Assembly (NCBI RefSeq): GCF_000826065.2
Contig: NZ_LN623538.1
Span: forward strand, 1-64,000
DNA length: 64,000 nt
Reading direction: 5' to 3'
Source: Tessaracoccus massiliensis
GTDB taxonomy: Bacteria; Actinomycetota; Actinomycetes; Propionibacteriales; Propionibacteriaceae
The translations under genes and the position numbers were made by a program. The notes under the pieces are model-generated. The model searched no databases, was not told the DNA's origin, and was given only the letters and a program-made list of their open reading frames with translations. Every line of letters starts with the position of its first letter. Position 1 is the stretch's first letter. This document shows positions 1-64,000 of the stretch, in pieces.

Positions 1-207
1 GGCCGACGCAGCAGCCGCCATCGCTGAGCGCCTGGACGCCACCATCACCGCAGCCCTGCCTGCCTAACCCCCATAGACCGGGAGGGGCGCTGACGAGCTC
101 TATATGGGGGATAGGGCGCGCCCCTCCCGGTCTATGGGGGTTAGGCAGGCAGGGCTGCGGTGATGGTGGCGTCCAGGCGCTCAGCGATGGCGGCTGCTGC
201 GTCGGCC
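1..207. repeat. Perfect 90-bp inverted repeat, 27-nt spacer
   Basis: Positions 1-90 and 118-207 are exact reverse complements, separated by spacer 91-117. The left arm reaches the window edge, so the repeat may be longer. The right arm contains the 3' end of the leftward gene ending at 141; the left arm therefore encodes the same C-terminus on the plus strand, ending at a TAA at 65-67. The spacer itself carries an imperfect copy of a short stretch of the arm (tatgggggatagg against tatgggggttagg). This could be a real inverted duplication or a fold-back assembly end. Confidence 0.95.
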
Positions 208-596
208 TTGGCCTCCGCGCTAGCGCGCCACGTCAGGAACTCAGAGCCGGGACGGGCGGCGGCCCACTCGACGACCTCGCCGTCGGCGTTGAGCACGTCG
301 TCGCCGTCGACCTTCAAGCCGGCCTTGAGCGCGGCCAGCGCGATGGGGTCGATGGCACGCACGATGATGTGCGGCGCGTGCTCCTCGGCCCACGCCAGCA
401 GCGCGGCCTCGTCGACGGCGGCGGTGGGCTTGCGGCGGGTGATGGACACGTCACCGAAGCGGGACTCCAGCGACTTGGCGCCGACGGCCTGCCTGTACTC
501 CTCGGCCGCCTCGACCGCGTCAGCCAGCGCGGCTTTCAGGCCGGACTCCAATAGCTTGAGCGCGGCGTAGCGCTCGGCGGGATTGAGTGTGGTCAC
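141..596 (-). CDS. Phage-type hypothetical protein, 151 aa
   Basis: I do not recognise the family with certainty. The protein is Ala/Glu rich, with an N-terminal helical region (about residues 1-40), a basic TRRKP stretch near 54-58 and a C-terminal Ala-rich helix. It is the last gene of a leftward operon of small phage-like genes. It starts with GTG, overlapping the stop of the upstream small gene (GTGA overlap), which supports the start and translational coupling. Its 3' end lies inside the perfect 90-bp inverted repeat, so its C-terminal coding sequence also occurs in opposite orientation at 1-67. Confidence 0.6.
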   Translation of the reverse strand: MTTLNPAERYAALKLLESGLKAALADAVEAAEEYRQAVGAKSLESRFGDVSITRRKPTAAVDEAALLAWAEEHAPHIIVRAIDPIALAALKAGLKVDGDDVLNADGEVVEWAAARPGSEFLTWRASAEAKADAAAAIAERLDATITAALPA

Positions 597-721
597 GACG
601 CCTTCTCCTCCTTCTGCTGGTCGCGTAGGCGTCCTTCGAGGTAGTCGATGAACGTCTTGGCCTCGCGGCTGGTGAGGTCGCCGGTGGTGGCGAAGCGGCC
701 GGAGCCGTCACAGGCGCTCAT
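593..721 (-). CDS. Small phage-type hypothetical protein, 42 aa
   Basis: A short gene between two leftward phage-like genes. The ATG at 721 is preceded by an AGGA-type ribosome site and lies 4 bp beyond the stop of the upstream gene; its TGA overlaps the GTG of the downstream gene. The product is charged, with a C-terminal KEEK tail, and has no membrane segment. Position in a tightly packed operon is the main evidence that it is real; function is unknown. A longer reading to 934 exists in the same frame but would overlap the neighbouring gene by more than 200 bp. Confidence 0.5.
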   Translation of the reverse strand: MSACDGSGRFATTGDLTSREAKTFIDYLEGRLRDQQKEEKAS

Positions 722-725
722 GCCG

Positions 726-1037
726 TCACGTCCTGCTGGGCTCGTCGTCGGGCTCGTCGTCCCAGGTGTCGGCCAGGGCGAGAGCCTCGGCCACGGCGGC
801 GACCACCGCGGCCTGAGTGAGCCCCAGGCTGTGGGCGACGTGCTCCAGCGGCAGGGTCGGCTCGTCGGCTCGGGCGAGGACGTCGCCGCGTGCAGCATCG
901 ACCACAGCCTCAGCAGCGGCGACCAGCTCGTCAACGACGGCGCGGGGCACGGGGCCGTTGCAGGCGTGCAGCTCGGTGGAGTGGGTCAGCAGGGTGGAGT
1001 AGAGGGCGTCGATGGCGGTGTTCAGTCTGGTGAGCAT
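726..1037 (-). CDS. Phage-type hypothetical protein, 103 aa
   Basis: An acidic, Ala-rich protein with an Asp/Glu-rich C-terminal tail (WDDEPDDEP). It has no recognisable catalytic motif or membrane segment. An AGGAG ribosome site lies about 8 nt before the ATG at 1037. It sits in the leftward operon between a putative helix-turn-helix protein (1047-1274) and a 42-aa ORF. The residue pattern near the middle (LEHVAHSLGLTQAAVVAAV) could be a degenerate helix-turn-helix, but I would not assign DNA binding on that alone. Confidence 0.55.
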   Translation of the reverse strand: MLTRLNTAIDALYSTLLTHSTELHACNGPVPRAVVDELVAAAEAVVDAARGDVLARADEPTLPLEHVAHSLGLTQAAVVAAVAEALALADTWDDEPDDEPSRT

Positions 1038-1046
1038 GTCGGGCTC

Positions 1047-1274
1047 CTATGCGTCGGGAAGGTTGTTGATCCACTCCGCGCCGGCGGCTGCGGTCACGAA
1101 GCGTTTGCGGCTGCCGGGCTGCCGCTTCGTGGCGAGTGGGGGCCAGCCGTTGACCGTGGTGGTCGCGTTGGCGCAGCGGCGGATGGTGTCGATGGAGTGG
1201 TGAGTGAGCGCAGCAAACTCGGCCAGCGATGACAACGGCGGCAGATTCAGCTCGGCGGCGGTGTACTCGGTCAT
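1047..1274 (-). CDS. Small excisionase-like helix-turn-helix protein, 75 aa
   Basis: A 75-aa basic protein whose middle resembles a MerR/excisionase-type winged helix: a helix-turn-helix around residues 16-35 (LAEFAALTHHSIDTIRRCAN), then a KRQPGSRKRF wing-like stretch and WINNLP at the C-terminus. Such proteins in phage early operons usually act as DNA-binding accessory factors. Its ATG overlaps the stop of the antirepressor gene (ATGA), implying coupled translation. The assignment as excisionase-like is an inference from size, basic character and context; no integrase is visible in the window. Confidence 0.5.
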   Translation of the reverse strand: MTEYTAAELNLPPLSSLAEFAALTHHSIDTIRRCANATTTVNGWPPLATKRQPGSRKRFVTAAAGAEWINNLPDA

Positions 1275-2059
1275 GCGATCACTTCCGCCTCGTCGAGCAG
1301 GTCGCTCAGGTCGCTGATCCCGCCGAGCTTGCGGTGCAGCGCGGACAAGCCCTTGGCTGTGATGCGCAGCGTCGGCGCGGGAATCTCGTAATCACCGGTG
1401 CGGTGATTCAGGAACGGTCCGCTCAGCTTGTGCGCGAGCCGTCCGGCGTCAATCTGCGCCTGGTAGGCGTGCCAGGCGTTGCGCGGACCTTGGCGGAACG
1501 TCCAGCCGATGGTGTGCATGTAGTCGAACAGGCGGTTGCGACCCATGCTGATCTGCGGGTCACGGGCGAGCACCTTGGCCGCATGATCCACGGACATGTC
1601 GCCGTCCGTGGCCGCCATGTGCGCCCACGCCCTGGCGGACGGTTCCAGCTCTGCGACCTTCTGCCGCTCCAGCTCCAGCGCATCCTCGGCCTCCACGACC
1701 ATGAGCGCCAGTTCGCGGCGGGTGAGCTCACGGGCCACGCCGTAGCTGCCGGTCTTGCGGATCGAGGGGAGCACCTCGGTGGTGATCCAGCGGCGGAAGG
1801 TTGCTGCCTCGGGCTTGTCGCTGCGGATGACCACCTCGTACATGCCGGCCTCGGAGACGATGGTCGTGTGCTGCGTGCCGCCGGCGGTGGGAAGGGGGTA
1901 CGTCTGGCGTACCCCCCCGTCCAGGCGGTCCTTGATCTGCGATGCCGAGCGCGTGAGGCCGAGCACCTTAGCGAGGTCATTGAGGACGAACCACGGCTCG
2001 CCGTCGATGGTGACAACCCGAACTGGGGTATCTTGGTAGCTGAAGAGTTCAAGATTCAT
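1271..2059 (-). CDS. Bro-N / KilA-type phage antirepressor
   Basis: A 262-aa antirepressor-like protein. The N-terminal Bro-N domain (about residues 3-105) contains the hallmark DGEPWFVLNDLAKVLG segment, the IVSEAGMYEVVIRS motif and FRRWITTEVLPSIRKTGSYG. The C-terminal half (about 150-250) looks like an ANT/KilAC domain ending in a helix-rich stretch. Such proteins are known to interfere with phage CI-type repressors. I chose the ATG at 2059 rather than the longer start at 2092 because AAGGAC lies at proper spacing before it. It is the first gene of a leftward early operon. Confidence 0.85.
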   Translation of the reverse strand: MNLELFSYQDTPVRVVTIDGEPWFVLNDLAKVLGLTRSASQIKDRLDGGVRQTYPLPTAGGTQHTTIVSEAGMYEVVIRSDKPEAATFRRWITTEVLPSIRKTGSYGVARELTRRELALMVVEAEDALELERQKVAELEPSARAWAHMAATDGDMSVDHAAKVLARDPQISMGRNRLFDYMHTIGWTFRQGPRNAWHAYQAQIDAGRLAHKLSGPFLNHRTGDYEIPAPTLRITAKGLSALHRKLGGISDLSDLLDEAEVIA

Positions 2060-2122
2060 GGTCTTGTCCTTTCTTGGCCCTCGGCGCTGCATACGTCGGG
2101 GGCCGTTTACGTGTGTGGCGGG

Positions 2123-2374
2123 CTAGGCTGCGGCTGTGGAAACGGCGCGCTGCTCGGCAAGCAGGGAGAAGTTGGTCAAGGTGGTGCCAAGCAGTCGTGC
2201 GACTGCGGCGAGCTCAAACACGCGGAAGGACTGCGTGCCGCGAAGCTTCCGGTTGAGCGTCACCAGTGGGATGCCTGTCTCGTCGGACACCTCGCGCTGG
2301 GTGAGCTTGGCCCCCCTGATGGCCTCTCCGACCACGGCACCCATTGCCTGATCGAGTTGATGAACTGTAGTCAT
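2123..2374 (-). CDS. Cro-like helix-turn-helix regulator, 83 aa
   Basis: A small DNA-binding protein with an XRE-type helix-turn-helix (LTQREVSDETGIPLVTLNRKLRG, roughly residues 25-47, with EL.AVARLLG following). It is divergent from the CI-like gene at 2471 and heads the leftward early operon, the arrangement expected for a Cro-type protein. I chose the ATG at 2374; an upstream in-frame start at 2416 would extend into the operator region. A GTAGTC motif overlaps its start codon. The Cro role is an inference from size and position. Confidence 0.7.
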   Translation of the reverse strand: MTTVHQLDQAMGAVVGEAIRGAKLTQREVSDETGIPLVTLNRKLRGTQSFRVFELAAVARLLGTTLTNFSLLAEQRAVSTAAA

Positions 2375-2447
2375 GCGGCACACTCTAGTAGTCAAACGGA
2401 ACAGGCGCAAGCTCATATCTGCATCTCTTTGGCATTGATATGTAGTC
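2367..2447. promoter_or_regulatory. Candidate repressor operator: three GTAGTC direct repeats
   Basis: The 96-bp divergent region between the Cro-like (ATG at 2374) and CI-like (ATG at 2471) genes holds three copies of GTAGTC on the plus strand, at 2367-2372, 2388-2393 and 2442-2447. The first two are 21 bp apart, or two helical turns. A lysis/lysogeny switch needs repeated operators exactly here. Assignment as operator is an inference. Confidence 0.35.
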
Positions 2448-2470
2448 GTGAAGACGTTAAGCTATGCCAT

Positions 2471-2794
2471 ATGGAACAGCATGAGTTGGAGCTCTGGGCG
2501 CAAGCAGTCGCCGCAGCGCTGCGCGCCGAGCGCGGCGTGGCCGGCATCAGCCAGGCGGAGGTTGAGCGACGCACCGGCATCACCCGGACGTCGTACCGGC
2601 TCTACGAGTTGGGCAAGCGCAACCCCGACGTGACGCAGCTCGCGCACATCGCGGAGGCGTTCGGCATCCCCTTCTCGCGGCTCATGGCAGCGATCGAGCA
2701 GCGCGCCGCCCTGGCTGTCTCTGACGCCGACGACATGACGATGGCCGCATGGGACAAGCGCCGCGAGCCGGACCACGAGGGCGGCGGGCTCTGA
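2471..2794 (+). CDS. CI-like XRE repressor, 107 aa
   Basis: Helix-turn-helix repressor with an XRE domain at about residues 10-70 (GISQAEVERRTGITRTSYRLYELGKRNPDVTQLAHIAEAFGIP). It lacks a LexA/CI-type self-cleavage domain. Instead it is followed immediately by a putative ImmA-like metalloprotease gene, an arrangement known from ICEBs1 and many Gram-positive phages, where the protease cleaves the repressor to induce excision. The ATG at 2471 places it divergent from the Cro-like gene. It is likely the immunity repressor of this phage-derived module. Confidence 0.75.
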   Translation: MEQHELELWAQAVAAALRAERGVAGISQAEVERRTGITRTSYRLYELGKRNPDVTQLAHIAEAFGIPFSRLMAAIEQRAALAVSDADDMTMAAWDKRREPDHEGGGL

Positions 2795-2819
2795 AGGATT
2801 GTCAGAGCGCTCTGGTGTG

Positions 2820-3239
2820 ATGCACAGCATGACGGGGGACATCATCTGGCCCGACGGGTGGCGACTCGACATCGAGGCGCTGCCCGCCGGGTTCTATGGC
2901 CTGACGGACTTCCAGCAGCGACGCTCGGTTGTCGCGGCAGGGCTGCACCCGTGGCTCCACCGGGCCACGCTCGTGCACGAGTCCATCCATGCCGCCGACG
3001 GCCCAGTGCCGCGCTGGCTGGAAGGCCGCGAAGAACGGCGCGTGCACCGCGAGACGGCCCGGCGGATGATTCCGCTGGGTGAACTTGTCCATGTTTTGCA
3101 GATCACCACCGACGCTCGCGTGGCTGCTGCCATGCTGGAGGTGCCCGTCGCGCTCGTCTGGGCGCGGCTCCAGGGCCTGCACCCGTCAGAGAGGCACGCG
3201 GTGAGGCGTGCGATCGAGAACGCCGCGCATGCGGCATGA
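2820..3239 (+). CDS. ImmA/IrrE-like metalloprotease
   Basis: The protein has a zinc-metalloprotease signature HESIH (HExxH, about residues 53-57 from the ATG at 2820), followed by a downstream REERRVHRETARRMIP helix that could supply the third ligand, and a C-terminal helix-turn-helix-like VALVWARLQGLHPSERHAV typical of ImmA-type proteins (known pattern: HExxH, then repeated helices). It lies directly behind the CI-like repressor, which is probably its substrate. The start is uncertain: TTG at 2799 has GAAGGA too close, while ATG 2820 and ATG 2829 have weak ribosome sites. Confidence 0.7.
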   Translation: MHSMTGDIIWPDGWRLDIEALPAGFYGLTDFQQRRSVVAAGLHPWLHRATLVHESIHAADGPVPRWLEGREERRVHRETARRMIPLGELVHVLQITTDARVAAAMLEVPVALVWARLQGLHPSERHAVRRAIENAAHAA

Positions 3240-3252
3240 AGGAGAGATTGCG

Positions 3253-3831
3253 ATGAGCATCGAAACGACCAAGCCCAGCAAGCCTTGGTACAAGAAGTGG
3301 TGGGTGATTGTCCTCGCCGTACTGTTCGTGCTCGGCATGATCGGCAGCCTGCTCGATGATGACACCGACGAGGCTTCGCCGGCGCCGACGCCCACGGTAA
3401 CGGAGACCGCGGTGGCGCCCGAACCCCAGCCTGAGCCGATGCAGGAGCCGACCACGGAAGAGCCGCCTGCTGAGGAGGCAACAGGGGACGCGCCGGTCGA
3501 GACTCAGCCACCCGCAGATGAGCCGTCCGACGAGCAACGCTTGGCCGCCGTGGAGGAGGCGCTGCTCGTCGGCACCGACATGGCCCCGACGTGGACGCTG
3601 CCGATTACGGGCATGGAGTTGCGCAGCGACACGCTCTTCGTCCGCTACCAGGAGTCACTGGCCGACACTGAGAAGGTGGAGCTTGGGCAGTACCTACACA
3701 ACTTCCTGCGTGCAGCGCCGGAGGATCTGGAAATCGACACCTTCGTCATCACCGACACGAGCGGTATCGATTTCAACGTGTTCTGCGGCAAGACGATCTG
3801 CGCCGGCAGCATCTGGGACATCGATTCGTGA
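3253..3831 (+). CDS. Single-pass membrane protein of the phage module, 192 aa
   Basis: A membrane-anchored protein of unknown function. A short cytoplasmic N-terminus with WYKKWW precedes one transmembrane helix (about residues 15-32). A low-complexity Pro/Glu/Thr-rich linker (about 38-95) follows, then a globular C-terminal domain of about 95 residues with two cysteines in FCGKTIC near the end. GGAGAG lies before the ATG at 3253. Proteins of this plan are common beside phage repressors as lysogenic-conversion or superinfection-exclusion candidates, but nothing in the sequence proves that role. Confidence 0.65.
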   Translation: MSIETTKPSKPWYKKWWVIVLAVLFVLGMIGSLLDDDTDEASPAPTPTVTETAVAPEPQPEPMQEPTTEEPPAEEATGDAPVETQPPADEPSDEQRLAAVEEALLVGTDMAPTWTLPITGMELRSDTLFVRYQESLADTEKVELGQYLHNFLRAAPEDLEIDTFVITDTSGIDFNVFCGKTICAGSIWDIDS

Positions 3832-4091
3832 CGCTTGACCTCGTCCTACGGCTGGCGCTCGACGGCGACGACGTGTCCTGCGTCGAGGCGCTCGGCATCC
3901 GCCGGCACCTGGTGATCCAGCGGGCGCTCGGGCTGGCCTACGATCCCGCGGTGGCACTCGAGTACCCCGAGCTGGTGCGGCGGTTGAGGGAGTATGCTGC
4001 GCAGCGACGGGCGGCTCGGTCATGTACCCGATTGGTACACGATTGGGTACACGCTCAGCCGCCTACAGGGGATGAAACTGGCTCCGACTAG
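3828..4091 (+). CDS. Small hypothetical protein, 87 aa
   Basis: This gene starts with GTG overlapping the TGA of the preceding membrane-protein gene, so it is probably translationally coupled. The first 60 residues look like a small helical, DNA-binding-like domain (VEALGIRRHLVIQRALGLAYDPAVALEYPELVRRLREYAAQ). The last 25 residues are encoded by a repeat-rich segment (4023-4051) and a hairpin (4081-4100), so the original 3' end may have been altered. No family is recognised. Confidence 0.45.
   Translation: MTLDLVLRLALDGDDVSCVEALGIRRHLVIQRALGLAYDPAVALEYPELVRRLREYAAQRRAARSCTRLVHDWVHAQPPTGDETGSD
4023..4051. repeat. Inverted repeat TGTACCC/GGGTACA between phage module and tRNA-Leu
   Basis: Arms at 4023-4029 and 4045-4051 are perfect complements around a 15-nt centre. 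The interval also contains a near-direct repeat (CGATTGGTACA and CGATTGGGTACA). It lies about 50 bp before tRNA-Leu, where the phage-like block ends. It could be a recombinase or regulator site; this is not proven. Confidence 0.4.
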
Positions 4092-4100
4092 GGTCGGAGC
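4081..4100 (+). terminator. Hairpin before tRNA-Leu
   Basis: A perfect 8-bp stem (GCTCCGAC/GTCGGAGC) with a TAGG loop. The stop codon of the 3828-4091 gene falls in it. There is no T-run, so terminator function is uncertain; it ends 3 nt before the tRNA. Confidence 0.35.
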
Positions 4101-4103
4101 TTC

Positions 4104-4185
<82 letters not shown>

Positions 4186-4212
4186 CAAATGTGCCAGCGT
4201 CTGTGCCGGATG

Positions 4213-4866
4213 TCAGCCCACCCAGCGTTCGCCCGCTTCGACGGCGGTCAGTGCACCGGCCGACAGCGTGGCCAGCGCGGTGCCGAGTTCCTCCTCACAT
4301 CCGGCCGGCACGGCTACCCGGATGTGGGCCTTGTCCGACCAGTCCACGCCGTCAACGACGACGGGTGCGCCCGAGGGGAGCACCAGGCCGCGCAGCTGGT
4401 CCTCGATGGAGCCGGCCGAGGCGAAGTCCGCGTCGATCCGCAGCAGGCGGCACAGCTGCACCCGGCGTACCCCAACCGCCTCCACGGCCTGCACGACGGC
4501 GTCGGAATACGCACGCACGAGCCCGCCCGCGCCCAGCTTGATGCCGCCGAAGTAGCGGGTGACGACGGCCACGACGTCGGTGAGGGCATTCTTCTGCAGC
4601 ACCTGGAGCATGGGGATGCCAGCGGTGCCTGCAGGTTCGCCGTCGTCAGAGCTGCGGGCGGTGCGGGCGTCGGGGCCGAGCACGAACGCCGAGCAATGGT
4701 GCCGCGCGTCGAACTGGGCGGAGCGGCGCTCCTCGATCACGGCGCGGGCCTGTTCCTCGGTGGCGACGCGCCGGATCCGGGTGAGGAAGCGTGAGCGCTT
4801 GATCTCCAGCTCGACGTCGACGCCGCGCCCGGGCGCCGCGTCGATGGTGAGGAAGTGCTCAGACAC
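4213..4866 (-). CDS. YigZ/IMPACT family protein
   Basis: UPF0029-type protein of about 217 aa. The N-terminal IMPACT domain (about residues 15-125) is recognisable from EIKRSRFLTRI, the AFVLG segment, SDDGEPAGTAGIPML, VVAVVTRYFGGIKLGAGGLVRAYSDA; a C-terminal DUF1949-like region follows. The family's exact biochemical role is unsettled (eukaryotic IMPACT binds ribosome-associated Gcn1; bacterial members are uncharacterised). I chose the GTG at 4866, which overlaps the stop of bcp by 8 bp and yields the conserved N-terminus, over a longer reading to 4956. Confidence 0.85.
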   Translation of the reverse strand: MSEHFLTIDAAPGRGVDVELEIKRSRFLTRIRRVATEEQARAVIEERRSAQFDARHHCSAFVLGPDARTARSSDDGEPAGTAGIPMLQVLQKNALTDVVAVVTRYFGGIKLGAGGLVRAYSDAVVQAVEAVGVRRVQLCRLLRIDADFASAGSIEDQLRGLVLPSGAPVVVDGVDWSDKAHIRVAVPAGCEEELGTALATLSAGALTAVEAGERWVG

Positions 4867-5338
4867 CCAGTTCGCGGCGCAGCTTCGCCACGTGGCCCGT
4901 CGCCTTGACGTTGTACTGGGCCACGCGGACCAGGCCGTTACCCTCGTCGTCGACATCGATCACGAAGGTGGAGCGCAGCACGCCCTCGATCTCCTTGCCG
5001 TACAGCTTGCGCAGGCCGTAGGCACCGTAGAGGTTGAGCACCTTCTTCTCCGGATCCGCCAGGAGGGTGAACCCGATGTCGGACTTCTCCTTGAACTTGG
5101 CCAAGCGCTCAACACAATCGGGGGAGACGCCCAGGACGGTGTAGCCGGCCTCGTTGAAGGCGTCGATGGAGGCCGAGAAGTCGACCGCCTGCGTGGTGCA
5201 GCCGGGCGTCATGGCGGCTGGGTAGAAGTACAGGATGACCGAGCGGCCCGCGAAGTCCGTGAGGGACACCTCGTTGCCTGTCTCGTCGGGCAGGGTGAAG
5301 GCGGGGGCCGGCGTGCCGGTGGTCAAACGTGCGCTCAT
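4859..5338 (-). CDS. bcp: Thioredoxin-dependent peroxiredoxin (Bcp/PrxQ)
   Basis: A 159-aa peroxiredoxin that reduces hydroperoxides in the cytoplasm. The peroxidatic site is TPGCTTQAVDF with Cys47. The usual PrxQ resolving cysteine five residues later is absent; the only other cysteine is Cys75 in SPDC, a position matching the helix-3 resolving cysteine of some PrxQ enzymes (known for Xanthomonas-type PrxQ). Start ATG at 5338. yigZ follows with an 8-bp overlap, so the two genes are probably co-transcribed. Confidence 0.9.
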   Translation of the reverse strand: MSARLTTGTPAPAFTLPDETGNEVSLTDFAGRSVILYFYPAAMTPGCTTQAVDFSASIDAFNEAGYTVLGVSPDCVERLAKFKEKSDIGFTLLADPEKKVLNLYGAYGLRKLYGKEIEGVLRSTFVIDVDDEGNGLVRVAQYNVKATGHVAKLRRELGV

Positions 5339-5408
5339 GCGGGTAAGTCTAACCATCGTTGCCAGGCCCGCTAGGCTGGTGCCGGAGCACCTATCTAGGA
5401 GAACTCGC

Positions 5409-5732
5409 ATGAGCACCCGTTCTGTCGATGAGATCCGCGTCGATCTCGCCGCCAACCGCGCCAAGCTGGCCAACGCCACCTCCGAGGCCGTCGAGGCGAT
5501 GAAGCCGAAGAACATCGCGAAGGAGTCTGCGGAGCAGGTCAAGCAGTTCGCGAAGGCCGAGTTCGACGCCGCCACCTCCTCGTTCAAGGATGAGGACGGG
5601 GCCTGGCGCTCGGACCGCCTGATGCTGATCGGCGGCGCCATCGTGGGAGCCGTGGTGTTCCTGGTGGCGGTCAACTCGATCGCGAAGCACCGCACGATCG
5701 CCGCGCACTCGCGCCGGGCCATCGAGCAGTGA
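5409..5732 (+). CDS. DUF3618 membrane protein
   Basis: A 107-aa protein of the actinobacterial DUF3618 type. The N-terminal motif RSVDEIRVDLAANRAKLANA is typical of the family. A helical, charged middle follows, then one transmembrane helix at about residues 77-95 (LMLIGGAIVGAVVFLVAVN) and a short basic tail. AGGAG lies 8 nt before the ATG at 5409. It overlaps the next gene by 4 bp (GTGA). Function is unknown; family members are often found with phage-holin-like or envelope proteins. Confidence 0.8.
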   Translation: MSTRSVDEIRVDLAANRAKLANATSEAVEAMKPKNIAKESAEQVKQFAKAEFDAATSSFKDEDGAWRSDRLMLIGGAIVGAVVFLVAVNSIAKHRTIAAHSRRAIEQ

Positions 5733-6052
5733 GCGAGGCCAGTCTCGCCATCCGGATGCTGCACGACCGCGTCCTGGTGGACGTGGACGCGGTGGCCGGC
5801 GAGCGCCGCAGCGGCGGCGGCATCCTCATCCCCGCCACGGTGCAGATGGGCCGCCGGCTGACGTGGGCGAAGGTGGTGGCCATCGGCCCCAACGTGCGCT
5901 CCGTGGAGGTTGACGACCGCGTGCTGTTCGACTCCGAAGACCGCGCAGAGGTTGAGTTACAGGCCAAGAGCTATGTGCTGTTGCGGGAGCGCGACATCCA
6001 CGCCGTCGCCTCCTCCGCGCCGTCCGACGGTGGGACCGGCCTGTATCTGTGA
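5729..6052 (+). CDS. GroES/Cpn10-like co-chaperonin paralogue
   Basis: A 107-aa Cpn10-fold protein: MLHDRVLVDVD at residues 10-20, GGILIPATVQ (mobile-loop region), a VVAIGPNV strand, VEVDDRVLFD and the C-terminal YVLLRERDIHAV, all matching GroES order. It has no groEL next to it and carries an extended Ser/Gly-rich tail, so it is probably an accessory paralogue rather than the main GroES. Its GTG start overlaps the DUF3618 stop, suggesting coupled translation. Confidence 0.8.
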   Translation: MSEASLAIRMLHDRVLVDVDAVAGERRSGGGILIPATVQMGRRLTWAKVVAIGPNVRSVEVDDRVLFDSEDRAEVELQAKSYVLLRERDIHAVASSAPSDGGTGLYL

Positions 6053-6093
6053 GCTTGAGCGGCCCTCGCCGCTCGCGGGAATAGGCTGAGCAC

Positions 6094-6975
6094 GTGGATA
6101 GCTCACCGGGCACGTACACGGTCAGGCAGGTTGCCGCCCTGACCGGTATCGCGGGCACCACGCTGCGGATGTGGGAACGCCGTTACGCAGTGGTGAGCCC
6201 CGTCCGGTCCGAGAGCGGCTACCGCATGTACTCGGATTCCGACGTGGCCCGCTTGCGCGCCATGGCATCACTGGTTTCCGACGGTGTCCCCCCGTCGGTG
6301 GCTGCACGCAGTCTCGACTCCGTCACCCCACCCGAGGGCGGACCGGCGGGCGACGGGTTGGCCGAGCTTGATCTGGTGACCGCCGCCACCAGCCTGGACA
6401 CCCCGCGCCTGGACTCGGTGCTGAGGGATGCCTTCGCGCGCGGCCCGGTGGAGCTGGTGGTTGATTCCTGGCTTCTCCCCGAGTTGGCCCGGCTGGGCCA
6501 GGCGTGGGAGGACAACAACGTCAACGTGGCTGACGAGCACTTCGCCAGCGGGGCAGTGGCCCGCATGCTGGGGCGCCAGTTCGACGCCACACCCAACCCA
6601 GAGACGGCCCCGCAGGTGCTGGTGGGGCTACCTCCTGGTTCACGCCACGAATTCGGCCTGCTGTCGTTCGCCATCTGCCTGCGCAGGCAGGGCGTCGGCG
6701 TGGTCTATCTGGGGGCGGATGTGCCTGTCGACGACTGGGTGGCCGCGGCGCACACCCTGCGGCCGCGTGCCGCGGTGGTGGGCGCTCCGCAGTGCACGAG
6801 CTCGGACCTCGCCCAGGAGGTGGTGGACGGGCTGCGCGCCCAGTCGCCGCCCGTAGCGGTCTGGGTGGGCGGTGGTGTCGCTGCCACGGTGCAGCGTGCC
6901 GAACGCCTTCCCGACGCCGTGGCTGAGGCCGCCAGAGAAGTGGCGTTGGCCCTGCGCGCCGGCCGCCGCCCGTAG
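6094..6975 (+). CDS. MerR-family regulator with B12-binding domain (CarH/LitR-like)
   Basis: A 293-aa regulator. The N-terminal MerR winged helix spans about residues 8-75 (TVRQVAALTGIAGTTLRMWERRY). The middle four-helix domain has the CarH-type W-x9-EH motif exactly (W138, E148, H149). The C-terminal Rossmann-like cobalamin-binding domain (from about 174) carries the lower-ligand motif as SRHEFG (H185), with Ser where DxHxxG has Asp/Glu. The residue after the Trp is Glu139, where Thermus CarH has the His that forms the light-state adduct. CarH proteins repress DNA in the dark through adenosylcobalamin; here light response is doubtful. A flavoprotein gene follows 28 bp downstream. Confidence 0.88.
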   Translation: MDSSPGTYTVRQVAALTGIAGTTLRMWERRYAVVSPVRSESGYRMYSDSDVARLRAMASLVSDGVPPSVAARSLDSVTPPEGGPAGDGLAELDLVTAATSLDTPRLDSVLRDAFARGPVELVVDSWLLPELARLGQAWEDNNVNVADEHFASGAVARMLGRQFDATPNPETAPQVLVGLPPGSRHEFGLLSFAICLRRQGVGVVYLGADVPVDDWVAAAHTLRPRAAVVGAPQCTSSDLAQEVVDGLRAQSPPVAVWVGGGVAATVQRAERLPDAVAEAAREVALALRAGRRP

Positions 6976-7003
6976 CCCGTCCAGGAAGCCCTACGCTGAT
7001 GGC

Positions 7004-7954
7004 GTGGATTCCTCTCTCTACGACCTCATCGTCATCGGCGGCGGTGCCGCGGGGCTCAGCGCCGCACTGGTGCTGGCCCAGGGCAAGTGTTCGGTGCTCG
7101 TCATCGACTCCGGCAAGGCACGTAACCGTTTCGACGATCACATGCACGGGTACCTCTCGCGCGACGGGATGCCTCCGGAGGAACTGCTCGAGATGGGTCG
7201 CGATGAGGTGCGGCGCTTCGGCGGGGAGGTCCGCTCCGGGCGGGTCGCCCGGGTAGCTGCCGTGGGGGAGCCCGGCCGCCCGCGGTTCGACGTCGTCCTG
7301 GACGAGGGTGGGCAACTGCGCGCCAAGCGTCTCGTGATCGCCACCGGCATCACCGATACGCTCCCGCCCGTTGACGGCATCGGGGAGTTCTGGGGAGGCG
7401 CCGTGTTCCACTGCCCCTACTGCCACGGAGCTGAGATCGAGCCCGAGACCGTCGTCGGCGTGCTCGGTTGCGGCCCCGAGTCGATCGCCAAGGCGCACAT
7501 GATGCTGCAGTGGGCGAACAGGGTGATCCTGCTCCTCAATGACAAGGTCGAACTCGACGACGAGGCCCACCGCGCGTTGACCACCCGCGGCATCGAGATC
7601 GTCGAGGGTCAGGTGAGCGCCGTCGAGGTGCAGGAGGGCACCATCGTGGGCGCCAGGGTGGGCGACGGCGTCGTCGCGCTGGATGAGCTGCTGGTGGCGC
7701 CCGAGTCGCACCCCAACCGCGAGCTGCTCGACCAGCTGGGCGTCCGGGTGCTGGACGAGGCGGACGACCTTGGCACGTTGGTGGAGTGCGATGCCAGCGG
7801 CTGCACCGAGGTGGAGGGCGTCTGGGCCTGTGGCAACGTGCGTGACAGCAACGCCCAGGTGATCAACGCGGCCGGCCAGGGCGTGCGCGCGGCGATCGCC
7901 ATCAATGCTTCGCTGACCGAGGAGCACATCGCCGACGCGCTGCGGCAGGGCTGA
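7004..7954 (+). CDS. Thioredoxin-reductase-like FAD/NAD(P)H oxidoreductase
   Basis: A 316-aa pyridine-nucleotide-disulphide oxidoreductase of the TrxB class. It starts with the FAD-binding GGGAAGLSAALVLA motif (about residues 11-24). A redox-active pair is seen in HCPYCHG (about 139-145), followed by the second dinucleotide fold GVLGCGPESIAKA, and ends with the GVWACGNVRDSNAQVINAAGQG segment that places FAD. The GTG at 7004 gives the correct N-terminus; a longer frame upstream lies within the MerR gene. It follows the B12-type MerR regulator closely and may be co-transcribed with it. Confidence 0.85.
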   Translation: MDSSLYDLIVIGGGAAGLSAALVLAQGKCSVLVIDSGKARNRFDDHMHGYLSRDGMPPEELLEMGRDEVRRFGGEVRSGRVARVAAVGEPGRPRFDVVLDEGGQLRAKRLVIATGITDTLPPVDGIGEFWGGAVFHCPYCHGAEIEPETVVGVLGCGPESIAKAHMMLQWANRVILLLNDKVELDDEAHRALTTRGIEIVEGQVSAVEVQEGTIVGARVGDGVVALDELLVAPESHPNRELLDQLGVRVLDEADDLGTLVECDASGCTEVEGVWACGNVRDSNAQVINAAGQGVRAAIAINASLTEEHIADALRQG

Positions 7955-7971
7955 CCAGGGCCGCGGACAAG

Positions 7972-8003
7972 CGAAAAGCCCCGGCCGAAACCGCGGCTTT
8001 TCG
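7972..8003 (+). terminator. Terminator-like hairpin
   Basis: Perfect 9-bp stem (CGAAAAGCC at 7972-7980, GGCTTTTCG at 7995-8003) around a 14-nt loop, 18 bp after the flavoprotein stop. It separates this operon from the copper region. Confidence 0.6.
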
Positions 8004-8045
8004 AGGTGGTACACCACTAGAGACTGCGATGTCGCTGTCCACAGC

Positions 8046-8072
8046 TTGAATCATACCCCCTAGGGGTATAAA
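8046..8072 (+). promoter_or_regulatory. copB promoter with CsoR-type operator
   Basis: A 17-nt palindrome ATACCCCCTAGGGGTAT at 8053-8069 matches the known style of CsoR copper operators (G-tracts flanking a TA step). It lies between a TTGAAT (8046-8051) and a TATAAA (8067-8072), spacing 15, so a bound repressor would block RNA polymerase. It is 40 bp before the CopB start. No csoR gene is visible in this window. Confidence 0.7.
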
Positions 8073-8109
8073 GTCGATGTTGAACCCGAGGTACGAAAGG
8101 CGGGTTGAC

Positions 8110-8565
8110 ATGGACAAGCATTCAGACCACCACCACCCCCGCGACCACACACGGACTGACTCAGCGGATCACGCACCGCACGACGGGGTTCCAGGATCCC
8201 CGCATGCGGCGCATGGGGAGCACGCCGATCACCCGCACGAATCAGCTCATGGTCAGCAGCCGGAGCGTGATGGTCACATGGGCCACGGCGGCGGGCATGC
8301 CGGGCATGGCGCGAATCACGTCGCACAGTTCCGACGGCTGTTCTGGATCATGGCTGCCCTTGCCATCCCGGTCGTCGGGCTCAATGAGATGTTCGCTCAG
8401 CTTGTTGGCTATTCATTGCCTGACCTCGGGTGGATACGGTGGGTCTCTCCTCTGCTGGGCACGGTGATCTACTTCTGGGGCGGCTGGCCGTTCCTCACGG
8501 GTGCGGTTTCCGAGATCCGCGCCCGGAAGCCTGGGATGATGCTGCTGATTGGGCTGGCGATAACC
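8110..8565 (+). pseudogene. copB: CopB-type copper ATPase, N-terminal fragment (interrupted by IS)
   Basis: First part of a P1B-3 copper-exporting ATPase. From the ATG at 8110 it encodes an exceptionally His-rich N-terminus (18 His within residues 1-70, interspersed with Asp and Gly) and two transmembrane helices (about 77-100 and 112-131). No HMA domain is present, as expected for CopB. An insertion sequence enters after codon 152; the frame then runs into a TAG at 8587-8589 inside the IS. Removing the IS and one 8-bp target copy joins it in frame to 10003-11784, giving an intact protein of about 743 aa. An upstream in-frame ATG at 8077 is less likely. Confidence 0.93.
8558..8565 (+). repeat. 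8-bp target-site duplication (left copy)
   Basis: CGATAACC occurs immediately left of the insertion sequence at 8558-8565 and again immediately right of it at 10001-10008. Eight base pairs is the usual target duplication length of ISL3-family elements. Confidence 0.95.
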
Positions 8566-10000
8566 GGCTCTTCACAATCGAGGGTGTAGTCGGGGTTTGA
8601 ATCCGCCGGCCTCGAGGAGGCTGCGGGCGATGTAGTGGGTCAGGTTCCGGAAGCCCAGGGCGATACCGCGGAGGTGCTCGAGTCGGCCGTTGATGGCCTC
8701 GGTGGGGCCGTTGGAGGTGCCTGGCCGGTCGAAGAACGCGAGCACGTCAGCGGCGCGCCGGTTCAGGGTCCGACCCAGGCTGCGTAACTCCACTAGTGCT
8801 GTGGGAACGCCTGTGCTGATGTCATCGATGACCTTGTTGAGCAGGTAGCGGCCGAACTTCTTGTCAGGTTGCCGGTAGGCCACCACCAGACGTTGGTAAA
8901 TGCCCCAGGTGGCCTCGACCTCGCCATGCTGGTTGTCAGCGAACAGCGCTTCCAGGCGGGCGACCTGCTTGTCGGTGAGCAGATCAACACCGGTCAGCAA
9001 GGTGCGCCTGGCCCGGTAGAGCGGATCTCCAGCACGGCCTCGATGTCCGCGGGTGGTTTGCTGAACCCGTTGCCGGCACCGGGTCAGGGCCTCCCCTGCC
9101 AGGCGGACTACGTGGAAGGGGTCCATCACCGCGGTGGCATGGGCCAGTTCCTCCGCGGCAGCCGTCTTGTAGCCGGTGAACCCATCCATGGCTACGACTT
9201 CGATCTGGTCACGCCAGGCTCGGGGGCGCTCAGCGAGCCAGGTCTTGAACACCTGCTTGGAGCGGCCCTCGATCATGTCTAACAGTCGTGCCGGGCCGGT
9301 ACCGTCCCTGGTCGGGGTCAAGTCGATGACCACGGTGACGTACTTGTCACCGCGTCGGGTGTGTCGCCAGCAATGCTCATCGACGCCGATCACCTCGACC
9401 CCGTCGAACCGGGCAGGGTTGTTGATCAGCATCCGCTGGCCCTCGGCCAGCACCGCGTCGTTGGCGGTGTTCCAGGCCACGTCCAGACCTTCCGCGATCC
9501 GGACCATGCTCAAGTGCTGGATCACCAGCCCTTCCAACGCCCACCGCAACGCCGCCCTAGACAATTTCGAACGGGGCTCGGCCGCCTTGCTCAGGTCTTG
9601 TCGCCACACCCGACCGCACTCGACGCACCTGTACCGCCGGACCCTCACCTGCAAGATCGTGGGGCGCCACCCCAGCGGAACATGCGACAGCCACCGCACC
9701 ACAGTGCCTCGAGCTCTGCCCTGGCCTCCACAGTCGTGGCACCAGTCATCGGCGTCGATCACCCGGCAGGCCAACACAGCACGCTCAGACTCGACGCACT
9801 GCCCGGTCACCTCCAACCCGAGCCCGTCGAGCAGGCAGAAACTAGTCAGATCAGGGCAGCTGAAGGTAGCGTCAGGCACGTCGAGGTCTTCCAGATGAGG
9901 CGTGTAGGAACCTTCATCTTCGGAGGGCCTCGACCCCTTCAGCCAGCCGCCACGCCGCAAACCCGAACAGCGCTACCTACACCCTGGTTTGTGAAGAGCC
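8566..10000. mobile_element. ISL3-family insertion sequence, 1435 bp
   Basis: A complete element. Terminal inverted repeats of 24 bp match at 22 positions (GGCTCTTCACAA followed after three bases by AGGGTGTAG; left 8566-8589, right 9977-10000). Direct repeats CGATAACC flank it. It carries a single transposase gene in the leftward direction. It has landed in the copB reading frame after codon 152 of the ATPase. The intact inverted repeats and perfect target duplication argue for a recent insertion. Confidence 0.96.
8572..9879 (-). CDS. ISL3-family transposase
   Basis: Transposase of about 435 aa. The N-terminal part has the ISL3-type zinc-binding region (CHDCGG and RYRCVECGRVW). A helix-turn-helix-like stretch follows (SMVRIAEGLDVAWNTANDAV), then a DDE-type catalytic domain: VIGVDEHCWRH, VVAMDGFTGYK with DPFHVVRLAGEALTRCR, and near the end TSNGPTEAINGRLEHLRGIALGFRN with the catalytic Glu. 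The GTG at 9879, with GGAAG 9 nt upstream, is the likely start; the frame is open further to 9960. It reads convergent to copB. Confidence 0.92.
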   Translation of the reverse strand: MPDATFSCPDLTSFCLLDGLGLEVTGQCVESERAVLACRVIDADDWCHDCGGQGRARGTVVRWLSHVPLGWRPTILQVRVRRYRCVECGRVWRQDLSKAAEPRSKLSRAALRWALEGLVIQHLSMVRIAEGLDVAWNTANDAVLAEGQRMLINNPARFDGVEVIGVDEHCWRHTRRGDKYVTVVIDLTPTRDGTGPARLLDMIEGRSKQVFKTWLAERPRAWRDQIEVVAMDGFTGYKTAAAEELAHATAVMDPFHVVRLAGEALTRCRQRVQQTTRGHRGRAGDPLYRARRTLLTGVDLLTDKQVARLEALFADNQHGEVEATWGIYQRLVVAYRQPDKKFGRYLLNKVIDDISTGVPTALVELRSLGRTLNRRAADVLAFFDRPGTSNGPTEAINGRLEHLRGIALGFRNLTHYIARSLLEAGGFKPRLHPRL

Positions 10001-10002
10001 CG

Positions 10003-11784
10003 ATAACCGTGGCGTTCGTCGCTTCCTGGGGTGCCAGTAGCGGGGTCCTGAGCCACGAGTTGAACTTCTGGTGGGAGTTGGCGCTGCTGGTGGTGATCAT
10101 GCTTGCCGGGCACTGGATCGAGATGCGCTCCCTGGCGCAGACATCCTCGGCCCTGGACTCGTTGGCCGCGCTGCTGCCCGACGAGGCGGAGAAGGTGGTT
10201 GGTGACGGCGTCGTGAAGGTCGCGCCCGCGGAGTTGACTGTAGGTGATGTCGTCATTGTCCGGCCCGGATCGGCGGTGCCGGCTGACGGGAGGATCATCG
10301 GTGGATCTGCTTCGATGGACGAGTCGATGGTCACCGGAGAGTCCAAGACCGTGCGCCGCGACACAGGTGACCAGGTGGTCGCGGGAACCGTGGCCACAGA
10401 TTCCGGGGTCCGGGTCGAGATCACTGCCACTGGTGATGACACTGCTTTGGCCGGTATCCAGAAGCTGGTCGCTGACGCGCAGGCGTCGTCCTCGCGTGCT
10501 CAACGCATCGCTGACACCGCGGCTGGTTGGTTGTTCTGGTTTGCTCTGGGAGCCGCTGCGATCACTGCTGTGGTGTGGTCGGTTGTTGGCCTGCCCCAGA
10601 TGGCGGTGGTGCTCGCGATCACCGTGTTGGTCATCGCGTGTCCACACGCCCTGGGTTTGGCAATCCCCTTGGTTGTATCGATCGCTACAGAACGTGCTGC
10701 CCGAGGGGGTGTGCTCATCAAAGACCGCCTCGCCCTGGAGTCGATGCGCTCAGTGGATGCTGTCTTGTTCGACAAGACCGGCACTCTGACGAAGGGTGAG
10801 CCAACCGTCACCGCGATCGAGGTCGAGGCTGGTGGGAGCGGGGATCAGTTGCTCGCATTGGCCGCATCTGCGGAAGCCGATAGCGAGCATCCGCTTGCCC
10901 GTGCCATTGTGGGTGCTGCACGCTCCCGTAACTTGGATGTGCCTCGGTCCACGGACTTCTCCTCCTCTCCTGCCGTCGGAGTCAGGGCCACGGTCGAGGG
11001 CAGGGTCATCGAGGTCGGGGGACCCCATCTGCTCGAGCAGCGTGAGCGGGATGAGTTGCCAGTGGCCGAGGAATGGCGTGGGGAGGGAGCGATCATCCTG
11101 CATGTGCTGGCTGACAGCGAGGTGATCGGAGCACTCCGGTTGGCTGACGAGATTCGCCCGGAGTCCCGTGACGCCGTGGAAGCGTTGCATGCAGCAGGTG
11201 CGCAGGTCATCATGATCACCGGTGACGCCCAAGCCGTCGCTGAGACCGTCGCCAAGGAATTTGGCATTGACCGTGTATTTGCTGGTGTCCGTCCCGAGGA
11301 TAAGGCTGCCACGGTCGCCGAACTCCAAGACGAAGGCCAGAAGGTCGCAATGGTGGGCGACGGCGTCAACGATGCCCCCGCTCTTGCACAGGCAGATGTG
11401 GGCATCGCCATCGGAGCAGGCACCGATGTCGCGATTGGTTCTGCTGGGGTGATCCTCGCTTCCTCTGATCCTCGCTCGGTGTTGTCGGTCATCGATCTCT
11501 CCCGCTCGAGCTACCGAAAGATGAAGCAGAATCTCTGGTGGGCAGCAGGCTACAACCTGGTCTCAGTCCCGCTGGCCGCGGGCATCCTTGCCCCGGTCGG
11601 GTTCGTTCTGCCGATGAGTGTTGGCGCGATCCTGATGTCGGTCTCCACCGTAGTTGTCGCTCTCAATGCGCAACTCCTGCGTCGACTCGACCTTGCGCCG
11701 GAGGTCAGTACCGAAAAGTTTCTTGATCGTCCCACTGGGGGAGCCCCTGCACTCAGCCACGGGCAGAACCACGCCGGTCAGTGA
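10003..11784 (+). pseudogene. copB: CopB-type copper ATPase, C-terminal fragment
   Basis: Remaining 593 codons of the P1B-3 ATPase. Seen in order: further transmembrane helices, the actuator motif MVTGES, the CPH metal site in TM6 (VIACPHALGLAIP), the phosphorylation motif FDKTGTLTKGE, the HP motif SEHPLA, and the hinge MVGDGVNDAPAL. CPH is the signature of CopB (known: P1B-3, Cu+/Cu2+/Ag+). It cannot be expressed as a whole protein while the IS is present, unless transcription and a start arise within the IS. Precise excision would restore function. Confidence 0.93.
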
Positions 11785-11786
11785 CA

Positions 11787-11822
11787 GGGAAGGCTCGCCC
11801 CCTGATGGGAGCGAGCCTTCCC
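11787..11822. terminator. Bidirectional terminator between copB and cueP
   Basis: Perfect 12-bp stem (GGGAAGGCTCGC at 11787-11798, GCGAGCCTTCCC at 11811-11822) around a 12-nt loop. It begins 2 bp after the copB stop and lies between convergent copB and cueP, so it can serve both. Confidence 0.8.
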
Positions 11823-11863
11823 GTCGGTTAAGCGGCTCATCCGGTTGGATGGGTGGCCGGTCG

Positions 11864-12469
11864 TTAAGCCAGGGGCAGGGTAGTGACGCAGGTCGCACCT
11901 TCGACGTCCGATGAGAAAGGGCTCTCCGCGGTCTTGCCGTCCTTGGTCACCACAATGGTGCCCTTAACGTCCCTGGGAATCCAGAATCCCACGAAGCCGT
12001 TGGCGTAAGTGGTGGCGGTCTCGTCGACGAGCACCTCTCCGTCGTCGGTGGTGATGGTCACATGGACGTCCTCACCGTCCAGCTCCCCTTGGCAGGTCCC
12101 GACGTTGTGGAAGTAGCAGTCGTGCGTGAACGTTTCGTAGGGCGCCAGCGAGAGGTAGAACTCATCCCCTTCGATTTCAACCACCTCCTCCGTGATGCCG
12201 TCGCTGAGGATCACCTGGTCGTAGCGAACGGACCCCATGAAGGCCAGCGGCCGCGCACTTTCCTCCTGATCGAGTGCATCTACGATCTCTCTTCCGCTCT
12301 TGCCCTCCAGCCCGGCGGCGGCAAGCAGAGTTCCGGGCGCGGCAGCGTTCGTCGCCGGCTGAGTCGTCGGCGCTTGGGCGACATCGGAGGCGGTGGTGTT
12401 GCAGGCAGTCAGTGTGCCAAGTGCCAAGAGGGACAGGGCCAGCGCTGTGGCAAGACGGGAACGGATCAT
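11864..12469 (-). CDS. cueP: CueP-family copper-binding lipoprotein
   Basis: A 201-aa secreted lipoprotein. The signal peptide ends in the lipobox LTAC (Cys23). The mature part matches the CueP family closely: LLAAAGLEGKSGREIVDALD, FYLSLAPYETFTHDCYFHN, TCQGELDGEDVHVTI, TTYANGFVGFWIPRD and a C-terminal ATCVTTLPL. Three family cysteines (HDC, GTC, ATC) are present. CueP in Salmonella is a periplasmic copper protein; here lipid anchoring would keep it at the outer face of the membrane. The ATG at 12469 has AAGGA at correct spacing. A direct-repeat regulator box lies 75 bp upstream. Confidence 0.92.
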   Translation of the reverse strand: MIRSRLATALALSLLALGTLTACNTTASDVAQAPTTQPATNAAAPGTLLAAAGLEGKSGREIVDALDQEESARPLAFMGSVRYDQVILSDGITEEVVEIEGDEFYLSLAPYETFTHDCYFHNVGTCQGELDGEDVHVTITTDDGEVLVDETATTYANGFVGFWIPRDVKGTIVVTKDGKTAESPFSSDVEGATCVTTLPLA

Positions 12470-12543
12470 GGTCATCCTTGGGTTAGGAGGTGGAACTGCG
12501 TCAACTTTGCCAGGAGTGAACATTCCCTTCGCGCCAGATCTCC

Positions 12544-12560
12544 TCAAGGTTTGTTCAAGA
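12544..12560 (-). promoter_or_regulatory. Candidate response-regulator box upstream of cueP
   Basis: On the minus strand TCTTGAACAAACCTTGA: two CTTGA half-sites with 11-nt period, as OmpR-family dimers use. The same arrangement precedes the DUF305 gene at 14399-14415 in the same orientation, and both lie about 75 nt before the start codon. It overlaps the histidine kinase stop codon. Confidence 0.6.
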
Positions 12561-13646
12561 AACCTCAGGCAACTGGAGAGTAAAGGTGGAACCGCGGCCT
12601 ACGCCCACGCTGGCCCCGGTGAGGCGGCCGCCGTGGGCCTCGGCGATCGCCCGGCTGATCGTCAGACCTACCCCTGTGCCCGCCCCTTCGTCATGGCGAC
12701 GGTGCCCGTCGCCCCGGTAGAACCGTTCGAAGATGTGGGGGAGCTCGCCTTCTTTTATTCCGCGGCCATCGTCGATCACCTCGATGCGAACCCACGCTTG
12801 GGAGACATCGCTCGCTAGCGTGACTCTAGTGGCCCCGTGCTGCAAAGCGTTGCGGAGCAGGTTGTCCAGGACCTGTCCGATGCGTTGGCGGTCAACGGCC
12901 ACACACGCGCTGGGGATGGTTGGCAAATCCAGCGACACGCCTGCGGCTTCATACCGAGGCAGGGCGGTGTCCACTGCGGCCCGCAGCACGTCATCGAGCC
13001 GGGCGCGCTCGAGGACGACCGGTAGCCTCCCCTCCTCGAAGGCCGATACGTCGCGCATGTCGACGGCCAGGCGGTGTAGCCGCATGCACTGGTGGCGAAG
13101 GACAGCGAGCGTTTCCGGGGTTAACTCGGCGACGCCGTCCTCCAGCGCTTCTAGAACCGCGCTGAGGGTGGCGATCGGCGTGCGCAGCTCGTGCGAAAGG
13201 TCAGTGAGCATCCTCCGCCTGGTGGCCTCGGTAGCGCCCACCTGCGAGGCCAGGGAGTTGAGGCTCTTTGCCACGGTTCGCAACTCGTGCGCGCCGTCTG
13301 CAAGCTCAATCGGTGCTGAGTAGTCACCATCCGCTACCCGCTCGGATCCCCTTCGTAATTCAGCGACAGTAGTTCCAAGACGTCTGCTCAACCAGACGTT
13401 GGCAATGACAGCGCCCGCCAGCGCAATCGCAATCCCCCCGCCCAAGGAAGTAAACAGGCCTAGTCGGAAGGCTTCCTCCGCGTGCTCCAATACGTCAGGT
13501 TGCGCGCCATGCCCAGTCATGCGCATGTGTCGCTCTGCCGCCGGCGGCCCCACGATGGCGGCCACCACCACAACGGTGAGCGCCATCGTGCTGACGACCA
13601 GCACTTGTGCGCCCAGTAACTGGCGTGCCAACGAGCCCGGCTGCAT
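12555..13646 (-). CDS. Sensor histidine kinase of the copper locus
   Basis: A 363-aa membrane kinase. TM1 is at about residues 10-32 and TM2 at about 65-88. The extracytoplasmic loop between them is only about 30 residues and contains HMRMTGHG, a His/Met cluster suited to copper. HAMP follows (about 89-140), then the HisKA dimerisation domain with the phospho-acceptor in LSHELRTPIATL and an HATPase domain with N box (LLRNALQHG), G1 (DDGRGI) and GTGVGLTI. Its ATG overlaps the regulator stop (TGATG). Copper sensing is inferred from the neighbours and the loop. Confidence 0.9.
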   Translation of the reverse strand: MQPGSLARQLLGAQVLVVSTMALTVVVVAAIVGPPAAERHMRMTGHGAQPDVLEHAEEAFRLGLFTSLGGGIAIALAGAVIANVWLSRRLGTTVAELRRGSERVADGDYSAPIELADGAHELRTVAKSLNSLASQVGATEATRRRMLTDLSHELRTPIATLSAVLEALEDGVAELTPETLAVLRHQCMRLHRLAVDMRDVSAFEEGRLPVVLERARLDDVLRAAVDTALPRYEAAGVSLDLPTIPSACVAVDRQRIGQVLDNLLRNALQHGATRVTLASDVSQAWVRIEVIDDGRGIKEGELPHIFERFYRGDGHRRHDEGAGTGVGLTISRAIAEAHGGRLTGASVGVGRGSTFTLQLPEVS

Positions 13647-14335
13647 CACGTCCCCGTCCCCAATTTGTATCCGACCCCGCGGACGGTAAGGATGAAGCGC
13701 GGCTCCACAGGCTCGCCTAGTTTCTTCCGGAGGTTGCCCACATGGACATCGACGACGTGGTTGTCTCCCACCCAGCCCTCGCCCCACACTTCGTCCATCA
13801 ATTCGCGTCGAGTGAGGACGGAACCCGGTTTGGCAGAGAAGGCGAGCAGCAGATCGAACTCCGTTCGCGTGAGTTCGATGGGGGAGCCCGCCATGCGGGC
13901 TTCTCTCGACTCCGGATCGACGGTTAAGTCACCGAACGTTCGCTGGGGATGGCGCACCTTGTAGCGCGGCCGTCTGAGCATCGCTTCTACGCGGGCCACC
14001 ACTTCGCGGACGCTGAATGGTTTCGTCACGTAGTCGTCGGCACCGACGGAGAGTCCAGCCAGTGTGTCATTCTCCTCATCTCGGGCGGTGAGCATGATGA
14101 CGTAACAATCGCTGAACTGGCGGATCCGGCGGCACACCTCCACGCCGTCGAGGCTCGGTAGCCCGAGGTCGAGTAGCACCACGGATGGCTCCCACTCACC
14201 GACAACGCGCACAGCTTCTGCGCCATCGCCGCAGACTCGTGCCTCGAAACCAGTACGGTCCATATAGTTGGCAACTACGCCCGCCAGCACTGTCTCGTCG
14301 TCGACGACGAGGATGCGAGTCTTCTCCGCTTCCAT
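13646..14335 (-). CDS. OmpR-family response regulator of the copper locus
   Basis: A 229-aa regulator. The receiver domain (residues 6-120) has the acidic pair DDE, phospho-acceptor Asp in VVLLDLGLP, the conserved T in MLTARD and the K in VTKPFSVRE. The DNA-binding winged helix (about 135-227) includes ELTRTEFDLLLAF, NHVVDVHVGNLRKKL and FILTVRGVGYKL. GGAGG lies 7 nt before the ATG at 14335. It is transcribed with the kinase and divergently from the DUF305 gene. It is the natural candidate to bind the CTTGA-N6-CTTGA boxes at 12544 and 14399. Confidence 0.93.
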   Translation of the reverse strand: MEAEKTRILVVDDETVLAGVVANYMDRTGFEARVCGDGAEAVRVVGEWEPSVVLLDLGLPSLDGVEVCRRIRQFSDCYVIMLTARDEENDTLAGLSVGADDYVTKPFSVREVVARVEAMLRRPRYKVRHPQRTFGDLTVDPESREARMAGSPIELTRTEFDLLLAFSAKPGSVLTRRELMDEVWGEGWVGDNHVVDVHVGNLRKKLGEPVEPRFILTVRGVGYKLGTGT

Positions 14336-14398
14336 CAGCCTCCAGTCCTCACTTCGGATAGTCCCGCAGCACACATGACGTAGATCGATCTGGATGCA

Positions 14399-14415
14399 TC
14401 TTGAGCAATTCTTGA
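14399..14415 (+). promoter_or_regulatory. Candidate response-regulator box upstream of DUF305 gene
   Basis: TCTTGAGCAATTCTTGA: two CTTGA half-sites (14400-14404, 14411-14415) with 11-nt period. It matches the cueP box at 12 of 17 conserved positions in the scheme TCTTGA-R-CAA-NN-CTTGA (all fixed positions agree). It lies in the divergent region between the regulator and DUF305 genes, 77 nt before the latter's ATG, so it could also autoregulate the two-component operon. Confidence 0.6.
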
Positions 14416-14491
14416 CCTAAGACGAGCCGTCGCTGGGTTTGCGGAACATAGCGTTTGAGTGGACCATTCATACAGTCCTTTGGAGCATCCT

Positions 14492-15094
14492 ATGAAACAA
14501 CCCCGCCGCATCGTCCTTGTTTTCAGTGCGCTGGTGACCATGGGGTCACTCGTCGCGTGCGGAACCACGACACAACCCTCTGAATCCACAACACCCGCGG
14601 TTGTCACTGCATCTGTTGAGCAGGTGTCAACTCAGCACAACGACGCCGACACGATGTTTGCGCAGATGATGATCGTTCATCACGAGGGTGCCATCGACAT
14701 GGCTGATCTCGCGCTGACCAAGGCTGACAGGGACGAGGTGAAGGCACTCGCGGAGCGGATCTCAGCAGCGCAGGGCCCGGAGATCGAGCAGATGTCCGCT
14801 TGGCTTGAGACGTGGGGCGAACCCACCGACGCCGGTGGACATGCTGGCCATGGGGGCATGGACATGAATGGAATGACGCAGGAAGAAGTGATGGGCCAGT
14901 TGGAAGGCTTGTCCGGCGCCGAGTTCGACGACTCCTTCCTCAAGGCTATGATCGCCCACCACGAAGGCGCTGTCGAGATGTCCGAAAGGCAGTTGGTCGA
15001 CGGTGAGAATCCTGAAGCCCTCGCCTTGGCCGAGACGATCATCGCCGATCAGAAGGAGGAGATCGCAGAGATGCAGGGCCTTCTAGAGGGCTGA
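14492..15094 (+). CDS. DUF305 lipoprotein
   Basis: A 200-aa lipoprotein: signal peptide ending in LVAC (Cys23), a Thr/Ser-rich linker, then a DUF305 ferritin-like four-helix domain with two HHEGA motifs (MMIVHHEGAIDMADLA and MIAHHEGAVEMSERQ). A His/Met-rich insert between them (GGHAGHGGMDMNGM) resembles a copper-binding loop. DUF305 proteins are frequently found in copper-resistance loci. It lies divergent from the two-component genes and shares a regulator box with cueP. TGGAG precedes the ATG at 14492. Confidence 0.9.
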   Translation: MKQPRRIVLVFSALVTMGSLVACGTTTQPSESTTPAVVTASVEQVSTQHNDADTMFAQMMIVHHEGAIDMADLALTKADRDEVKALAERISAAQGPEIEQMSAWLETWGEPTDAGGHAGHGGMDMNGMTQEEVMGQLEGLSGAEFDDSFLKAMIAHHEGAVEMSERQLVDGENPEALALAETIIADQKEEIAEMQGLLEG

Positions 15095-15160
15095 ACCGTG
15101 CTGAGTTGAGCTTCACCAGTGGCTTCAGTTCGGTGCTGCTGCGTTCCCAGAGCAAAAACA

Positions 15161-15198
15161 ACCGTTGCCCTTGTCTCCCGGGAGACAAGGGCAACGGT
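15161..15198. terminator. Perfect 38-nt palindrome (two 19-nt arms, no spacer)
   Basis: Arms 15161-15179 and 15180-15198 are exact reverse complements with CCCGGG at the centre. It lies 66 bp after the DUF305 stop and 5 bp from the 3' end of the opposing tRNA-Lys gene. It most simply acts as a bidirectional terminator. Confidence 0.7.
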
Positions 15199-15202
15199 GG
15201 GT

Positions 15203-15278
<76 letters not shown>

Positions 15279-15361
15279 GCGCGAGGAATAACTCTAGACC
15301 TCGCGAATCGAGTTGTCCAATCGAGCTCGCTTCGAGGGTGAAAGGCCTTGTGGGGGCCGAG

Positions 15362-15700
15362 TTAGTCGATGATGTTCGGCAGGGCCCGGTCCAGCGCGTC
15401 CTCGACGTCGAGCCGGGTCTCAGGGCGGGTCACGCGGGAGACCTCCTCGCCGTCGCGCAGCAGCACCATGGTGGGCCACAGCTTGATGCCGAAGGAGCGA
15501 CCCAAGGGGAGGCCCTTGCCGTCGGCCACCTTGATCCGCTTGATGTCCGGGCGGTTGTCCAGCGCGTCATTGAGGGCGGGGGCCGAGGCGCGGCAGTAGC
15601 CGCACCAGTTCTGGCCGAACTCTAGGGCGACAAGGCCGGACGTTGCGTCGATCTCGTCACGGGTGGGCTGTTCATCCTGGTATCCGAGCGTCATGTCCAC
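15362..15700 (-). CDS. Thioredoxin-like protein
   Basis: A 112-aa thioredoxin-fold protein. The active site is NWCGYC (Cys33, Cys36), a glutaredoxin-like variant of WCGPC. The cis-proline loop is LWPTMVLL (about residues 76-83), as in thioredoxins. It lacks any signal peptide and should be cytoplasmic. It stands alone between tRNA-Lys and a plus-strand gene. Start at ATG 15700, or six bases later at 15694. Confidence 0.85.
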   Translation of the reverse strand: MDMTLGYQDEQPTRDEIDATSGLVALEFGQNWCGYCRASAPALNDALDNRPDIKRIKVADGKGLPLGRSFGIKLWPTMVLLRDGEEVSRVTRPETRLDVEDALDRALPNIID

Positions 15701-15791
15701 AGCCTAATGCGCCGTGCGGGCGGCGGAAAAGGGTCAGACAAATCTTCGGTCAGGGCTTCCCTCGGTCGAATAGATGGGCTAATATATAGGC

Positions 15792-17243
15792 ATGGAAAAC
15801 GGTGATGCACGCGAATTAGCGGAGAGGCTGCTCGAGGAGCACCTCGCTGAGCGCCGTGCCCGTGCCAACCAGGTGCTCCTGGTCGCGGAGTTGGCTGAGC
15901 ACTACATCCTCCCGGCCGGTGCCGAGGTGGTGCACGGCGTGATGGTGGATGCCCTGGTGGAGGAGGTCTATCCCATCGGGGGGCCCGGCGCGCCCAACAT
16001 CTCCGAGTTCGCTCCCCTCGAAATCGCGGCGCTGCTGCGGATCTCCAAACGCAAGGCTGCCGTCATGATCGAAGGTGCGGTCTTCCTCAAGTGGCAGCTG
16101 CCCACCCTGCATCAGAAGGTGGAGCGCCTCCTGGTGGATGCTGACCGCGCCGTCCAGGCGGCCTATGCGGTCTCCCATCTCCCGCGTGAGCTGGCAGAGG
16201 TTGCCATTGAGAGGTGGTCACTCATCCAGGAGCGGTACTCCTGGGCAGGGGCCTTCAAGAGGCTGGACGAGATCATCGCAGAGGTTGATCCCTGGCGTGT
16301 CGTGGACGAAGAGAAGGCGCTGGAGCAGCGGGAGGCAAAGGTGTCCACCGGCTCACTGCTACCGGGCCAGGCGGTGTTGGGGTTCGTGGAGGCCACCGTC
16401 GACGTCATCGACGCCAAGCTGTTTGACGCCGCACTGAGCCAGATCGCGGAGCTGTTGAAGAAGGTGCAGGGGGATGAATCGACCCTGGACGTGCGCCGCT
16501 CCAAGGCCTTCGGAGTGCTGGCACGCCCCGCCTACGCGTTGGCGTTGCTCCAGCAGGGAGCCAGGAACCTGTCCGCAGAGGATCAGTTGCCTCTGGAGCC
16601 GGTGGGTGATGACGGCCTGCCGCTGCATGCTTCCGCCGAGCGCTACCTGCCCTCAGGATGCGCCGGCCATGTGTGCGGCACCATCGATGTGCCCCTGGAG
16701 CGGCTGATGCCCAAGGTCAGCGTCGACGTCGTGGTCGAGGCTGACGCGGTGGGCGCACATGCCATCGCCCGCATCGACGACGCCGTCACCATCGCCGTGG
16801 AGTCGCTGGGCGACGTGCTCGAGGGTAAGAACGTCAGGCTGCGGCCGGTCATCGATCTGCCGCGGATGCCGGAAGAGGATCAGTACCGGCCCAGCGTCGC
16901 GATGAGGCGGGCAGTCCTCACCCGGTGGCGCACGGAGTGCTTCCCCTTCTCGAATTCCAGATCGATCAAGAAGGATCTGGACCACATCATCGAATGGGTG
17001 AAGAGCAGGGGTCCCGGGCAGACGAATCTCTGGAATCTGGTGCCTGAGCCCAGACGGTTGCATCGCGCGAAAACAGCGGGGCTGTGGATGCTTTTCATGG
17101 ATGAGTACGGCCGCGCCATCTGGACGAGCCCGCTGGGGTTCCGCTACGTGGTCACCCCGTACGGGACCGAGCCGTTGTTGTCGCTGAGTCGTTACGGCCG
17201 CGACTACACGCGGCACACGATCCCCCTGTCCCGTGCTTCGTGA
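15792..17243 (+). CDS. DUF222/HNH-type protein
   Basis: A 483-aa protein of the abundant actinobacterial DUF222 plus HNH group. The N-terminal two thirds are helical (DUF222-like), including LEIAALLRISKRKAAVMIEGA and LPRELAEVAIERW. The C-terminus keeps an HNH-like layout: DLDHIIEW, then TNLWNLVPEPRRLHRAKTAG. The CxxC zinc pairs that normally frame the HNH core are absent, so nuclease activity may be lost. The family is thought to be mobile or self-propagating DNA, but no homing signal is visible here. Confidence 0.8.
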   Translation: MENGDARELAERLLEEHLAERRARANQVLLVAELAEHYILPAGAEVVHGVMVDALVEEVYPIGGPGAPNISEFAPLEIAALLRISKRKAAVMIEGAVFLKWQLPTLHQKVERLLVDADRAVQAAYAVSHLPRELAEVAIERWSLIQERYSWAGAFKRLDEIIAEVDPWRVVDEEKALEQREAKVSTGSLLPGQAVLGFVEATVDVIDAKLFDAALSQIAELLKKVQGDESTLDVRRSKAFGVLARPAYALALLQQGARNLSAEDQLPLEPVGDDGLPLHASAERYLPSGCAGHVCGTIDVPLERLMPKVSVDVVVEADAVGAHAIARIDDAVTIAVESLGDVLEGKNVRLRPVIDLPRMPEEDQYRPSVAMRRAVLTRWRTECFPFSNSRSIKKDLDHIIEWVKSRGPGQTNLWNLVPEPRRLHRAKTAGLWMLFMDEYGRAIWTSPLGFRYVVTPYGTEPLLSLSRYGRDYTRHTIPLSRAS

Positions 17244-17249
17244 ATTCCC

Positions 17250-19037
17250 TCAGGCCTCTTCCGCAGGGGGATCAGTGAACAGCAGCCATGCGTAGCCGTA
17301 CGGCGGCAACTCGATGCGGTAGTTCTGACCGATCACCTGAGGAGCCTCGGGGATGCTGCCCGACAACACGGCCGGCGTCTGCCCCTCCAGTCCGGGGAGT
17401 GTGAACCCCGCCATCTGCGGCCAGGCCGTGAGGTTGTTCACGCACACCACCCGGGTGCTGCCCTGCCGGCGCTCGAAGGCCAGCACCTCCTCCAAGCAGT
17501 CCAGCTCGTGGTACGCGCCGATGCCGAACACCTCGTGCTTGCGGCGCTGTTGGAGGGTGTGGCGCAGCCAGTTGAGCAGCGACTCGGGGTTGGCCTGCTG
17601 GTCCGCGACGTTGACCGTCTGCGCCCCGAACGGGGGCGCGCAGGGGATGGGCTTGTTGAACAGATACGGGTTCGCCTCCGAGAAGCCGGCACCGGGCATC
17701 TCGCTGGTCCACTGCATTGGGGTGCGCACCCCGTCGCGGTCCGGCAGCCAGATGTTGTCGCCCATCCCGATCTCGTCGCCGTAATAGAGCACGGGGGAGC
17801 CGGGCAAGGCCAGGAGCAGCGCGTGCATCAACCTGATCTGCCGCTCGTCGTTGTCCAGCAGCGGCGCGAGGCGACGGCGGATGCCCAGGTTGAGGCGCAT
17901 CTTCGGCACCGGGGCGTACTCGTTCCACAGGTACTTGCGCTCGTCCTCGGTCACCATCTCGAGCGTCAACTCGTCGTGGTTGCGCAGGAACGTGGCCCAC
18001 TGGCAGCCGTCCGGCAACTCTGGGGTGTCGGCCAGGATCTCGCTGATCGCCTGGCGTGAGCCCTGCTTCAACGCCATGAACAGCCGTGGCATGACGGGGA
18101 AGTGGAACGCCATGTGGAACTCGTCGCTGTCTCCGAAGTACTCCACCACCTCACGCGGCCACTGGTTCGCCTCCGCCAGCAGCATCCTGCCCGGATACTC
18201 CTCGTCCACCATCGCGCGGATCTTCTTCAGGATCTCGTGGGTGCCTGGCAGGTTCTCGCAGTTGGTGCCCTCTTCCTCGACCAGGTAGGGCACGGCGTCG
18301 AGCCTGAACCCGTCGACGCCCAGGTCCAGCCAGAACCGCAACGCGTTGAGGATCTCCTCGAGCACCTTCGGGTTCTCGTAGTTGAGATCGGGTTGGTGGC
18401 TGTAGAAGCGGTGCCAGTAGAACTGCTTGCGCACAGGGTCGAACTCCCAGTTCGACTCCTCCGTGTCGAGGAAGATGATGCGCGCGTCCTGGTACCCGGT
18501 GTCATCGTCGCGCCACACGTAGTAGTCGCCGTACGGGCCGTCGGGATTCTCGCGCGACTCCTTGAACCAGGGGTGGTCCGACGACGTGTGGTTGAGCACG
18601 AAGTCGCTGATCACCCGGATGCCGCGGGCGTGCGCCTCCCGTAGCAGTTTCTTCATGCTCTCCTGGGTGCCCACCTCCACCTGGACGCCGGTGAAGTGGT
18701 CGACGTCGTAGCCGCCGTCGCGTTCGGGAGAGGGGAAGAACGGCGGGATCCAGATGCAGTCGACGCCCAGCCACGCAAGGTAGTCGAGTTTGCCGATCAG
18801 ACCGTTGAGGTCCCCGGTGCCGGTGCCCGTGCTGTCGGAGAACGAACGCACCCACACCTCGTAGAAGACAGCCTTCTTGAACCACATGGGGTCATCGCTG
18901 AGGCCGCGGGCGGGCGGCGCCGCGGCCTCGGGCTCTGGGGCGGGAACGGCGGGGCTGACGGCGGTCCACGTGGGCGTCGCCGGCGACGGGTTCGTGGGCG
19001 AGGGCTGGGGGATGATCCCAGGCTGCGGTTCGGTCAT
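17250..19037 (-). CDS. treS: Trehalose synthase (maltose alpha-D-glucosyltransferase)
   Basis: A 595-aa GH13 enzyme that interconverts maltose and trehalose. After a Pro-rich N-terminal extension (about residues 1-48), the catalytic barrel begins with [15 protein letters not shown]. Seen: region [12 protein letters not shown], nucleophile region [11 protein letters not shown], acid/base AEANQWP, and [11 protein letters not shown]. The TreS-specific [10 protein letters not shown] and QPDLNYENP segments are present. Its start overlaps the stop of the topoisomerase gene by 4 bp, placing it last in a nadE-topIB-treS operon. No maltokinase domain follows. Confidence 0.93.
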
Positions 19038-20053
19038 GGCTGAATCTTCCGCGATGATGACAACAACTCAAGGACGGCCTGCTCCAGGCTGCTCTGGCGG
19101 GCGTTGGTGGTGCTGTAGCGCTTCTTGGCCGCGTCGACGATGGTCTCGCCCGATTCGTAGGCGTCGATGATCCGCGGGTCGATGTAGGACGAGCGCGCCA
19201 CCGTCGGCGTGTTGCCCAGGTAGCTGGCCACCTCCTGTACCGCCTGGGTCACGGCCCTCTTCCGCGAGGCCTTGGTCTTGGCGGGCTCCTCCGACCAGGC
19301 GAGCACCTCGGCCGCGATCACCGTGGCGTGCCAGGTGCGGAAGTCCTTGGCGGTCAGCGCGCCGCCGAACAGGGTGCTGAGGTACTCGTTGACGTCGGCG
19401 CTGCTGAGGTCGTGCCAACTGCCACCCTCCTTGTAGGCGAGCAGCCGCTTCGAGTCGCTGTGCCTGCTGCGCAGCTTCTCCAGCGCCTCGATCGCGGGCT
19501 TGTCGTCGACGGCGATGCTGTGCGCGATCCCGGATTTGCCGGTGAAGGAGAACACCAGATCGGAGCCCTTGCGCCGTACGTGCTGACGCTCCAACGTGGT
19601 CAGCCCGAACGAGCCGTGGGCGTCGGTGTAGGCGTCGTTACCGATCCGGAAGTAGCCCACGTCCAGCAGCCGCACCGCGGTGGCGGCGGCGCGCTCGAAC
19701 GGCATGTCGTCCTGGTTCAGGTCGCGGGCGATCCGACGGCGGGCCGACGGGAGCATCTCCGCCGCCGTCGCGATGCGCTGGAACTTGTCGCGGTCCTGCT
19801 TGATCCGCCACTGCGGGTGGTACAGGTACTGGCGGCGCCCCGCCTCGTCGGTGCCGGTGGCCTGCAGATGCCCGTTGGGGTAGGTGCAGATCCACACGTC
19901 GGTCCAGGCCGGCGGGATGGCCAGCGACTTGATCCGCTCCACCTCTTCCTTGGGCAGGGCGTCGCCGTCGGCATCGGTGTAGCTGAACCCCTTGCCGCGC
20001 TTGCGTCGCGTGTAGCCCGCCTGCCGCGGGCTGACCCTTCTGAGTCTGACCAT
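19034..20053 (-). CDS. DNA topoisomerase IB
   Basis: A 339-aa poxvirus-like type IB topoisomerase that relaxes supercoils through a 3'-phosphotyrosine. N-terminal domain includes [14 protein letters not shown] and [11 protein letters not shown]; the catalytic core has [22 protein letters not shown], the DFRTWHAT motif with catalytic Arg/His, and the active-site Tyr in ARSSYIDPR. The ATG at 20053 is chosen over upstream in-frame readings because it gives the family N-terminus. It overlaps treS by 4 bp and follows nadE by 32 bp. Confidence 0.92.
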
Positions 20054-20085
20054 GAGTGAAGGGTAGGGGTCAGCGACGCCACCTG

Positions 20086-20928
20086 TCAGGGGTTCAACGT
20101 GGATGAGTCGCGCCACCAGGTGTCGAAGATGGTCACCGGCACGGTGCGCTTGTGCCGGGAGCGCAGCCAGGTGCGCTCGATGTGCGCGGCGGCCTCGTCC
20201 GGTACCTCGCGACCCTCCAGGTAGGCGTCGATGTGCTCGTAGCTGACGCCCATCTCCACCTCGTCCGGCTGGCCGGCCCGCTCGTCGAGGAGGTCCGCGG
20301 TGGGCACCTTGGCCCACAACTGCTCCGGAGCCCCCAGATGCCGGAGCAGTTGCCGGTTCTGGCCCTTGTCGAGGCCGAACAGCGGCAGGATGTCCGCCCC
20401 GCCGTCGCCGAACTTGGTGAAGAAACCCATCACGGATTCCGCGCCGTGATCGGTGCCGATCACCAGCAGGTTGTTGTCACCGGCCACGGCATACTGCGCC
20501 GCCATGCGCATCCTCGCCTTGACGTTGCCCTTGTTGAAGTCGGTGATCTCCGCGCCCACGCTGGTGGTGTACTCGGCTTCGAACGCGTCGACGGCGGTGC
20601 CGATGTTGAACGTCACCTCCCGGTCGGCGGCGACGAAATCCATCGCGGCCTGCGCGTCGTGCTCGTCGTGCTGCACGCGGTAGGGCAGGCGCATCGCGAA
20701 GAATGTCGCCTCCCCGCCCTGCTCGCGGACGCGCTCGGCCGCGAGTTGAGCCAGGCGGCCGGCCAACGTCGAGTCGAGGCCCCCCGAGATGCCCAGGACG
20801 AAGCCCCTGGTGCGGGTCGTGGTCAGGTAGTCCGCCAGGAACTGCACCCGGCGCTCCACCTCCTGGGCCGGATCAATGACGGGCTGCACCCTGAACTCCT
20901 CGACGATTCTTCGCTGGATCTCACGCAT
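20086..20928 (-). CDS. nadE: Ammonia-dependent NAD+ synthetase
   Basis: A 280-aa NadE that amidates deamido-NAD. The PP-loop is [12 protein letters not shown] (about residues 45-56). Further family segments are [46 protein letters not shown] and a C-terminal [10 protein letters not shown]. There is no glutaminase domain, so it uses ammonia. It heads the leftward nadE-topIB-treS cluster. Confidence 0.95.
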
Positions 20929-20976
20929 GGCACCATTGTCGCTGATGGTGACCAGCGCAGGGTCATCGAGGCGACG

Positions 20977-22941
20977 CTAGGCGTGGGCGTGCGTGCGCTC
21001 GTCGCTGCCACGCTGGAGTACCTGGCCACCGGCCGGTGACGCGCCCCGAGGCAGCCGCGCGGCGCGGAGCCCGTTGAGGATCACCAGCACCTCGGCCACC
21101 TCGTGGATGAGCACCACGGCCGCCAGCCCCAGCACGCCGGTGACGGCCAACGGTGGCAGGACAGCGATGATCGCCAACGACAGCACGATGTTCTGATCGA
21201 TGATCGCCCTGCCCCGCCGGGCATGGTCGAAGGCGGTGGGGATGAGGCACAGGTCGTGGCCGGTGAAGGCGACATCGGCGGATTCGACGGCGGCGTCCGA
21301 GCCGCGTGCTCCCATCGCGACACCGACGGTGGCCGCCGCCAGCGCCGGCGCGTCGTTGATGCCGTCGCCGATCATCGACGTCGGCCGCTGCCTCGACCAG
21401 TCGGCGACGATACGGGCCTTGTCCTCGGGGCGAAGCTCGGCCTGCACATCGTCGATCCCGGCGTCGCGGGCGAGGGCCGCTGCGGTGCGGGCGTTGTCGC
21501 CGGTCAGCATGCTCACTGTCAGCCCGAGTTCGCCGAGTCGGGACACGGCCTCGGCGGACTCCGGGCGCAGCTCATCGCGCACACCGATCGCCCCGGCCAC
21601 CTCGCCGTCGAACTCCACCAGCACGCAGGTCTGCCCGGCGGCCTCCATCCCCGCCACCTCCTGACCCAGAGGACCCGCGTCGATCCAGCGTGGGCTGCCG
21701 ACGGTGACCCTGCGGCTGTCGACGGTGCCGGTCACGCCCCGTCCCGCCTCCTCGGTGACGCCTGCCGCGGGGGACGGGGTGGGCACGGCGTCCGCGATCG
21801 CGGTGGCGAGGGGATGGGTACTGTGTCGCTCCACCGCCGCTGCGGCCGCCAGCACGTCGCCCTCGGCGAACCCTGGTGCGGGGACCACGCGGGCGACGGT
21901 GGGCTCGTTGCGGGTCAGCGTGCCGGTCTTGTCCATGGCGACGTGGCGGATGCGGCCCATCTCCTCGAAGGCGGCGCCGCTCTTGATCACGATGCCCAAC
22001 CTGCTCGCGCCGCCGATCCCGGAGATGACCGTGATGGGCACTGCGATGGCGATGGCGCAGGGCGAGGCGGCCACCAATACGACAAGTGCGCGCGTGATCC
22101 ACACCGTCGGGTCGCCGAGCAGCGAGCCGATGATCCCCACCGCCAGGGCCAGGAGGATGACGCCTGGCACCAGCGGCTTGGCGATCCGGTCCGCGATGCG
22201 CGCACGGGTGCCCTTCTCCGCCTGGGCCTGCTCGACGAGGCGCACGATGGTGGTCAGCGAGTTGTCGCTGCCCGGCGTGGTCGCCTCGACCTCCAGGGCG
22301 CCGGAGGTGTTGATGGCGCCGGCCGGCACGTCGCTGCCGGGCTCGACCTCCACGGGGATGGATTCGCCCGTGATGGCGGAGGTGTCCAATGCAGAGTGGC
22401 CGGAGCGCACGACGCCGTCGGTGGCGACGCGTTCCCCCGGCCGCACCAACAGGACCTGCCCGGCCGCCAGTTCTCTGGCTGCGACCTCCCGTGGCGCGCC
22501 GCCCACCAGGACGGTGGCCGTCTCGGGCACCAGGCGCAGCAGGGAACGCAGCCCGCTGCGCGCCCGGTCCATGGCCTTGTCCTCCAGTGCCTCCGCGAGG
22601 GAGTACAGGAAGGCGAGCGCGGCGGCCTCCTCGACGTAGCCGAGGATGACGGCGCCCACGGCGCTGATCGTCATCAGCAGGCCGATGCCGTAGCTGCCCC
22701 TGGTGACGAGTTTGCGGACCGCCCCCGGCACGAATGTCCAGGCTCCCAGCAGGAGGGAGATCCAGAAGGAGGCCAGCGCCGGGAGGTCCGCATCCAGCCA
22801 GTGGAGGAGAAGGCCGAGCACCAGGAAGACGCCGGAACCGATGGGCAGTATGAGGCCGGGGTCGCGGTACCAGGGCCTACGCTCCTCGTCCTCCTCGACC
22901 GCCACCGGTTCGTCATGGCTGCAACCGCACGCTGAGCTCAC
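20977..22941 (-). CDS. P1B-4-type (SPC) metal-exporting ATPase
   Basis: A 654-aa heavy-metal ATPase. The N-terminus has a short CGC-H putative metal site (residues 5-8), not an HMA domain. Core motifs: ITGES, the transmembrane metal site SPCAIAIAVP, phosphorylation MDKTGTLTRNE, STHPLA and MIGDGINDAPAL. SPC in place of CPC is the P1B-4 hallmark (known members export Co2+ or Fe2+). The last transmembrane segment contains HEVAEVLVILNGLR, related to the P1B-4 HEGxT motif. The tail ends in a His-containing THAHA. A palindromic operator lies about 40 bp upstream. Substrate is an inference. Confidence 0.88.
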   Translation of the reverse strand: MSSACGCSHDEPVAVEEDEERRPWYRDPGLILPIGSGVFLVLGLLLHWLDADLPALASFWISLLLGAWTFVPGAVRKLVTRGSYGIGLLMTISAVGAVILGYVEEAAALAFLYSLAEALEDKAMDRARSGLRSLLRLVPETATVLVGGAPREVAARELAAGQVLLVRPGERVATDGVVRSGHSALDTSAITGESIPVEVEPGSDVPAGAINTSGALEVEATTPGSDNSLTTIVRLVEQAQAEKGTRARIADRIAKPLVPGVILLALAVGIIGSLLGDPTVWITRALVVLVAASPCAIAIAVPITVISGIGGASRLGIVIKSGAAFEEMGRIRHVAMDKTGTLTRNEPTVARVVPAPGFAEGDVLAAAAAVERHSTHPLATAIADAVPTPSPAAGVTEEAGRGVTGTVDSRRVTVGSPRWIDAGPLGQEVAGMEAAGQTCVLVEFDGEVAGAIGVRDELRPESAEAVSRLGELGLTVSMLTGDNARTAAALARDAGIDDVQAELRPEDKARIVADWSRQRPTSMIGDGINDAPALAAATVGVAMGARGSDAAVESADVAFTGHDLCLIPTAFDHARRGRAIIDQNIVLSLAIIAVLPPLAVTGVLGLAAVVLIHEVAEVLVILNGLRAARLPRGASPAGGQVLQRGSDERTHAHA

Positions 22942-22978
22942 ACCCGCCTCCTTCGCGTCCGCGATGACTCTATCGCAT

Positions 22979-22992
22979 TACCCCATGGGGTA
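22979..22992 (-). promoter_or_regulatory. Palindromic operator upstream of the SPC ATPase
   Basis: TACCCCATGGGGTA is a perfect 14-nt palindrome 38 bp before the ATPase ATG. Its TACCCC half-site is the same as in the copB operator at 8053-8069, so a CsoR/RcnR-type repressor is the likely binder. No such gene is present in the window. Confidence 0.6.
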
Positions 22993-23102
22993 TCAGCCGG
23001 GCTGGCTCAGTGGGGTCGTTCATGGTGGAAAGCTCATCACTCTCTCCGCGCTGTGTCACTGCTGCACGCCGCCATCCTATCGCCGCGACCGCGCGCAGAA
23101 GC

Positions 23103-23135
23103 GTCGGGGCGCCACCTCAGCGGTGACGCCCCGAC
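23103..23135 (-). terminator. Terminator-like hairpin after wrbA
   Basis: Stem GTCGGGGCG (23103-23111) with CGCCCCGAC (23127-23135), 9 bp perfect, 15-nt loop, lying 18 bp beyond the wrbA stop. Confidence 0.55.
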
Positions 23136-23152
23136 ACAGAATCAGGAGTGGC

Positions 23153-23752
23153 TCAGCCGGCCAGCTTGCCGCCGACCTCGATGACGCGCTGGGTCATGTG
23201 CTCGAGCGCATCGATGGTGGCCTGTTCGAGTTCGTTCTGGTTCTCGGCGCCGGTGACGTGCGAGACGCCGTACGGGTTGCCGTCGACGAACTTGAGACCG
23301 TCGGTGTAGCCGGGGGCCACGATGATGCCGCCGAAGTGCATCACCATCTGGTAGATGTGCTGCAGCGTGGTCTCCTGGCCGCCGTGCCGGGTCTGCGACG
23401 AGGTGAAGGCCGCGTAGGCCTTGTTCGCGAGCTTGCCCTCGGCCCAGAGGCCGCCGAGCGTGTCGATGAACGACTGGAAGGAACCGGTGACGTTCGAGTA
23501 GCGGGTGGGGGAGCCGAAGATGACCGCATCCGCCCAGACGATGTCGTCGCCCGTGGCGGACGGCAGGTCCTTGGTGGCCTCGTAGTTGGCGCTCCACGCC
23601 GGGTTGTCCTTGAAGACCGACGGATCGACGGTTTCCTTGACGTGGCGCACGCGCACCTCGGCGCCCGCGGCCTCCGCGAACTTCTCGATCTGCTGGGCCA
23701 TCTTCGTGCCGTGGCCGGTGGCTGAGTAATAGATGACGGCGAGCTTGGTCAT
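23153..23752 (-). CDS. wrbA: NAD(P)H:quinone oxidoreductase, WrbA type
   Basis: A 199-aa flavodoxin-like enzyme that reduces quinones by two electrons. FMN-binding loop YYSATGHGTKMA (residues 8-19), then DAVIFGSPTRYSNVTGSFQSFID, the TSSQTRHGGQETT loop typical of WrbA and APGYTD. The ATG at 23752 restores the standard N-terminus MTKLAVIYYS. An inverted repeat lies about 70 bp upstream, possibly its operator. Confidence 0.95.
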   Translation of the reverse strand: MTKLAVIYYSATGHGTKMAQQIEKFAEAAGAEVRVRHVKETVDPSVFKDNPAWSANYEATKDLPSATGDDIVWADAVIFGSPTRYSNVTGSFQSFIDTLGGLWAEGKLANKAYAAFTSSQTRHGGQETTLQHIYQMVMHFGGIIVAPGYTDGLKFVDGNPYGVSHVTGAENQNELEQATIDALEHMTQRVIEVGGKLAG

Positions 23753-23818
23753 GTAGGGCTCCTTCTGAGGTTGGTGACACAGCATCTGCCACGCTAGTGG
23801 GGGACCCAACCGCCGGTC

Positions 23819-23846
23819 AGAAATCCATGTGACTAGTAGGATTTCT
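23819..23846. promoter_or_regulatory. Inverted repeat upstream of wrbA
   Basis: AGAAATCC (23819-23826) and GGATTTCT (23839-23846) form a perfect 8-bp inverted repeat with a 12-nt centre containing ACTAGT. It lies 67 bp from the wrbA start and 35 bp from the divergent pseudogene start, so it could serve as an operator for a dimeric repressor. No regulator gene is adjacent. Confidence 0.45.
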
Positions 23847-23880
23847 CTGCCAGCGCGTCAACCCCGTGGTGTAATGAGCT

Positions 23881-24386
23881 ATGTCTCACCGTCGAGAACC
23901 CACCGCCGCGCAGTCGCGCCGTCCGCTGCCAGTCCTGCTGGCCCTGAGTCTCCTCGTCGGGGTCATGTCCCTGGTACCCGACACGCCCGCCGCCGCGCTG
24001 GACCCGGACCTCGCCCAGTTCGGCCAGGCCGCGGCCTCGGCGGAGCAGTCCGACCGCGACGGGACGTTCCCCGCCAGCAACGCCATCGACGGCGATCCGG
24101 CCACCCGCTGGGCCAGCGGCAACGGGCCCGACGAGGCGGTCTGTCCCTCACCGCCGTGGGGAGCGAGACCTTCTCCTTCAACGCCTCCCCTTACACGCAG
24201 GACGGGCTGGCGAGACGTGCCCACAGCTATGAACTCGTACCGGCGGGCAGCACCGTTTTGTGCCTGGACCACGCCAACGCCGGGATCGGGTCCAACAGCT
24301 GCGGTCCTGAACTCCTCGAAAAGTACCGCGTGGATGCCGAGACGTTCCGGTTCGACATCACCGTGATTCCCACCATCGAGCAGTGA
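23881..24386 (+). pseudogene. Collapsed secreted GH2 beta-galactosidase (F5/8C start fused to LacZ end)
   Basis: From 23881 one frame gives a signal peptide (about residues 14-39) and the start of an F5/8-type C domain (NAIDGDPATRWASGNGPDEA). At about 24138-24147 a second frame takes over: SLTAVGSETFSFNASPYTQ, YELVPAGSTVLCLDHANAGIGSNSCGP and a final FRFDITVIP, which match the last part of the LacZ small-chain domain. Most of a GH2 enzyme is missing and the join is out of frame, so this is an internal deletion remnant. A sugar symporter gene follows at once, consistent with a former lactose-type operon. Confidence 0.75.
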
Positions 24387-24390
24387 ACTA

Positions 24391-25806
24391 GTGAAGGGTC
24401 ACAACGACGTGCATGCCACCCAAGAGAAGACGTACCTCAAGTGGTACAACAAGATCGGTTATGGATCGGGCGATGTCGGCGGGAACGTCGTGTATGCGTT
24501 CCTTTCCGCGTTCGTCATGATCTACCTCACCGATGCCGTGGGCTTGAACCCAGGCATCATCGGCACATTGATCATGGTCTCCCGGCTTTTCGACGGGGTC
24601 AGTGACCTCTTCTTCGGAAACCTCATCGACCGCACGCATACGAAGATGGGCAAGGCACGTCCGTGGATGTTCTGGGCGTACTTCGGTTGCGCCGCCACGC
24701 TCATCGCCACCTTCGCGATCCCGACCAACGTCGGCCAGACCGCGCAATACGCCTGGTTCTTCATCGCCTACACGCTGCTGAACGCGGTCTTCTTCACGGC
24801 CAACAACATCGCCTTCTCGGCGTTGACGGCGCTCATCACCAAGAACGGTGCCGAGCGTGTGCAGATGGGCTCCATCCGCTTCATGTTCGCCTTCGGGACG
24901 AGCATGCTCATCCAGACCTTCACCGTCGCAGGTGTGCAACAGTTCGGTGGCGGCGCCGAGGGCTGGCGCACGATCGCCATCATCTACGCCGTGATCGGGC
25001 TAGCCGTGAACTCGCTGTCGGTGTTCTCGGTGCGCGAGCTTTCGCGCGAGGAGCTTGCGGACCGGCCGGGCGCCCACCATGACCCCGCGGAGCTCGCCGA
25101 GGTGGAGGTGACCAGCTTCAAGGAGGCCGCGAAGCTCGTGGTGGCCAACAAGTACTACCTCATCATCCTACTCGTGTTCCTCCTGGCGCAGATCTTCACC
25201 GCGACGCTCAACATGGGGATCTACTTCATGACGTACATCCTCGGCGACGCGAACCTTCTCGGAGTCTTCGCGTGGGCGATCAACGCGCCGTTGATCATCG
25301 GTCTGCTCTTCACCCCGTTCCTCGTGAAGCGGTTCGGTGAGATGTACCGGGTGAACATCACCGGGTATGTGATCGCGGTCGTCGGCCGGCTCGGTGTTCT
25401 CGTCGCGGCGTACATGGGCAGCATTCCCCTCATGCTCCTCTTCACGGGCCTGGCCTCGCTCGGGATGAGCCCGCTGCAAGGCACGTTGAACGCACTGATA
25501 GCCGAGGCGTGCGAGTACACCTACCTCACCAAGAACCGGCGCATCGATGGGGTCATGTACTCCTGTACCTCGTTCGGCGTTAAGCTGGGCGGCGGAATCG
25601 GGACGGCACTGGCAGGATGGCTGCTCGCATGGAGTGGCTACGTCGGTGGTGCGGACACGCAGCCGGAGTCCGCGCTGCAGATGATCAGCTTCATGTACCT
25701 GTGGATCCCGGCCATCATGAACTTCATCATCCTGCTGCTGCTGACGCGCCTCGACGTGGAGAAGGCCAATAGGAGGGTCAAGGCGGAGATCGCCGTCACC
25801 GCGTGA
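24391..25806 (+). CDS. GPH-family sugar:cation symporter
   Basis: A 471-aa transporter of the glycoside-pentoside-hexuronide group with about 12 transmembrane helices. Family signs: NKIGYGSGDVGGNVVYAF at the N-terminus, MVSRLFDGVSDLFFGNLIDRTHTKMGKARPWM in the first loop, and RRIDGVMYSCTSFGVKLGGGIGTALAGW in the second half. It lacks the IIA-like C-terminal domain of LacS. It starts 4 bp after the stop of the lacZ-like remnant, so its original partner enzyme is lost. Substrate is unknown; a beta-galactoside is plausible. Confidence 0.88.
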   Translation: MKGHNDVHATQEKTYLKWYNKIGYGSGDVGGNVVYAFLSAFVMIYLTDAVGLNPGIIGTLIMVSRLFDGVSDLFFGNLIDRTHTKMGKARPWMFWAYFGCAATLIATFAIPTNVGQTAQYAWFFIAYTLLNAVFFTANNIAFSALTALITKNGAERVQMGSIRFMFAFGTSMLIQTFTVAGVQQFGGGAEGWRTIAIIYAVIGLAVNSLSVFSVRELSREELADRPGAHHDPAELAEVEVTSFKEAAKLVVANKYYLIILLVFLLAQIFTATLNMGIYFMTYILGDANLLGVFAWAINAPLIIGLLFTPFLVKRFGEMYRVNITGYVIAVVGRLGVLVAAYMGSIPLMLLFTGLASLGMSPLQGTLNALIAEACEYTYLTKNRRIDGVMYSCTSFGVKLGGGIGTALAGWLLAWSGYVGGADTQPESALQMISFMYLWIPAIMNFIILLLLTRLDVEKANRRVKAEIAVTA

Positions 25807-25920
25807 CGCCTCGCGCTCTTTCCGAAGACCCTGCTCGAGTCTGCTTCTTCACGGGATGGTTGTGCTGGGGTTCCGCAGCTGATTTCGTGGAAAGAGAGCG
25901 GATCGGGGGGTTGTGGGGGA

Positions 25921-26829
25921 TTGCGTGATCAGCTGCTGACACGTCGTGTCACTAGGGGCGGGGGTTTGCCGGCTCTTCCCAGACACGAGGCAATCGTCCC
26001 GAACGAGGTGTGGGATCAGGTGCAGACCGTGCTCGGCACCCACCGCTCGGCCGCGGACGCTACCCAGGTGCACGAGCACTACTTGAAAGGCACGGTGTTC
26101 TGCGGGCAGTGCGGCTCGCGCCTGATCGTATGTAACGCGAAGAGCAGCCAAGGCACGATCTATCCCTACTTCGTGTGCGCGAGCAGGCACGGCGGCAGGG
26201 GCGACTGCACCCGACAGGCGATGCTGATCGAGCAGGTTGAACGACTCATCGAACGCTTCTACGCCAAGGTGCAGATCGACCCGGAAACGATCGAGGCGGT
26301 CTCGGCGATGATCCATGCCCGGTTCGACGAAATGATGGCCGAAGGAGCCGCTGAACTCGCCGACCTCGCGTCCCGGAGGACCCAGCTCGGAGGCGAGCAA
26401 CAGAAGCTGCTCCAGGCTCACTACGCGGGGGCGATCCCGCTCGACCTGCTCAAGCGGGAACAGGACCGGATCACCGCGTCGCTGGAGACCATCGAGTACC
26501 GGATCACCGCGCACCACGACCACTACGCCGACGCGAGAGCGAACCTCGACGACTCACTGAAACTACTGTCCAACGCCGCCGACATCTACGAGCATGCCGA
26601 CGATGCGAACCGTCGGCTCCTCAACCAGGCGCTGTTCAAGACGATCGACATCGACGAGGACAACGACGTGCGCGTCGGCTACCGCAACCCGTACGACGGG
26701 CTGAGCATCCCCGGCCTCCATGCCGACGCGCTGAGCTGGGCCGCCGAGGCAAAGAAGATGGGCCAGGCTGAACCCTCGACCAAGGGCGGACCCTTGGTCG
26801 CGAGTTCACACCTGACCCGTTTGGGGTGA
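25921..26829 (+). pseudogene. Large serine recombinase, C-terminal fragment
   Basis: About 300 residues of a serine-integrase C-terminal half. It contains part of the recombinase domain (HEAIVPNEVWDQVQTVL), the zinc ribbon (FCGQCGS, later YFVCASRH and CTRQ) and the coiled-coil region (about residues 130-190, rich in Glu, Leu and Arg). The N-terminal resolvase domain with the catalytic Ser and Arg residues is missing; upstream sequence to 25807 shows no homology. It ends at TGA 26827-26829, inside the 3' end of the opposing tRNA-His gene. It is a remnant of an integrated element. Confidence 0.82.
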
Positions 26830-26898
26830 GTAACGGGATTTGAACCCGCGACATCCTGGACCACAACCAGGTGCTCTACCAACTGAGCTATACCCACC
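26822..26898 (-). tRNA. tRNA-His (GUG)
   Basis: A full cloverleaf with the histidine-specific extra G at the 5' end (position 26898) opposite C, acceptor GTGGGTA/TACTCAC, anticodon stem-loop CTGGTTGTGGTCCAG with anticodon GTG, T-arm GGGTTCAAATCCC and encoded CCA. Its 3' end overlaps the stop codon of the recombinase fragment. Confidence 0.95.
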
Positions 26899-26962
26899 AT
26901 TGCCGGTTGCCCGGCAGCGACCAATGTTAGCGCACGGGCGGCAGACTTGCGAAATCCGCGGC

Positions 26963-27616
26963 TCAGCCCTGCGCAGGCTTCTTCACGGGTGTGTGTGGGG
27001 CGGGCTCTGGGGCGCCGGTCAGCGAGCCCCGGTGCCGGGCCGCGATCTCGCGCAGCAGCTCCGACGACGGGCCGGGCTGCGGCAGGAACAGCGCCTCGCG
27101 GTAGTAGCGCAGCTCCTCGATGGACTCTTGGATGTCAGCCAGTGCCCGGTGGTTGCCGGACTTCGCCGGGGCGAGGTACTGCACGCGGGGATACCAGCGG
27201 CGGGCCAACTCCTTGATGGAGGACACGTCCACGTTGCGGTAGTGCACCCACTGCTCGAGTTCGGGCATGTCGCGGGCGAGGAACGCGCGGTCCGTGCCGA
27301 TGGTGTTGCCGGCAAGCGGCGCCTTGCGGGCCACCGGTACGTGCTCGCGCACATACTCCAGCACCTGCCGCATCGCGTCGTCCATCGTGGTGCCGGTGTG
27401 CAACTGATCGAGGAGGCCGGACTTGGTGTGCATGTCGCGCACGAAGTCGCCCATCGCAGCGAGTTGCTCGTCGGACGGCTTGATGAGGACGTCCACGCCG
27501 TCGCCCAGTACGTTGAGTTCACCGTCAGTGACCAGCGCCGCAACCTCGACCAACGCGTCGGTCTCCAGATCGAGGCCCGTCATCTCGCAGTCGATCCACA
27601 CCAGTTTCTCACTCAT
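26963..27616 (-). CDS. orn: Oligoribonuclease
   Basis: A 217-aa DEDDh exonuclease that degrades di- and short oligoribonucleotides. Motifs: WIDCEMTGLD (ExoI, with Asp and Glu), GNTIGTDRAFLARDMP (ExoII) and HRALADIQESIEELRYYR (ExoIII, DEDDh His/Asp). It carries a C-terminal extension of about 35 residues beyond the usual 180, rich in Pro and Ala. Start ATG at 27616, just before tRNA-Arg on the other strand. Confidence 0.96.
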   Translation of the reverse strand: MSEKLVWIDCEMTGLDLETDALVEVAALVTDGELNVLGDGVDVLIKPSDEQLAAMGDFVRDMHTKSGLLDQLHTGTTMDDAMRQVLEYVREHVPVARKAPLAGNTIGTDRAFLARDMPELEQWVHYRNVDVSSIKELARRWYPRVQYLAPAKSGNHRALADIQESIEELRYYREALFLPQPGPSSELLREIAARHRGSLTGAPEPAPHTPVKKPAQG

Positions 27617-27674
27617 GCCACCCAACCTATTGGGCTGGGAGCACAAACTGCCAGCGGGCTACACTGAAGCGCCG

Positions 27675-27747
27675 GCCCCCGTGGCGCAATGGATAGCGCA
27701 ACGGCCTTCTAATCCGTGGGTTGCAGGTTCGAGTCCTGCCGGGGGCG
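27675..27747 (+). tRNA. tRNA-Arg (UCU)
   Basis: A 73-nt cloverleaf without encoded CCA. Acceptor GCCCCCG/CGGGGGC, D-arm TGGCGCAATGGATAGCGCA, anticodon stem-loop CGGCCTTCTAATCCG with anticodon TCT, T-arm CAGGTTCGAGTCCTG. Confidence 0.96.
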
Positions 27748-27752
27748 CTGTC

Positions 27753-28340
27753 TCACAGGGACCAGTTGGCCAGCTCGACCCAGTCGAACCAGCCCAGCTC
27801 GGGCCGCACCGTCACCGAGACCAGGTGGACCTGCCCGATGTGCACCGTGCCGATCGCCTGCGCGGATTCCAGCCGACGGTGGACCTCGGCATCCTCGACG
27901 TCACCCGTCGCGTACGCGAGGGTCAGGTGCGGCGCGTGGGGCGGGTCGAAGACCTCACCGCCGAACAGCTCGGCCGCGCGGCCGGCGGCGCCGATCAACG
28001 CCTCCCACCCGGGTGATGCCTCCGCGACGCACTCCACGGCCCGCTCCTGCACCTGCGGGGCGCCCACGTTGAGATCGAAGGCGGCCACGTCCTCCAGTTC
28101 GGCCGTCACCGCCTCGGCCAGCCGGCTGAGTTCGGCATGCTTCAGGTCGTCGAACTGGGCCAGCCGACGCACGGTGAAGTGTCGCCACGCATCGGGCACG
28201 AGCGGCAGGTGCGGCACCCCGTCGATGAGGGCGGCGGCTTCGTCCAGCCGCTCGCGCACGGCGTCATCGGGGAGTGCGTACAGGTGGAGGGAACCGTCGT
28301 TGCGGTCCCATGGGGGCATCTGTTCGAAGAAGCTGCGCAT
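27753..28340 (-). CDS. 2'-5' RNA ligase-like (2H phosphoesterase) protein
   Basis: A 195-aa protein with the two H-x-T/S motifs that define 2H phosphoesterases: WRHFTVRRL (about residues 50-58) and APHLTLAYA (about 135-143). The N-terminal LHLYALPDDAVRERL and central AF-L strand fit the bilobal fold. Bacterial relatives act on 2',3'-cyclic or 2',5'-linked RNA ends. It is divergent from the PrsW gene with only 22 bp between starts, so the two promoters must overlap. Confidence 0.85.
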   Translation of the reverse strand: MRSFFEQMPPWDRNDGSLHLYALPDDAVRERLDEAAALIDGVPHLPLVPDAWRHFTVRRLAQFDDLKHAELSRLAEAVTAELEDVAAFDLNVGAPQVQERAVECVAEASPGWEALIGAAGRAAELFGGEVFDPPHAPHLTLAYATGDVEDAEVHRRLESAQAIGTVHIGQVHLVSVTVRPELGWFDWVELANWSL

Positions 28341-28362
28341 GCGGTGAGGGTACTCTGACCGG

Positions 28363-29763
28363 GTGAGTACCGCGCAGATCAGCCCGAGCCGGCGCGAACG
28401 ATGGCTCAACGGCCTTCCGCAGACCGGGGGTCGTCGTCCCTGGTGGCAGCGACTCCTGCGCAGCCCCCTCTTCTGGATGGCGCTCATCCTCCTCCCGCTG
28501 TACTACTGGATGCTGTACGACCAGTACTGGCTGCTGCACCCGGACCGCGAGTTCGAGGACGGCACCCGGGCGCTCGGGCTGACCAACGAGTCGATCAAGC
28601 TGGGCGCCTACTGGGCGATGTGGACGCTGCTGGCCTACACCGCGTTGTTCATCCTGCTCGACAGATTCCGCGCCTCGAACCCCGTGGTGTGGCTGCTGTC
28701 GTTGGGGTGGGGCGCCTGCGCCTCCACCTGGTTCTCCATCTACGTCAACACCTGGATGGGCACCGCCATGGCCACCACGCAGGCCAACGCCGACGCGGGC
28801 TCGCGCGCCGCGGTCTTCTCTGCGCCGTTCGTGGAGGAGTTCGCCAAGGCCACCATCCTGGTCCTGCTGGTGATCCTGTGGCGCAACAAGATCGTCTCGC
28901 GCCTGTCGATCATCACCCTGTCCGGCCTCTGCGCCGTCGGCTTCGCGTTCACCGAGAACATCATCTACTACGCCCGCGTCTGGATGCAGGCCACCAACGA
29001 CATCACGATCGCGGAGCCGAAGGAATCCTTCATGGAGCTCGTGATGCTGCGCGGCCTCTACACCTCGTTCGGCCACCCCCTGTTCACCATGATGACCGGC
29101 GCCGGCCTCGCCATCGGGTTGGGCGCCCGGTCCAAGTGGGTCCGCGTGATGGCCCCGGTGGCCGGCTATCTGCTGTCGTGCGCCGGGCACATGCTGTTCA
29201 ACGGCCTGGCCTCCACCAACCATCCCGACAACCTCATGACGCAGTGGTACATGGCGCTGGGCCTGGTGGGTGTCATCATCGTCTCGCTGATCGTCAGCAT
29301 CATCGGCAACGCCCAGCTCATCCGCGCGCGTCTCACCGACTACCAGCGGGCGGGCTGGCTCACGGAGCGCGACGTGGAACTCTTCGGCCGCCCCACCCGC
29401 CGCTTCAAGCTGCTGCTGTACGCGCTGTTCCGCGGGCCCCGCACCTGGTGGCGCACGTCCAAGCTGGTGCGCCGCGTCACCGAACTGGCCTACCTCCGCA
29501 ACGCCATGACCCGCGGCACCGTGGCAGCACCGGGCGACGACCACGCCCACGACCTCATCCTCGAGATCCACGAGCTGCAACAGGTGGCGTTCAGCGACTA
29601 CGCCGGCCACCCCATGATCCCGCCGCGCAAGAACAAGCGCAGCCAGCTCCCGCCACCGCCGCCTCCGCAGGACGGTCCGGGCGGGCCGCTGACCAGTAAC
29701 TACGCCCAACCGTCCGCGCCTGGCCCGGCCGGCGTCGGCGGCAACTATCCTGTGCGTTCATGA
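28363..29763 (+). CDS. PrsW-family intramembrane protease
   Basis: A 466-aa membrane protein with about eight transmembrane helices. PrsW-family motifs are present in order: the EExxK-type FVEEFAKATIL, CAVGFAFTENIIYY, and GHPLFTMMTGAGLAIG, followed by GHMLFNGLA. Bacillus PrsW performs site-1 cleavage of an anti-sigma factor; no anti-sigma gene is next to this one. The cytoplasmic tail (about residues 320-466) ends in a Pro-rich stretch. It overlaps the following dynamin-like GTPase gene by 4 bp, so the three genes form one operon. Confidence 0.88.
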   Translation: MSTAQISPSRRERWLNGLPQTGGRRPWWQRLLRSPLFWMALILLPLYYWMLYDQYWLLHPDREFEDGTRALGLTNESIKLGAYWAMWTLLAYTALFILLDRFRASNPVVWLLSLGWGACASTWFSIYVNTWMGTAMATTQANADAGSRAAVFSAPFVEEFAKATILVLLVILWRNKIVSRLSIITLSGLCAVGFAFTENIIYYARVWMQATNDITIAEPKESFMELVMLRGLYTSFGHPLFTMMTGAGLAIGLGARSKWVRVMAPVAGYLLSCAGHMLFNGLASTNHPDNLMTQWYMALGLVGVIIVSLIVSIIGNAQLIRARLTDYQRAGWLTERDVELFGRPTRRFKLLLYALFRGPRTWWRTSKLVRRVTELAYLRNAMTRGTVAAPGDDHAHDLILEIHELQQVAFSDYAGHPMIPPRKNKRSQLPPPPPPQDGPGGPLTSNYAQPSAPGPAGVGGNYPVRS

Positions 29764-31484
29764 GCGGTACACAGAGGCTTGTCGAGGCGTTCCACCTCCT
29801 CGATTCCTCCCTCCCAGCGGCGCAGTTCCCGCTTCCCCTCGACGGCGCGGAGTCGCTGCGCAGCCTCGCCGGCTCCCTGGCCCACCAGGTGCGCGACTAC
29901 CTCCTGCCGCGCGCCTCCCGGCTCGACGCGCCGCTGCTGGCCGTCGTCGGCGGCTCCACCGGGGCGGGGAAGTCCACCCTGGTGAACTCGCTGCTGCGCG
30001 CCGAGGTGACCCGTCCCGGCGTGCTGCGCCCCACGACGAAGTCGCCGGTGCTGATCTGCCACCCCGACGACGAGGAGTGGTTCCGTTCCGACAAGGTGCT
30101 GCCCGGCCTGGTGCGCACCGACACGCAGCTCCACGACTCCCGCGCGCTGCACATCGTGGCGTTCCCGGACCTGCCCCCGGGCCTCGCGCTGCTGGATGCG
30201 CCGGATATCGACTCCATCGACGACGCCAACCGCGCGCTCGCCCGCCAGCTACTGCTGGCCGCCGATCTCTGGGTCTTCGTGACCTCGGCCGCCCGCTACG
30301 CCGACGCGGTGCCCTGGGACTATCTGCAGCAGGCCCAGGAGCGCAACACCATGCTCGCCGTCGTCGTCAACAGGTGCCCGCCCGCCGCCATCAGCCAGGT
30401 CGCCGGGCACCTCGCCCAGATGTTGGCCGAGCGCGGACTCGCCTCCGCCAAGCTGTTCGCCGTCGCTGAGCGCGCGTTGCCGCCCGACGGCATGCTACCG
30501 CTGGCGGATGTGGGCGGGCTGCGCCAGTGGCTGGGGCAGTTGGCCACGCAGTCCGAGGCCAGGGCACAGGTGGCCACGCAGTCCTTGGCCGGGTCTGTGC
30601 GCTCCCTCGACCCGCAACTGCGCGAGCTGATCGCCGGCATCCAGCGCCAGGACGAGGCACTGCAGGAACTGCGCGAGCAGTCGGTGGGCACCTACCGGCA
30701 GGCGGCCGCCGAGGTGGCCGAGGCCGCAGGCGACGGCACCATGCTGCGCGGCGAGATCCTCAGCCGCTGGCAGGACCTCGTGGGCACCGGCGAGTTCATG
30801 CGCAACATCGAGGAACGCATCAGCGCCTTCCGGGACCGGATCACCGGCTGGTTCCGCGGGGAACCCAAGGTGGAGGCCGTCGAGGTGGCGATCTCGGACA
30901 ACCTGGCAGCCGTGCTGAAGGAAAAGGGGCAGTGGGCAGCCGAGGACACCGCGGTAAAGTGGTCCCGCACCCGCTGGGGTCGCGACATCATCGCCGCCGA
31001 ACCCGCGTTGGCCCGCCCGTCGGCGGGTTTCGACGAGGCCGCCACCGCCGCCATCCGGGCCTGGCAGTCAGACGTGATGCGCCTCGTGGAGGACCAGGGC
31101 CGCGGCAAGCGCATGAAGGCACGCGTCCTGGCGCTGGGCACCAACGTGCTGGCGCTGGCCCTGATGATCGTGGTCTTCGCCGCCACCGGCGGCCTCACCG
31201 GTGCCGAGGTGGGCATCGCCGGCGGCGCCTCCGTGCTGGCCCAACGCCTCCTCGAGGCCGTCTTCGGTGAGGGCGCCGTGCGCAGGCTCGCGGAGCAGGC
31301 GCAGAAGGATCTCGCCGGCCGCGTCGAGGGCGTGCTCGCCGTCGAACTGGCCCGCTACGGGGCGATCCTGGATTCCCTCGCCGTGGACGAAGGCGCCACC
31401 GCACAACTCGAAACCGCCGCCGCCGCGCTGCGCGACGCCGCCCGCAGCGCGTTCGACGACCTGACCGCCCCGGACCTCACATGA
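29760..31484 (+). CDS. Dynamin-like GTPase, first of a pair
   Basis: A 574-aa GTPase. P-loop GGSTGAGKST (residues 64-73), G3-like LLDAPDID, and a degenerate G4 (VVNRCP in place of NKxD). A long helical region follows. A paired hydrophobic segment near residues 455-490 (VLALALMIVVFAATGG, then VGIAGGASVLAQ) could insert into membrane, with amphipathic helices after it. The plan resembles actinobacterial dynamin pairs such as Streptomyces DynA/DynB, which support division septa. It overlaps both neighbours by 4 bp. Confidence 0.82.
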   Translation: MSGTQRLVEAFHLLDSSLPAAQFPLPLDGAESLRSLAGSLAHQVRDYLLPRASRLDAPLLAVVGGSTGAGKSTLVNSLLRAEVTRPGVLRPTTKSPVLICHPDDEEWFRSDKVLPGLVRTDTQLHDSRALHIVAFPDLPPGLALLDAPDIDSIDDANRALARQLLLAADLWVFVTSAARYADAVPWDYLQQAQERNTMLAVVVNRCPPAAISQVAGHLAQMLAERGLASAKLFAVAERALPPDGMLPLADVGGLRQWLGQLATQSEARAQVATQSLAGSVRSLDPQLRELIAGIQRQDEALQELREQSVGTYRQAAAEVAEAAGDGTMLRGEILSRWQDLVGTGEFMRNIEERISAFRDRITGWFRGEPKVEAVEVAISDNLAAVLKEKGQWAAEDTAVKWSRTRWGRDIIAAEPALARPSAGFDEAATAAIRAWQSDVMRLVEDQGRGKRMKARVLALGTNVLALALMIVVFAATGGLTGAEVGIAGGASVLAQRLLEAVFGEGAVRRLAEQAQKDLAGRVEGVLAVELARYGAILDSLAVDEGATAQLETAAAALRDAARSAFDDLTAPDLT

Positions 31485-33112
31485 GCCAGATCTCCGAACA
31501 GCTCACCACGCTGGGCGAGGTGCTCGACCTCGCCCAGGGCCGCGTGCCGGCGGAGGCCGAAGGGCGCGCCCGCGCCATCCTCACCCACGCCCCCCGCAGG
31601 CTGGCCGCCGGCGCCCAGACCGTCGTCGCCATCGCCGGCGCCACCGGTTCCGGCAAGTCCAGCCTGTTCAACGCGCTGACCGGCACCCGCCTCGCGGAGC
31701 AGGGGCCGCGCCGCCCCACGACGTCGCTGACCATGGCCGCCAGCTTCTCCGCCACCAACACCCAACTGCTGGACCTGCTGGGGGTGACCCGCCGCCACGA
31801 GGTGGCCCCACCCGTCGAGGGCATGGCCGATCTGATCCTCCTCGACCTGCCGGATCACGATTCCACCGCCACCGCCCACCGTGAGGAGGTGGACCGGCTG
31901 GTTTCGCTCGTCGATCAGTTCATCTTCGTGCTCGACCCCCAGAAGTACGCCGACGCCGCCATCCACACGTCCTACCTGCGGCCGCTGGCCCGGCACCGCG
32001 AGGTGGTCACCGTGGTGCTCAACCAGGCGGACCGGCTCTCGCCCGAGGACCTGGCGCGTTGCCTGGCGCACATCCGCCGGCTCCTGGACGACGACGGGCT
32101 CCACGACGTGCCCATCCTCGCCACCTCCGCGGTCACCGGGCAGGGGGTCGACGACCTGCGTGCGCGCCTCGCCAAGCTCGCCACCGGCAAGCGGGCCGCC
32201 ACGATGCGTCTGGAGGCAGACGTCGCCGTCGCCGCCCGCGAACTGGACGCGGCGATGGGCCGCTCGTCGACCCGCGAGGTGCGCAAGGAGACCGTGGCCC
32301 GCCTCAACGCGCAGCTCTCGGCCGCCGCGGGCGTGCCCACGGTGGTCGACGCCGTGCGCAGCTCCGTCAAGCACCGCGGGCACCTGGCCACCGGGTGGCC
32401 GTTGGTGAAGTGGCTGAGCCGGCTCAGGCCGGACCCGCTCAAGCGCCTGCGCCTGGGCACGGCGGCCGTCCAGCAGATCACGACAGGCTCGAAGGAACCG
32501 GCGGGGCAGGAGTCGACGGGGCTGACCCAGCGCAGCTCGCTGCAGACGCGCTCGGCCGCGGCGTCGTCGCACCTGTCGACGGGCCTGCGGGGGCTCACCA
32601 ACGAGTTGGGCGAGGACATGCCGCCCGGCTGGCAGGAATCCATCGGGCGCGCGGTCCACACCTCCGAGGGAACGTTGGGGGATCAGTTGGATCGTGCCAT
32701 CGTCGTCACCGACCTCAAGGTGGACCGCACCCCGGCGTGGTGGCAGCTCATCCGCGGCCTGCAGTGGGCGCTGATCGTCGCCGTGGTGGCGGGCGCGCTG
32801 TGGCTGGCGCTCAACGTGGTGTTGAGCTACTTCGGGCTGCCGAAGGTGGAGATCTACCCGCTCGGCCCCGAGGGCGGGCTGCAGGTGCCGGTGCCGTCGA
32901 TCATGGTGATCGGCGGCGTGCTGCTGGGCATCGTGTTGTCCGCCGTGTCGGGGGTGGCCATCCGTATCGCCGCCAACGGAGCCGCGAAGCGGGCCCGCAA
33001 GGCCCTCGACAAGGCCGTGGCCGAGGTGGGGGCCCGCCACGTGGTCGCCCCCGCGGAGGCAGAGGTGCAGCGCTACGGCAAGGCGCGCGAACTCCTCGAT
33101 CGCCTCCTCTGA
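31481..33112 (+). CDS. Dynamin-like GTPase, second of a pair
   Basis: A 543-aa partner GTPase. P-loop GATGSGKSS (residues 53-61), G3 DLPDHD, and a normal G4 NQAD (VVLNQADRL). After a helical arm, two clear transmembrane helices lie at about residues 430-450 and 473-495, then a basic helical tail. Differences in G4 between the two proteins suggest unequal roles within a heteromeric complex. It follows the first GTPase with a 4-bp overlap and ends the PrsW-GTPase-GTPase operon. Confidence 0.82.
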   Translation: MSQISEQLTTLGEVLDLAQGRVPAEAEGRARAILTHAPRRLAAGAQTVVAIAGATGSGKSSLFNALTGTRLAEQGPRRPTTSLTMAASFSATNTQLLDLLGVTRRHEVAPPVEGMADLILLDLPDHDSTATAHREEVDRLVSLVDQFIFVLDPQKYADAAIHTSYLRPLARHREVVTVVLNQADRLSPEDLARCLAHIRRLLDDDGLHDVPILATSAVTGQGVDDLRARLAKLATGKRAATMRLEADVAVAARELDAAMGRSSTREVRKETVARLNAQLSAAAGVPTVVDAVRSSVKHRGHLATGWPLVKWLSRLRPDPLKRLRLGTAAVQQITTGSKEPAGQESTGLTQRSSLQTRSAAASSHLSTGLRGLTNELGEDMPPGWQESIGRAVHTSEGTLGDQLDRAIVVTDLKVDRTPAWWQLIRGLQWALIVAVVAGALWLALNVVLSYFGLPKVEIYPLGPEGGLQVPVPSIMVIGGVLLGIVLSAVSGVAIRIAANGAAKRARKALDKAVAEVGARHVVAPAEAEVQRYGKARELLDRLL

Positions 33113-33113
33113 G

Positions 33114-34053
33114 CTAGCCCGCGTTGATCGCGACGGCGGGCTCGGGCTTCTCCACCCGGCCACCGCGTTGGAGGCCCACCCATTCGCGGACCGGGCGGGC
33201 CGTCAATGCCAGCAGGACCAGCACGCTGAATGACGCCACCACGACGGTGCTGAAGCCCGCCTGATAGAGGACGCTGGCGTCGGTGAGTTCCGTGACGCTG
33301 TTGAAGGCCACGAACAGCATCAGCAGGATCTTCGCCCACCGCACGCGCACGATCGTCAGGCCCGCCAGCACCACCGGCACGAGGATCATCAGTGCGCCGA
33401 AGACGTTGACCAGGCCGCGGCCGGCGTCGGTGAAGGCGCCGGAGAGGTCGAAGCCCCACCAGTACACGGCGAAGAGGATGGCCTGCAGGCCGATGAGGCC
33501 CACTGCGAGCAGCAGTTGGAACGGCGGGAGGTGGTGGCGCTGCGTCCGGTTCTGCGGGGTCACCTGGGCGGGGTGGCGCCGCGCGGCGCCGTCGACCTCG
33601 AGCACCGGCAGGTTGCCGTCGGTGGTGATCCGGTCCCCGCCGCCGTTGCGGTGGTGGTAGGCCGTCGAGAACTCCTTGAAGGATGTCCGCCTCGTCGCCG
33701 TCGAGGGCGAGGTTGACGGGGTCGCCGAGGAGGCCGTCGGCGGTCCGGGACCGGCCGATGAAATAGTCGGGCACGTAGAGCAACGTGAACAGTTGGTGAA
33801 GGCGGGGGAGGGCGAGGTAGGCCACCAGCGCCCAGAACACGATCAGCAGCAGCATCCGGGTGGGGGACCAGGAGAAGCCGTGCACCAGCAGCACCCCCGC
33901 ATACCAGAGCGTCAACGCCAGGGACACGACGATGAAGATGCCGTCGAACAGTTCGTAGACGCCCACGCGCCGACCGCCGGCCACCTTGGCTGGCGCTCGG
34001 CCGTACGTGGGTGGACGCACGGGGACGGGGTATCTCGATGGCACGGCTCCCAT
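33114..34053 (-). pseudogene. LssY_C-domain membrane protein, internal deletion and frameshift
   Basis: The first frame from ATG 34053 gives RYPVPVRPPTYGRAP, two transmembrane helices and YVPDYFIGRSRTADGLLGDPVNLALDG, the start of an LssY_C-type domain. At about 33690 the frame changes; the other frame continues with KEFSTAYHHRNGGGDRITTDG and four transmembrane helices to a stop at 33114. In intact relatives, as I recall them, roughly 130 residues lie between these segments. Both an internal deletion and a frameshift are therefore present. A function (possibly lipid phosphate or envelope related) would be lost. Confidence 0.65.
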
Positions 34054-34094
34054 TGTGCCAATCCGGGCACGCCCGCGGTCTCCGGGCGGCGCAG

Positions 34095-34122
34095 TGACCG
34101 CCCGGAGGCTCTGGGCTGTCAG
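34095..34122 (-). terminator. Hairpin after the PHP hydrolase gene
   Basis: On the minus strand CTCCGGGCGG and CCGCCCGGAG pair perfectly around a short loop, ending within 30 bp of the stop at 34124. No strong T-run follows. Confidence 0.5.
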
Positions 34123-34123
34123 T

Positions 34124-36253
34124 TCAGCGCCCGGTGGAGGGCAGGCCCGGGCGCGCTGGCCGGTCTGGCGAGCTCGGGGTAGGTGTGCTCGGGGTGGCGG
34201 TGGGTGCGGGCCCCTCCGCGGTGGGTACCGGCGTGGGGCTCGGAGGAGGTGCGGTGGGCGACGGTGAGGTTGACGGCACATCCGGAGAGGGCACGGGCGG
34301 CCCGACCTCAACGAACACAGGGTTGGCGTAGAACCACGTGTCTATCCAAGGATTCCCCGCCCGGGGGTCGTCGCTGTGCATGATCGGGCCTCGGGGATCC
34401 ACCTCGACGCCGTGGTAACCGACGCCGTGGCGATTCCCATCGGAGCCACGGAAGCGGATGTAGAAACTGTCCTGCACATCGTCGAAGATGTGCGTGAGCG
34501 TGTAGGTGCCCGTTCGGCCACCCGTGTCGAAGCTGCGCAGCACCCGCGTGTGCGGCGCATGCACTGTCTCCCTGTCCTCTGCCGTCCCGGTGATGGGGCC
34601 ACCGATGATGTCGACGAAGGCGAGTTCCGGGACCCACTCGGCTGCCCTGGTCGGATCCGTGGCGTCCGGATCGTCGGCGCTCATGGCGATCGAGCGCACC
34701 GGCCTGGATGCAGCGGTGATGGTCATCTCAACCGTGACGGTGGAGCCCTTCGGGGCGGTGAGCGTGCCGCCCAGCGTCACGGCGTCCGTGCCGTCTGCGC
34801 TGACCTTGACGATGAAGGCGTCGAGCAGGCGGCCGTGGTCGGCCCACACCCGGCCCGCCCGCAGCGCCGCCATGACCGCCGGATAGCTGCGGTCCGTGGC
34901 GCCGGCGTGGATGCGGGTGAACTGCCCCGGCCAGAAGTCCGAGCCGCCCTGCGTCTCGATGAGTGGATGCGGGTACTGCGGGGACTGCCCTCCGGGCGTG
35001 TCTGCGTCGATCTCGGCGCGGATCCGCTCGGCATCCCGGTACCGCTGCGCGTGCACTTCGCTGCGGATCAGGTCGCCGGAGATGGTGGTCGAGCCGTCCC
35101 CGTTGGAGATGAGCAGATCGCCTGCGACCTCCCCTGTGTCGGTGTCGATGGGATGGGGACGGCGCCCACCGAGGAGACGCATCTGCTCGTGCTCGGATCC
35201 AGCGTCCCGGTACTCCGGGGTGTCGGGGTAGTCGCCCAGCCGCCAGGTGTGCCAGGCGGCAAGGTGTGCATCCGAGTTGGCGGTCACGAAGAAGCGGCGC
35301 CCCTCGGCGAGCATTGAGTCCCAGAATCCGCCGACGGTGGCCGTCATCCAGTCCCAGCCTCCGTAGGTTCTCATGTGTTCGACCGTGTAGCCGGGGTAGG
35401 AATCGGCGCGTGGCTCGTTGACGTACTCACCGCGCTGGTCGCCGTAGCCGACGTTGCGTCCGTAGGGGTAGCCCTGAGCTCCGGGGGCGCCCTCCATCCC
35501 GATCATGATGTGGGGATCCGCGTCGTTCCAGAGCCGGAACTCGTCGGGGGAGTCGATGCCCAGACGCATGGGGTGATTGGCGATGATCAGAGCGTCGTCG
35601 ATGGCACCGTCGCGCTTCTGCTGACCGAGCCATGCGATTGCCTCGGCTGCCTTCTGCTCCTGGAAGGCCTCATCCTCGCTGCCCACGGGGGGCTTCTCCC
35701 ATCCGTTCAGTTTGCCGTCGTAGACCAGTTCGAAGGCACGCAGGATCTCCGCCTCGCGCTCACCGGTGACCATGACGGTGCAGTGCTCTGCGGCAGGGAT
35801 GTACCACTCGATGCCCTGGAAAATCAGTATGTCCGGCCTGGCTGCGCGCTCAGCCTTGATCTCCGCGAGGGAGTTGAACACGCCCGGATCGGCGTGCTGG
35901 AAGTTCGAGTGCTCGGTGAAGACTATCCAGTCGACCCCGAAGTGCTCGGCCGCGTCGAGCTGATCCTTGATGCGGTACTTCGCATCGTGGCTGTACTGCG
36001 TATGCACGTGGTGATCGCCGACGAGCCAGAGCAGCTGATCCGGATTCACGGGCTGGGGTCCATCATCGGCTGTCGCCCGCCGAGCCGAGAACGTGAGGAC
36101 GGCACCGGGGATGGCCGACGCCGCCGTCGCGGCCATGCCTGCGCGCAGGATGGCTCGTCGGCTGTAGCCGAGGCGACGCAGCTCCGCGTCGCCTCGACGC
36201 CGGACGTCTGCCAGTTCCTCGGGGGTGAGTTGATGGTCATCGTGGTGATGCAT
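34124..36253 (-). CDS. Tat-exported PHP-domain metallohydrolase (CehA/McbA type)
   Basis: A 709-aa exported protein. Twin-arginine signal SRRAIL followed by a hydrophobic stretch (about residues 30-60). The PHP domain starts with VGDHHVHTQYSHD, then FTEHSNFQHAD, FQGIEWYIP, IIANHPMRLGID and ANSDAHLAAWHT, giving the metal-binding His/Asp/Glu set. A beta-rich C-terminal part follows, then a Pro/Ser/Thr-rich linker ending exactly in LPSTGR. This is a sortase-like LPXTG sequence, but no hydrophobic helix follows it. AGGAA precedes the ATG at 36253. Substrate is unknown. Confidence 0.85.
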   Translation of the reverse strand: MHHHDDHQLTPEELADVRRRGDAELRRLGYSRRAILRAGMAATAASAIPGAVLTFSARRATADDGPQPVNPDQLLWLVGDHHVHTQYSHDAKYRIKDQLDAAEHFGVDWIVFTEHSNFQHADPGVFNSLAEIKAERAARPDILIFQGIEWYIPAAEHCTVMVTGEREAEILRAFELVYDGKLNGWEKPPVGSEDEAFQEQKAAEAIAWLGQQKRDGAIDDALIIANHPMRLGIDSPDEFRLWNDADPHIMIGMEGAPGAQGYPYGRNVGYGDQRGEYVNEPRADSYPGYTVEHMRTYGGWDWMTATVGGFWDSMLAEGRRFFVTANSDAHLAAWHTWRLGDYPDTPEYRDAGSEHEQMRLLGGRRPHPIDTDTGEVAGDLLISNGDGSTTISGDLIRSEVHAQRYRDAERIRAEIDADTPGGQSPQYPHPLIETQGGSDFWPGQFTRIHAGATDRSYPAVMAALRAGRVWADHGRLLDAFIVKVSADGTDAVTLGGTLTAPKGSTVTVEMTITAASRPVRSIAMSADDPDATDPTRAAEWVPELAFVDIIGGPITGTAEDRETVHAPHTRVLRSFDTGGRTGTYTLTHIFDDVQDSFYIRFRGSDGNRHGVGYHGVEVDPRGPIMHSDDPRAGNPWIDTWFYANPVFVEVGPPVPSPDVPSTSPSPTAPPPSPTPVPTAEGPAPTATPSTPTPSSPDRPARPGLPSTGR

Positions 36254-36424
36254 GGGGTTCCTTCCGCTGTGGCATGAGGTTAGGAAGGTGAGATGACCGT
36301 CAGGGGAAGGGGAAGTGAACCGATGGGGAACGGATGATGGCGACGGAAGCAACTCGTTTTCGGTGTTGTCCTCGAAGCGGCATACACTGGCCAGCGGTCC
36401 GCTACGAAGGGAAAGCCGATACCA

Positions 36425-38104
<1,680 letters not shown>

Positions 38105-38108
38105 TCCC

Positions 38109-38597
38109 ATGATGTCCACCGAGGTCCCTGTGCCGCGTTATCCCCTCGGGGAGTACGCGTACCAGGGCCTGTGGTTGGGCATCGTGGCACTGCCGGGCGT
38201 GCTGGCGATCCTGCGGGTGCTGACCGCGCCCACGGACATGACGTTCTTCCTGTTCGCCGTGATCGGTATTCCCGCCATCATCGCCGGGCAGGTGATCGCC
38301 GGGCTGCTCGCCTGGATCTTCCGCCGCCGCCAGTGGCGCCACTGGCTGGGCCCGGTCGGAGCGAAGCTCTCCTTCGCCTACTACGGGGCCTGGGTGCTGC
38401 TCGCGCTGGCGGTGCCCGAGTCGAACCCTGGCGAGATGTACCCGTCCCTGTTGATGCGGATGTTCGGCAGGGGGTTCGCGGAGGGGTTCTCCGCCGTCCT
38501 GTTCTGGGTGGTCCCCCTCCTGTATCTGGCGCTGTTGGCCGCCATCGCCGTGGAGGGCCAGCGCGCCGTCCGCCGTTGGGCCGGCCCCCGGGCGTGA
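38109..38597 (+). CDS. Polytopic membrane protein of unknown function, 162 aa
   Basis: A small hydrophobic protein with four predicted transmembrane helices (about residues 18-36, 43-67, 80-98, 120-145). A basic RRRQWRHW loop lies between helices 2 and 3. It begins 4 bp after ettA and is probably co-transcribed with it. No family is recognised. Confidence 0.7.
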   Translation: MMSTEVPVPRYPLGEYAYQGLWLGIVALPGVLAILRVLTAPTDMTFFLFAVIGIPAIIAGQVIAGLLAWIFRRRQWRHWLGPVGAKLSFAYYGAWVLLALAVPESNPGEMYPSLLMRMFGRGFAEGFSAVLFWVVPLLYLALLAAIAVEGQRAVRRWAGPRA

Positions 38598-38647
38598 GCG
38601 CCAGCCGATCTGATGCCTCAACCACGAGGGTTCAGGTCTTAGGCATG

Positions 38648-38698
38648 CTGCGGGGGCCCTTCGTCGTGCCCGGCTCGTTCCTCGCGGGGCACGCTCAG
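38648..38698. repeat. Dispersed repeat, copy A
   Basis: Shares 30 identical bases (starting CTGCGGGGGCCCTTCG) with copy B at 46015. Arms CGTGCC (38665-38670) and GGCACG (38688-38693) can pair around a GGCTCG-containing loop. It lies between the convergent ettA-linked gene and the flavoprotein gene. Confidence 0.75.
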
Positions 38699-38702
38699 AG
38701 GG

Positions 38703-41558
38703 CTAATGCGTGGCGAGCAGTTCCGCGAGCGACATCGACGCGCGGCCGGCCAGCGAGGTCAGCTGCGTCTGGCACGAGAAGCCATCGGCCAGCACGATCG
38801 CGTCCGGATGTGCCTCGACGGCCGGGCCGAGGTCATGCTCGAACACCTTGACGCTGACCTCGTGGTGGCCGCGTTCCACGCCGAAGTTGCCCGCCAGGCC
38901 GCAGCAACCACCCACCTGCACCAGTTCGGCGCCGGTGGCCAGCAGGATCGCCTGGTCCTTCGCCCAGCCGATGACCGAGGCGTGGTGGCAGTGCGGCTGC
39001 GCCACGATCGTGTGACCGCTCAGATCGGGGGCCGTGAAGTCCGGATCGGCGGTCAGGAACTCGGCCAGCGTGAGGACCTTGCCCTCCAGCGCCGCGACGT
39101 TCGCATCGTCCGGCAGCAGCTCCGGCGCATCGCTGCGCCACACCGCGGTGCACGAGGGCTCCACGCCGACGATGGGCACGCCGTCGCGCACATAACGCGC
39201 CAGCACCGCAGCGGCGTTCGAGATCTGCCTGCGTGCGCCGTCGAGCTGGCCGGTGGAGATCCACGTGAGGCCGCAGCAGGCGGTCTCGTCGAGCACCTCC
39301 GGCTCGTAGCCCAGACGCACGAGGACCTGCACCATGGCGGCGAAGGACGTGGACTCGAAGCAGTCCGAGAACGAGTCGACCCAGATCAGCACCCGCCCCT
39401 TCGAGCCGTCGGTTGAGCCGGCTGCTTCGCGCCCGCTCGAAGGGCCCTCCACCGTCCTTCGATCTGCCTGGCTCGCAAGTTCGCTGGGCAGGCTCAGGAA
39501 ACGGTCCCTCTCCGACGTGGCGGCGAAGCGGGGGATCTGACGGCGGCCGTCGACGCCGGCGGCGAACTTCAATGCCCGCCCCAGCACCGGCGCCCTGCCC
39601 ACCACGTTGATCAGCGGGCCGAGGCCGGGGATGCGGGTGATCAGGCGACCCCAGCGCGGCAGCCAACCCAACGCGTAGTGGTTGCGCGGACGCAGCCTGC
39701 CCTTGTAGGTCTCGTGCGTGACGCGGGCCTTGTAGGCGGCCATGTCGATGCCGGTGGGGCAGTCCCGCGCGCAGCCCTTGCAGCTGAGGCACAGGTCGAG
39801 CGCGGCGTGCACCTCGGGCGAACGCCAGCCGCCGGTGATCAGCGAGCCGTTGACCATCTCCTGCAGCGCCCGCGCACGGCCCCGCGTCGAGTCCTTCTCA
39901 TCTCGCGTGGCCTGGAAGCTGGGGCACATCACGCCGCCAGCTGCCGTCGAGTTGGCCAGGCACTTGCCCACGCCGGAGCACTGGTGGACGGCCTCCACGA
40001 AGCTGGCGTCGCTCAGCGACAGGGGTGATCGACTGGCCGCCACCATCCGCAGGTCCGCCTCGACGGGGGCGGGATCCACCAGGACGCCGGGGTTCAGGAG
40101 CCCCTCGGGATCGAAGATGCGTTTGACCTGGGCGAACAGCTCAAGCGCCTCGGGGGAGTACATGTGGTGCAGCAGCGCGGAGCGGGCCCGGCCGTCGCCG
40201 TGCTCGCCGGACATCGAGCCGCCGAACGAGGCCACCAGCTGGGCGGCCTCCTCGACGAAGGCCTTGTAGCGCTCGGCGCCGTCCGGGGCATCGAGCGGGA
40301 AGTCGATGCGGCAGTGCACGCAGCCGTCGCCGAAGTGCCCGTAGGGCAAACCCTGCAGGCCGTGCCCCGCGAGGAGGGCGTCGAAGCGGCGCAGGTACTC
40401 GCCGAGGTGCTTCGGCGGGACCGCCGCATCCTCCCAGCCGCCGTAGGCGGGCCTGTCCAGGCTGACGCCGGCCAGGCCGGCGCCGTCGGCGCGGATCTTC
40501 CAGAGCATGGCGGCGCGGGCGGGGTCCTCGACGACCCAGCCCTCCGTGGCCTTCGATTCCTCGACGACGGCGTGTGCCCGCTCCAGCACCTCATCGCGGT
40601 TCTCGCCCACGAGTTCGAGGAACATCCAGCCGTCGCCGGCGGGCAGATCGCCGACGGACTCGGGGCCGTTCTTGGCCACCACCACGTCGACGATCCGCCG
40701 GTCCAGGCCCTCGCAGGCGGTGGGCTTGAAGCGCAGCAGGTTGGAGATGTCGTCACCAGCGTCGGGCATGGTGGGGTAGCCGAGCGCGACCATCACCGAG
40801 TGCGGTGCGTCGGCGACGAGCTGCACGGTGGCGCGCACGATCACCCCGAGGGTGCCTTCGGTGCCGGCGAAGAACTTCGGCAGGTCGAACTTGCGCTCCG
40901 GCAGCAGGTGTTCCAGCGAGTAGCCGGAGACCTGGCGGATGAACGTGCCGAACTCGGTGCGGATGGTGCCGAGGTTGGCGGCGACCAGCGCTCGTAGCTC
41001 GGGTACGTCGTCGAGGCCGAGGGTCAGGAGTTTGCCGGTACCGGTGACGATGTCGAGCGAGACCACGTTGTCGGCCATCCGGCCGTAGCCCAGTGCCCGC
41101 GGGCCGCAGGCGTTGTTGCCGATCATCCCGCCCACTGTGCAGCGGTTCGACGTGGAGGGGTCCGGGCCCAGCCGCAGCCCGTGGGGGCGCGCGGCGATCT
41201 GGAGTTGGTCCTGCACGACACCCGGGTCGATGACGGCGGTGCGCGTGGCAGGCTCGATGGAGTGGATGGTGTTGAGGTGCCTGGCCACGTCGATCACGAG
41301 GCCGGGGCCGACGGCGTTGCCGGCGCACGAGGTGCCCGCGCCGCGGGCGGTGATGGGGGTGCCCGTCTTCAGCGCCGCCCGCACCACCGCGATGAGTTCC
41401 TCGGAGGTGCGGGGATGCGCGACGGCCTGCGGCTCCACCCGGTAGAGCGAGGCGTCCGAGGAATACAGCGCCCGCGTGAGCGTGGTGTCGTCGACGATGT
41501 GCGCGAGTTCGCCGAGTTCGCTGAGGAGCCTGGCGTGGGGGAGGGAGGCGACTGTCAC
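38703..41558 (-). CDS. FAD- and Fe-S-binding oxidoreductase (D-lactate dehydrogenase-like)
   Basis: A 951-aa fusion of a GlcD/Dld-type flavin domain and a GlpC-type iron-sulphur domain. FAD segment: TARGAGTSCAGNAVGPGLVIDV, DPSTSNRCTVGGMIGNNACGPRALGYG, FFAGTEGTLGVIV and SMSGEHGDGRARS. Iron-sulphur segment: CSGVGKCLAN with a later C, CLSCKGCARDCPTGIDM, and two CCG domains (DETACCGLTW and VGGCCGLAGNFGVERGH). It likely oxidises D-lactate or 2-hydroxyglutarate and passes electrons to quinone. Around 39430-39490 a dispersed repeat is inserted in frame, adding a Ser/Gly-rich stretch between domains. Confidence 0.88.
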   Translation of the reverse strand: MTVASLPHARLLSELGELAHIVDDTTLTRALYSSDASLYRVEPQAVAHPRTSEELIAVVRAALKTGTPITARGAGTSCAGNAVGPGLVIDVARHLNTIHSIEPATRTAVIDPGVVQDQLQIAARPHGLRLGPDPSTSNRCTVGGMIGNNACGPRALGYGRMADNVVSLDIVTGTGKLLTLGLDDVPELRALVAANLGTIRTEFGTFIRQVSGYSLEHLLPERKFDLPKFFAGTEGTLGVIVRATVQLVADAPHSVMVALGYPTMPDAGDDISNLLRFKPTACEGLDRRIVDVVVAKNGPESVGDLPAGDGWMFLELVGENRDEVLERAHAVVEESKATEGWVVEDPARAAMLWKIRADGAGLAGVSLDRPAYGGWEDAAVPPKHLGEYLRRFDALLAGHGLQGLPYGHFGDGCVHCRIDFPLDAPDGAERYKAFVEEAAQLVASFGGSMSGEHGDGRARSALLHHMYSPEALELFAQVKRIFDPEGLLNPGVLVDPAPVEADLRMVAASRSPLSLSDASFVEAVHQCSGVGKCLANSTAAGGVMCPSFQATRDEKDSTRGRARALQEMVNGSLITGGWRSPEVHAALDLCLSCKGCARDCPTGIDMAAYKARVTHETYKGRLRPRNHYALGWLPRWGRLITRIPGLGPLINVVGRAPVLGRALKFAAGVDGRRQIPRFAATSERDRFLSLPSELASQADRRTVEGPSSGREAAGSTDGSKGRVLIWVDSFSDCFESTSFAAMVQVLVRLGYEPEVLDETACCGLTWISTGQLDGARRQISNAAAVLARYVRDGVPIVGVEPSCTAVWRSDAPELLPDDANVAALEGKVLTLAEFLTADPDFTAPDLSGHTIVAQPHCHHASVIGWAKDQAILLATGAELVQVGGCCGLAGNFGVERGHHEVSVKVFEHDLGPAVEAHPDAIVLADGFSCQTQLTSLAGRASMSLAELLATH
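39430..39496. repeat. Dispersed repeat, copy C, inside a coding sequence
   Basis: Contains GGGCCCT, TTCGATCTGCC, GGCTCGCAAGTTCGC and GGGCAGGCTCAGG in the same order as copies A and B, with different but still complementary arms (CTGCC and GGCAG). It lies in frame within the flavoprotein gene. Confidence 0.6.
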
Positions 41559-41563
41559 GCGCC

Positions 41564-42019
41564 CTAGTCTGCCACCGCCAGAGACGCCTGCATGGCGCGG
41601 CCCAGCGCCGCGTAGTCCTCTGGCGCGATGGCGTCGACGAAGACGCGGCGCACCGAATCGACGTGTGCGGGGGCGGCACGCTTGAGCAGCGCGAAGCCCT
41701 CGTCGGTCATGGTGGCCTGCACGCCGCGGCCGTCGGAGTCGCAGGAGGTGCGCGAGACCAGGCCCACGCGCTCCATGCGCTTGACGGTGTGGGTCAGCCG
41801 AGAGCGGGAATGCCCCACCGACGACGCCAGTTCGCCCATGCGGAGGGTGCGGTTGGGTGACTCGCTCAGGCGCACCAGCACCTCATACTCGGGCAGCGAC
41901 AGGTTAAACTTCTGCAGCGCGGCGTCAAGGTACTCGTTGATGTGGGTGTTGGCCAGGAGGAAGCTCCGCCAGACCCTCTGCTGGCTCTCGGTGAGCCAGC
42001 CTGCAACTGGTTCAGACAT
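41564..42019 (-). CDS. MarR-family regulator
   Basis: A 151-aa winged-helix regulator. The DNA-binding region spans about residues 55-110 (RTLRMGELASSVGHSRSRLTHTVKRMERVGLVSRTSCDSDGRGVQATMTDEG), with helices for dimerisation at both ends. It stands 5 bp before the flavoprotein gene on the same strand and is divergent from fadD, so it may control either. The 109-bp divergent region contains an imperfect TCAA-N4-TTGA palindrome near 42050. Confidence 0.9.
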   Translation of the reverse strand: MSEPVAGWLTESQQRVWRSFLLANTHINEYLDAALQKFNLSLPEYEVLVRLSESPNRTLRMGELASSVGHSRSRLTHTVKRMERVGLVSRTSCDSDGRGVQATMTDEGFALLKRAAPAHVDSVRRVFVDAIAPEDYAALGRAMQASLAVAD

Positions 42020-42128
42020 AAGGGCCAGAATAGCACATGGTTTATGTTTCAAGTAATTGATCTGGGTTTTCTCTGGCCCCTGGGGCGCCATCACGTTAGC
42101 CTTGCGTCCAAACGTGGAAAGGGACCCC

Positions 42129-43964
42129 ATGGGACTTCGTGATGAGATCATGCAGCGCGCCGCAGATTCGGTGGGCCACATGCTGCGACGACGGGTGGAG
42201 GAGACGCCCGACAAGCTGGCGTTCATGTACCCCGACGGGGCCGCTGAGGGCCCCAACACGTGGAGCAAGCTGACCTGGCGCGAGTCCGAGACGATCATCG
42301 ACAAGCTCGCCGCGGGCCTGCTGGCCCGCGGCCTGGGGTACGAGGATCGGGTCGCGATCTGCTCCAGCACCCGTCTCGAGTGGCTGTTCCTCGATCTCGC
42401 CATCGCCGTGGCGGCGGGCGCCACCACCACCGTGTACCCCAACACCGCATCAGGCGACGTGCACTACATCGTGGGAGACTCCGGCTCCAAGGTGTTCGTC
42501 GCCGAGAACGCCGAGCAGCTTGCCAAGGTGCTCGACACCCCGGACTTCGACGATCAGCTCCACACCATCGTCGTGATCGACGGCACCGGCGTGACCTTCG
42601 ACGAGCGCATCATCGCCTACGACAAGCTCCAGGAGTTGGGGGAGCAGTACCTCAGGGACAACCCGGACGCGCTCAAGGAATCGATCGCCTCCACCAACCA
42701 CGACACCCTCTCCACCCTCATCTACACCTCCGGCACCACCGGCCGTCCCAAGGGCGTGCGCCTCAACCACATCTCGTGGGTCTACGAGGGTGCCTCCACC
42801 AAGTACCTCGACATCATCGGCCCCGACGAGCTGCAGTTCCTGTGGCTGCCGCTCAGCCACGTCTTCGGCAAGGCGCTCATCGCAGCGCAACTCGACTACG
42901 GGTTCGCTTCGGCCGTCGACGGCCGCATCGACAAGATCGTCCAAGGCCTGGGCGAGGTGCACCCCACGTTCATGTGCGGCGCGCCGCGCATCTTCGAGAA
43001 GGTCCGCGCCGCCGTCCTGACCGGCAACACCGGCCTGAAGGGCAAGATCGCCCGCTGGGCGTTCTCCGTGGGCTACAAGTCCATCGACGACCGGCTCGCC
43101 GGCCGCCCCCTCAAGGGCGCGCTCGCGATCCAGTACAAGCTCGCCGACAAGTTGGTGTTCTCCAAGCTCAAGGAGCGCCTCGGCGGGAAGATGAAGTTCA
43201 TGATCTCCGGCTCGGCCAAGCTGAGCCCGCAGATCCAGAAGTGGTTCTACGGCGCGGGCATCCTCATCGTCGAGGGCTACGGGGCCACCGAGACCAGCGC
43301 CATCGCCTGCGTCGACCTGCCCGCGGATCCGCACCTCGGCACCGTCGGCCCGCCCATCCCGGGAATGGAGGCCAAGTTGGCCGACGACGGCGAGCTGCTG
43401 CTGCGTGGCCCCATCATCACGCCCGGTTACCACAACCTGCCGGACAAGACCGACAAGGCCATCGACGCCGACGGCTGGTACCACACTGGCGACATCGGCG
43501 AGATCGCGCCGAGCGGCCACATCCGGATCACCGACCGCAAGAAGGACCTGTTCAAGACCTCGGGTGGCAAGTTCGTCGCGCCGCAGAAGGTGGAGGGCGC
43601 CATCCAGGCGAACATCCCCTTCGTGGCGCAGTCCATCGCCATCGGCGAGGGCCGCAAGTACGTCTCTGCCCTCGTAGTGATGGATCCGGCGCTGCTGCAG
43701 AAGTGGGCGGACAAGCGGGAGCTGGGCCACTTCAGCTACGCCGAACTCTCACAGCGGCCCGAGATCCGCGCCTCCATCGAGAAGTGGATGGCGCGCGTCA
43801 ACGCGAAGCTGGAGAAGTGGGAGACGGTCAAGACCTTCGCGATCCTCGACCACGAACTCACCGTCGAGAACGACGGCGTCACGGCCAACATGAAGATCCG
43901 CCGCGGCGCGGTCACCGAAAAGTACGCCGACATCGTCGAGACGCTGTACCCGCAGGAGGACTAA
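42129..43964 (+). CDS. fadD: Long-chain fatty-acid-CoA ligase
   Basis: A 611-aa AMP-forming acyl-CoA synthetase. P-loop-like LIYTSGTTGRPKGVRL (about residues 198-213), LPLSHVFGKAL, GYGATETSA, YHTGDIGEIAPSGHIRITDRKKDLFKTSGGKFVAPQ (adenylation A7-A8 region). The ending VTANMKIRRGAVTEKY keeps the catalytic Lys region. GAAAGG precedes the ATG at 42129. It lies opposite the MarR gene and 3 bp before a thioesterase gene, suggesting an acyl-CoA turnover operon. Confidence 0.93.
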   Translation: MGLRDEIMQRAADSVGHMLRRRVEETPDKLAFMYPDGAAEGPNTWSKLTWRESETIIDKLAAGLLARGLGYEDRVAICSSTRLEWLFLDLAIAVAAGATTTVYPNTASGDVHYIVGDSGSKVFVAENAEQLAKVLDTPDFDDQLHTIVVIDGTGVTFDERIIAYDKLQELGEQYLRDNPDALKESIASTNHDTLSTLIYTSGTTGRPKGVRLNHISWVYEGASTKYLDIIGPDELQFLWLPLSHVFGKALIAAQLDYGFASAVDGRIDKIVQGLGEVHPTFMCGAPRIFEKVRAAVLTGNTGLKGKIARWAFSVGYKSIDDRLAGRPLKGALAIQYKLADKLVFSKLKERLGGKMKFMISGSAKLSPQIQKWFYGAGILIVEGYGATETSAIACVDLPADPHLGTVGPPIPGMEAKLADDGELLLRGPIITPGYHNLPDKTDKAIDADGWYHTGDIGEIAPSGHIRITDRKKDLFKTSGGKFVAPQKVEGAIQANIPFVAQSIAIGEGRKYVSALVVMDPALLQKWADKRELGHFSYAELSQRPEIRASIEKWMARVNAKLEKWETVKTFAILDHELTVENDGVTANMKIRRGAVTEKYADIVETLYPQED

Positions 43965-43967
43965 GCC

Positions 43968-44834
43968 TTGTTCCGCTGGGAGTGCCCCCTGCGCTGGTCC
44001 GACATGGATGCGCAGGGGCACGTCAACAACGCCGTGCTCGTCGACTATCTGCAGGAGGCCCGCGTGGTCTTCCTTCGCCGGGGCTCAGCCTCCGCGTTGC
44101 TCGACGAGGGCATCATCGTGACCCGCCACCAGGTGGAGTACCGCCGCCCCGTCGAGTACGACGACGGCGACGTGGTGATCGAACTCGGAGTCTCGACGCT
44201 GGGCGCCTCGCGGGTGGAACTGGCCTACGAGATCTCCCAGGGCGGCGACGTGGCCCTGAAGGCCCGCACCATGCTGTGTGCATTCAGCTTCGACGAGCAG
44301 AAGCCCATCAAGCTGAGGCCGGAGTACCGGGCGTTCTTCGAGGGCCACCGCACCGAGGTGGAGCCGCTGCGCGAGCTGACGGCCCCTCCGCTGGAGGGAG
44401 CGGGCACCCCGGTGACGCTGCCCGTGCGCTGGACGGATCTCGACAGCTACGGCCACGTCAACAACGCCAAGGTGTTCGACTACATCCAGCAGGCCCGCGT
44501 CGAGGCCACCACGCAGTGGGACCCGACGATGGCCCGCGCAGGCTCGAAGGGCTCGCAGTACCTGTGGTTGGTCGCCCGCCAGGACGTCGACTACCTCGCG
44601 CAGCTCGAGCATCGGTTGGAGCCCTACGAGGTTCGGGTCGCCCCCGTGCATCTGGGCACCTCATCGATCGTGCTGGCCTCTGAACTCGTCGACCCCTCCT
44701 CGGGGACCGTGCACAACCGGGCCCGGACCATCCTGGTCGCCGCCGATGCGGAGATGCACAAGGTGGAGCTGCCTGAGTCGCTTCGCAGGAAGCTCACACG
44801 GCACCTGCCTGACACGTCGGGCACCACCAGATGA
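43968..44834 (+). CDS. Tandem hotdog acyl-CoA thioesterase
   Basis: A 288-aa protein with two 4HBT-type hotdog domains: residues about 1-125 (RWSDMDAQGHVNNAVLVDYLQEAR) and about 145-280 (RWTDLDSYGHVNNAKVFDYIQQAR). Each keeps the D-x-x-GHVNN-x-x-x-x-DY active-site pattern of thioesterases. The duplication is internal to one polypeptide. The TTG start at 43968 has AGGAGGA upstream, inside the end of fadD. Its 3' end overlaps the convergent nei gene by 41 bp. Confidence 0.88.
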   Translation: MFRWECPLRWSDMDAQGHVNNAVLVDYLQEARVVFLRRGSASALLDEGIIVTRHQVEYRRPVEYDDGDVVIELGVSTLGASRVELAYEISQGGDVALKARTMLCAFSFDEQKPIKLRPEYRAFFEGHRTEVEPLRELTAPPLEGAGTPVTLPVRWTDLDSYGHVNNAKVFDYIQQARVEATTQWDPTMARAGSKGSQYLWLVARQDVDYLAQLEHRLEPYEVRVAPVHLGTSSIVLASELVDPSSGTVHNRARTILVAADAEMHKVELPESLRRKLTRHLPDTSGTTR

Positions 44835-45606
44835 TGCGCTCCTGACCGGCGTCCGGGCTGGTCACCGACGTGCCGCCGCCCAGGGTCGACGATTCGATCC
44901 GCGTGCCGCACCGTCGGCACGGGCGGTGCTTCCTGCCGAAGACGAAGGTGTTCTCGCCCGCGCGGTGGATGCCGGTGAACGTGCGCATCGGCGTGGTGAG
45001 GTTGGCGCGCATGAGCTTGGCGGCCAGGTCGATCACCGCGCCCACGTCGGTGTGCGAGACAGGAACGGCCGGGTGTAGGCCCTGCAGGAAGCACACCTCG
45101 GCGCGGTACTCGTTGCCGATCCCGGCGAGATTGCGCTGATCCAACAGGGCCTCGCCGATGCTGCGCTGCGGGCGGTCCAGGATCCGGCGCAGCGCCTCGT
45201 CGCGGCCGGCGGCGGCCCAGTCGGCAGCCAGGATGTCCGGACCCAGGTGGGCGGTGCGCCGGCCGTACTCGCGGGCCGGCCAGAGCTCCACGATGCCCAA
45301 CGAATGGCCCACCAGTTCCACGCCGTCGATCTGTAGGACCAGGCGGGCGGTGTGCGCGGGGGCCGACCAGCGGTCGCCGACAGCGTGGCTGCGCCACGTG
45401 CCGTCCATCAGCAGGTGCGTGTGCAGGATGCGTTGCCCGCACTGCCAGTACAGGTGCTTGCCGTACGGCCAGATCCGGCTGATCCGCTCGCCCGCCAGCG
45501 ACGCGGTGGCCAGCGCCGGCACGCGGAAGTCGCTGTGGTGAATCACCCGCCCGACGAGGGGCTGGAAGCGCTCGGCGAGGCGCCAGATGGTGTCGCCCTC
45601 AGGCAC
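44794..45606 (-). CDS. nei: Formamidopyrimidine/endonuclease VIII-type DNA glycosylase
   Basis: A 270-aa Fpg/Nei glycosylase that removes oxidised bases and cuts the abasic site. MPEGDT gives catalytic Pro2 and Glu3. The helix-two-turn-helix contains LLDQRNLAGIGNEYRAEVCFLQGLHP. The C-terminal zinc finger is CRRCGTRI with WWCPTCQ. Its start overlaps the lhr stop by 8 bp; lhr and nei are commonly linked in actinobacteria. It is convergent with the thioesterase gene. Confidence 0.93.
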   Translation of the reverse strand: MPEGDTIWRLAERFQPLVGRVIHHSDFRVPALATASLAGERISRIWPYGKHLYWQCGQRILHTHLLMDGTWRSHAVGDRWSAPAHTARLVLQIDGVELVGHSLGIVELWPAREYGRRTAHLGPDILAADWAAAGRDEALRRILDRPQRSIGEALLDQRNLAGIGNEYRAEVCFLQGLHPAVPVSHTDVGAVIDLAAKLMRANLTTPMRTFTGIHRAGENTFVFGRKHRPCRRCGTRIESSTLGGGTSVTSPDAGQERIIWWCPTCQAGAV

Positions 45607-45945
45607 GCGGAGCCTCCACGACGATGCCCTTGGGCGTCACCTTGGCGCCTGCTGCCAGCAGTGCGTCCTGCACTCCGGAGGCGGCGACGCGCTCGCCGTC
45701 GACCTCCTCGATCCGCACCCGCTCCATCCGGCCCTCCGCCACAGCCTGCTGCAGGGCCCGCACCACGAGGGCGGCATGCTGCTCGCGGTCCTCACCCGCG
45801 GCGAAGAGCGTGAGGATCCGGCCCCCGCGGGTCAGGTGCGCCAGGCATTCGCCGTCGGCCAGCACGACGAGGGCCCCGGCGGCGCGCGACGGGTGCGCCG
45901 TCGGGTGCGGCGGCCAGGGGAGGATTGAGCCGTACGGGTTGGCGG

Positions 45946-45995
45946 GGTCGAGGGCGGCCAGGAGGATGGGGGTCGAGGGCGGCCAGGAGGATGGG
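45946..45995. repeat. 25-bp tandem duplication in lhr
   Basis: Two identical 25-bp units, 45946-45970 and 45971-45995 (unit begins GGTCGAGGGCGGCCAGG). Twenty-five is not a multiple of three, so the extra unit shifts the lhr frame; with a single unit the reading LLAALDP-ANPYGS would be continuous. Confidence 0.92.
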
Positions 45996-46014
45996 GGTAG
46001 GGCTGGTGGGAAAA

Positions 46015-46066
46015 CTGCGGGGGCCCTTCGTCGTGCCCGGCTCGCAAGCTCGCGTGGCACGCTCAG
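46015..46066. repeat. Dispersed repeat, copy B, inside lhr
   Basis: Begins with the same 30 bases as copy A. The loop is GGCTCGCAAGCTCGC and the arms CGTGCC/GGCACG are complementary. It interrupts lhr between QLRRHS and PTPILLAALDP, near the 25-bp tandem duplication. Confidence 0.75.
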
Positions 46067-47830
46067 GGACCGAGTGCCTGCGGAGTTGCTCGATGATCTC
46101 GGGGGTGCTGAACTGCGCGCCGCCCAGGCCGTCGACGAGGTAGCCGCGCAGCATCTTGCCCGAGTCCTCGAGTGTGGCCAGCAGGCGGTAGGCCGTCGAG
46201 AACCCGCCGGGGGTGCCGTCGGCGGTCACCCCGCCGCGGGTGATCACCCCGAAGCGCTCCAGCCACGACGACGCCAGGGCCAGCGCGGCGTCGGCGGGGG
46301 AGGGCAGCGGGTCGCGGACGCGGTACCAACGGCCGGAGACCTGGAACGGAGTCAGGGAGCCCTGGCCGCTGAGCAGCGCCCGCGACGGGCGGGGCAGCCG
46401 GGCGCGCCGGCGCGGCGACGGGCGGCGGGCCCTGTGTGCGCCGCGCGAGGCGCCGCCGACGCGGGCACGGACCGGGGCCATCGACGACGGGGCCACCGCG
46501 CCCTCCTCGGCTGCCCGCCACAACTGATCGGCGAGCTCCGCGGCCGATTCGGAGCCTTGGAGGGAGGCGAAGGTGCCGTCGCTGAGCGCGAGTCGCTCGG
46601 CCAGCGCCACCGCCTCCGCCGACGGAGCCGCGTCTGGCGGGCCGAGCAGGTCCAGGTCGTCTGCCGGCACCAGCGCGACGAGCGGGTCGTTGGGCCCGGC
46701 CGAGCCGCGCACGCGGATGACCACCTCGCCCTCCGCCAGCAGCTCGTCGAGGTGGGCACGCTCGTAGCCGCGCAGCCGGGCGGGCAGCACGTGGGTTTCC
46801 CACGCGCTGGCGGGCAACGCCGCCCCGGCGAGGCGCTGCAGGGCCAGCAGCACCTCGTCGGCGCTGGAGCGCGGCGGGTCGTCGACGTGGTGGGACGCGG
46901 CGAGGAACCGCGCGAATCCCGCCTGCGGTACGGGCTCCACCTCCGAGCGCGCCTTGGCCAGGGAACGGATCCGCAGGCGGCGCAGAACCGTGGGGTCGAC
47001 GAACTCGGCCTCGCCCGCTGGAGTGAAGCGACCCTCGACGAGCCGCTTGGCGACGCGTTCGCGCTCCAGGACCAGACCTACGGTGGCCACACCCAGGCCG
47101 AACGCGTCGGCCACTTCCTGCGCGGTGAACGGGCCGTGGGTCCGCGCAAAGCGGGCGATGAGTTGGGTGAGCGCGTCGCGGCCCTCGGTGGGGGGCGCGG
47201 AGAAGCCGGCGGGGACGGGGATGCCCAGGGCGTCGCGCAGCAACCCCAGGTCGGTGGCCGCCACCAGGTGGGGGCGGCCGGCCAACTGCAGGACGGTGGT
47301 GTCGGCCCCGCGGGGATCGCTCAGGGCAGCGGATTCCTCGGGCACCACCCGGTCGGGCAGTTCGGCGAGGGGGATCGGGCCCAGCTCGCGGGCGAGGGCG
47401 GGCAGGTCGTCGATCCGCACGCGGCGGTTCGAGGCGGTGTGCTGCAGATCGGCGACCACCTCGGCCAGCACCTCGGGATCCAGCACCTCGCGGAGATCCA
47501 GCGTGCCGAGGGCTGCGGCCAGCAGTTCCGGGTCCATCGACAGCAGCGCGGCCCGGCGCTCCGCCAACGGCGCGTCGCCGTCGTAGATGAACGCGCCGGG
47601 GTAACGGAACAGGAGCGTCGCGGCGAAGGGGCTGGGCTGCTCGGTGACCACCTCGATGAGCCGCACGGCGCCGGAGCGCAGGCCGCGCATCAGCTCGACC
47701 AGCCCCGGCAGGTCGTAGGCGTCCTGCGTGACCTCCCGGACGGTCTCGATGATGATTGGGAAGCGTGGGTGGTGCCGCGCCACCTCGAGGAGTTGCGCGG
47801 CGCGTTGGCGCTGCTGCCAGAGCGGGGCCC

Positions 47831-47974
47831 GGCGGCGCACTCGCGGAACCGGGCGGCGAACAGGGCGGTGCCGCCCACCTGCTCGACGACGATGCGGCCC
47901 ACGGCGGCGCACTCGCGGAACCGGGCGGCGAACAGGGCGGTGCCGCCCACCTGCTCGACGACGATGCGGCCCAC
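47831..47974. repeat. 72-bp tandem duplication in lhr
   Basis: Two identical 72-bp units, 47831-47902 and 47903-47974, encode the same 24 residues (VGRIVVEQVGG to FRECAA) twice in frame. The lhr frameshift follows immediately on the 3' side of the gene. Confidence 0.93.
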
Positions 47975-50319
47975 GTCGTCGGGGTCGGCCAGCAGCAACT
48001 CGGGGAGGCGGTCGACCAGATCCGAATCCGGCAGGCGCAGCACGATGCCGTCGTCGCCGGCCACCGGCACCGCGTCGAGGCTGACCTCACGGCTCAACGC
48101 GTCGGCGATGATCAGCGACCACGCGCCCAGCACCTGCCGGCCCAGCGGGGAATGGACCACCACGCGCCAGTCGCCCAGCTCGTCGCGGAACCGCTCCAGC
48201 ACGACGGTGTGCTCGTCCGGCACCGCCCCCGTCGCGGCGCGCTGCTCGGCCAGATAGCGGGCGAGGTTGCCGCGGGTGAACTCGTCGATGAAGGGGCGGG
48301 TGAGCCGGGCGTCGTCGCGGGTCGCCTCCCGCTGCAGCCGCCCGATGTGGCGCCCCAACTCCGCCGGGCGCCCCTCGTCCTCGCCCCGCCAGAACGGCAG
48401 CCGCCCGGTGTTGCCCGGGGCGGGGGTGACCAGCACCCGGTCGCGCGTGATCTCCTCCACCCGCCAGGAGGACGCGCCGAGCGTGAAGACATCGCCCACC
48501 CGGGACTCGTGCACCATCTCCTCGTCCAATTCGCCCACGCGCCGCGCGCCGGCCTCGTCGCCGGCCAGGAACACGCCGAACATCCCGCGGTCCGGGATCG
48601 TGCCGCCCGAGGTGGCGGCCACGCGCAGCGCGCCGGGCCGCGGATACAGCCGGTTGTCGTCGCCGACGGCGAGGCGGGCGCGCAGGTTCCCGAAGTCCGC
48701 CGACGGGTACGCCCCGGTCAGCAGCTCGACCACCGAATCAAGCAGCGCCCGGTCCAGGTCCGCATACGGCCGAGAGCGGGTCACGGCGCCGAACCACTCG
48801 TCGACGTCCAGGCCGTCGTCGCCCTCCGCCGCCACGGCGGCCACGGTCTGCTGCGCCAGCACGTCGAGCGGATGCTGCGGGATCTTCAGCTCCTCGATGT
48901 CGCCGTCGAGCATCCGCTCGGTGGCCACGACGGCGGGGGCGAGGTCGCCGCGGTGCAGCGGGTAGACGTCGCCGGCCGAGGTGGCTCCCACGACGTGCCC
49001 GGCCCGGCCGATGCGCTGCAGCGCGCTCGCCACCGACGGTGGGGCACCCACCTGGATGACGCGGTCCACCGCGCCCATGTCGATGCCGAGCTCCAGCGAG
49101 CTGGTGGCCACCACGCACTTGAGCTCGCCCGATTTGAGCGCCGCCTCGATCTCGGCGCGCTGCTCCTTACTGACCGAGCCGTGGTGCGCGCGGGCGATCA
49201 CCTGCGGCGCGCCGCGGGTCACGTCGAACGGGGCCATGATCTGGGCCGGCGGCCTGGCCGGGACGGGTGGCAGCGTCTCCGGGTCGTGCTGCTCGGCCCA
49301 CATCTCGTTGAGCCGCCCGGTGATCCGCTCGGCGGCGCGGCGCCCGTTGGTGAAGATCAGCGTTGAGCGACCTCGTGCCACGGCGGCGTAGAGCTGCTGC
49401 TCCACGTGCGGCCAGATCGACGGCGTCGTACCGCCGCCCGAACCTTCGGCGAGGAGATCCAACAGTTCTGGGGCCTCACCGCTGGGCGGGTTCAGTGGCC
49501 GGATGTCGGTGAGGTCCTCGACGGCGGTGCGCACCGTGACGTCCCAGCTCTTGTGGGCCGTAGGCGCCACGACGGTGACCGGGCGGTCGCCGCCCAGGAA
49601 GGAGGCTACGCGTTCGATGGGGCGCACGGTCGCGGACAACGCCACCCGCTGCACGTCGCGGCCCGTCAGCCTGTCGAGGCGTTCCAGGCTGAGCGCGAGA
49701 TGGCTGCCCCGCTTGGTGCCCGCCACGGCGTGGATCTCGTCAACGATCACGGTCTCGACGCCGGTCAGCGTGCACCGGGCCGAGCTGGTCAGCATGAGAT
49801 ACAGGGACTCAGGTGTGGTGATGAGGATGTCCGGCGGGCGGCGGATGAGACGGGCCCGCTCTTTCTGCGGGGTGTCACCTGAGCGCACACCCACCGTGAT
49901 GTCGGTCCACGGCGTGCCCAGCCGCTCGGCCGCCAGCCGGATGCCGGTCAGGGGAGCGCTGAGGTTGCGTTCGATGTCGACGCCCAGTGCCTTGAGGGGT
50001 GAGACGTAGACGACGCTGGTGCCCGCCGTCGGATCCTTTTCGGGCCGGGAGGCGAGCCGATCGATGGCCGAGAGGAAGGCTGACAACGTCTTGCCCGAGC
50101 CTGTGGGGGCGACCACCAGGGCGTGCTCGCCGCGGGAGATGGCGTCCCACGCCTGCGCCTGCACCGGGGTGGGAGAGGAGAAGACCGCGTCGAACCACTC
50201 GCGCGTGGGGCGCGAGAAGCTGGGCGGGAACCGGTCGCCGCCGGAGCCGGTTGTCGACACCCCGCGATCCTATCGGGTGAACGACAGATGATCGTTTGAT
50301 GTCAAGACAGCTCGTCGCC

Positions 50320-50336
50320 TGATAACGTTTCGATCA
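50320..50336 (+). promoter_or_regulatory. Candidate LacI-type operator
   Basis: TGATAACGTTTCGATCA has a central AACGTT with a CG axis and partly symmetric flanks, the style bound by LacI-family sugar repressors. It lies in the 253-bp leader before the sugar-binding protein gene. No lacI gene is in the window. The remainder of the leader (50337-50504) shows nothing else I can assign. Confidence 0.35.
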
Positions 50337-50513
50337 CTGGCTGACGGCCCAATGGCGAGCTTCGGTCACGAAATGATTACGAGTCGCTCAATTGGCACGC
50401 CCAAATTGACGAAGTATGTGAGCGTTAACAGACCCGCGTTGTCACCGTCGAAGGTTGGCGGTGTACGGTCATCAGTAGGAATAGCTCCTGCTCGAAGTAG
50501 ATCCGGAGGATTA

Positions 50514-51887
50514 ATGACTTTCAAGCGCTACATGAAGGCCGGCGCCGTGCTGGCCGTCGCCGCCCTTGGCCTCACCGCCTGTGGTGGGGACACCACCGAC
50601 CCGGCCGAGACCACCCCGGCCGGCGATCCCACCGCCGCCGTGGAGACCACGACGGCTGGGGAGACCACCCCGGCCGAGGAGCCCGGCGAGCCCGTGCAGA
50701 TCGACTACCTGCACCGTCTTCCCGATGGGGAGGGCATGACCCCCGTCAGCGAGATCGTCCAGCGTTGGAACGACGAGAACCCGAACATCCAGGTCACCGC
50801 CACCAAGTTCGACGGCGATGCCCAGGAGATGATCACCAAGCTCGAGACCGACGTCAAGGCCAACAACGCCCCGTGCCTCGCGCAGCTCGGCTACTCCGAG
50901 GTGCCGGACATGTTCGTCAAGGGCCTCGTCGAGGACGTGACCGAGGAAGCCAAGAAGTACGAGGGTGACTTCGGTGGCGCGTTCGGCCAGATGGCCGTGG
51001 GCGAGACCTACGTCGGCCTGCCGCAGGACTCCGGTCCGCTGGTCTACCTCTACAACGCCACCGAGTTCGAGAACCTCGGCATCGAGGTCCCCACGGATTC
51101 GGCTTCCTTCATCGAGGCGGCCAAGAAGGCCGCCGCTGAGGGCAAGTACATCGCCAGCTTCACCCCGGATGAAGCCACCTACTGGCTGTCCGGCCAGGCC
51201 GCCGGCGCCGGCGCCACCTGGTACAAGGCTGAGAACGACCAATGGGTCGTCGACACCAAGGGCGAAGCGACCCAGGCTGTTGCCGCCCTGTGGCAGGAAC
51301 TGCTCGACGCTGAGGCCGTTGCCACCCACGATCGTTGGGGCGACGCCTACGGCGCGGCGATGGTCGACGGCACCCTGATCGGTAACATCGCTGCTGCGTG
51401 GGAGACGGGCTTCGCGCTCGACGGCCTCGACGGCACCGAGTACGAGGGCCAGTGGCGCGTCGCCCAGATGCCCGCGATCAACGGCTCCGAGATGACCGGC
51501 CCCAACGGTGGCTCCGGCGTCGCTGTGATGAAGGGCTGCGAGCACCCGGCCGAGGCCATGGAGTTCAACGCCTGGTTCAACACCCAGGTCGAGGACCTCG
51601 CGCAGCAGGGCCTCGTCCCGGCCGCCACCGCCGCTGCCAAGACGCCTGAGAAGATGTCGCGCCAGTTCGGTGGCCAGGACGTCATGGCTGAGCTGGTCAA
51701 GGCCAACGAGCGCATGAGCACCGACTTCGGCTACATCCCCGGCTTCCCGGCCGTGGGTGCTGAGATGAACAAGGTCGCTGCCGCCGTCGCCAACGGCTCC
51801 GGTAAGGTCGCAGACATCTTCGAGGCCGCTCAGACGGCTTCGATCGCGGCACTCGAGGACGCCGGTCTTCCCGTTGCCCAGAGCTGA
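50514..51887 (+). CDS. Sugar ABC transporter substrate-binding lipoprotein
   Basis: A 457-aa family-1 solute-binding protein. Lipobox LTAC (Cys23), Thr/Glu-rich linker (about residues 25-65), then the binding domain with EIVQRWNDENPNIQVTATKFDG and GPNGGSGVAVMKGCEHPAEAMEFNAWF, the usual MalE-type layout. GGAGGA sits 4 nt before the ATG at 50514. Two permease genes follow, after a strong hairpin. The ATPase subunit is not encoded here; such systems often share a common MsmK-type ATPase. Beta-galactosides are a guess from the neighbouring GH35 enzyme. Confidence 0.9.
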   Translation: MTFKRYMKAGAVLAVAALGLTACGGDTTDPAETTPAGDPTAAVETTTAGETTPAEEPGEPVQIDYLHRLPDGEGMTPVSEIVQRWNDENPNIQVTATKFDGDAQEMITKLETDVKANNAPCLAQLGYSEVPDMFVKGLVEDVTEEAKKYEGDFGGAFGQMAVGETYVGLPQDSGPLVYLYNATEFENLGIEVPTDSASFIEAAKKAAAEGKYIASFTPDEATYWLSGQAAGAGATWYKAENDQWVVDTKGEATQAVAALWQELLDAEAVATHDRWGDAYGAAMVDGTLIGNIAAAWETGFALDGLDGTEYEGQWRVAQMPAINGSEMTGPNGGSGVAVMKGCEHPAEAMEFNAWFNTQVEDLAQQGLVPAATAAAKTPEKMSRQFGGQDVMAELVKANERMSTDFGYIPGFPAVGAEMNKVAAAVANGSGKVADIFEAAQTASIAALEDAGLPVAQS

Positions 51888-51908
51888 TCACACCGTGACT
51901 CAGTGACA

Positions 51909-51947
51909 CCGGGCCTGGGTGTGGGAAGCTCCCACACCCAGGCCCGG
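51909..51947 (+). terminator. Strong hairpin between binding protein and permeases
   Basis: A perfect 18-bp stem (51909-51926 with 51930-51947), loop AGC, followed by TTTCC. Set between the binding-protein gene and the permeases of one operon, it probably lets the binding protein be made in excess through partial termination or mRNA protection. Confidence 0.85.
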
Positions 51948-51982
51948 TTTCCGTCCCCCACCCATATGTTTTAGGAGAAAAC

Positions 51983-52933
51983 ATGAGTTCGCCCAGCGTT
52001 ATCGCTGAGCCGAAACGCAGGAAGTGGAGTCGCCAGGCTAGGCATCAAGCGATCAGCGGCTGGGCCTTCGCGCTCCCGTTCTTCCTCGCCTTCTGCCTGG
52101 TCTTCGTCGCCCCCATCCTGTCGGCGGTCAGATCCTCGGTCTACACCGTGAAGGCCTCAGGCGGAGGCCTCTACGGCGGCGGCGAGATGAGCGAGGTCTT
52201 CGTCGGCCTCGAGAACTTCCAGATCGCAGCCAGCAGCAGCGAGTTCTGGAGCGGCATCGGCCGCGTCTTCCTGTTCGGCATCGTGCAGATCCCCGTCATG
52301 ATTGGTGTCGCGCTCATGCTGGCGCTGCTGATCGACTCGTACCTCGTGCGGCGCCCAGGCTTCTGGCGCCTCTCGTACTTCCTGCCCTACGCCATCCCCG
52401 GCCTCGTCGCGGCCATCGTCTGGGGTTACCTCTACATTCCTGAGGTTTCGCCCTTCGCGGACATGCTGCCCGAGATCCAGGGCTCCCCGTTCTTCCTGTC
52501 GCCCCCCGTCGTGCTGTGGTCTATGGCCAACATGACCACCTGGACGTTCACGGGCTACAACATGCTGATCTTCCTCGCCGCCCTCCAGGCCATCCCCGGT
52601 GACCTGTATGAGGCCGCCCGCATCGACGGGGCCTCGGGCTGGAAGATCACCACGCAGATCAAGATCCCCATGGTGGGCAGCGCGGCGCTCCTGGCGGTCC
52701 TGCTGTCGATCATCGGCACCGTGCAGCTGTTCAACGAGCCCACCGTCGTCGCAACGCTCGCCACCTGGATGCCCAAGGATTACACCCCGATGATGATGGC
52801 GTACAACACGATGATGGGCACGCTCACGCCCAGCGGCGCCGGCATGGCATCGGCGATCTCCATCCTGATGGCGCTGATCGCCGGCACGCTCGCCGTCGTC
52901 TACTTCCTCGTTCAGCGGAGGCTTCAGAAGTAA
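51983..52933 (+). CDS. Sugar ABC transporter permease (MalF type)
   Basis: A 316-aa permease with six or more transmembrane helices. The EAA loop that contacts the ATPase is EAARIDGASGWKITTQIKIP (about residues 211-230). AGGAG lies before the ATG at 51983. Its stop codon abuts the start of the second permease (TAATGG overlap). Confidence 0.93.
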   Translation: MSSPSVIAEPKRRKWSRQARHQAISGWAFALPFFLAFCLVFVAPILSAVRSSVYTVKASGGGLYGGGEMSEVFVGLENFQIAASSSEFWSGIGRVFLFGIVQIPVMIGVALMLALLIDSYLVRRPGFWRLSYFLPYAIPGLVAAIVWGYLYIPEVSPFADMLPEIQGSPFFLSPPVVLWSMANMTTWTFTGYNMLIFLAALQAIPGDLYEAARIDGASGWKITTQIKIPMVGSAALLAVLLSIIGTVQLFNEPTVVATLATWMPKDYTPMMMAYNTMMGTLTPSGAGMASAISILMALIAGTLAVVYFLVQRRLQK

Positions 52934-53859
52934 TGGCAACCAAGACTGCAAACGGCAAGCTGGCCACCACGCCGGACGGCCTCGAATACCGCCCCTCGCA
53001 CGAGGGCCTGCCCCCGCGCTCCATCGCGCCGAGCAAGCTGGCCCGCACCCTCACCCTGGTGGTGCTGGGCTTCGTCGCGCTGTACTTCATCCTGCCCATC
53101 ATCTGGGTGATCTTCGCCTCGTCCAAGACCAAGGGCGGCCTGCTGAGCTCCTTCGGCTTCTGGTTCGGCGACGACATCGCCTGGGGCGCCAACTGGAACG
53201 CCCTGATGGCATGGACGCAGAACCTGTTCCCGCGCTGGGTGCTGAACTCGATCTTCTACTCGACGGTCTCGGCCATCGTCGGCACCCTGCTCTCGGTCGC
53301 CGCCGGTTACGCCATGGCCAAGTTCCAGTTCCCCGGACGCAACGCGATGCTTGGCATCGTGATGACCGGCCTGCTGATGCCCGTGGCGCTGCTGACGGTG
53401 CCGATGTACCTGCTGTTCTCGCAGCTGGGCATCACCAACACCATCTGGTCGATCCTCATCCCGTGCATCGTCTCGCCGTTCGGCGTGTTCCTGGGCAACG
53501 TGTACGCCGCCAGCTCGGTGCCCACGGAGCTCCTCGAGGCCGCACGCATCGACGGAGCGGGCGAGGCCAGGATCTTCTTCACGATGGTGCTGCGGCTGTT
53601 GGCCCCCGCCATGGTGACGATCTTCCTGTTCATCTTCGTGGCCACGTGGAACAACTTCCTCCTGCCGTTGATGATGATCAGCTCCGCTGAGCTGAAGCCC
53701 GTCACGCTGGGCCTCTACGGCATGATGAGCTACTTCGATCCCAACCGCGGTGCGGTCATGCTGGGCGCCCTGCTGGGTGTTCTCCCGCTGATCGTGCTGT
53801 TCCTCCTCCTGCAGCGCTTCTGGCAGGCCGGCCTCGCGGCTGGCGCCGTCAAGGGCTGA
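52933..53859 (+). CDS. Sugar ABC transporter permease (MalG type)
   Basis: A 308-aa permease with six transmembrane helices after a hydrophilic N-terminus. The EAA loop is EAARIDGAGEARIFFTMVLRLLAP (about residues 198-221). It overlaps the previous permease gene by one base and ends the transporter operon, which is followed by a terminator and is convergent with the GH35 gene. Confidence 0.93.
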   Translation: MATKTANGKLATTPDGLEYRPSHEGLPPRSIAPSKLARTLTLVVLGFVALYFILPIIWVIFASSKTKGGLLSSFGFWFGDDIAWGANWNALMAWTQNLFPRWVLNSIFYSTVSAIVGTLLSVAAGYAMAKFQFPGRNAMLGIVMTGLLMPVALLTVPMYLLFSQLGITNTIWSILIPCIVSPFGVFLGNVYAASSVPTELLEAARIDGAGEARIFFTMVLRLLAPAMVTIFLFIFVATWNNFLLPLMMISSAELKPVTLGLYGMMSYFDPNRGAVMLGALLGVLPLIVLFLLLQRFWQAGLAAGAVKG

Positions 53860-53883
53860 TCAGGGACGGATCGCACGCGCAGG

Positions 53884-53913
53884 CGCGGGGTCGGGCGAAA
53901 GCCCGGCCCCGCG
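53884..53913 (+). terminator. Rho-independent terminator of the ABC operon
   Basis: Stem 53884-53896 with 53901-53913 (13 bp, one G-T pair), GAAA loop, followed by TTTCTTT. It lies 25 bp after the second permease stop. Confidence 0.9.
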
Positions 53914-53931
53914 TTTCTTTGTGCGCTCGGG

Positions 53932-54221
53932 TCAGCAGCTTGGATCCTTCCGGATGATCTCGGGTAGCTCAGGGGCGGGCGAGGCCGGGGCTGGGACGAA
54001 CTCGTTCATGCCCGGCACCTCCGTGGCGTCCTTGAGATGGCAGCGGGAATCTGCCGAGCCGTTGCGGTGGTCGCCGAGCACGAACATCTGCCCACGAACA
54101 TCCGCAGCAGCGAGGCGATGACCAGCGCACCGACGATGATGAGGGTCCCCTCAGCGAGTCAGCCCAGCACTTGGCGGCCGACGCTGGGCTGTGACTGCTG
54201 CTGTTGTGTCTCGGGGTCCAT
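53932..54221 (-). pseudogene. lepB: Signal peptidase I remnant
   Basis: The minus strand from ATG 54221 encodes a Gln-rich N-terminus and RQVLG, then a TGA where Trp would be expected, then LAEGTLIIVGALVIASLLRMFVG, the membrane anchor. The frame then changes to MFVLGDHRNGSADSRCHL, the conserved box E of signal peptidase I (GDN/H-R-x-x-S-x-DSR), and ends in KDPSC. The boxes with catalytic Ser and Lys are missing. ATGTTCGTG occurs on both sides of the join, so the deletion may have arisen between short direct repeats. Confidence 0.75.
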
Positions 54222-54337
54222 GCGCTTCGTCTCTTCTAGTGTCGGGCTCCATCATGCCGGAGTCGCCTCTGCTCCCTGAGCGTTCGCCAGCGAGCCAGCG
54301 GCCCCCGCAGCCGAGCTGTCACCTCAACCACAAGGAA

Positions 54338-54371
54338 CGTCCCCAGCACCTTCATTCAGGTGCTGGGGACG
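54338..54371. terminator. Hairpin downstream of the GH35 gene
   Basis: Stem CGTCCCCAGCACC (54338-54350) and GGTGCTGGGGACG (54359-54371), 13 bp perfect with an 8-nt loop. It lies about 64 bp beyond the GH35 stop and can stop transcription from the minus strand. 54222-54337 shows no gene. Confidence 0.75.
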
Positions 54372-54379
54372 CTTCAGGG

Positions 54380-54428
54380 GTTTCGACACGGTCGCGGTCC
54401 TCGCAAGCTCGGACGTGACCGGCTCAAC
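54380..54428. repeat. Dispersed repeat, copy D
   Basis: TTTCGACACGGTC, then CTCGCAAGCTCGGAC and GTGACCGGCTCAACC share the CTCGCAAGCTCG core and flank order of copies B and C, with different complementary arms (CGGTC/GACCG). It lies just after the hairpin and before the GH35 stop. Confidence 0.5.
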
Positions 54429-54434
54429 CAACCG

Positions 54435-54890
54435 CTATCGCAGTTCGGGGCCTCCGAACATGACGATGTTGTTGAACACCCACTCGTTGGTCTGCGAGAA
54501 CACGTAGCCACCCTCTGGCTTCGCCGTGGCCCGGTAGACCGTCACAAACGTGTAGGAACGGCACCCGTCGCGACCGGTGCGCGCGGTGTCACACTCGGTC
54601 AGCCAGTTGCGCTGGTCCGTGGTGGCGGTCCATTCGCCGGTGTTGGCCAGCGGGTTGGCGCCCCAGGCCTCGCGGGTCATGTAGGGCAGGTAGGTGAGGT
54701 TGTTGAACGTCCAGCCGTCCTTGCGGACGAACTGACCGTTCTCGATCACCACGATGGTGGCCCAGATGTCGGTGCGGCACCGCTCGGTCTGCGAGTAGGG
54801 CTCGCAGGTGGTGTTCCAGTCACGACCGTTGAGGCCCTTGTGCAGGCCCGGCAGCGTGTACGGCGCGGTACGCACGTACTTCTTCACCGG
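54435..54890 (-). repeat. Duplicated C-terminal tail module of the GH35 protein
   Basis: After the Thr/Pro linker the last 145 or so residues contain two related units. The first has NGRDWNTTCEP, CRTDIWATIVV and GWTFNNLTYLP; the second has DQRNWLTECDT, CRSYTFVTVYR and EWVFNNIVMFG. Spacing of Cys, Trp and FNN is kept. It may anchor the enzyme to the cell surface; this is an inference from its position. Confidence 0.65.
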
Positions 54891-57800
54891 AGGCGTCGTG
54901 GGCTTCTGCGTCGGCGGGGTGGTCGGGTCGTCCGTGGGATCGACCGTCGGGGTCACCGTAGGATCCTCCGTCGGATCAACCGTCGGGGCTGGAGCGACCG
55001 TGAAGGTGAACGACGCCGTCGCCTGGTTGCCCGCGGCATCCTCCACAGTGACGGTCACGTTGGACGTGCCGGCCTCGGTGGGGGTGCCGGTGATGGCGCC
55101 CGTGGTGGGGTTGATCGACACGCCTGCCGGCAGGCCGGTGGCGCTCCAGGTGAACGGCCCGGTGCCGGTGACCGACGGCTGGATGGACACCGCGGTGCCC
55201 ACCTCGCCCGTCTGCGCACCGATGGTGCCCAGCGTCGGGGCGGCCGGGGTGGTCGCCTCGCCGGAGAGCTGGATCTCAGCGGCGCTGGACCATGCCTGGC
55301 CGGAGTTGGCGCTCGTGGAGACGAACTTCACGTAGCGCGCCTTCACCGGCTCGTCGAACTCGACGACCTCGGGACCGGTGCTCTGTCCGCCGAAGTTGCC
55401 CTCGGCGACCTTCGTGTAGGTCACCCCGGCCGGCTCGGCGTAGGCCACCTGGCGGAGTTCCTCGGCGGTGGGGGAGACGAAGTCGCCCTCCGTCGCCACG
55501 AACACCTGGTAGCCGTCGACCGTGCCGTTGCAGGCCGGCGGGTTGTTCGGGATGCCGCAGCCCGTGCGCGGGATGTACGTCAGCGACGAGACATCCTGCA
55601 CGGAACCCAGGTCGAGCACCACGTAGTGCGGGAACGGCGTGGTGCCGCCGCTCCAACGGCTGTGCCAGTGCGTGGCGGTGTTGCCGTCCGCAAGGGCGGT
55701 GATGTAGCCGTTCGAGCCACCTTCCTGAGGCTCGGCGGTGTTCCACGCCACGATGCCGTCGATCTGCAGCACACTCGGATCGGTCAGCCTGATGGCCTGA
55801 CTTGCCGAGGCCGTGCGACCCTCGGGGGTGCGCAGCTTGGCGGTGATGGTGCCGCTGGTGCCGCTGGCGGGGGCGGTCACCAGCACGGTGGCCGTATCGC
55901 CCGACGTGGTCTGCGTGGCAGGCGTCACCGTCCAGCCCTCAGGGGCGTCGACGGTGAGGGTGCTGCCGGCAGGTACGTTGGTCAGCGAGTAGGTGATCGT
56001 GCCGGTGGTGCCCCAGTCGAGCTCGGAGGGAGCCGAGGTGATGGCGATCACCGGGGTGGTGCGCACGCCCTCGAGGTACTCCGCCTGGTCGATGGCCGGG
56101 TAGGGCTCGAAATCGGCCGGGGCGCCCGTGGTGGAGTGCACCGGGACGAGACGGATCATGTTCGGGCCCTGGTCGACGTCCTTGGCGTCGACGGCGACCG
56201 CGATCTCGTTGGTGCCCATCGGGTCGACGAACCCGGCGGGGATGGTGAACGAGCTCTGCGGGCCGACGTCGCCGATGAACACGCCGATGTTCCAGCCGTT
56301 GACGTACAGGTCCACCTGGGAACCGTTGGTCCGGGTCTGGTGCGTGTTGCCGAAGTTGTCGACGTCGAGTTCGAGGCGCCACGCGGTGTCCTGGCCCTCG
56401 GGGACGTTGAGGTCGACCTCGGTGCGGTACCAGGCGACGCCGGGCTCGGTGGCCTTCATGGTGGTGGCCGGGGCCCAATCGGTGGTGTCGACGCCCGGCA
56501 GGTGCCAGCCCTCGCGCTCACCGATCTTGCCGCCCGTGTTGTACATGCCGCGCATCTGGTCGATCTGGCCGAACGGGTCAGCCGAGCCCAGGATCTTCCA
56601 GGTCTCCGTGCCGGCCTTCGAGCCCAGGGTGGCCTCGTACAGGCCGCGGTTCTGGCGCGACAGACCGTCGTCGGACCAGTCGAGGTTGAGGCCCAGGTTG
56701 TTGGCCAGGACCGTCACGACGACCTGCTCGCCGCCTGTGATGGCGCCCTCAGGCACCGGGACGGACTGAGTGCTGCCGTTGAGGGTGCGGGCGCCGGCGT
56801 ACTCGCCGTTGACCCACACCTGGAAGAAGCCGGGGTTCTTGCGCTGCGCGCCGAACGTGCCCGCGTTGCCGCGGAAGCTCAGCGTCTCGGGCGCCTCGTC
56901 GGCGGCGGTGTACTCGGCGCGGTACCACACGGATCCGTTGTGGAAGCCGTAGCGGTTCGAGTCGAGCACCACGCCGTTGCGGCCGGGGCCCTGGCGGTGC
57001 TGCAGGGGAGTGGTGGCGTTGGCCAGCACCCAGTCGGAGTCGTCGAAGTCGACGGCGACGGGCATCTCCTCGGCCTTCTTCACCCAGTCGAGCTGGGGCT
57101 CAGTCACGTCCACCGGGCCGGGGGCCGCCCCATTGGTCAGGGCGCCACCGTTCCAGGTGTAGGACGTGATGCCGGCGGGGAGGGTGACGGCCAGCGTGCC
57201 GGCCTCATCCATCGAACCGGTGATGTGCGCGACGGTGCCCTCGAACGTGACGGTGCGCACCAGGTACGCGCCCGAGACCTGGACCTTGTCGTTCACATCG
57301 CCACGGATGCCCTCGACCATCCAGGTGTCGGCCGCGTAGTCGCGGTCCATCACGCGCAGGATGAGCGTCTCGCCGTCGGCGCGGGTCACCGTGATGTCGA
57401 TCGGGGCGGCGCCGTGGGTGTAGTTGAGGCGCAGCTGCTGGGTGGCCGCGGTGTAGGTCTGCTGCACCGAGGCAGGAGCCTCCACCGTGTAGCCGGCAGG
57501 GAGGCGCAGCACGGTCTCTCCCGCGTCGCCGCTGTAGCCCACCAGCGTCTGGAGGGTGCCGTCGGCGGTGACGATGGGGGAGTCGAAGACCTGCGAGGTG
57601 GTGTACAGCATGTCGTGCACGCCGCCGATCTTCAGATCTGCGGTGAGCATGAGCGCGTCGCGGCCGTGGATGGTGAGCTTGGTGCCGGGCTCCTGCGGGA
57701 TGCGGGGCCAGGCGAGCTCGCCGGCCGGGGCCTCGGGCTCGGGCGCGGTGTCAGCGCTGTAGACGCGCACCGCGTCGACGGAGAAGTACGCGCCGCGGGG

Positions 57801-60014
57801 ATCGGTTGCGCCGTCGAAGAATTCACCGGTGTGGACCAAGCGGACGGTGTGCTCGCCGTCGGCCAGGTCGCGCTTGGAGAAGATCACCTGCTGGGGGATG
57901 GCGCCGGTGGTGACGACCTCCTCCGCGGTCTGGCCCACCTTGACGCCGTCGATGAAGACATCGGCCGGGCCGTGGTTTTCGGAGAAGGCCGCGAGCACCT
58001 CGAAGCCGGTGCCGGTGAAGGTGAACTCCACCGAGTCGCCGGCGGTGCGGGTGTAGGTCTCGTCGCCGTCGATGTTGCCGGCGGTCCAGGTGTGACCGGA
58101 GGCATGCGTCCAGCGGGCGGACTCGGTGCCGCCGGGGCGGAACGCCACCGGGGCGGGATCGAAGGTGAAGAAGTCCAGATCCGAGTTGTTGTACACCGTT
58201 GGCGCTGCGCTGGGGGCACCCAGCACGTTGATGGCGTCAATCGCGAAGGCCGTGCCGTTCGCGTTGGCGCCCGCCTGGCCCGTCAGGGTGATGACGGCGG
58301 TGTGGTTGCCGGCCGCCAGATCCGCCTTGGAGAACAGCGTCTGCTGGGCGGGCGCGTTCTGCTCGGTGTTGTAGGAGGCGTCCATCGTGACGGGGGCGCC
58401 GCCGTCGATGGAGATCGTCGCGGTGCCGTACTGCGGCGAGGTGGGCGCGATGACCTCAATGCCGGTGCCGTTGAAGGTGACCGTGGCGGTCGAGCCGGCG
58501 GTGGCGCTGCGGGTCAGGGTGCCCTTGTAGGCGGTGCCGTCTGCCACCTGGTTCCAGTTGGCCGAGTAGGAGATCCGCGCGGAGCGGTCGTCGTCGGTGA
58601 ACTGGTCGGTGATGACGCCGCCCTCCTCGCCGAGGTTCAGCGGGATGGCGAACGAGGTGGTGCTGGTGTCGTTGGAGTTGCCAAGGCGGGCGCCGATGAA
58701 GCGCACGCCGTTGCCGGTGACCGAATCCTCCAGGTCATCGGTGGCGACGCGCTGGTAGACGTTGGTGGCGCCGCCCTGCAGCTCAGCGGGCTGGATGCGG
58801 GGGGCCGGGTCCATCGAGCTCAACTGCGGGACGCCGCGCTGATAGTAGCCCAGCTCCTTCTGCACCGCGAGCTTTGGCGTGATCGTGCGGTCCTCGTCGA
58901 GCGCCGCACCGTAGTCGTAGCTGGTGAAGCCGGAGCCGGGAGCGCCGGTGTAGCCCCAGTTCGTGCCGCCGATGATCATGTAGTAGTTGAACGCGGTCAC
59001 GCCCTGGCCGATGTTGTTCATGCCCCACTGGCGCGTGAAGGCGGGATCGACGTAGGTCTTGCAGTGGTCGTTGTCCGTCCACGGGGCGCCCCACGGGGAG
59101 AACGCGCCGCCCTGGGCCTCGGTGATGAAGTTCGGGCTGTCCGGCGCGTAGCGGCGGAGGTTGGCCTCCTGGTCGCTGATCGTGCCGCGGGTCGCGTCGC
59201 AGGAGAAGCCCAGCGGGTACCAGTCGTAGGCGTAGAAATCGAGGCCGAGGTTCTCCACGTCGGAGAAGCGACCGCCCAGGCCATAGTCGTTGTGGAACAG
59301 CGGCACCGTGATGCCGTCGGCGCGGACGAACTCCGCCAGTTCCTTGAGGAACGCGCGGCGGGGCTCATTGTCGGCGATCAGTTCGTTCTCCACCTGGTAC
59401 ATGACGATGGAGCCACCGCCGTCGGTGACCTGGTGCTCGCGCGCGATGTCGTTGAACGCGGCCAGCCATTCCTTGGAGGGCTCGAGCACGGACGGGTCGG
59501 TGCCGCGGAGACTGTCGGCGGACTTGTTGGAGAAGTAGGCGGGGAGGCCACCCATGGAGATCTCAGCGTTGACGTACGGGCCAGGGCGGGCGATGACGTA
59601 CAGGCCCTCCTCAGCGGCCAGCGTCAGCAGCCTGTCAAGGTCGCGGGGGCCGGTGAAGTCGAACTCGCCGCCCTCTTCGCTCTGGTGCAGACCCCAGAAG
59701 AAGTACAGCGACACGGCGTTGAAGCCGGCGGCGCGGAGCTTCTGGAACACATCCCGCCAGCCGTCCTCGTGCGGGACGCGCCAGTGATGCAACTCGCCGG
59801 ACCAGATGACGAGACGCTCGCCGTCGACCATGTAGGAGTTCTTGTCCCACGTGACGGTGTGGGGCTGGCCGTCGTTGCCGGGGAACGTGATCTTGTTCCC
59901 CTGATAGGCCGGCGGGTCGACGGCTTGTGCCGACCCCGGTGAGATGAAACCGGTGATTGACAGGGCAATCACCGCGAAGATGGCCAAAAGCCGTCTTGAC
60001 AAGGTGTTGAACAC
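54435..60014 (-). CDS. Secreted multidomain GH35 beta-galactosidase, 1859 aa
   Basis: A secreted GH35 enzyme. The GTG at 60014 has GGAAGG upstream; the signal peptide ends at about residue 31 (GSAQA). The catalytic barrel (about 40-370) has GPYVNAEISMGG, the acid/base motif YQVENEL (E209-N-E211) and a likely nucleophile in NFITEAQGG (E299). Then follow two similar carbohydrate-binding-like domains, jelly-roll GH35 domains, a NEW3-like domain, an F5/8C domain (TATHWHSRWSGG, HYVVLDLG), a putative Ig domain, a Thr/Pro/Asp linker, and two copies of a Cys-containing tail module. There is no LPXTG. It is convergent with the sugar ABC operon. Confidence 0.9.
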   Translation of the reverse strand: MFNTLSRRLLAIFAVIALSITGFISPGSAQAVDPPAYQGNKITFPGNDGQPHTVTWDKNSYMVDGERLVIWSGELHHWRVPHEDGWRDVFQKLRAAGFNAVSLYFFWGLHQSEEGGEFDFTGPRDLDRLLTLAAEEGLYVIARPGPYVNAEISMGGLPAYFSNKSADSLRGTDPSVLEPSKEWLAAFNDIAREHQVTDGGGSIVMYQVENELIADNEPRRAFLKELAEFVRADGITVPLFHNDYGLGGRFSDVENLGLDFYAYDWYPLGFSCDATRGTISDQEANLRRYAPDSPNFITEAQGGAFSPWGAPWTDNDHCKTYVDPAFTRQWGMNNIGQGVTAFNYYMIIGGTNWGYTGAPGSGFTSYDYGAALDEDRTITPKLAVQKELGYYQRGVPQLSSMDPAPRIQPAELQGGATNVYQRVATDDLEDSVTGNGVRFIGARLGNSNDTSTTSFAIPLNLGEEGGVITDQFTDDDRSARISYSANWNQVADGTAYKGTLTRSATAGSTATVTFNGTGIEVIAPTSPQYGTATISIDGGAPVTMDASYNTEQNAPAQQTLFSKADLAAGNHTAVITLTGQAGANANGTAFAIDAINVLGAPSAAPTVYNNSDLDFFTFDPAPVAFRPGGTESARWTHASGHTWTAGNIDGDETYTRTAGDSVEFTFTGTGFEVLAAFSENHGPADVFIDGVKVGQTAEEVVTTGAIPQQVIFSKRDLADGEHTVRLVHTGEFFDGATDPRGAYFSVDAVRVYSADTAPEPEAPAGELAWPRIPQEPGTKLTIHGRDALMLTADLKIGGVHDMLYTTSQVFDSPIVTADGTLQTLVGYSGDAGETVLRLPAGYTVEAPASVQQTYTAATQQLRLNYTHGAAPIDITVTRADGETLILRVMDRDYAADTWMVEGIRGDVNDKVQVSGAYLVRTVTFEGTVAHITGSMDEAGTLAVTLPAGITSYTWNGGALTNGAAPGPVDVTEPQLDWVKKAEEMPVAVDFDDSDWVLANATTPLQHRQGPGRNGVVLDSNRYGFHNGSVWYRAEYTAADEAPETLSFRGNAGTFGAQRKNPGFFQVWVNGEYAGARTLNGSTQSVPVPEGAITGGEQVVVTVLANNLGLNLDWSDDGLSRQNRGLYEATLGSKAGTETWKILGSADPFGQIDQMRGMYNTGGKIGEREGWHLPGVDTTDWAPATTMKATEPGVAWYRTEVDLNVPEGQDTAWRLELDVDNFGNTHQTRTNGSQVDLYVNGWNIGVFIGDVGPQSSFTIPAGFVDPMGTNEIAVAVDAKDVDQGPNMIRLVPVHSTTGAPADFEPYPAIDQAEYLEGVRTTPVIAITSAPSELDWGTTGTITYSLTNVPAGSTLTVDAPEGWTVTPATQTTSGDTATVLVTAPASGTSGTITAKLRTPEGRTASASQAIRLTDPSVLQIDGIVAWNTAEPQEGGSNGYITALADGNTATHWHSRWSGGTTPFPHYVVLDLGSVQDVSSLTYIPRTGCGIPNNPPACNGTVDGYQVFVATEGDFVSPTAEELRQVAYAEPAGVTYTKVAEGNFGGQSTGPEVVEFDEPVKARYVKFVSTSANSGQAWSSAAEIQLSGEATTPAAPTLGTIGAQTGEVGTAVSIQPSVTGTGPFTWSATGLPAGVSINPTTGAITGTPTEAGTSNVTVTVEDAAGNQATASFTFTVAPAPTVDPTEDPTVTPTVDPTDDPTTPPTQKPTTPPVKKYVRTAPYTLPGLHKGLNGRDWNTTCEPYSQTERCRTDIWATIVVIENGQFVRKDGWTFNNLTYLPYMTREAWGANPLANTGEWTATTDQRNWLTECDTARTGRDGCRSYTFVTVYRATAKPEGGYVFSQTNEWVFNNIVMFGGPELR

Positions 60015-60129
60015 GCTGAGACCTTCCGTGCGACAGTGCAGGTGAACTGAGTCTGTCAAGTCACGGGCCCCGAGGCAAGGAAACCTCCGGTTCAATCATG
60101 CGGTGTGGTCGCTTGCCGCCCGAGCCCGC

Positions 60130-60792
60130 TCAGCTGTCGACGGTAGCGCTGGCCACTTGTGTCCAGTCGGCGTCCTGCACAAGCATCCTGGGCTGCTTCG
60201 ACTCGGGATCCGCTGAGACCTCCACCCGGCCGACCGTCGTCAGGTCGAGATCCTTCATGAGGTCATCGAACGCGGCTGCCACATAATCTGGCGACAGCGC
60301 GTCAACCCTGAAGGGCTGCTCCTGCTCAGCCTCGTGAGGCTCATGTGGGAGACGGTGCCCTCGGACACGCAGGTGGAGTGGGTCGTCACCACTTCCGGCG
60401 CCAATGCCCACACCTCGACGTGAGCCTCCCCGTCACATCCCTCGACGAGGGTGACGGCCCGGTGGAGGGAGTCCTCGAGAGGGAAGTCGCGCCCCAGAAC
60501 CGACAGCGGCTGCGCCGTGTCAGCGACGGGGCTGAAACGCGTCTCATCGGGATCGGCGGTGCGATAAACGTCGCGTTGTTCCACCGGCCGACCCGAGAAC
60601 ACAGTGACCGCAGCCGGGGTGATGCGGTAGCCGGCCACGGTGTGGCGTCGCTGATTGCCTCTGCCAGACGCGCTGAGGCCGCTTCAAGGGGTGGCTCAGG
60701 CGCCTGGGTGCACCCCGCGCCGAGCGCAACCGCGTCAGTCAGTCCCAGCAGTAGGCGTACCGATGGAGCCGGGCGTTACCCGAAGTACTCAT
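60130..60792 (-). pseudogene. Lipoprotein-like gene with several frameshifts
   Basis: Three frames make up one apparent protein. ATG 60792 (overlapping the end of the WXG-type gene) starts MSTSGNARLHR; a second frame gives RLLLGLTDAVALGAGCTQAP, a lipobox-like signal; a third gives YRITPAAVTVFSGRPVEQRDVYRTAD and SVLGRDFPLEDSLHRAVTLVEGCDG; the last returns FRVDALSPDYVAAAFDDLMKD to ADWTQVASATVDS. No intact reading exists. It probably belonged to the WXG-type cassette as its lipoprotein partner. Sequencing indels are an alternative. Confidence 0.6.
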
Positions 60793-61991
60793 TGAACATT
60801 GCGTCGGCCTGGCCAGCGGAGGAGGCCTCATTGTCGATGTAGTTGCGGATAGTGGTGCGTAGGGCCACCACCATGTCCTCCGCGGCGGTGTGTCCACCGG
60901 CGATGGCTGTTTCGAGCCTATCCGCGAGGGAGTTGATGGCTGATGACTGCGCGGCTGTGACGTGCGGCATGTCAATCATCTGCACGGGCAGATCTGAGGT
61001 CGACTTGGCCTTGGTCTCCAGTGCGCCCATCTCGGTGGCGATATCGTCCCAGTAATCGATGTGCGTCTTGAACCACTCCACATCCGTGCGCAATTCGTCG
61101 TCGGAGGGGTTGCCGGGGTTGTCCAGGTTCCGGCCGGAGCCTCCTGGGCCTGTCCATTCGCCACCGGGGCCGATGTTGATCAGATCGTTTTCCAGCAGTC
61201 CGACATTGATGACAGTGTCGATGGCGGAGGAGAGCTCGCGACCCTGCTCCTTGACGCGGTCGAAGAAGAGGGTGCGCTGCCGCTGGATGGCGTCGACGAC
61301 TCCTTTGGCGGCGCTGATGAAGCCATCGATCTTCGAGTAGTTCTGGATCAAGTCCTGGACCATGTCGATAGATGTCCTGCTGCTCGATCGCAAGATCGCT
61401 CAGGTTGCCCATGGTGGTGGTGATGTTCGTCAGGAAGCTGGAGGTGTTGGTTACCATGTCCCCCACGAGGCCGCGGGCCGCGCCCGCGCGGCGGTTCTGG
61501 GTGCCCACGACACTGTTGAACTCATTCGCGCTGGAACCCAGCCAGGAGTCTCCCGCAGCCTGGACCTCTTCCATGTTGGCCGGGTAGTAGATGGCGGAGA
61601 AGTCGGCGTGGACGCCGAACCAGTCGATGAGGAAGTCGCCGATGTCATCGGGGATCCTAGCCAGTTTGTCCGCACGCGTGCCCTGCTCGTCGTCGGTGGT
61701 GTTGTACTCGGTGCGGGCGGACTCGATGTGCTCCATGGCCTCGCCCTGACGCGTGTGGTCTTTGCCACGGATGTTGTGCCAGAACTTGTCGAACCCGCTG
61801 GGCTCTTCCTCGCTGTAGTAGCCGCCCGAGGGGCAGAACGGCCACGATTCACAGGAGTACTCCTTGAAGTCCCCGACGAGGCCTTGGGCGGCGTCAAGTT
61901 CCGCGAGCACCAGTTCCGCTTGGAGCTCGTAGGCGTCAGTCAGGTCTTCTGTCATCTGTCTGATGAGATCAATGGTGTCTTGGGGGCTCAT
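60776..61991 (-). pseudogene. WXG-type secreted protein, one frameshift
   Basis: About 405 codons. The first frame from ATG 61991 has helical segments, a CESWPFCPSGGYYSEEEPSG insert and the WXG-like element SWLGSSANEFNSVV. At about 61360-61375 the frame shifts by one (EQQDI to IDMVQDLIQNYSKI). The second frame continues with helices, a Gly-rich loop and ends EYFG at 60776. A single extra T would explain it. ESX/WXG substrates normally lack a signal peptide, as here. The upstream gene lies 17 bp away. Confidence 0.7.
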
Positions 61992-62008
61992 GGTTCACTA
62001 CCTCCGGG

Positions 62009-62560
62009 TCACGATGCGATGAAATGTTGGCGGGCGGCGGCGAAGTGGCCGCGGGCTTCAGCGATGTCGGTATCAACTTGGGGCGCGGCGGCCAGCGGTC
62101 GGGGCAGAATGGCGAGGATGGTGTCGCACAGCTCCTGCAGCGACGCCTCCTGCGCCCATTCGGGGTTGAGATACACGGCGTTGAAACGGCCTCCGACGGT
62201 GGAGACGTTGACACGGTTGCCGGCGTCCTCGTGACGCTCCTCGCGCGTGCGCTCGACTTCGCCGGCCTTCAGCCTGGCGAGGTAGCGACGCATGGCCTGA
62301 CGTCCGCGGCGCATGTCTTCGAGGTAGGAGGCTACCGCGTTGATCGGCAACTCCCGGTGAGGTGTCTCTTCGACCGCGTCAGTGCGTGGGGAAACTCGGG
62401 GCGGTAGGGCCTCCCCGATGAGTTGAGACAACTGTTCAGCGAGTGCTGCGGGTTCGAATCGGTTTCTCCATTGGCTGGAGATCCGTGGCGATTCCACAGA
62501 GCCGTTCTCGACGTGGATCGCGATGGTCCCTGTGGGGTCTTCGAGCTGCTGATCGTTCAC
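62009..62560 (-). CDS. YbaB/EbfC-like protein of the WXG-type cassette, 183 aa
   Basis: A 183-aa protein whose C-terminal two thirds resemble the YbaB/EbfC-like proteins that accompany WXG-type genes in actinobacteria: a helix (ASYLEDMRRGRQAMRRYLARLK), a beta-hairpin (VNVSTVGGRFNAVYLNPEW) and a helix (SLQELCDTILAIL). The N-terminus is Asp/Glu-rich and poorly conserved. It is first in a cassette with the WXG-type gene (17 bp downstream) and the broken lipoprotein gene. Similarity is judged by eye only. Confidence 0.6.
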   Translation of the reverse strand: MNDQQLEDPTGTIAIHVENGSVESPRISSQWRNRFEPAALAEQLSQLIGEALPPRVSPRTDAVEETPHRELPINAVASYLEDMRRGRQAMRRYLARLKAGEVERTREERHEDAGNRVNVSTVGGRFNAVYLNPEWAQEASLQELCDTILAILPRPLAAAPQVDTDIAEARGHFAAARQHFIAS

Positions 62561-62641
62561 ACTTCCTCCTAGCTGAGAACTCTAGAGGGCAGCGAGGTCA
62601 CGGGCTCTAGGCCCAGATGCTCACATGGTTGCCGAGGTGCG

Positions 62642-63907
62642 TCAGCGTCGGAAGGTCGGCTTGCCGCGCAGGAAGGTGGCCTCCACGGGGTCCGGGAGCG
62701 TACGGCCGTCGTACGGGTTGTTCCGGCTCAGGGACTTCGACCCGGTCTTGTCCACCTCCGCGGTGCGATCCGGGTGGATGAGCACAACGTTGGCGGGTTC
62801 GCCGACAGTGAGGGGGCGGCCCTGGCCGGACAGCGAGGCGAGGCGGGCCGGCGCGTGGCTCATCCGCTCGGCCACCTGTTCCCAGGTGAGGCGGCCCGGC
62901 TTCACCATGGTCTCGATGACCACGGACAGCGCCTGCTCCAGGCCCAGCATGCCGGGCTTGGCGTCGACGAAGGCGTGGTCCTTGTCCTGCGGGGCGTGCG
63001 GCGCATGATCGGTGCCCACCATGTCGATGGTGCCGTCCTCGAGCGCGGCGCGGAGCGCCTCGATGTGTTCGGGGGTGCGCAGGGGCGGGTTGACCTTGTA
63101 GACGGTGTCGTAGCCGGTCAACTCCTCCGTGCCCAGCAGGAGATGGTGCGGGGTGACCTCGGCGGTGATGTTGATGCCGCGGGACTTCGCCCAGCGCACC
63201 ACCTCGACGCCCTCTGCGGAGGTGATGTGGCACACGTGCAGCCTGGAACCGGTGGCCTCGGCGAGCATGGCGTCGCGGGCGATGATCGTGGCCTCGGCCA
63301 CAGGCGGCCAACCGGCCAGGCCGAGGCGACCCGAGAGTTCGCCCTCGTGGCAGCAGGCGCCGGGGCCGGCCAGGAACGCGTCCTGCGAGTGCTGCGCGAT
63401 GACGCCACCGAACGGGGCCACCCATTCGAGGGCGCGGCGCATGAGTTGCGGGTTCATCACGCACATGCCGTCGTCGGAGAACATCGTCACGCCGGCTCCG
63501 GAGCGGTGCATCAGGCCGAGTTCGGAGAGTTCCTCGCCCTTGAGTCCCTTGGTGATGGCGCCGATGACGACGACGTCGACGAGGCCGGCCCGGCGGCCCA
63601 ACGCATGGACGTGCTCGGCTTTCTCCGCGGTGTCGGTGACCGGCTGGGTGTTGGCCATGGCGCACACCGCGGTGAACCCACCACGGGCCGCGGCCTCGGA
63701 GCCGCTCTGCACCGTCTCGGCGTCCTCGCGGCCGGGCTCGCGCAGGTGCGTGTGGGGATCGACCAGTCCCGGCAGGGCGATGAGGCCGTCGCAGTCGATG
63801 ACCTCGGCGTCGGCGGGGGCGTCCTCGGCGAGCACGCCGTCGACAAGGTGCAGATCCGTGCGCGTGCCGTCGGGCAGTTGCACTCCTCGAAGCGTGGTGG
63901 CGGTCAT
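62642..63907 (-). CDS. pyrC: Dihydroorotase, class I
   Basis: A 421-aa zinc amidohydrolase for the third step of pyrimidine synthesis. Metal motif DPHTHLREPG (about residues 51-60), VTMFSDDG, IAQHSQD, HVCHITSAEGV, and MVGTDHAPHAPQDK carry the His and Asp ligands. Start ATG at 63907 lies one base from the pyrB stop (TAGATG), the usual pyrB-pyrC order. Confidence 0.96.
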   Translation of the reverse strand: MTATTLRGVQLPDGTRTDLHLVDGVLAEDAPADAEVIDCDGLIALPGLVDPHTHLREPGREDAETVQSGSEAAARGGFTAVCAMANTQPVTDTAEKAEHVHALGRRAGLVDVVVIGAITKGLKGEELSELGLMHRSGAGVTMFSDDGMCVMNPQLMRRALEWVAPFGGVIAQHSQDAFLAGPGACCHEGELSGRLGLAGWPPVAEATIIARDAMLAEATGSRLHVCHITSAEGVEVVRWAKSRGINITAEVTPHHLLLGTEELTGYDTVYKVNPPLRTPEHIEALRAALEDGTIDMVGTDHAPHAPQDKDHAFVDAKPGMLGLEQALSVVIETMVKPGRLTWEQVAERMSHAPARLASLSGQGRPLTVGEPANVVLIHPDRTAEVDKTGSKSLSRNNPYDGRTLPDPVEATFLRGKPTFRR

Positions 63908-64000
63908 CTACTGTTCCTCTCCCGCGAGCAGGTGATAGAGCACGCTCATGCGCACCGCGACTCCGGACGAGACCTGGTCGAGGATGATCGAGCGGGCGGC
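63908..64000 (-). CDS. pyrB: Aspartate carbamoyltransferase, C-terminal end (partial)
   Basis: The last 30 codons on the minus strand read ARSIILDQVSSGVAVRMSV and end YHLLAGEEQ before TAG. This matches the PyrB C-terminal helix (DQVxxGVAVRMAVL). The gene continues beyond the right edge and precedes pyrC in the operon. Confidence 0.92.
   Translation of the reverse strand, partial: AARSIILDQVSSGVAVRMSVLYHLLAGEEQ

Follow-up and report, generated by a model that had tools for sequence, protein, structure and literature searches.

Two CTTGA direct repeats flanking a copRS-like operon of Tessaracoccus massiliensis are probable operators of a CopR-type copper regulator

Two direct-repeat boxes at the cueP-copSR-DUF305 locus of Tessaracoccus massiliensis are, to judge from their sequence, very probably operators of the CopR-like regulator encoded between them, in the form of a CTTGA variant of the Corynebacterium glutamicum operator. 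When the window, a stretch of 64,000 nucleotides of contig NZ_LN623538.1, was scanned with the pattern TCTTGARCAANNCTTGA, exact matches were found at 12544-12560 on the minus strand and at 14399-14415 on the plus strand, and all four half-sites were CTTGA; the sequence-only reading, which had placed a repeated box with such half-sites at both promoters, was confirmed in this respect. With up to three mismatches allowed, three matches were obtained in the window against 0.62 expected in shuffled sequences, the third lying at 26625-26641 with three mismatches. The minus-strand copy (box A, TCTTGAACAAACCTTGA) is a predicted operator upstream of cueP and carries the TGA stop of the kinase gene in its first half-site; the plus-strand copy (box B, TCTTGAGCAATTCTTGA) is a predicted operator in the divergent gap between copR and the DUF305 gene, facing the latter. 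By hand count, 74 nt separate box A from the likely cueP ATG at 12469 (68 nt from the alternative ATG at 12475) and 76 nt separate box B from the DUF305 ATG at 14492, so the distances of 75 and 77 nt given earlier were off by at most 1 nt. Both boxes had also been placed outside the regulator and kinase operon; box B is indeed intergenic, but box A and the end of the kinase gene overlap, the stop of the latter occupying 12555-12557.

The genes of the locus were assigned by domain searches. The cueP gene (11864-12469, minus strand) encodes a protein of the periplasmic copper-binding family (PF21172, 1.9e-54), which scored above the NF038094 subfamily cut-off and below the stricter NF038095 cut-off, and which begins, by eye, with a signal and the lipobox LGTLTAC. 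Upstream of it lie a copS-like histidine kinase gene with HAMP, HisKA and HATPase domains (12555-13646, minus strand), whose product has a short extracytoplasmic loop with HMRMTGH, and a copR-like gene for an OmpR-family response regulator (13646-14335, minus strand); the copR stop and the copS start overlap as ATGA. The divergent gene (14492-15094, plus strand) is the only DUF305 gene of the genome and encodes a lipoprotein of the CopM metallochaperone family (PF03713, 1.5e-49; NF049983 above the cut-off) with a signal and the lipobox LVTMGSLVAC at its start, again by eye. A tRNA-Lys (ctt) gene is located at 15203-15278, about 110 bp past the DUF305 gene. A second cueP-like gene, similar by eye and having no visible signal sequence, was seen at G000:C15:562773-563186 (locus L244), and no CTTSA box was detected around it in the 3.4-kb locus with one mismatch allowed.

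The regulator and kinase of the window were 57% and 43% identical, respectively, to the CopR and CopS of the Corynebacterium plasmid pLEW279b, which according to the available part of the C. glutamicum paper may carry the cop region (PMC3140484). In that paper, the CopR operator was defined as TGAAGATTTgaTGAAGATTT in gel-shift assays of fragments carrying mutations at a few bases (PMC3140484), and its reverse complement is AAATCTTCATCAAATCTTCA, from which the window box differs by G for C in each half-site and by a slightly different spacer. pLEW279b itself carries CTTCATCAAATCTTCA (693-708), oriented relative to copR as box B is. The copR CDS of the plasmid is annotated from 688, but homology points to the ATG at 772 as the likely start; the plasmid box is then 63 bp upstream of copR, compared with the 64 bp that separate the copR ATG from the first half-site of box B in the window, both counted by hand. 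The +49/+50 hexamer described below was absent by eye after this plasmid box. The aligned kinase loops, AERHMRMTGHG in the window and FHDHMLMTGRE on pLEW279b, share H-M-x-M.

As far as the available parts of the papers on C. glutamicum CopRS (PMC3140484, PMC3353115) describe that system, the two have in common an orthologous-looking regulator and kinase, targets among the secreted copper proteins, a direct repeat with a period of 11 bp, and a box in the divergent copR gap in the same orientation. The distance from box to copR is 59-78 bp in C. glutamicum (PMC3140484) and 64-80 bp in the window by hand count. As in the C. glutamicum type, an OmpR-family regulator and a HAMP/HisKA/HATPase kinase share one operon, and the short extracytoplasmic kinase loop bears His and Met. 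The systems differ in that the half-sites of C. glutamicum are CTTCA, so that CTTCA-N6-CTTCA is not the repeat of the window; in that the window has two boxes, whereas one functional site in the genome is given in the portion of the paper available; and in that the second box of the window sits at the kinase stop before cueP, unlike what these sources describe. In addition, the window operon holds neither copB nor a multicopper oxidase, in contrast to the ATPase and multicopper oxidase targets of the C. glutamicum type. A CopR switch with a direct-repeat operator is thus already known in Corynebacterium, and the present one is a version with one letter changed per half-site. The literature search brought up no published account that we recognised of a CTTGA form of the CopR operator among the matches listed; Streptomyces CutRS was rejected as a source of the box, as TCTTGA in the part of that paper available sits inside a primer.

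Both types of target gene have precedents. According to the accessible text of the Corynebacterium crenatum study, deletion of copR cuts cueP and copS mRNA by 78-98% (PMC11124244); wild-type levels are there said to have 'decreased' with copper, which is probably a slip, and that text names no operator. In Synechocystis PCC 6803, the DUF305 protein CopM binds copper and is both co-encoded with CopRS and under its control, as far as the source was available (PMC4335983); copMRS is one operon there, in a cyanobacterium, and the DUF305 gene of the window likewise stands beside a CopRS-like pair.

In the genome of 3,212,185 bases, CTTGA-N6-CTTGA (ten fixed bases) occurred twice, both times at this locus, and its reversed control also occurred twice; the bare count is therefore at chance level and the signal lies in the location. 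A genome search for the box had been proposed as a check, and for these ten bases its outcome was divided in the same way, both copies being at the locus and their number matching the control. The sequence TCTTGANCAANNCTTGA was found twice in the own genome (reversed control, 0) and once more among 38 other genomes of the genus. A looser YCTTSA-N5-YCTTSA search of the own genome yielded two further places (C15:213889 and C16:137930) against five for the reversed control, and these were rejected as additional CopR boxes, their flanking open frames being without an obvious copper gene by eye.

The same division appeared among relatives, for which a pattern search had likewise been proposed. The genus sample comprised 39 genomes, with regulator relatives at E ≤1e-60 in 17. 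The exact box was found 104 times in the 39 genomes against 147 times for the reversed control, so the background is that of chance. However, 32 of the 53 exact boxes in the 17 regulator-bearing genomes were within 8 kb of a regulator homologue, where about 0.5 would be expected, as the 8-kb zones make up at most about 0.95% of the sequence; these 32 include the two boxes of the window and came from 14 of the 17. The remaining three genomes had CTTCA forms, at the kinase end in G001 and G033 and in the copR locus L150 in G035. In 26 regulator stretches (377,909 bases), CTTGA repeats at spacing 6 gave 31 matches at 30 distinct places (L151 and L165 overlap), compared with 0-2 matches at any other spacing from 0 to 15 and none for the reversed word at spacing 6. 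The near-regulator, spacing and kinase-end counts are not independent, because related species share loci. A regulator scan of the genome contigs returned mostly distant OmpR paralogues, and 5 of those 80 loci (L037-L041) were used later; the exact box was also scanned in 116 loci. The closest relatives of the window regulator (74-81% identity) were seen as proteins only, nearly all from short contigs, and in the comparison of homologues the window regulator stood alone on a long branch. It speaks against the CopR reading that for 37 of 71 regulator homologues a CTTSA box was absent from the two places tested; the 34 boxed regulators, the window included, had only CTTGA half-sites in 22 cases, only CTTCA in 7 and both in 5. 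The R-CAA-NN spacer, which had been taken as part of the box, proved too narrow for the boxes of relatives and was dropped.

To survey the targets, 50 distinct boxes were taken and the longest nearby frame of each was compared with the proteins of the window. Sixteen boxes preceded window-like genes (DUF305 in 10 cases, CueP in 3 and a copB-like ATPase in 3), all of them starting within 130 bp past the box end; one further target, which weakly matched the regulator, was excluded from this count. Nine further targets were scanned, and these comprised one multicopper oxidase, one YncE-like beta-propeller lipoprotein, one DUF6803 protein, two DsbD-like membrane proteins that fell short of the Pfam cut-off, one weak SPOR/rhomboid match and three without a family. 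Two near-identical boxes in relatives precede a multicopper oxidase. Some boxes precede genes without a visible copper link, such as that of a 1527-aa protein in L164; several are far from any copR, and such boxes are probably due to chance.

Among the alternatives, it is unlikely that the boxes serve another OmpR-family regulator which shares the motif. In its favour, three genomes of the genus without a regulator homologue at E 1e-60 (L227, L228 and L229) have a similar box near another two-component system, whose regulators are 38-42% identical; the boxes (L227 5542, L228 3918/4034, L229 6152) precede secreted proteins of another kind and lie at the kinase stop in L227 and L228. A box of the same shape near another system means that the motif is not entirely restricted to CopR. 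On the other hand, both exact sites of the own genome flank the CopR-like regulator, the boxes of relatives cluster at CopR-like regulators, and an operator of the same shape binds CopR in C. glutamicum, as stated in the part of the paper available (PMC3140484). The secreted proteins behind the L227-L229 boxes share a KYADY motif by eye.

The layout of the promoters bears on both the CopR reading and a second alternative. From 101 CTTSA-N6-CTTSA sites with enough flank, 80 non-redundant sites (<70% identity) were retained; L223 and L225-L231, hand-picked for holding the box, were omitted, and L224 and L232, picked likewise, were kept. A YANNNT hexamer was present at +49/+50 from the first base of the box in 44 of the 80 sites, against at most 5 of 80 at each of the remaining offsets (+16 to +109) and 0 of 22 non-redundant sites of five control patterns. 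By half-site type, the hexamer followed 22 of 36 CTTGA/CTTGA, 9 of 21 CTTCA/CTTCA and 13 of 23 mixed sites. The predicted -10 elements of the window conform to this geometry, being CAAAGT for cueP (12504-12509, minus strand, +50 from the start of box A) and TAGCGT for the DUF305 gene (14449-14454, plus strand, +49 from the start of box B). In the 80-site set no clear -35 consensus was seen at the expected place after the boxes, and the signal for further half-sites, a third at +22 and a fourth at +33, was weak (z 1.9 and 2.2). Such a layout suggests an activator that would be bound just upstream of the polymerase. That the repeats are instead core promoter elements, with TTGAC-like -35 hexamers, is very improbable: TTGA is contained in CTTGA, and CTTGAC resembles TTGACA, but the -10-like hexamer lies 33-34 bp past the box end, too distant for a -35, the CTTCA/CTTCA sites hold the same geometry, and the repeats are spaced by exactly 11 bp.

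Returning to the boxes as CopR operators, the overlap with the kinase gene recurred in relatives. Of 71 regulator matches, 3 were without a kinase found, and 61 distinct kinase ends were obtained by taking the first long frame after the regulator. A CTTSA box lay within -40 to +160 of the kinase stop at 22 of the 61 ends, and the reversed control at none; some of the 39 ends without a box are wrong frames, and 22 is a floor because by eye the frames of at least L212 and L215 seem to be wrong ones, L212 having a CTTCA-type box after its kinase. The stop codon fell in the first half-site in eight of the 22 (offset -2) and in the second half-site in six (offset -13), and since the frame offset varies around an unchanged DNA word, it is the DNA and not the peptide that is constrained. 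Like the cueP box of the window, boxes of several relatives contain the kinase stop codon. That the boxes are due to pure chance, or to coding constraint on the C-terminal end of the kinase, is scarcely credible, for although one box overlaps kinase codons and the bare genome-wide count is at chance level, the shifting offsets, the intergenic position of box B and the 32 boxes near the regulator against about 0.5 expected all argue against it.

Under the CopR reading, the CopS-like kinase would sense copper outside the membrane via its short His/Met loop and phosphorylate CopR, dimers of which would occupy the 11-bp-spaced half-sites in head-to-tail arrangement, some 50 bp upstream of the transcription start, and bring RNA polymerase to promoters with a -10 but no clear -35. 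Box B would activate DUF305/CopM and, by analogy with C. glutamicum, also copR-copS. As box A supplies the kinase TGA, cueP can use its own promoter inside the copRS operon, and this internal promoter would be driven by the operator overlapping the kinase gene end. Binding, phosphorylation and activation have been published for related systems; copper sensing, CopR binding and activation are what the analogy would predict for T. massiliensis, and the proposal of a copper two-component regulon gains support from the tracking of the box with the regulator, the copper target genes, the fixed -10 geometry and the likeness to the C. glutamicum operator.

A lone CTTGA near the copB promoter had also been linked to this regulon. 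It does exist, at 8045-8049, but membership of copB is not supported, as its promoter carries a CsoR-type palindrome, TACCCCCTAGGGGTA (8054-8068), in the spacer between a candidate -35 (TTGAAT, 8046-8051) and a candidate -10 (TAAAGT, 8069-8074) 17 bp further on; the lone CTTGA fits that -35 and was rejected as a CopR half-box. CsoR-type operators with a G-tract palindrome are known from other bacteria. A search with TACCC-N4-GGGTA missed the copB palindrome and gave two other places, and TACCC-N5-GGGTA found it, at two places in the genome (reversed control, three): the copB promoter and a site 23 bp upstream of one of the two CsoR-family genes of the genome, counted from its likely ATG. By analogy, CsoR probably represses copB, and the likeness to a CsoR regulon lies in the G-tract palindrome before both copB and a csoR-family gene; it would form a separate copper switch for the ATPase, with a palindrome that differs from the direct-repeat CopR box. 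The copB-type ATPase gene is split by an ISL3-family element (8566-10000; transposase 8572-9960, minus strand) flanked by the 8-bp target duplication CGATAACC (8558-8565 and 10001-10008), and the ATPase is therefore probably out of use. In T. massiliensis, copper defence of the envelope (CueP and CopM, under CopR) would be separate from efflux out of the cytoplasm (CopB, under CsoR).

More generally, it is possible, though we put it forward with some doubt, that the CopR operators of Actinobacteria follow one promoter code, with CTT(G/C)A half-sites, an 11-bp period, a -10 at 49-50 bp from the box start, and a half-site that often forms the kinase stop, which would place the promoter of the following gene within the kinase gene. 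An operator class of such defined promoter layout could allow the genes under CopR to be recognised from sequence across many Actinobacteria. The findings also suggest that the one-site picture of C. glutamicum is not general.

The recognition helix may read the G/C letter of the half-site. All seven CTTCA-only regulators had Gly and Arg at two positions of the helix, and among the 22 CTTGA-only regulators Ala was present in 21 and Lys in 19, the window regulator being an exception with Gly at the first position. The link between Lys/Arg and the half-site letter (Fisher 7.7e-5) is offered as a hypothesis, because the statistic ignores relatedness and some of the regulators are identical. Over the aligned part, the CopR of L150 (G035) and that of pLEW279b (L237) were identical, and the L150 copy is divergent from a cueP gene, which would reflect either a recent transfer or contamination of the G035 assembly. 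Finally, the stretch 5755-6288 of pLEW279b holds a second CTTCA-type box, at 6288 on the minus strand, before the gene of a four-helix-bundle copper-binding protein; this gene would be a further target beyond the one-site picture of C. glutamicum.
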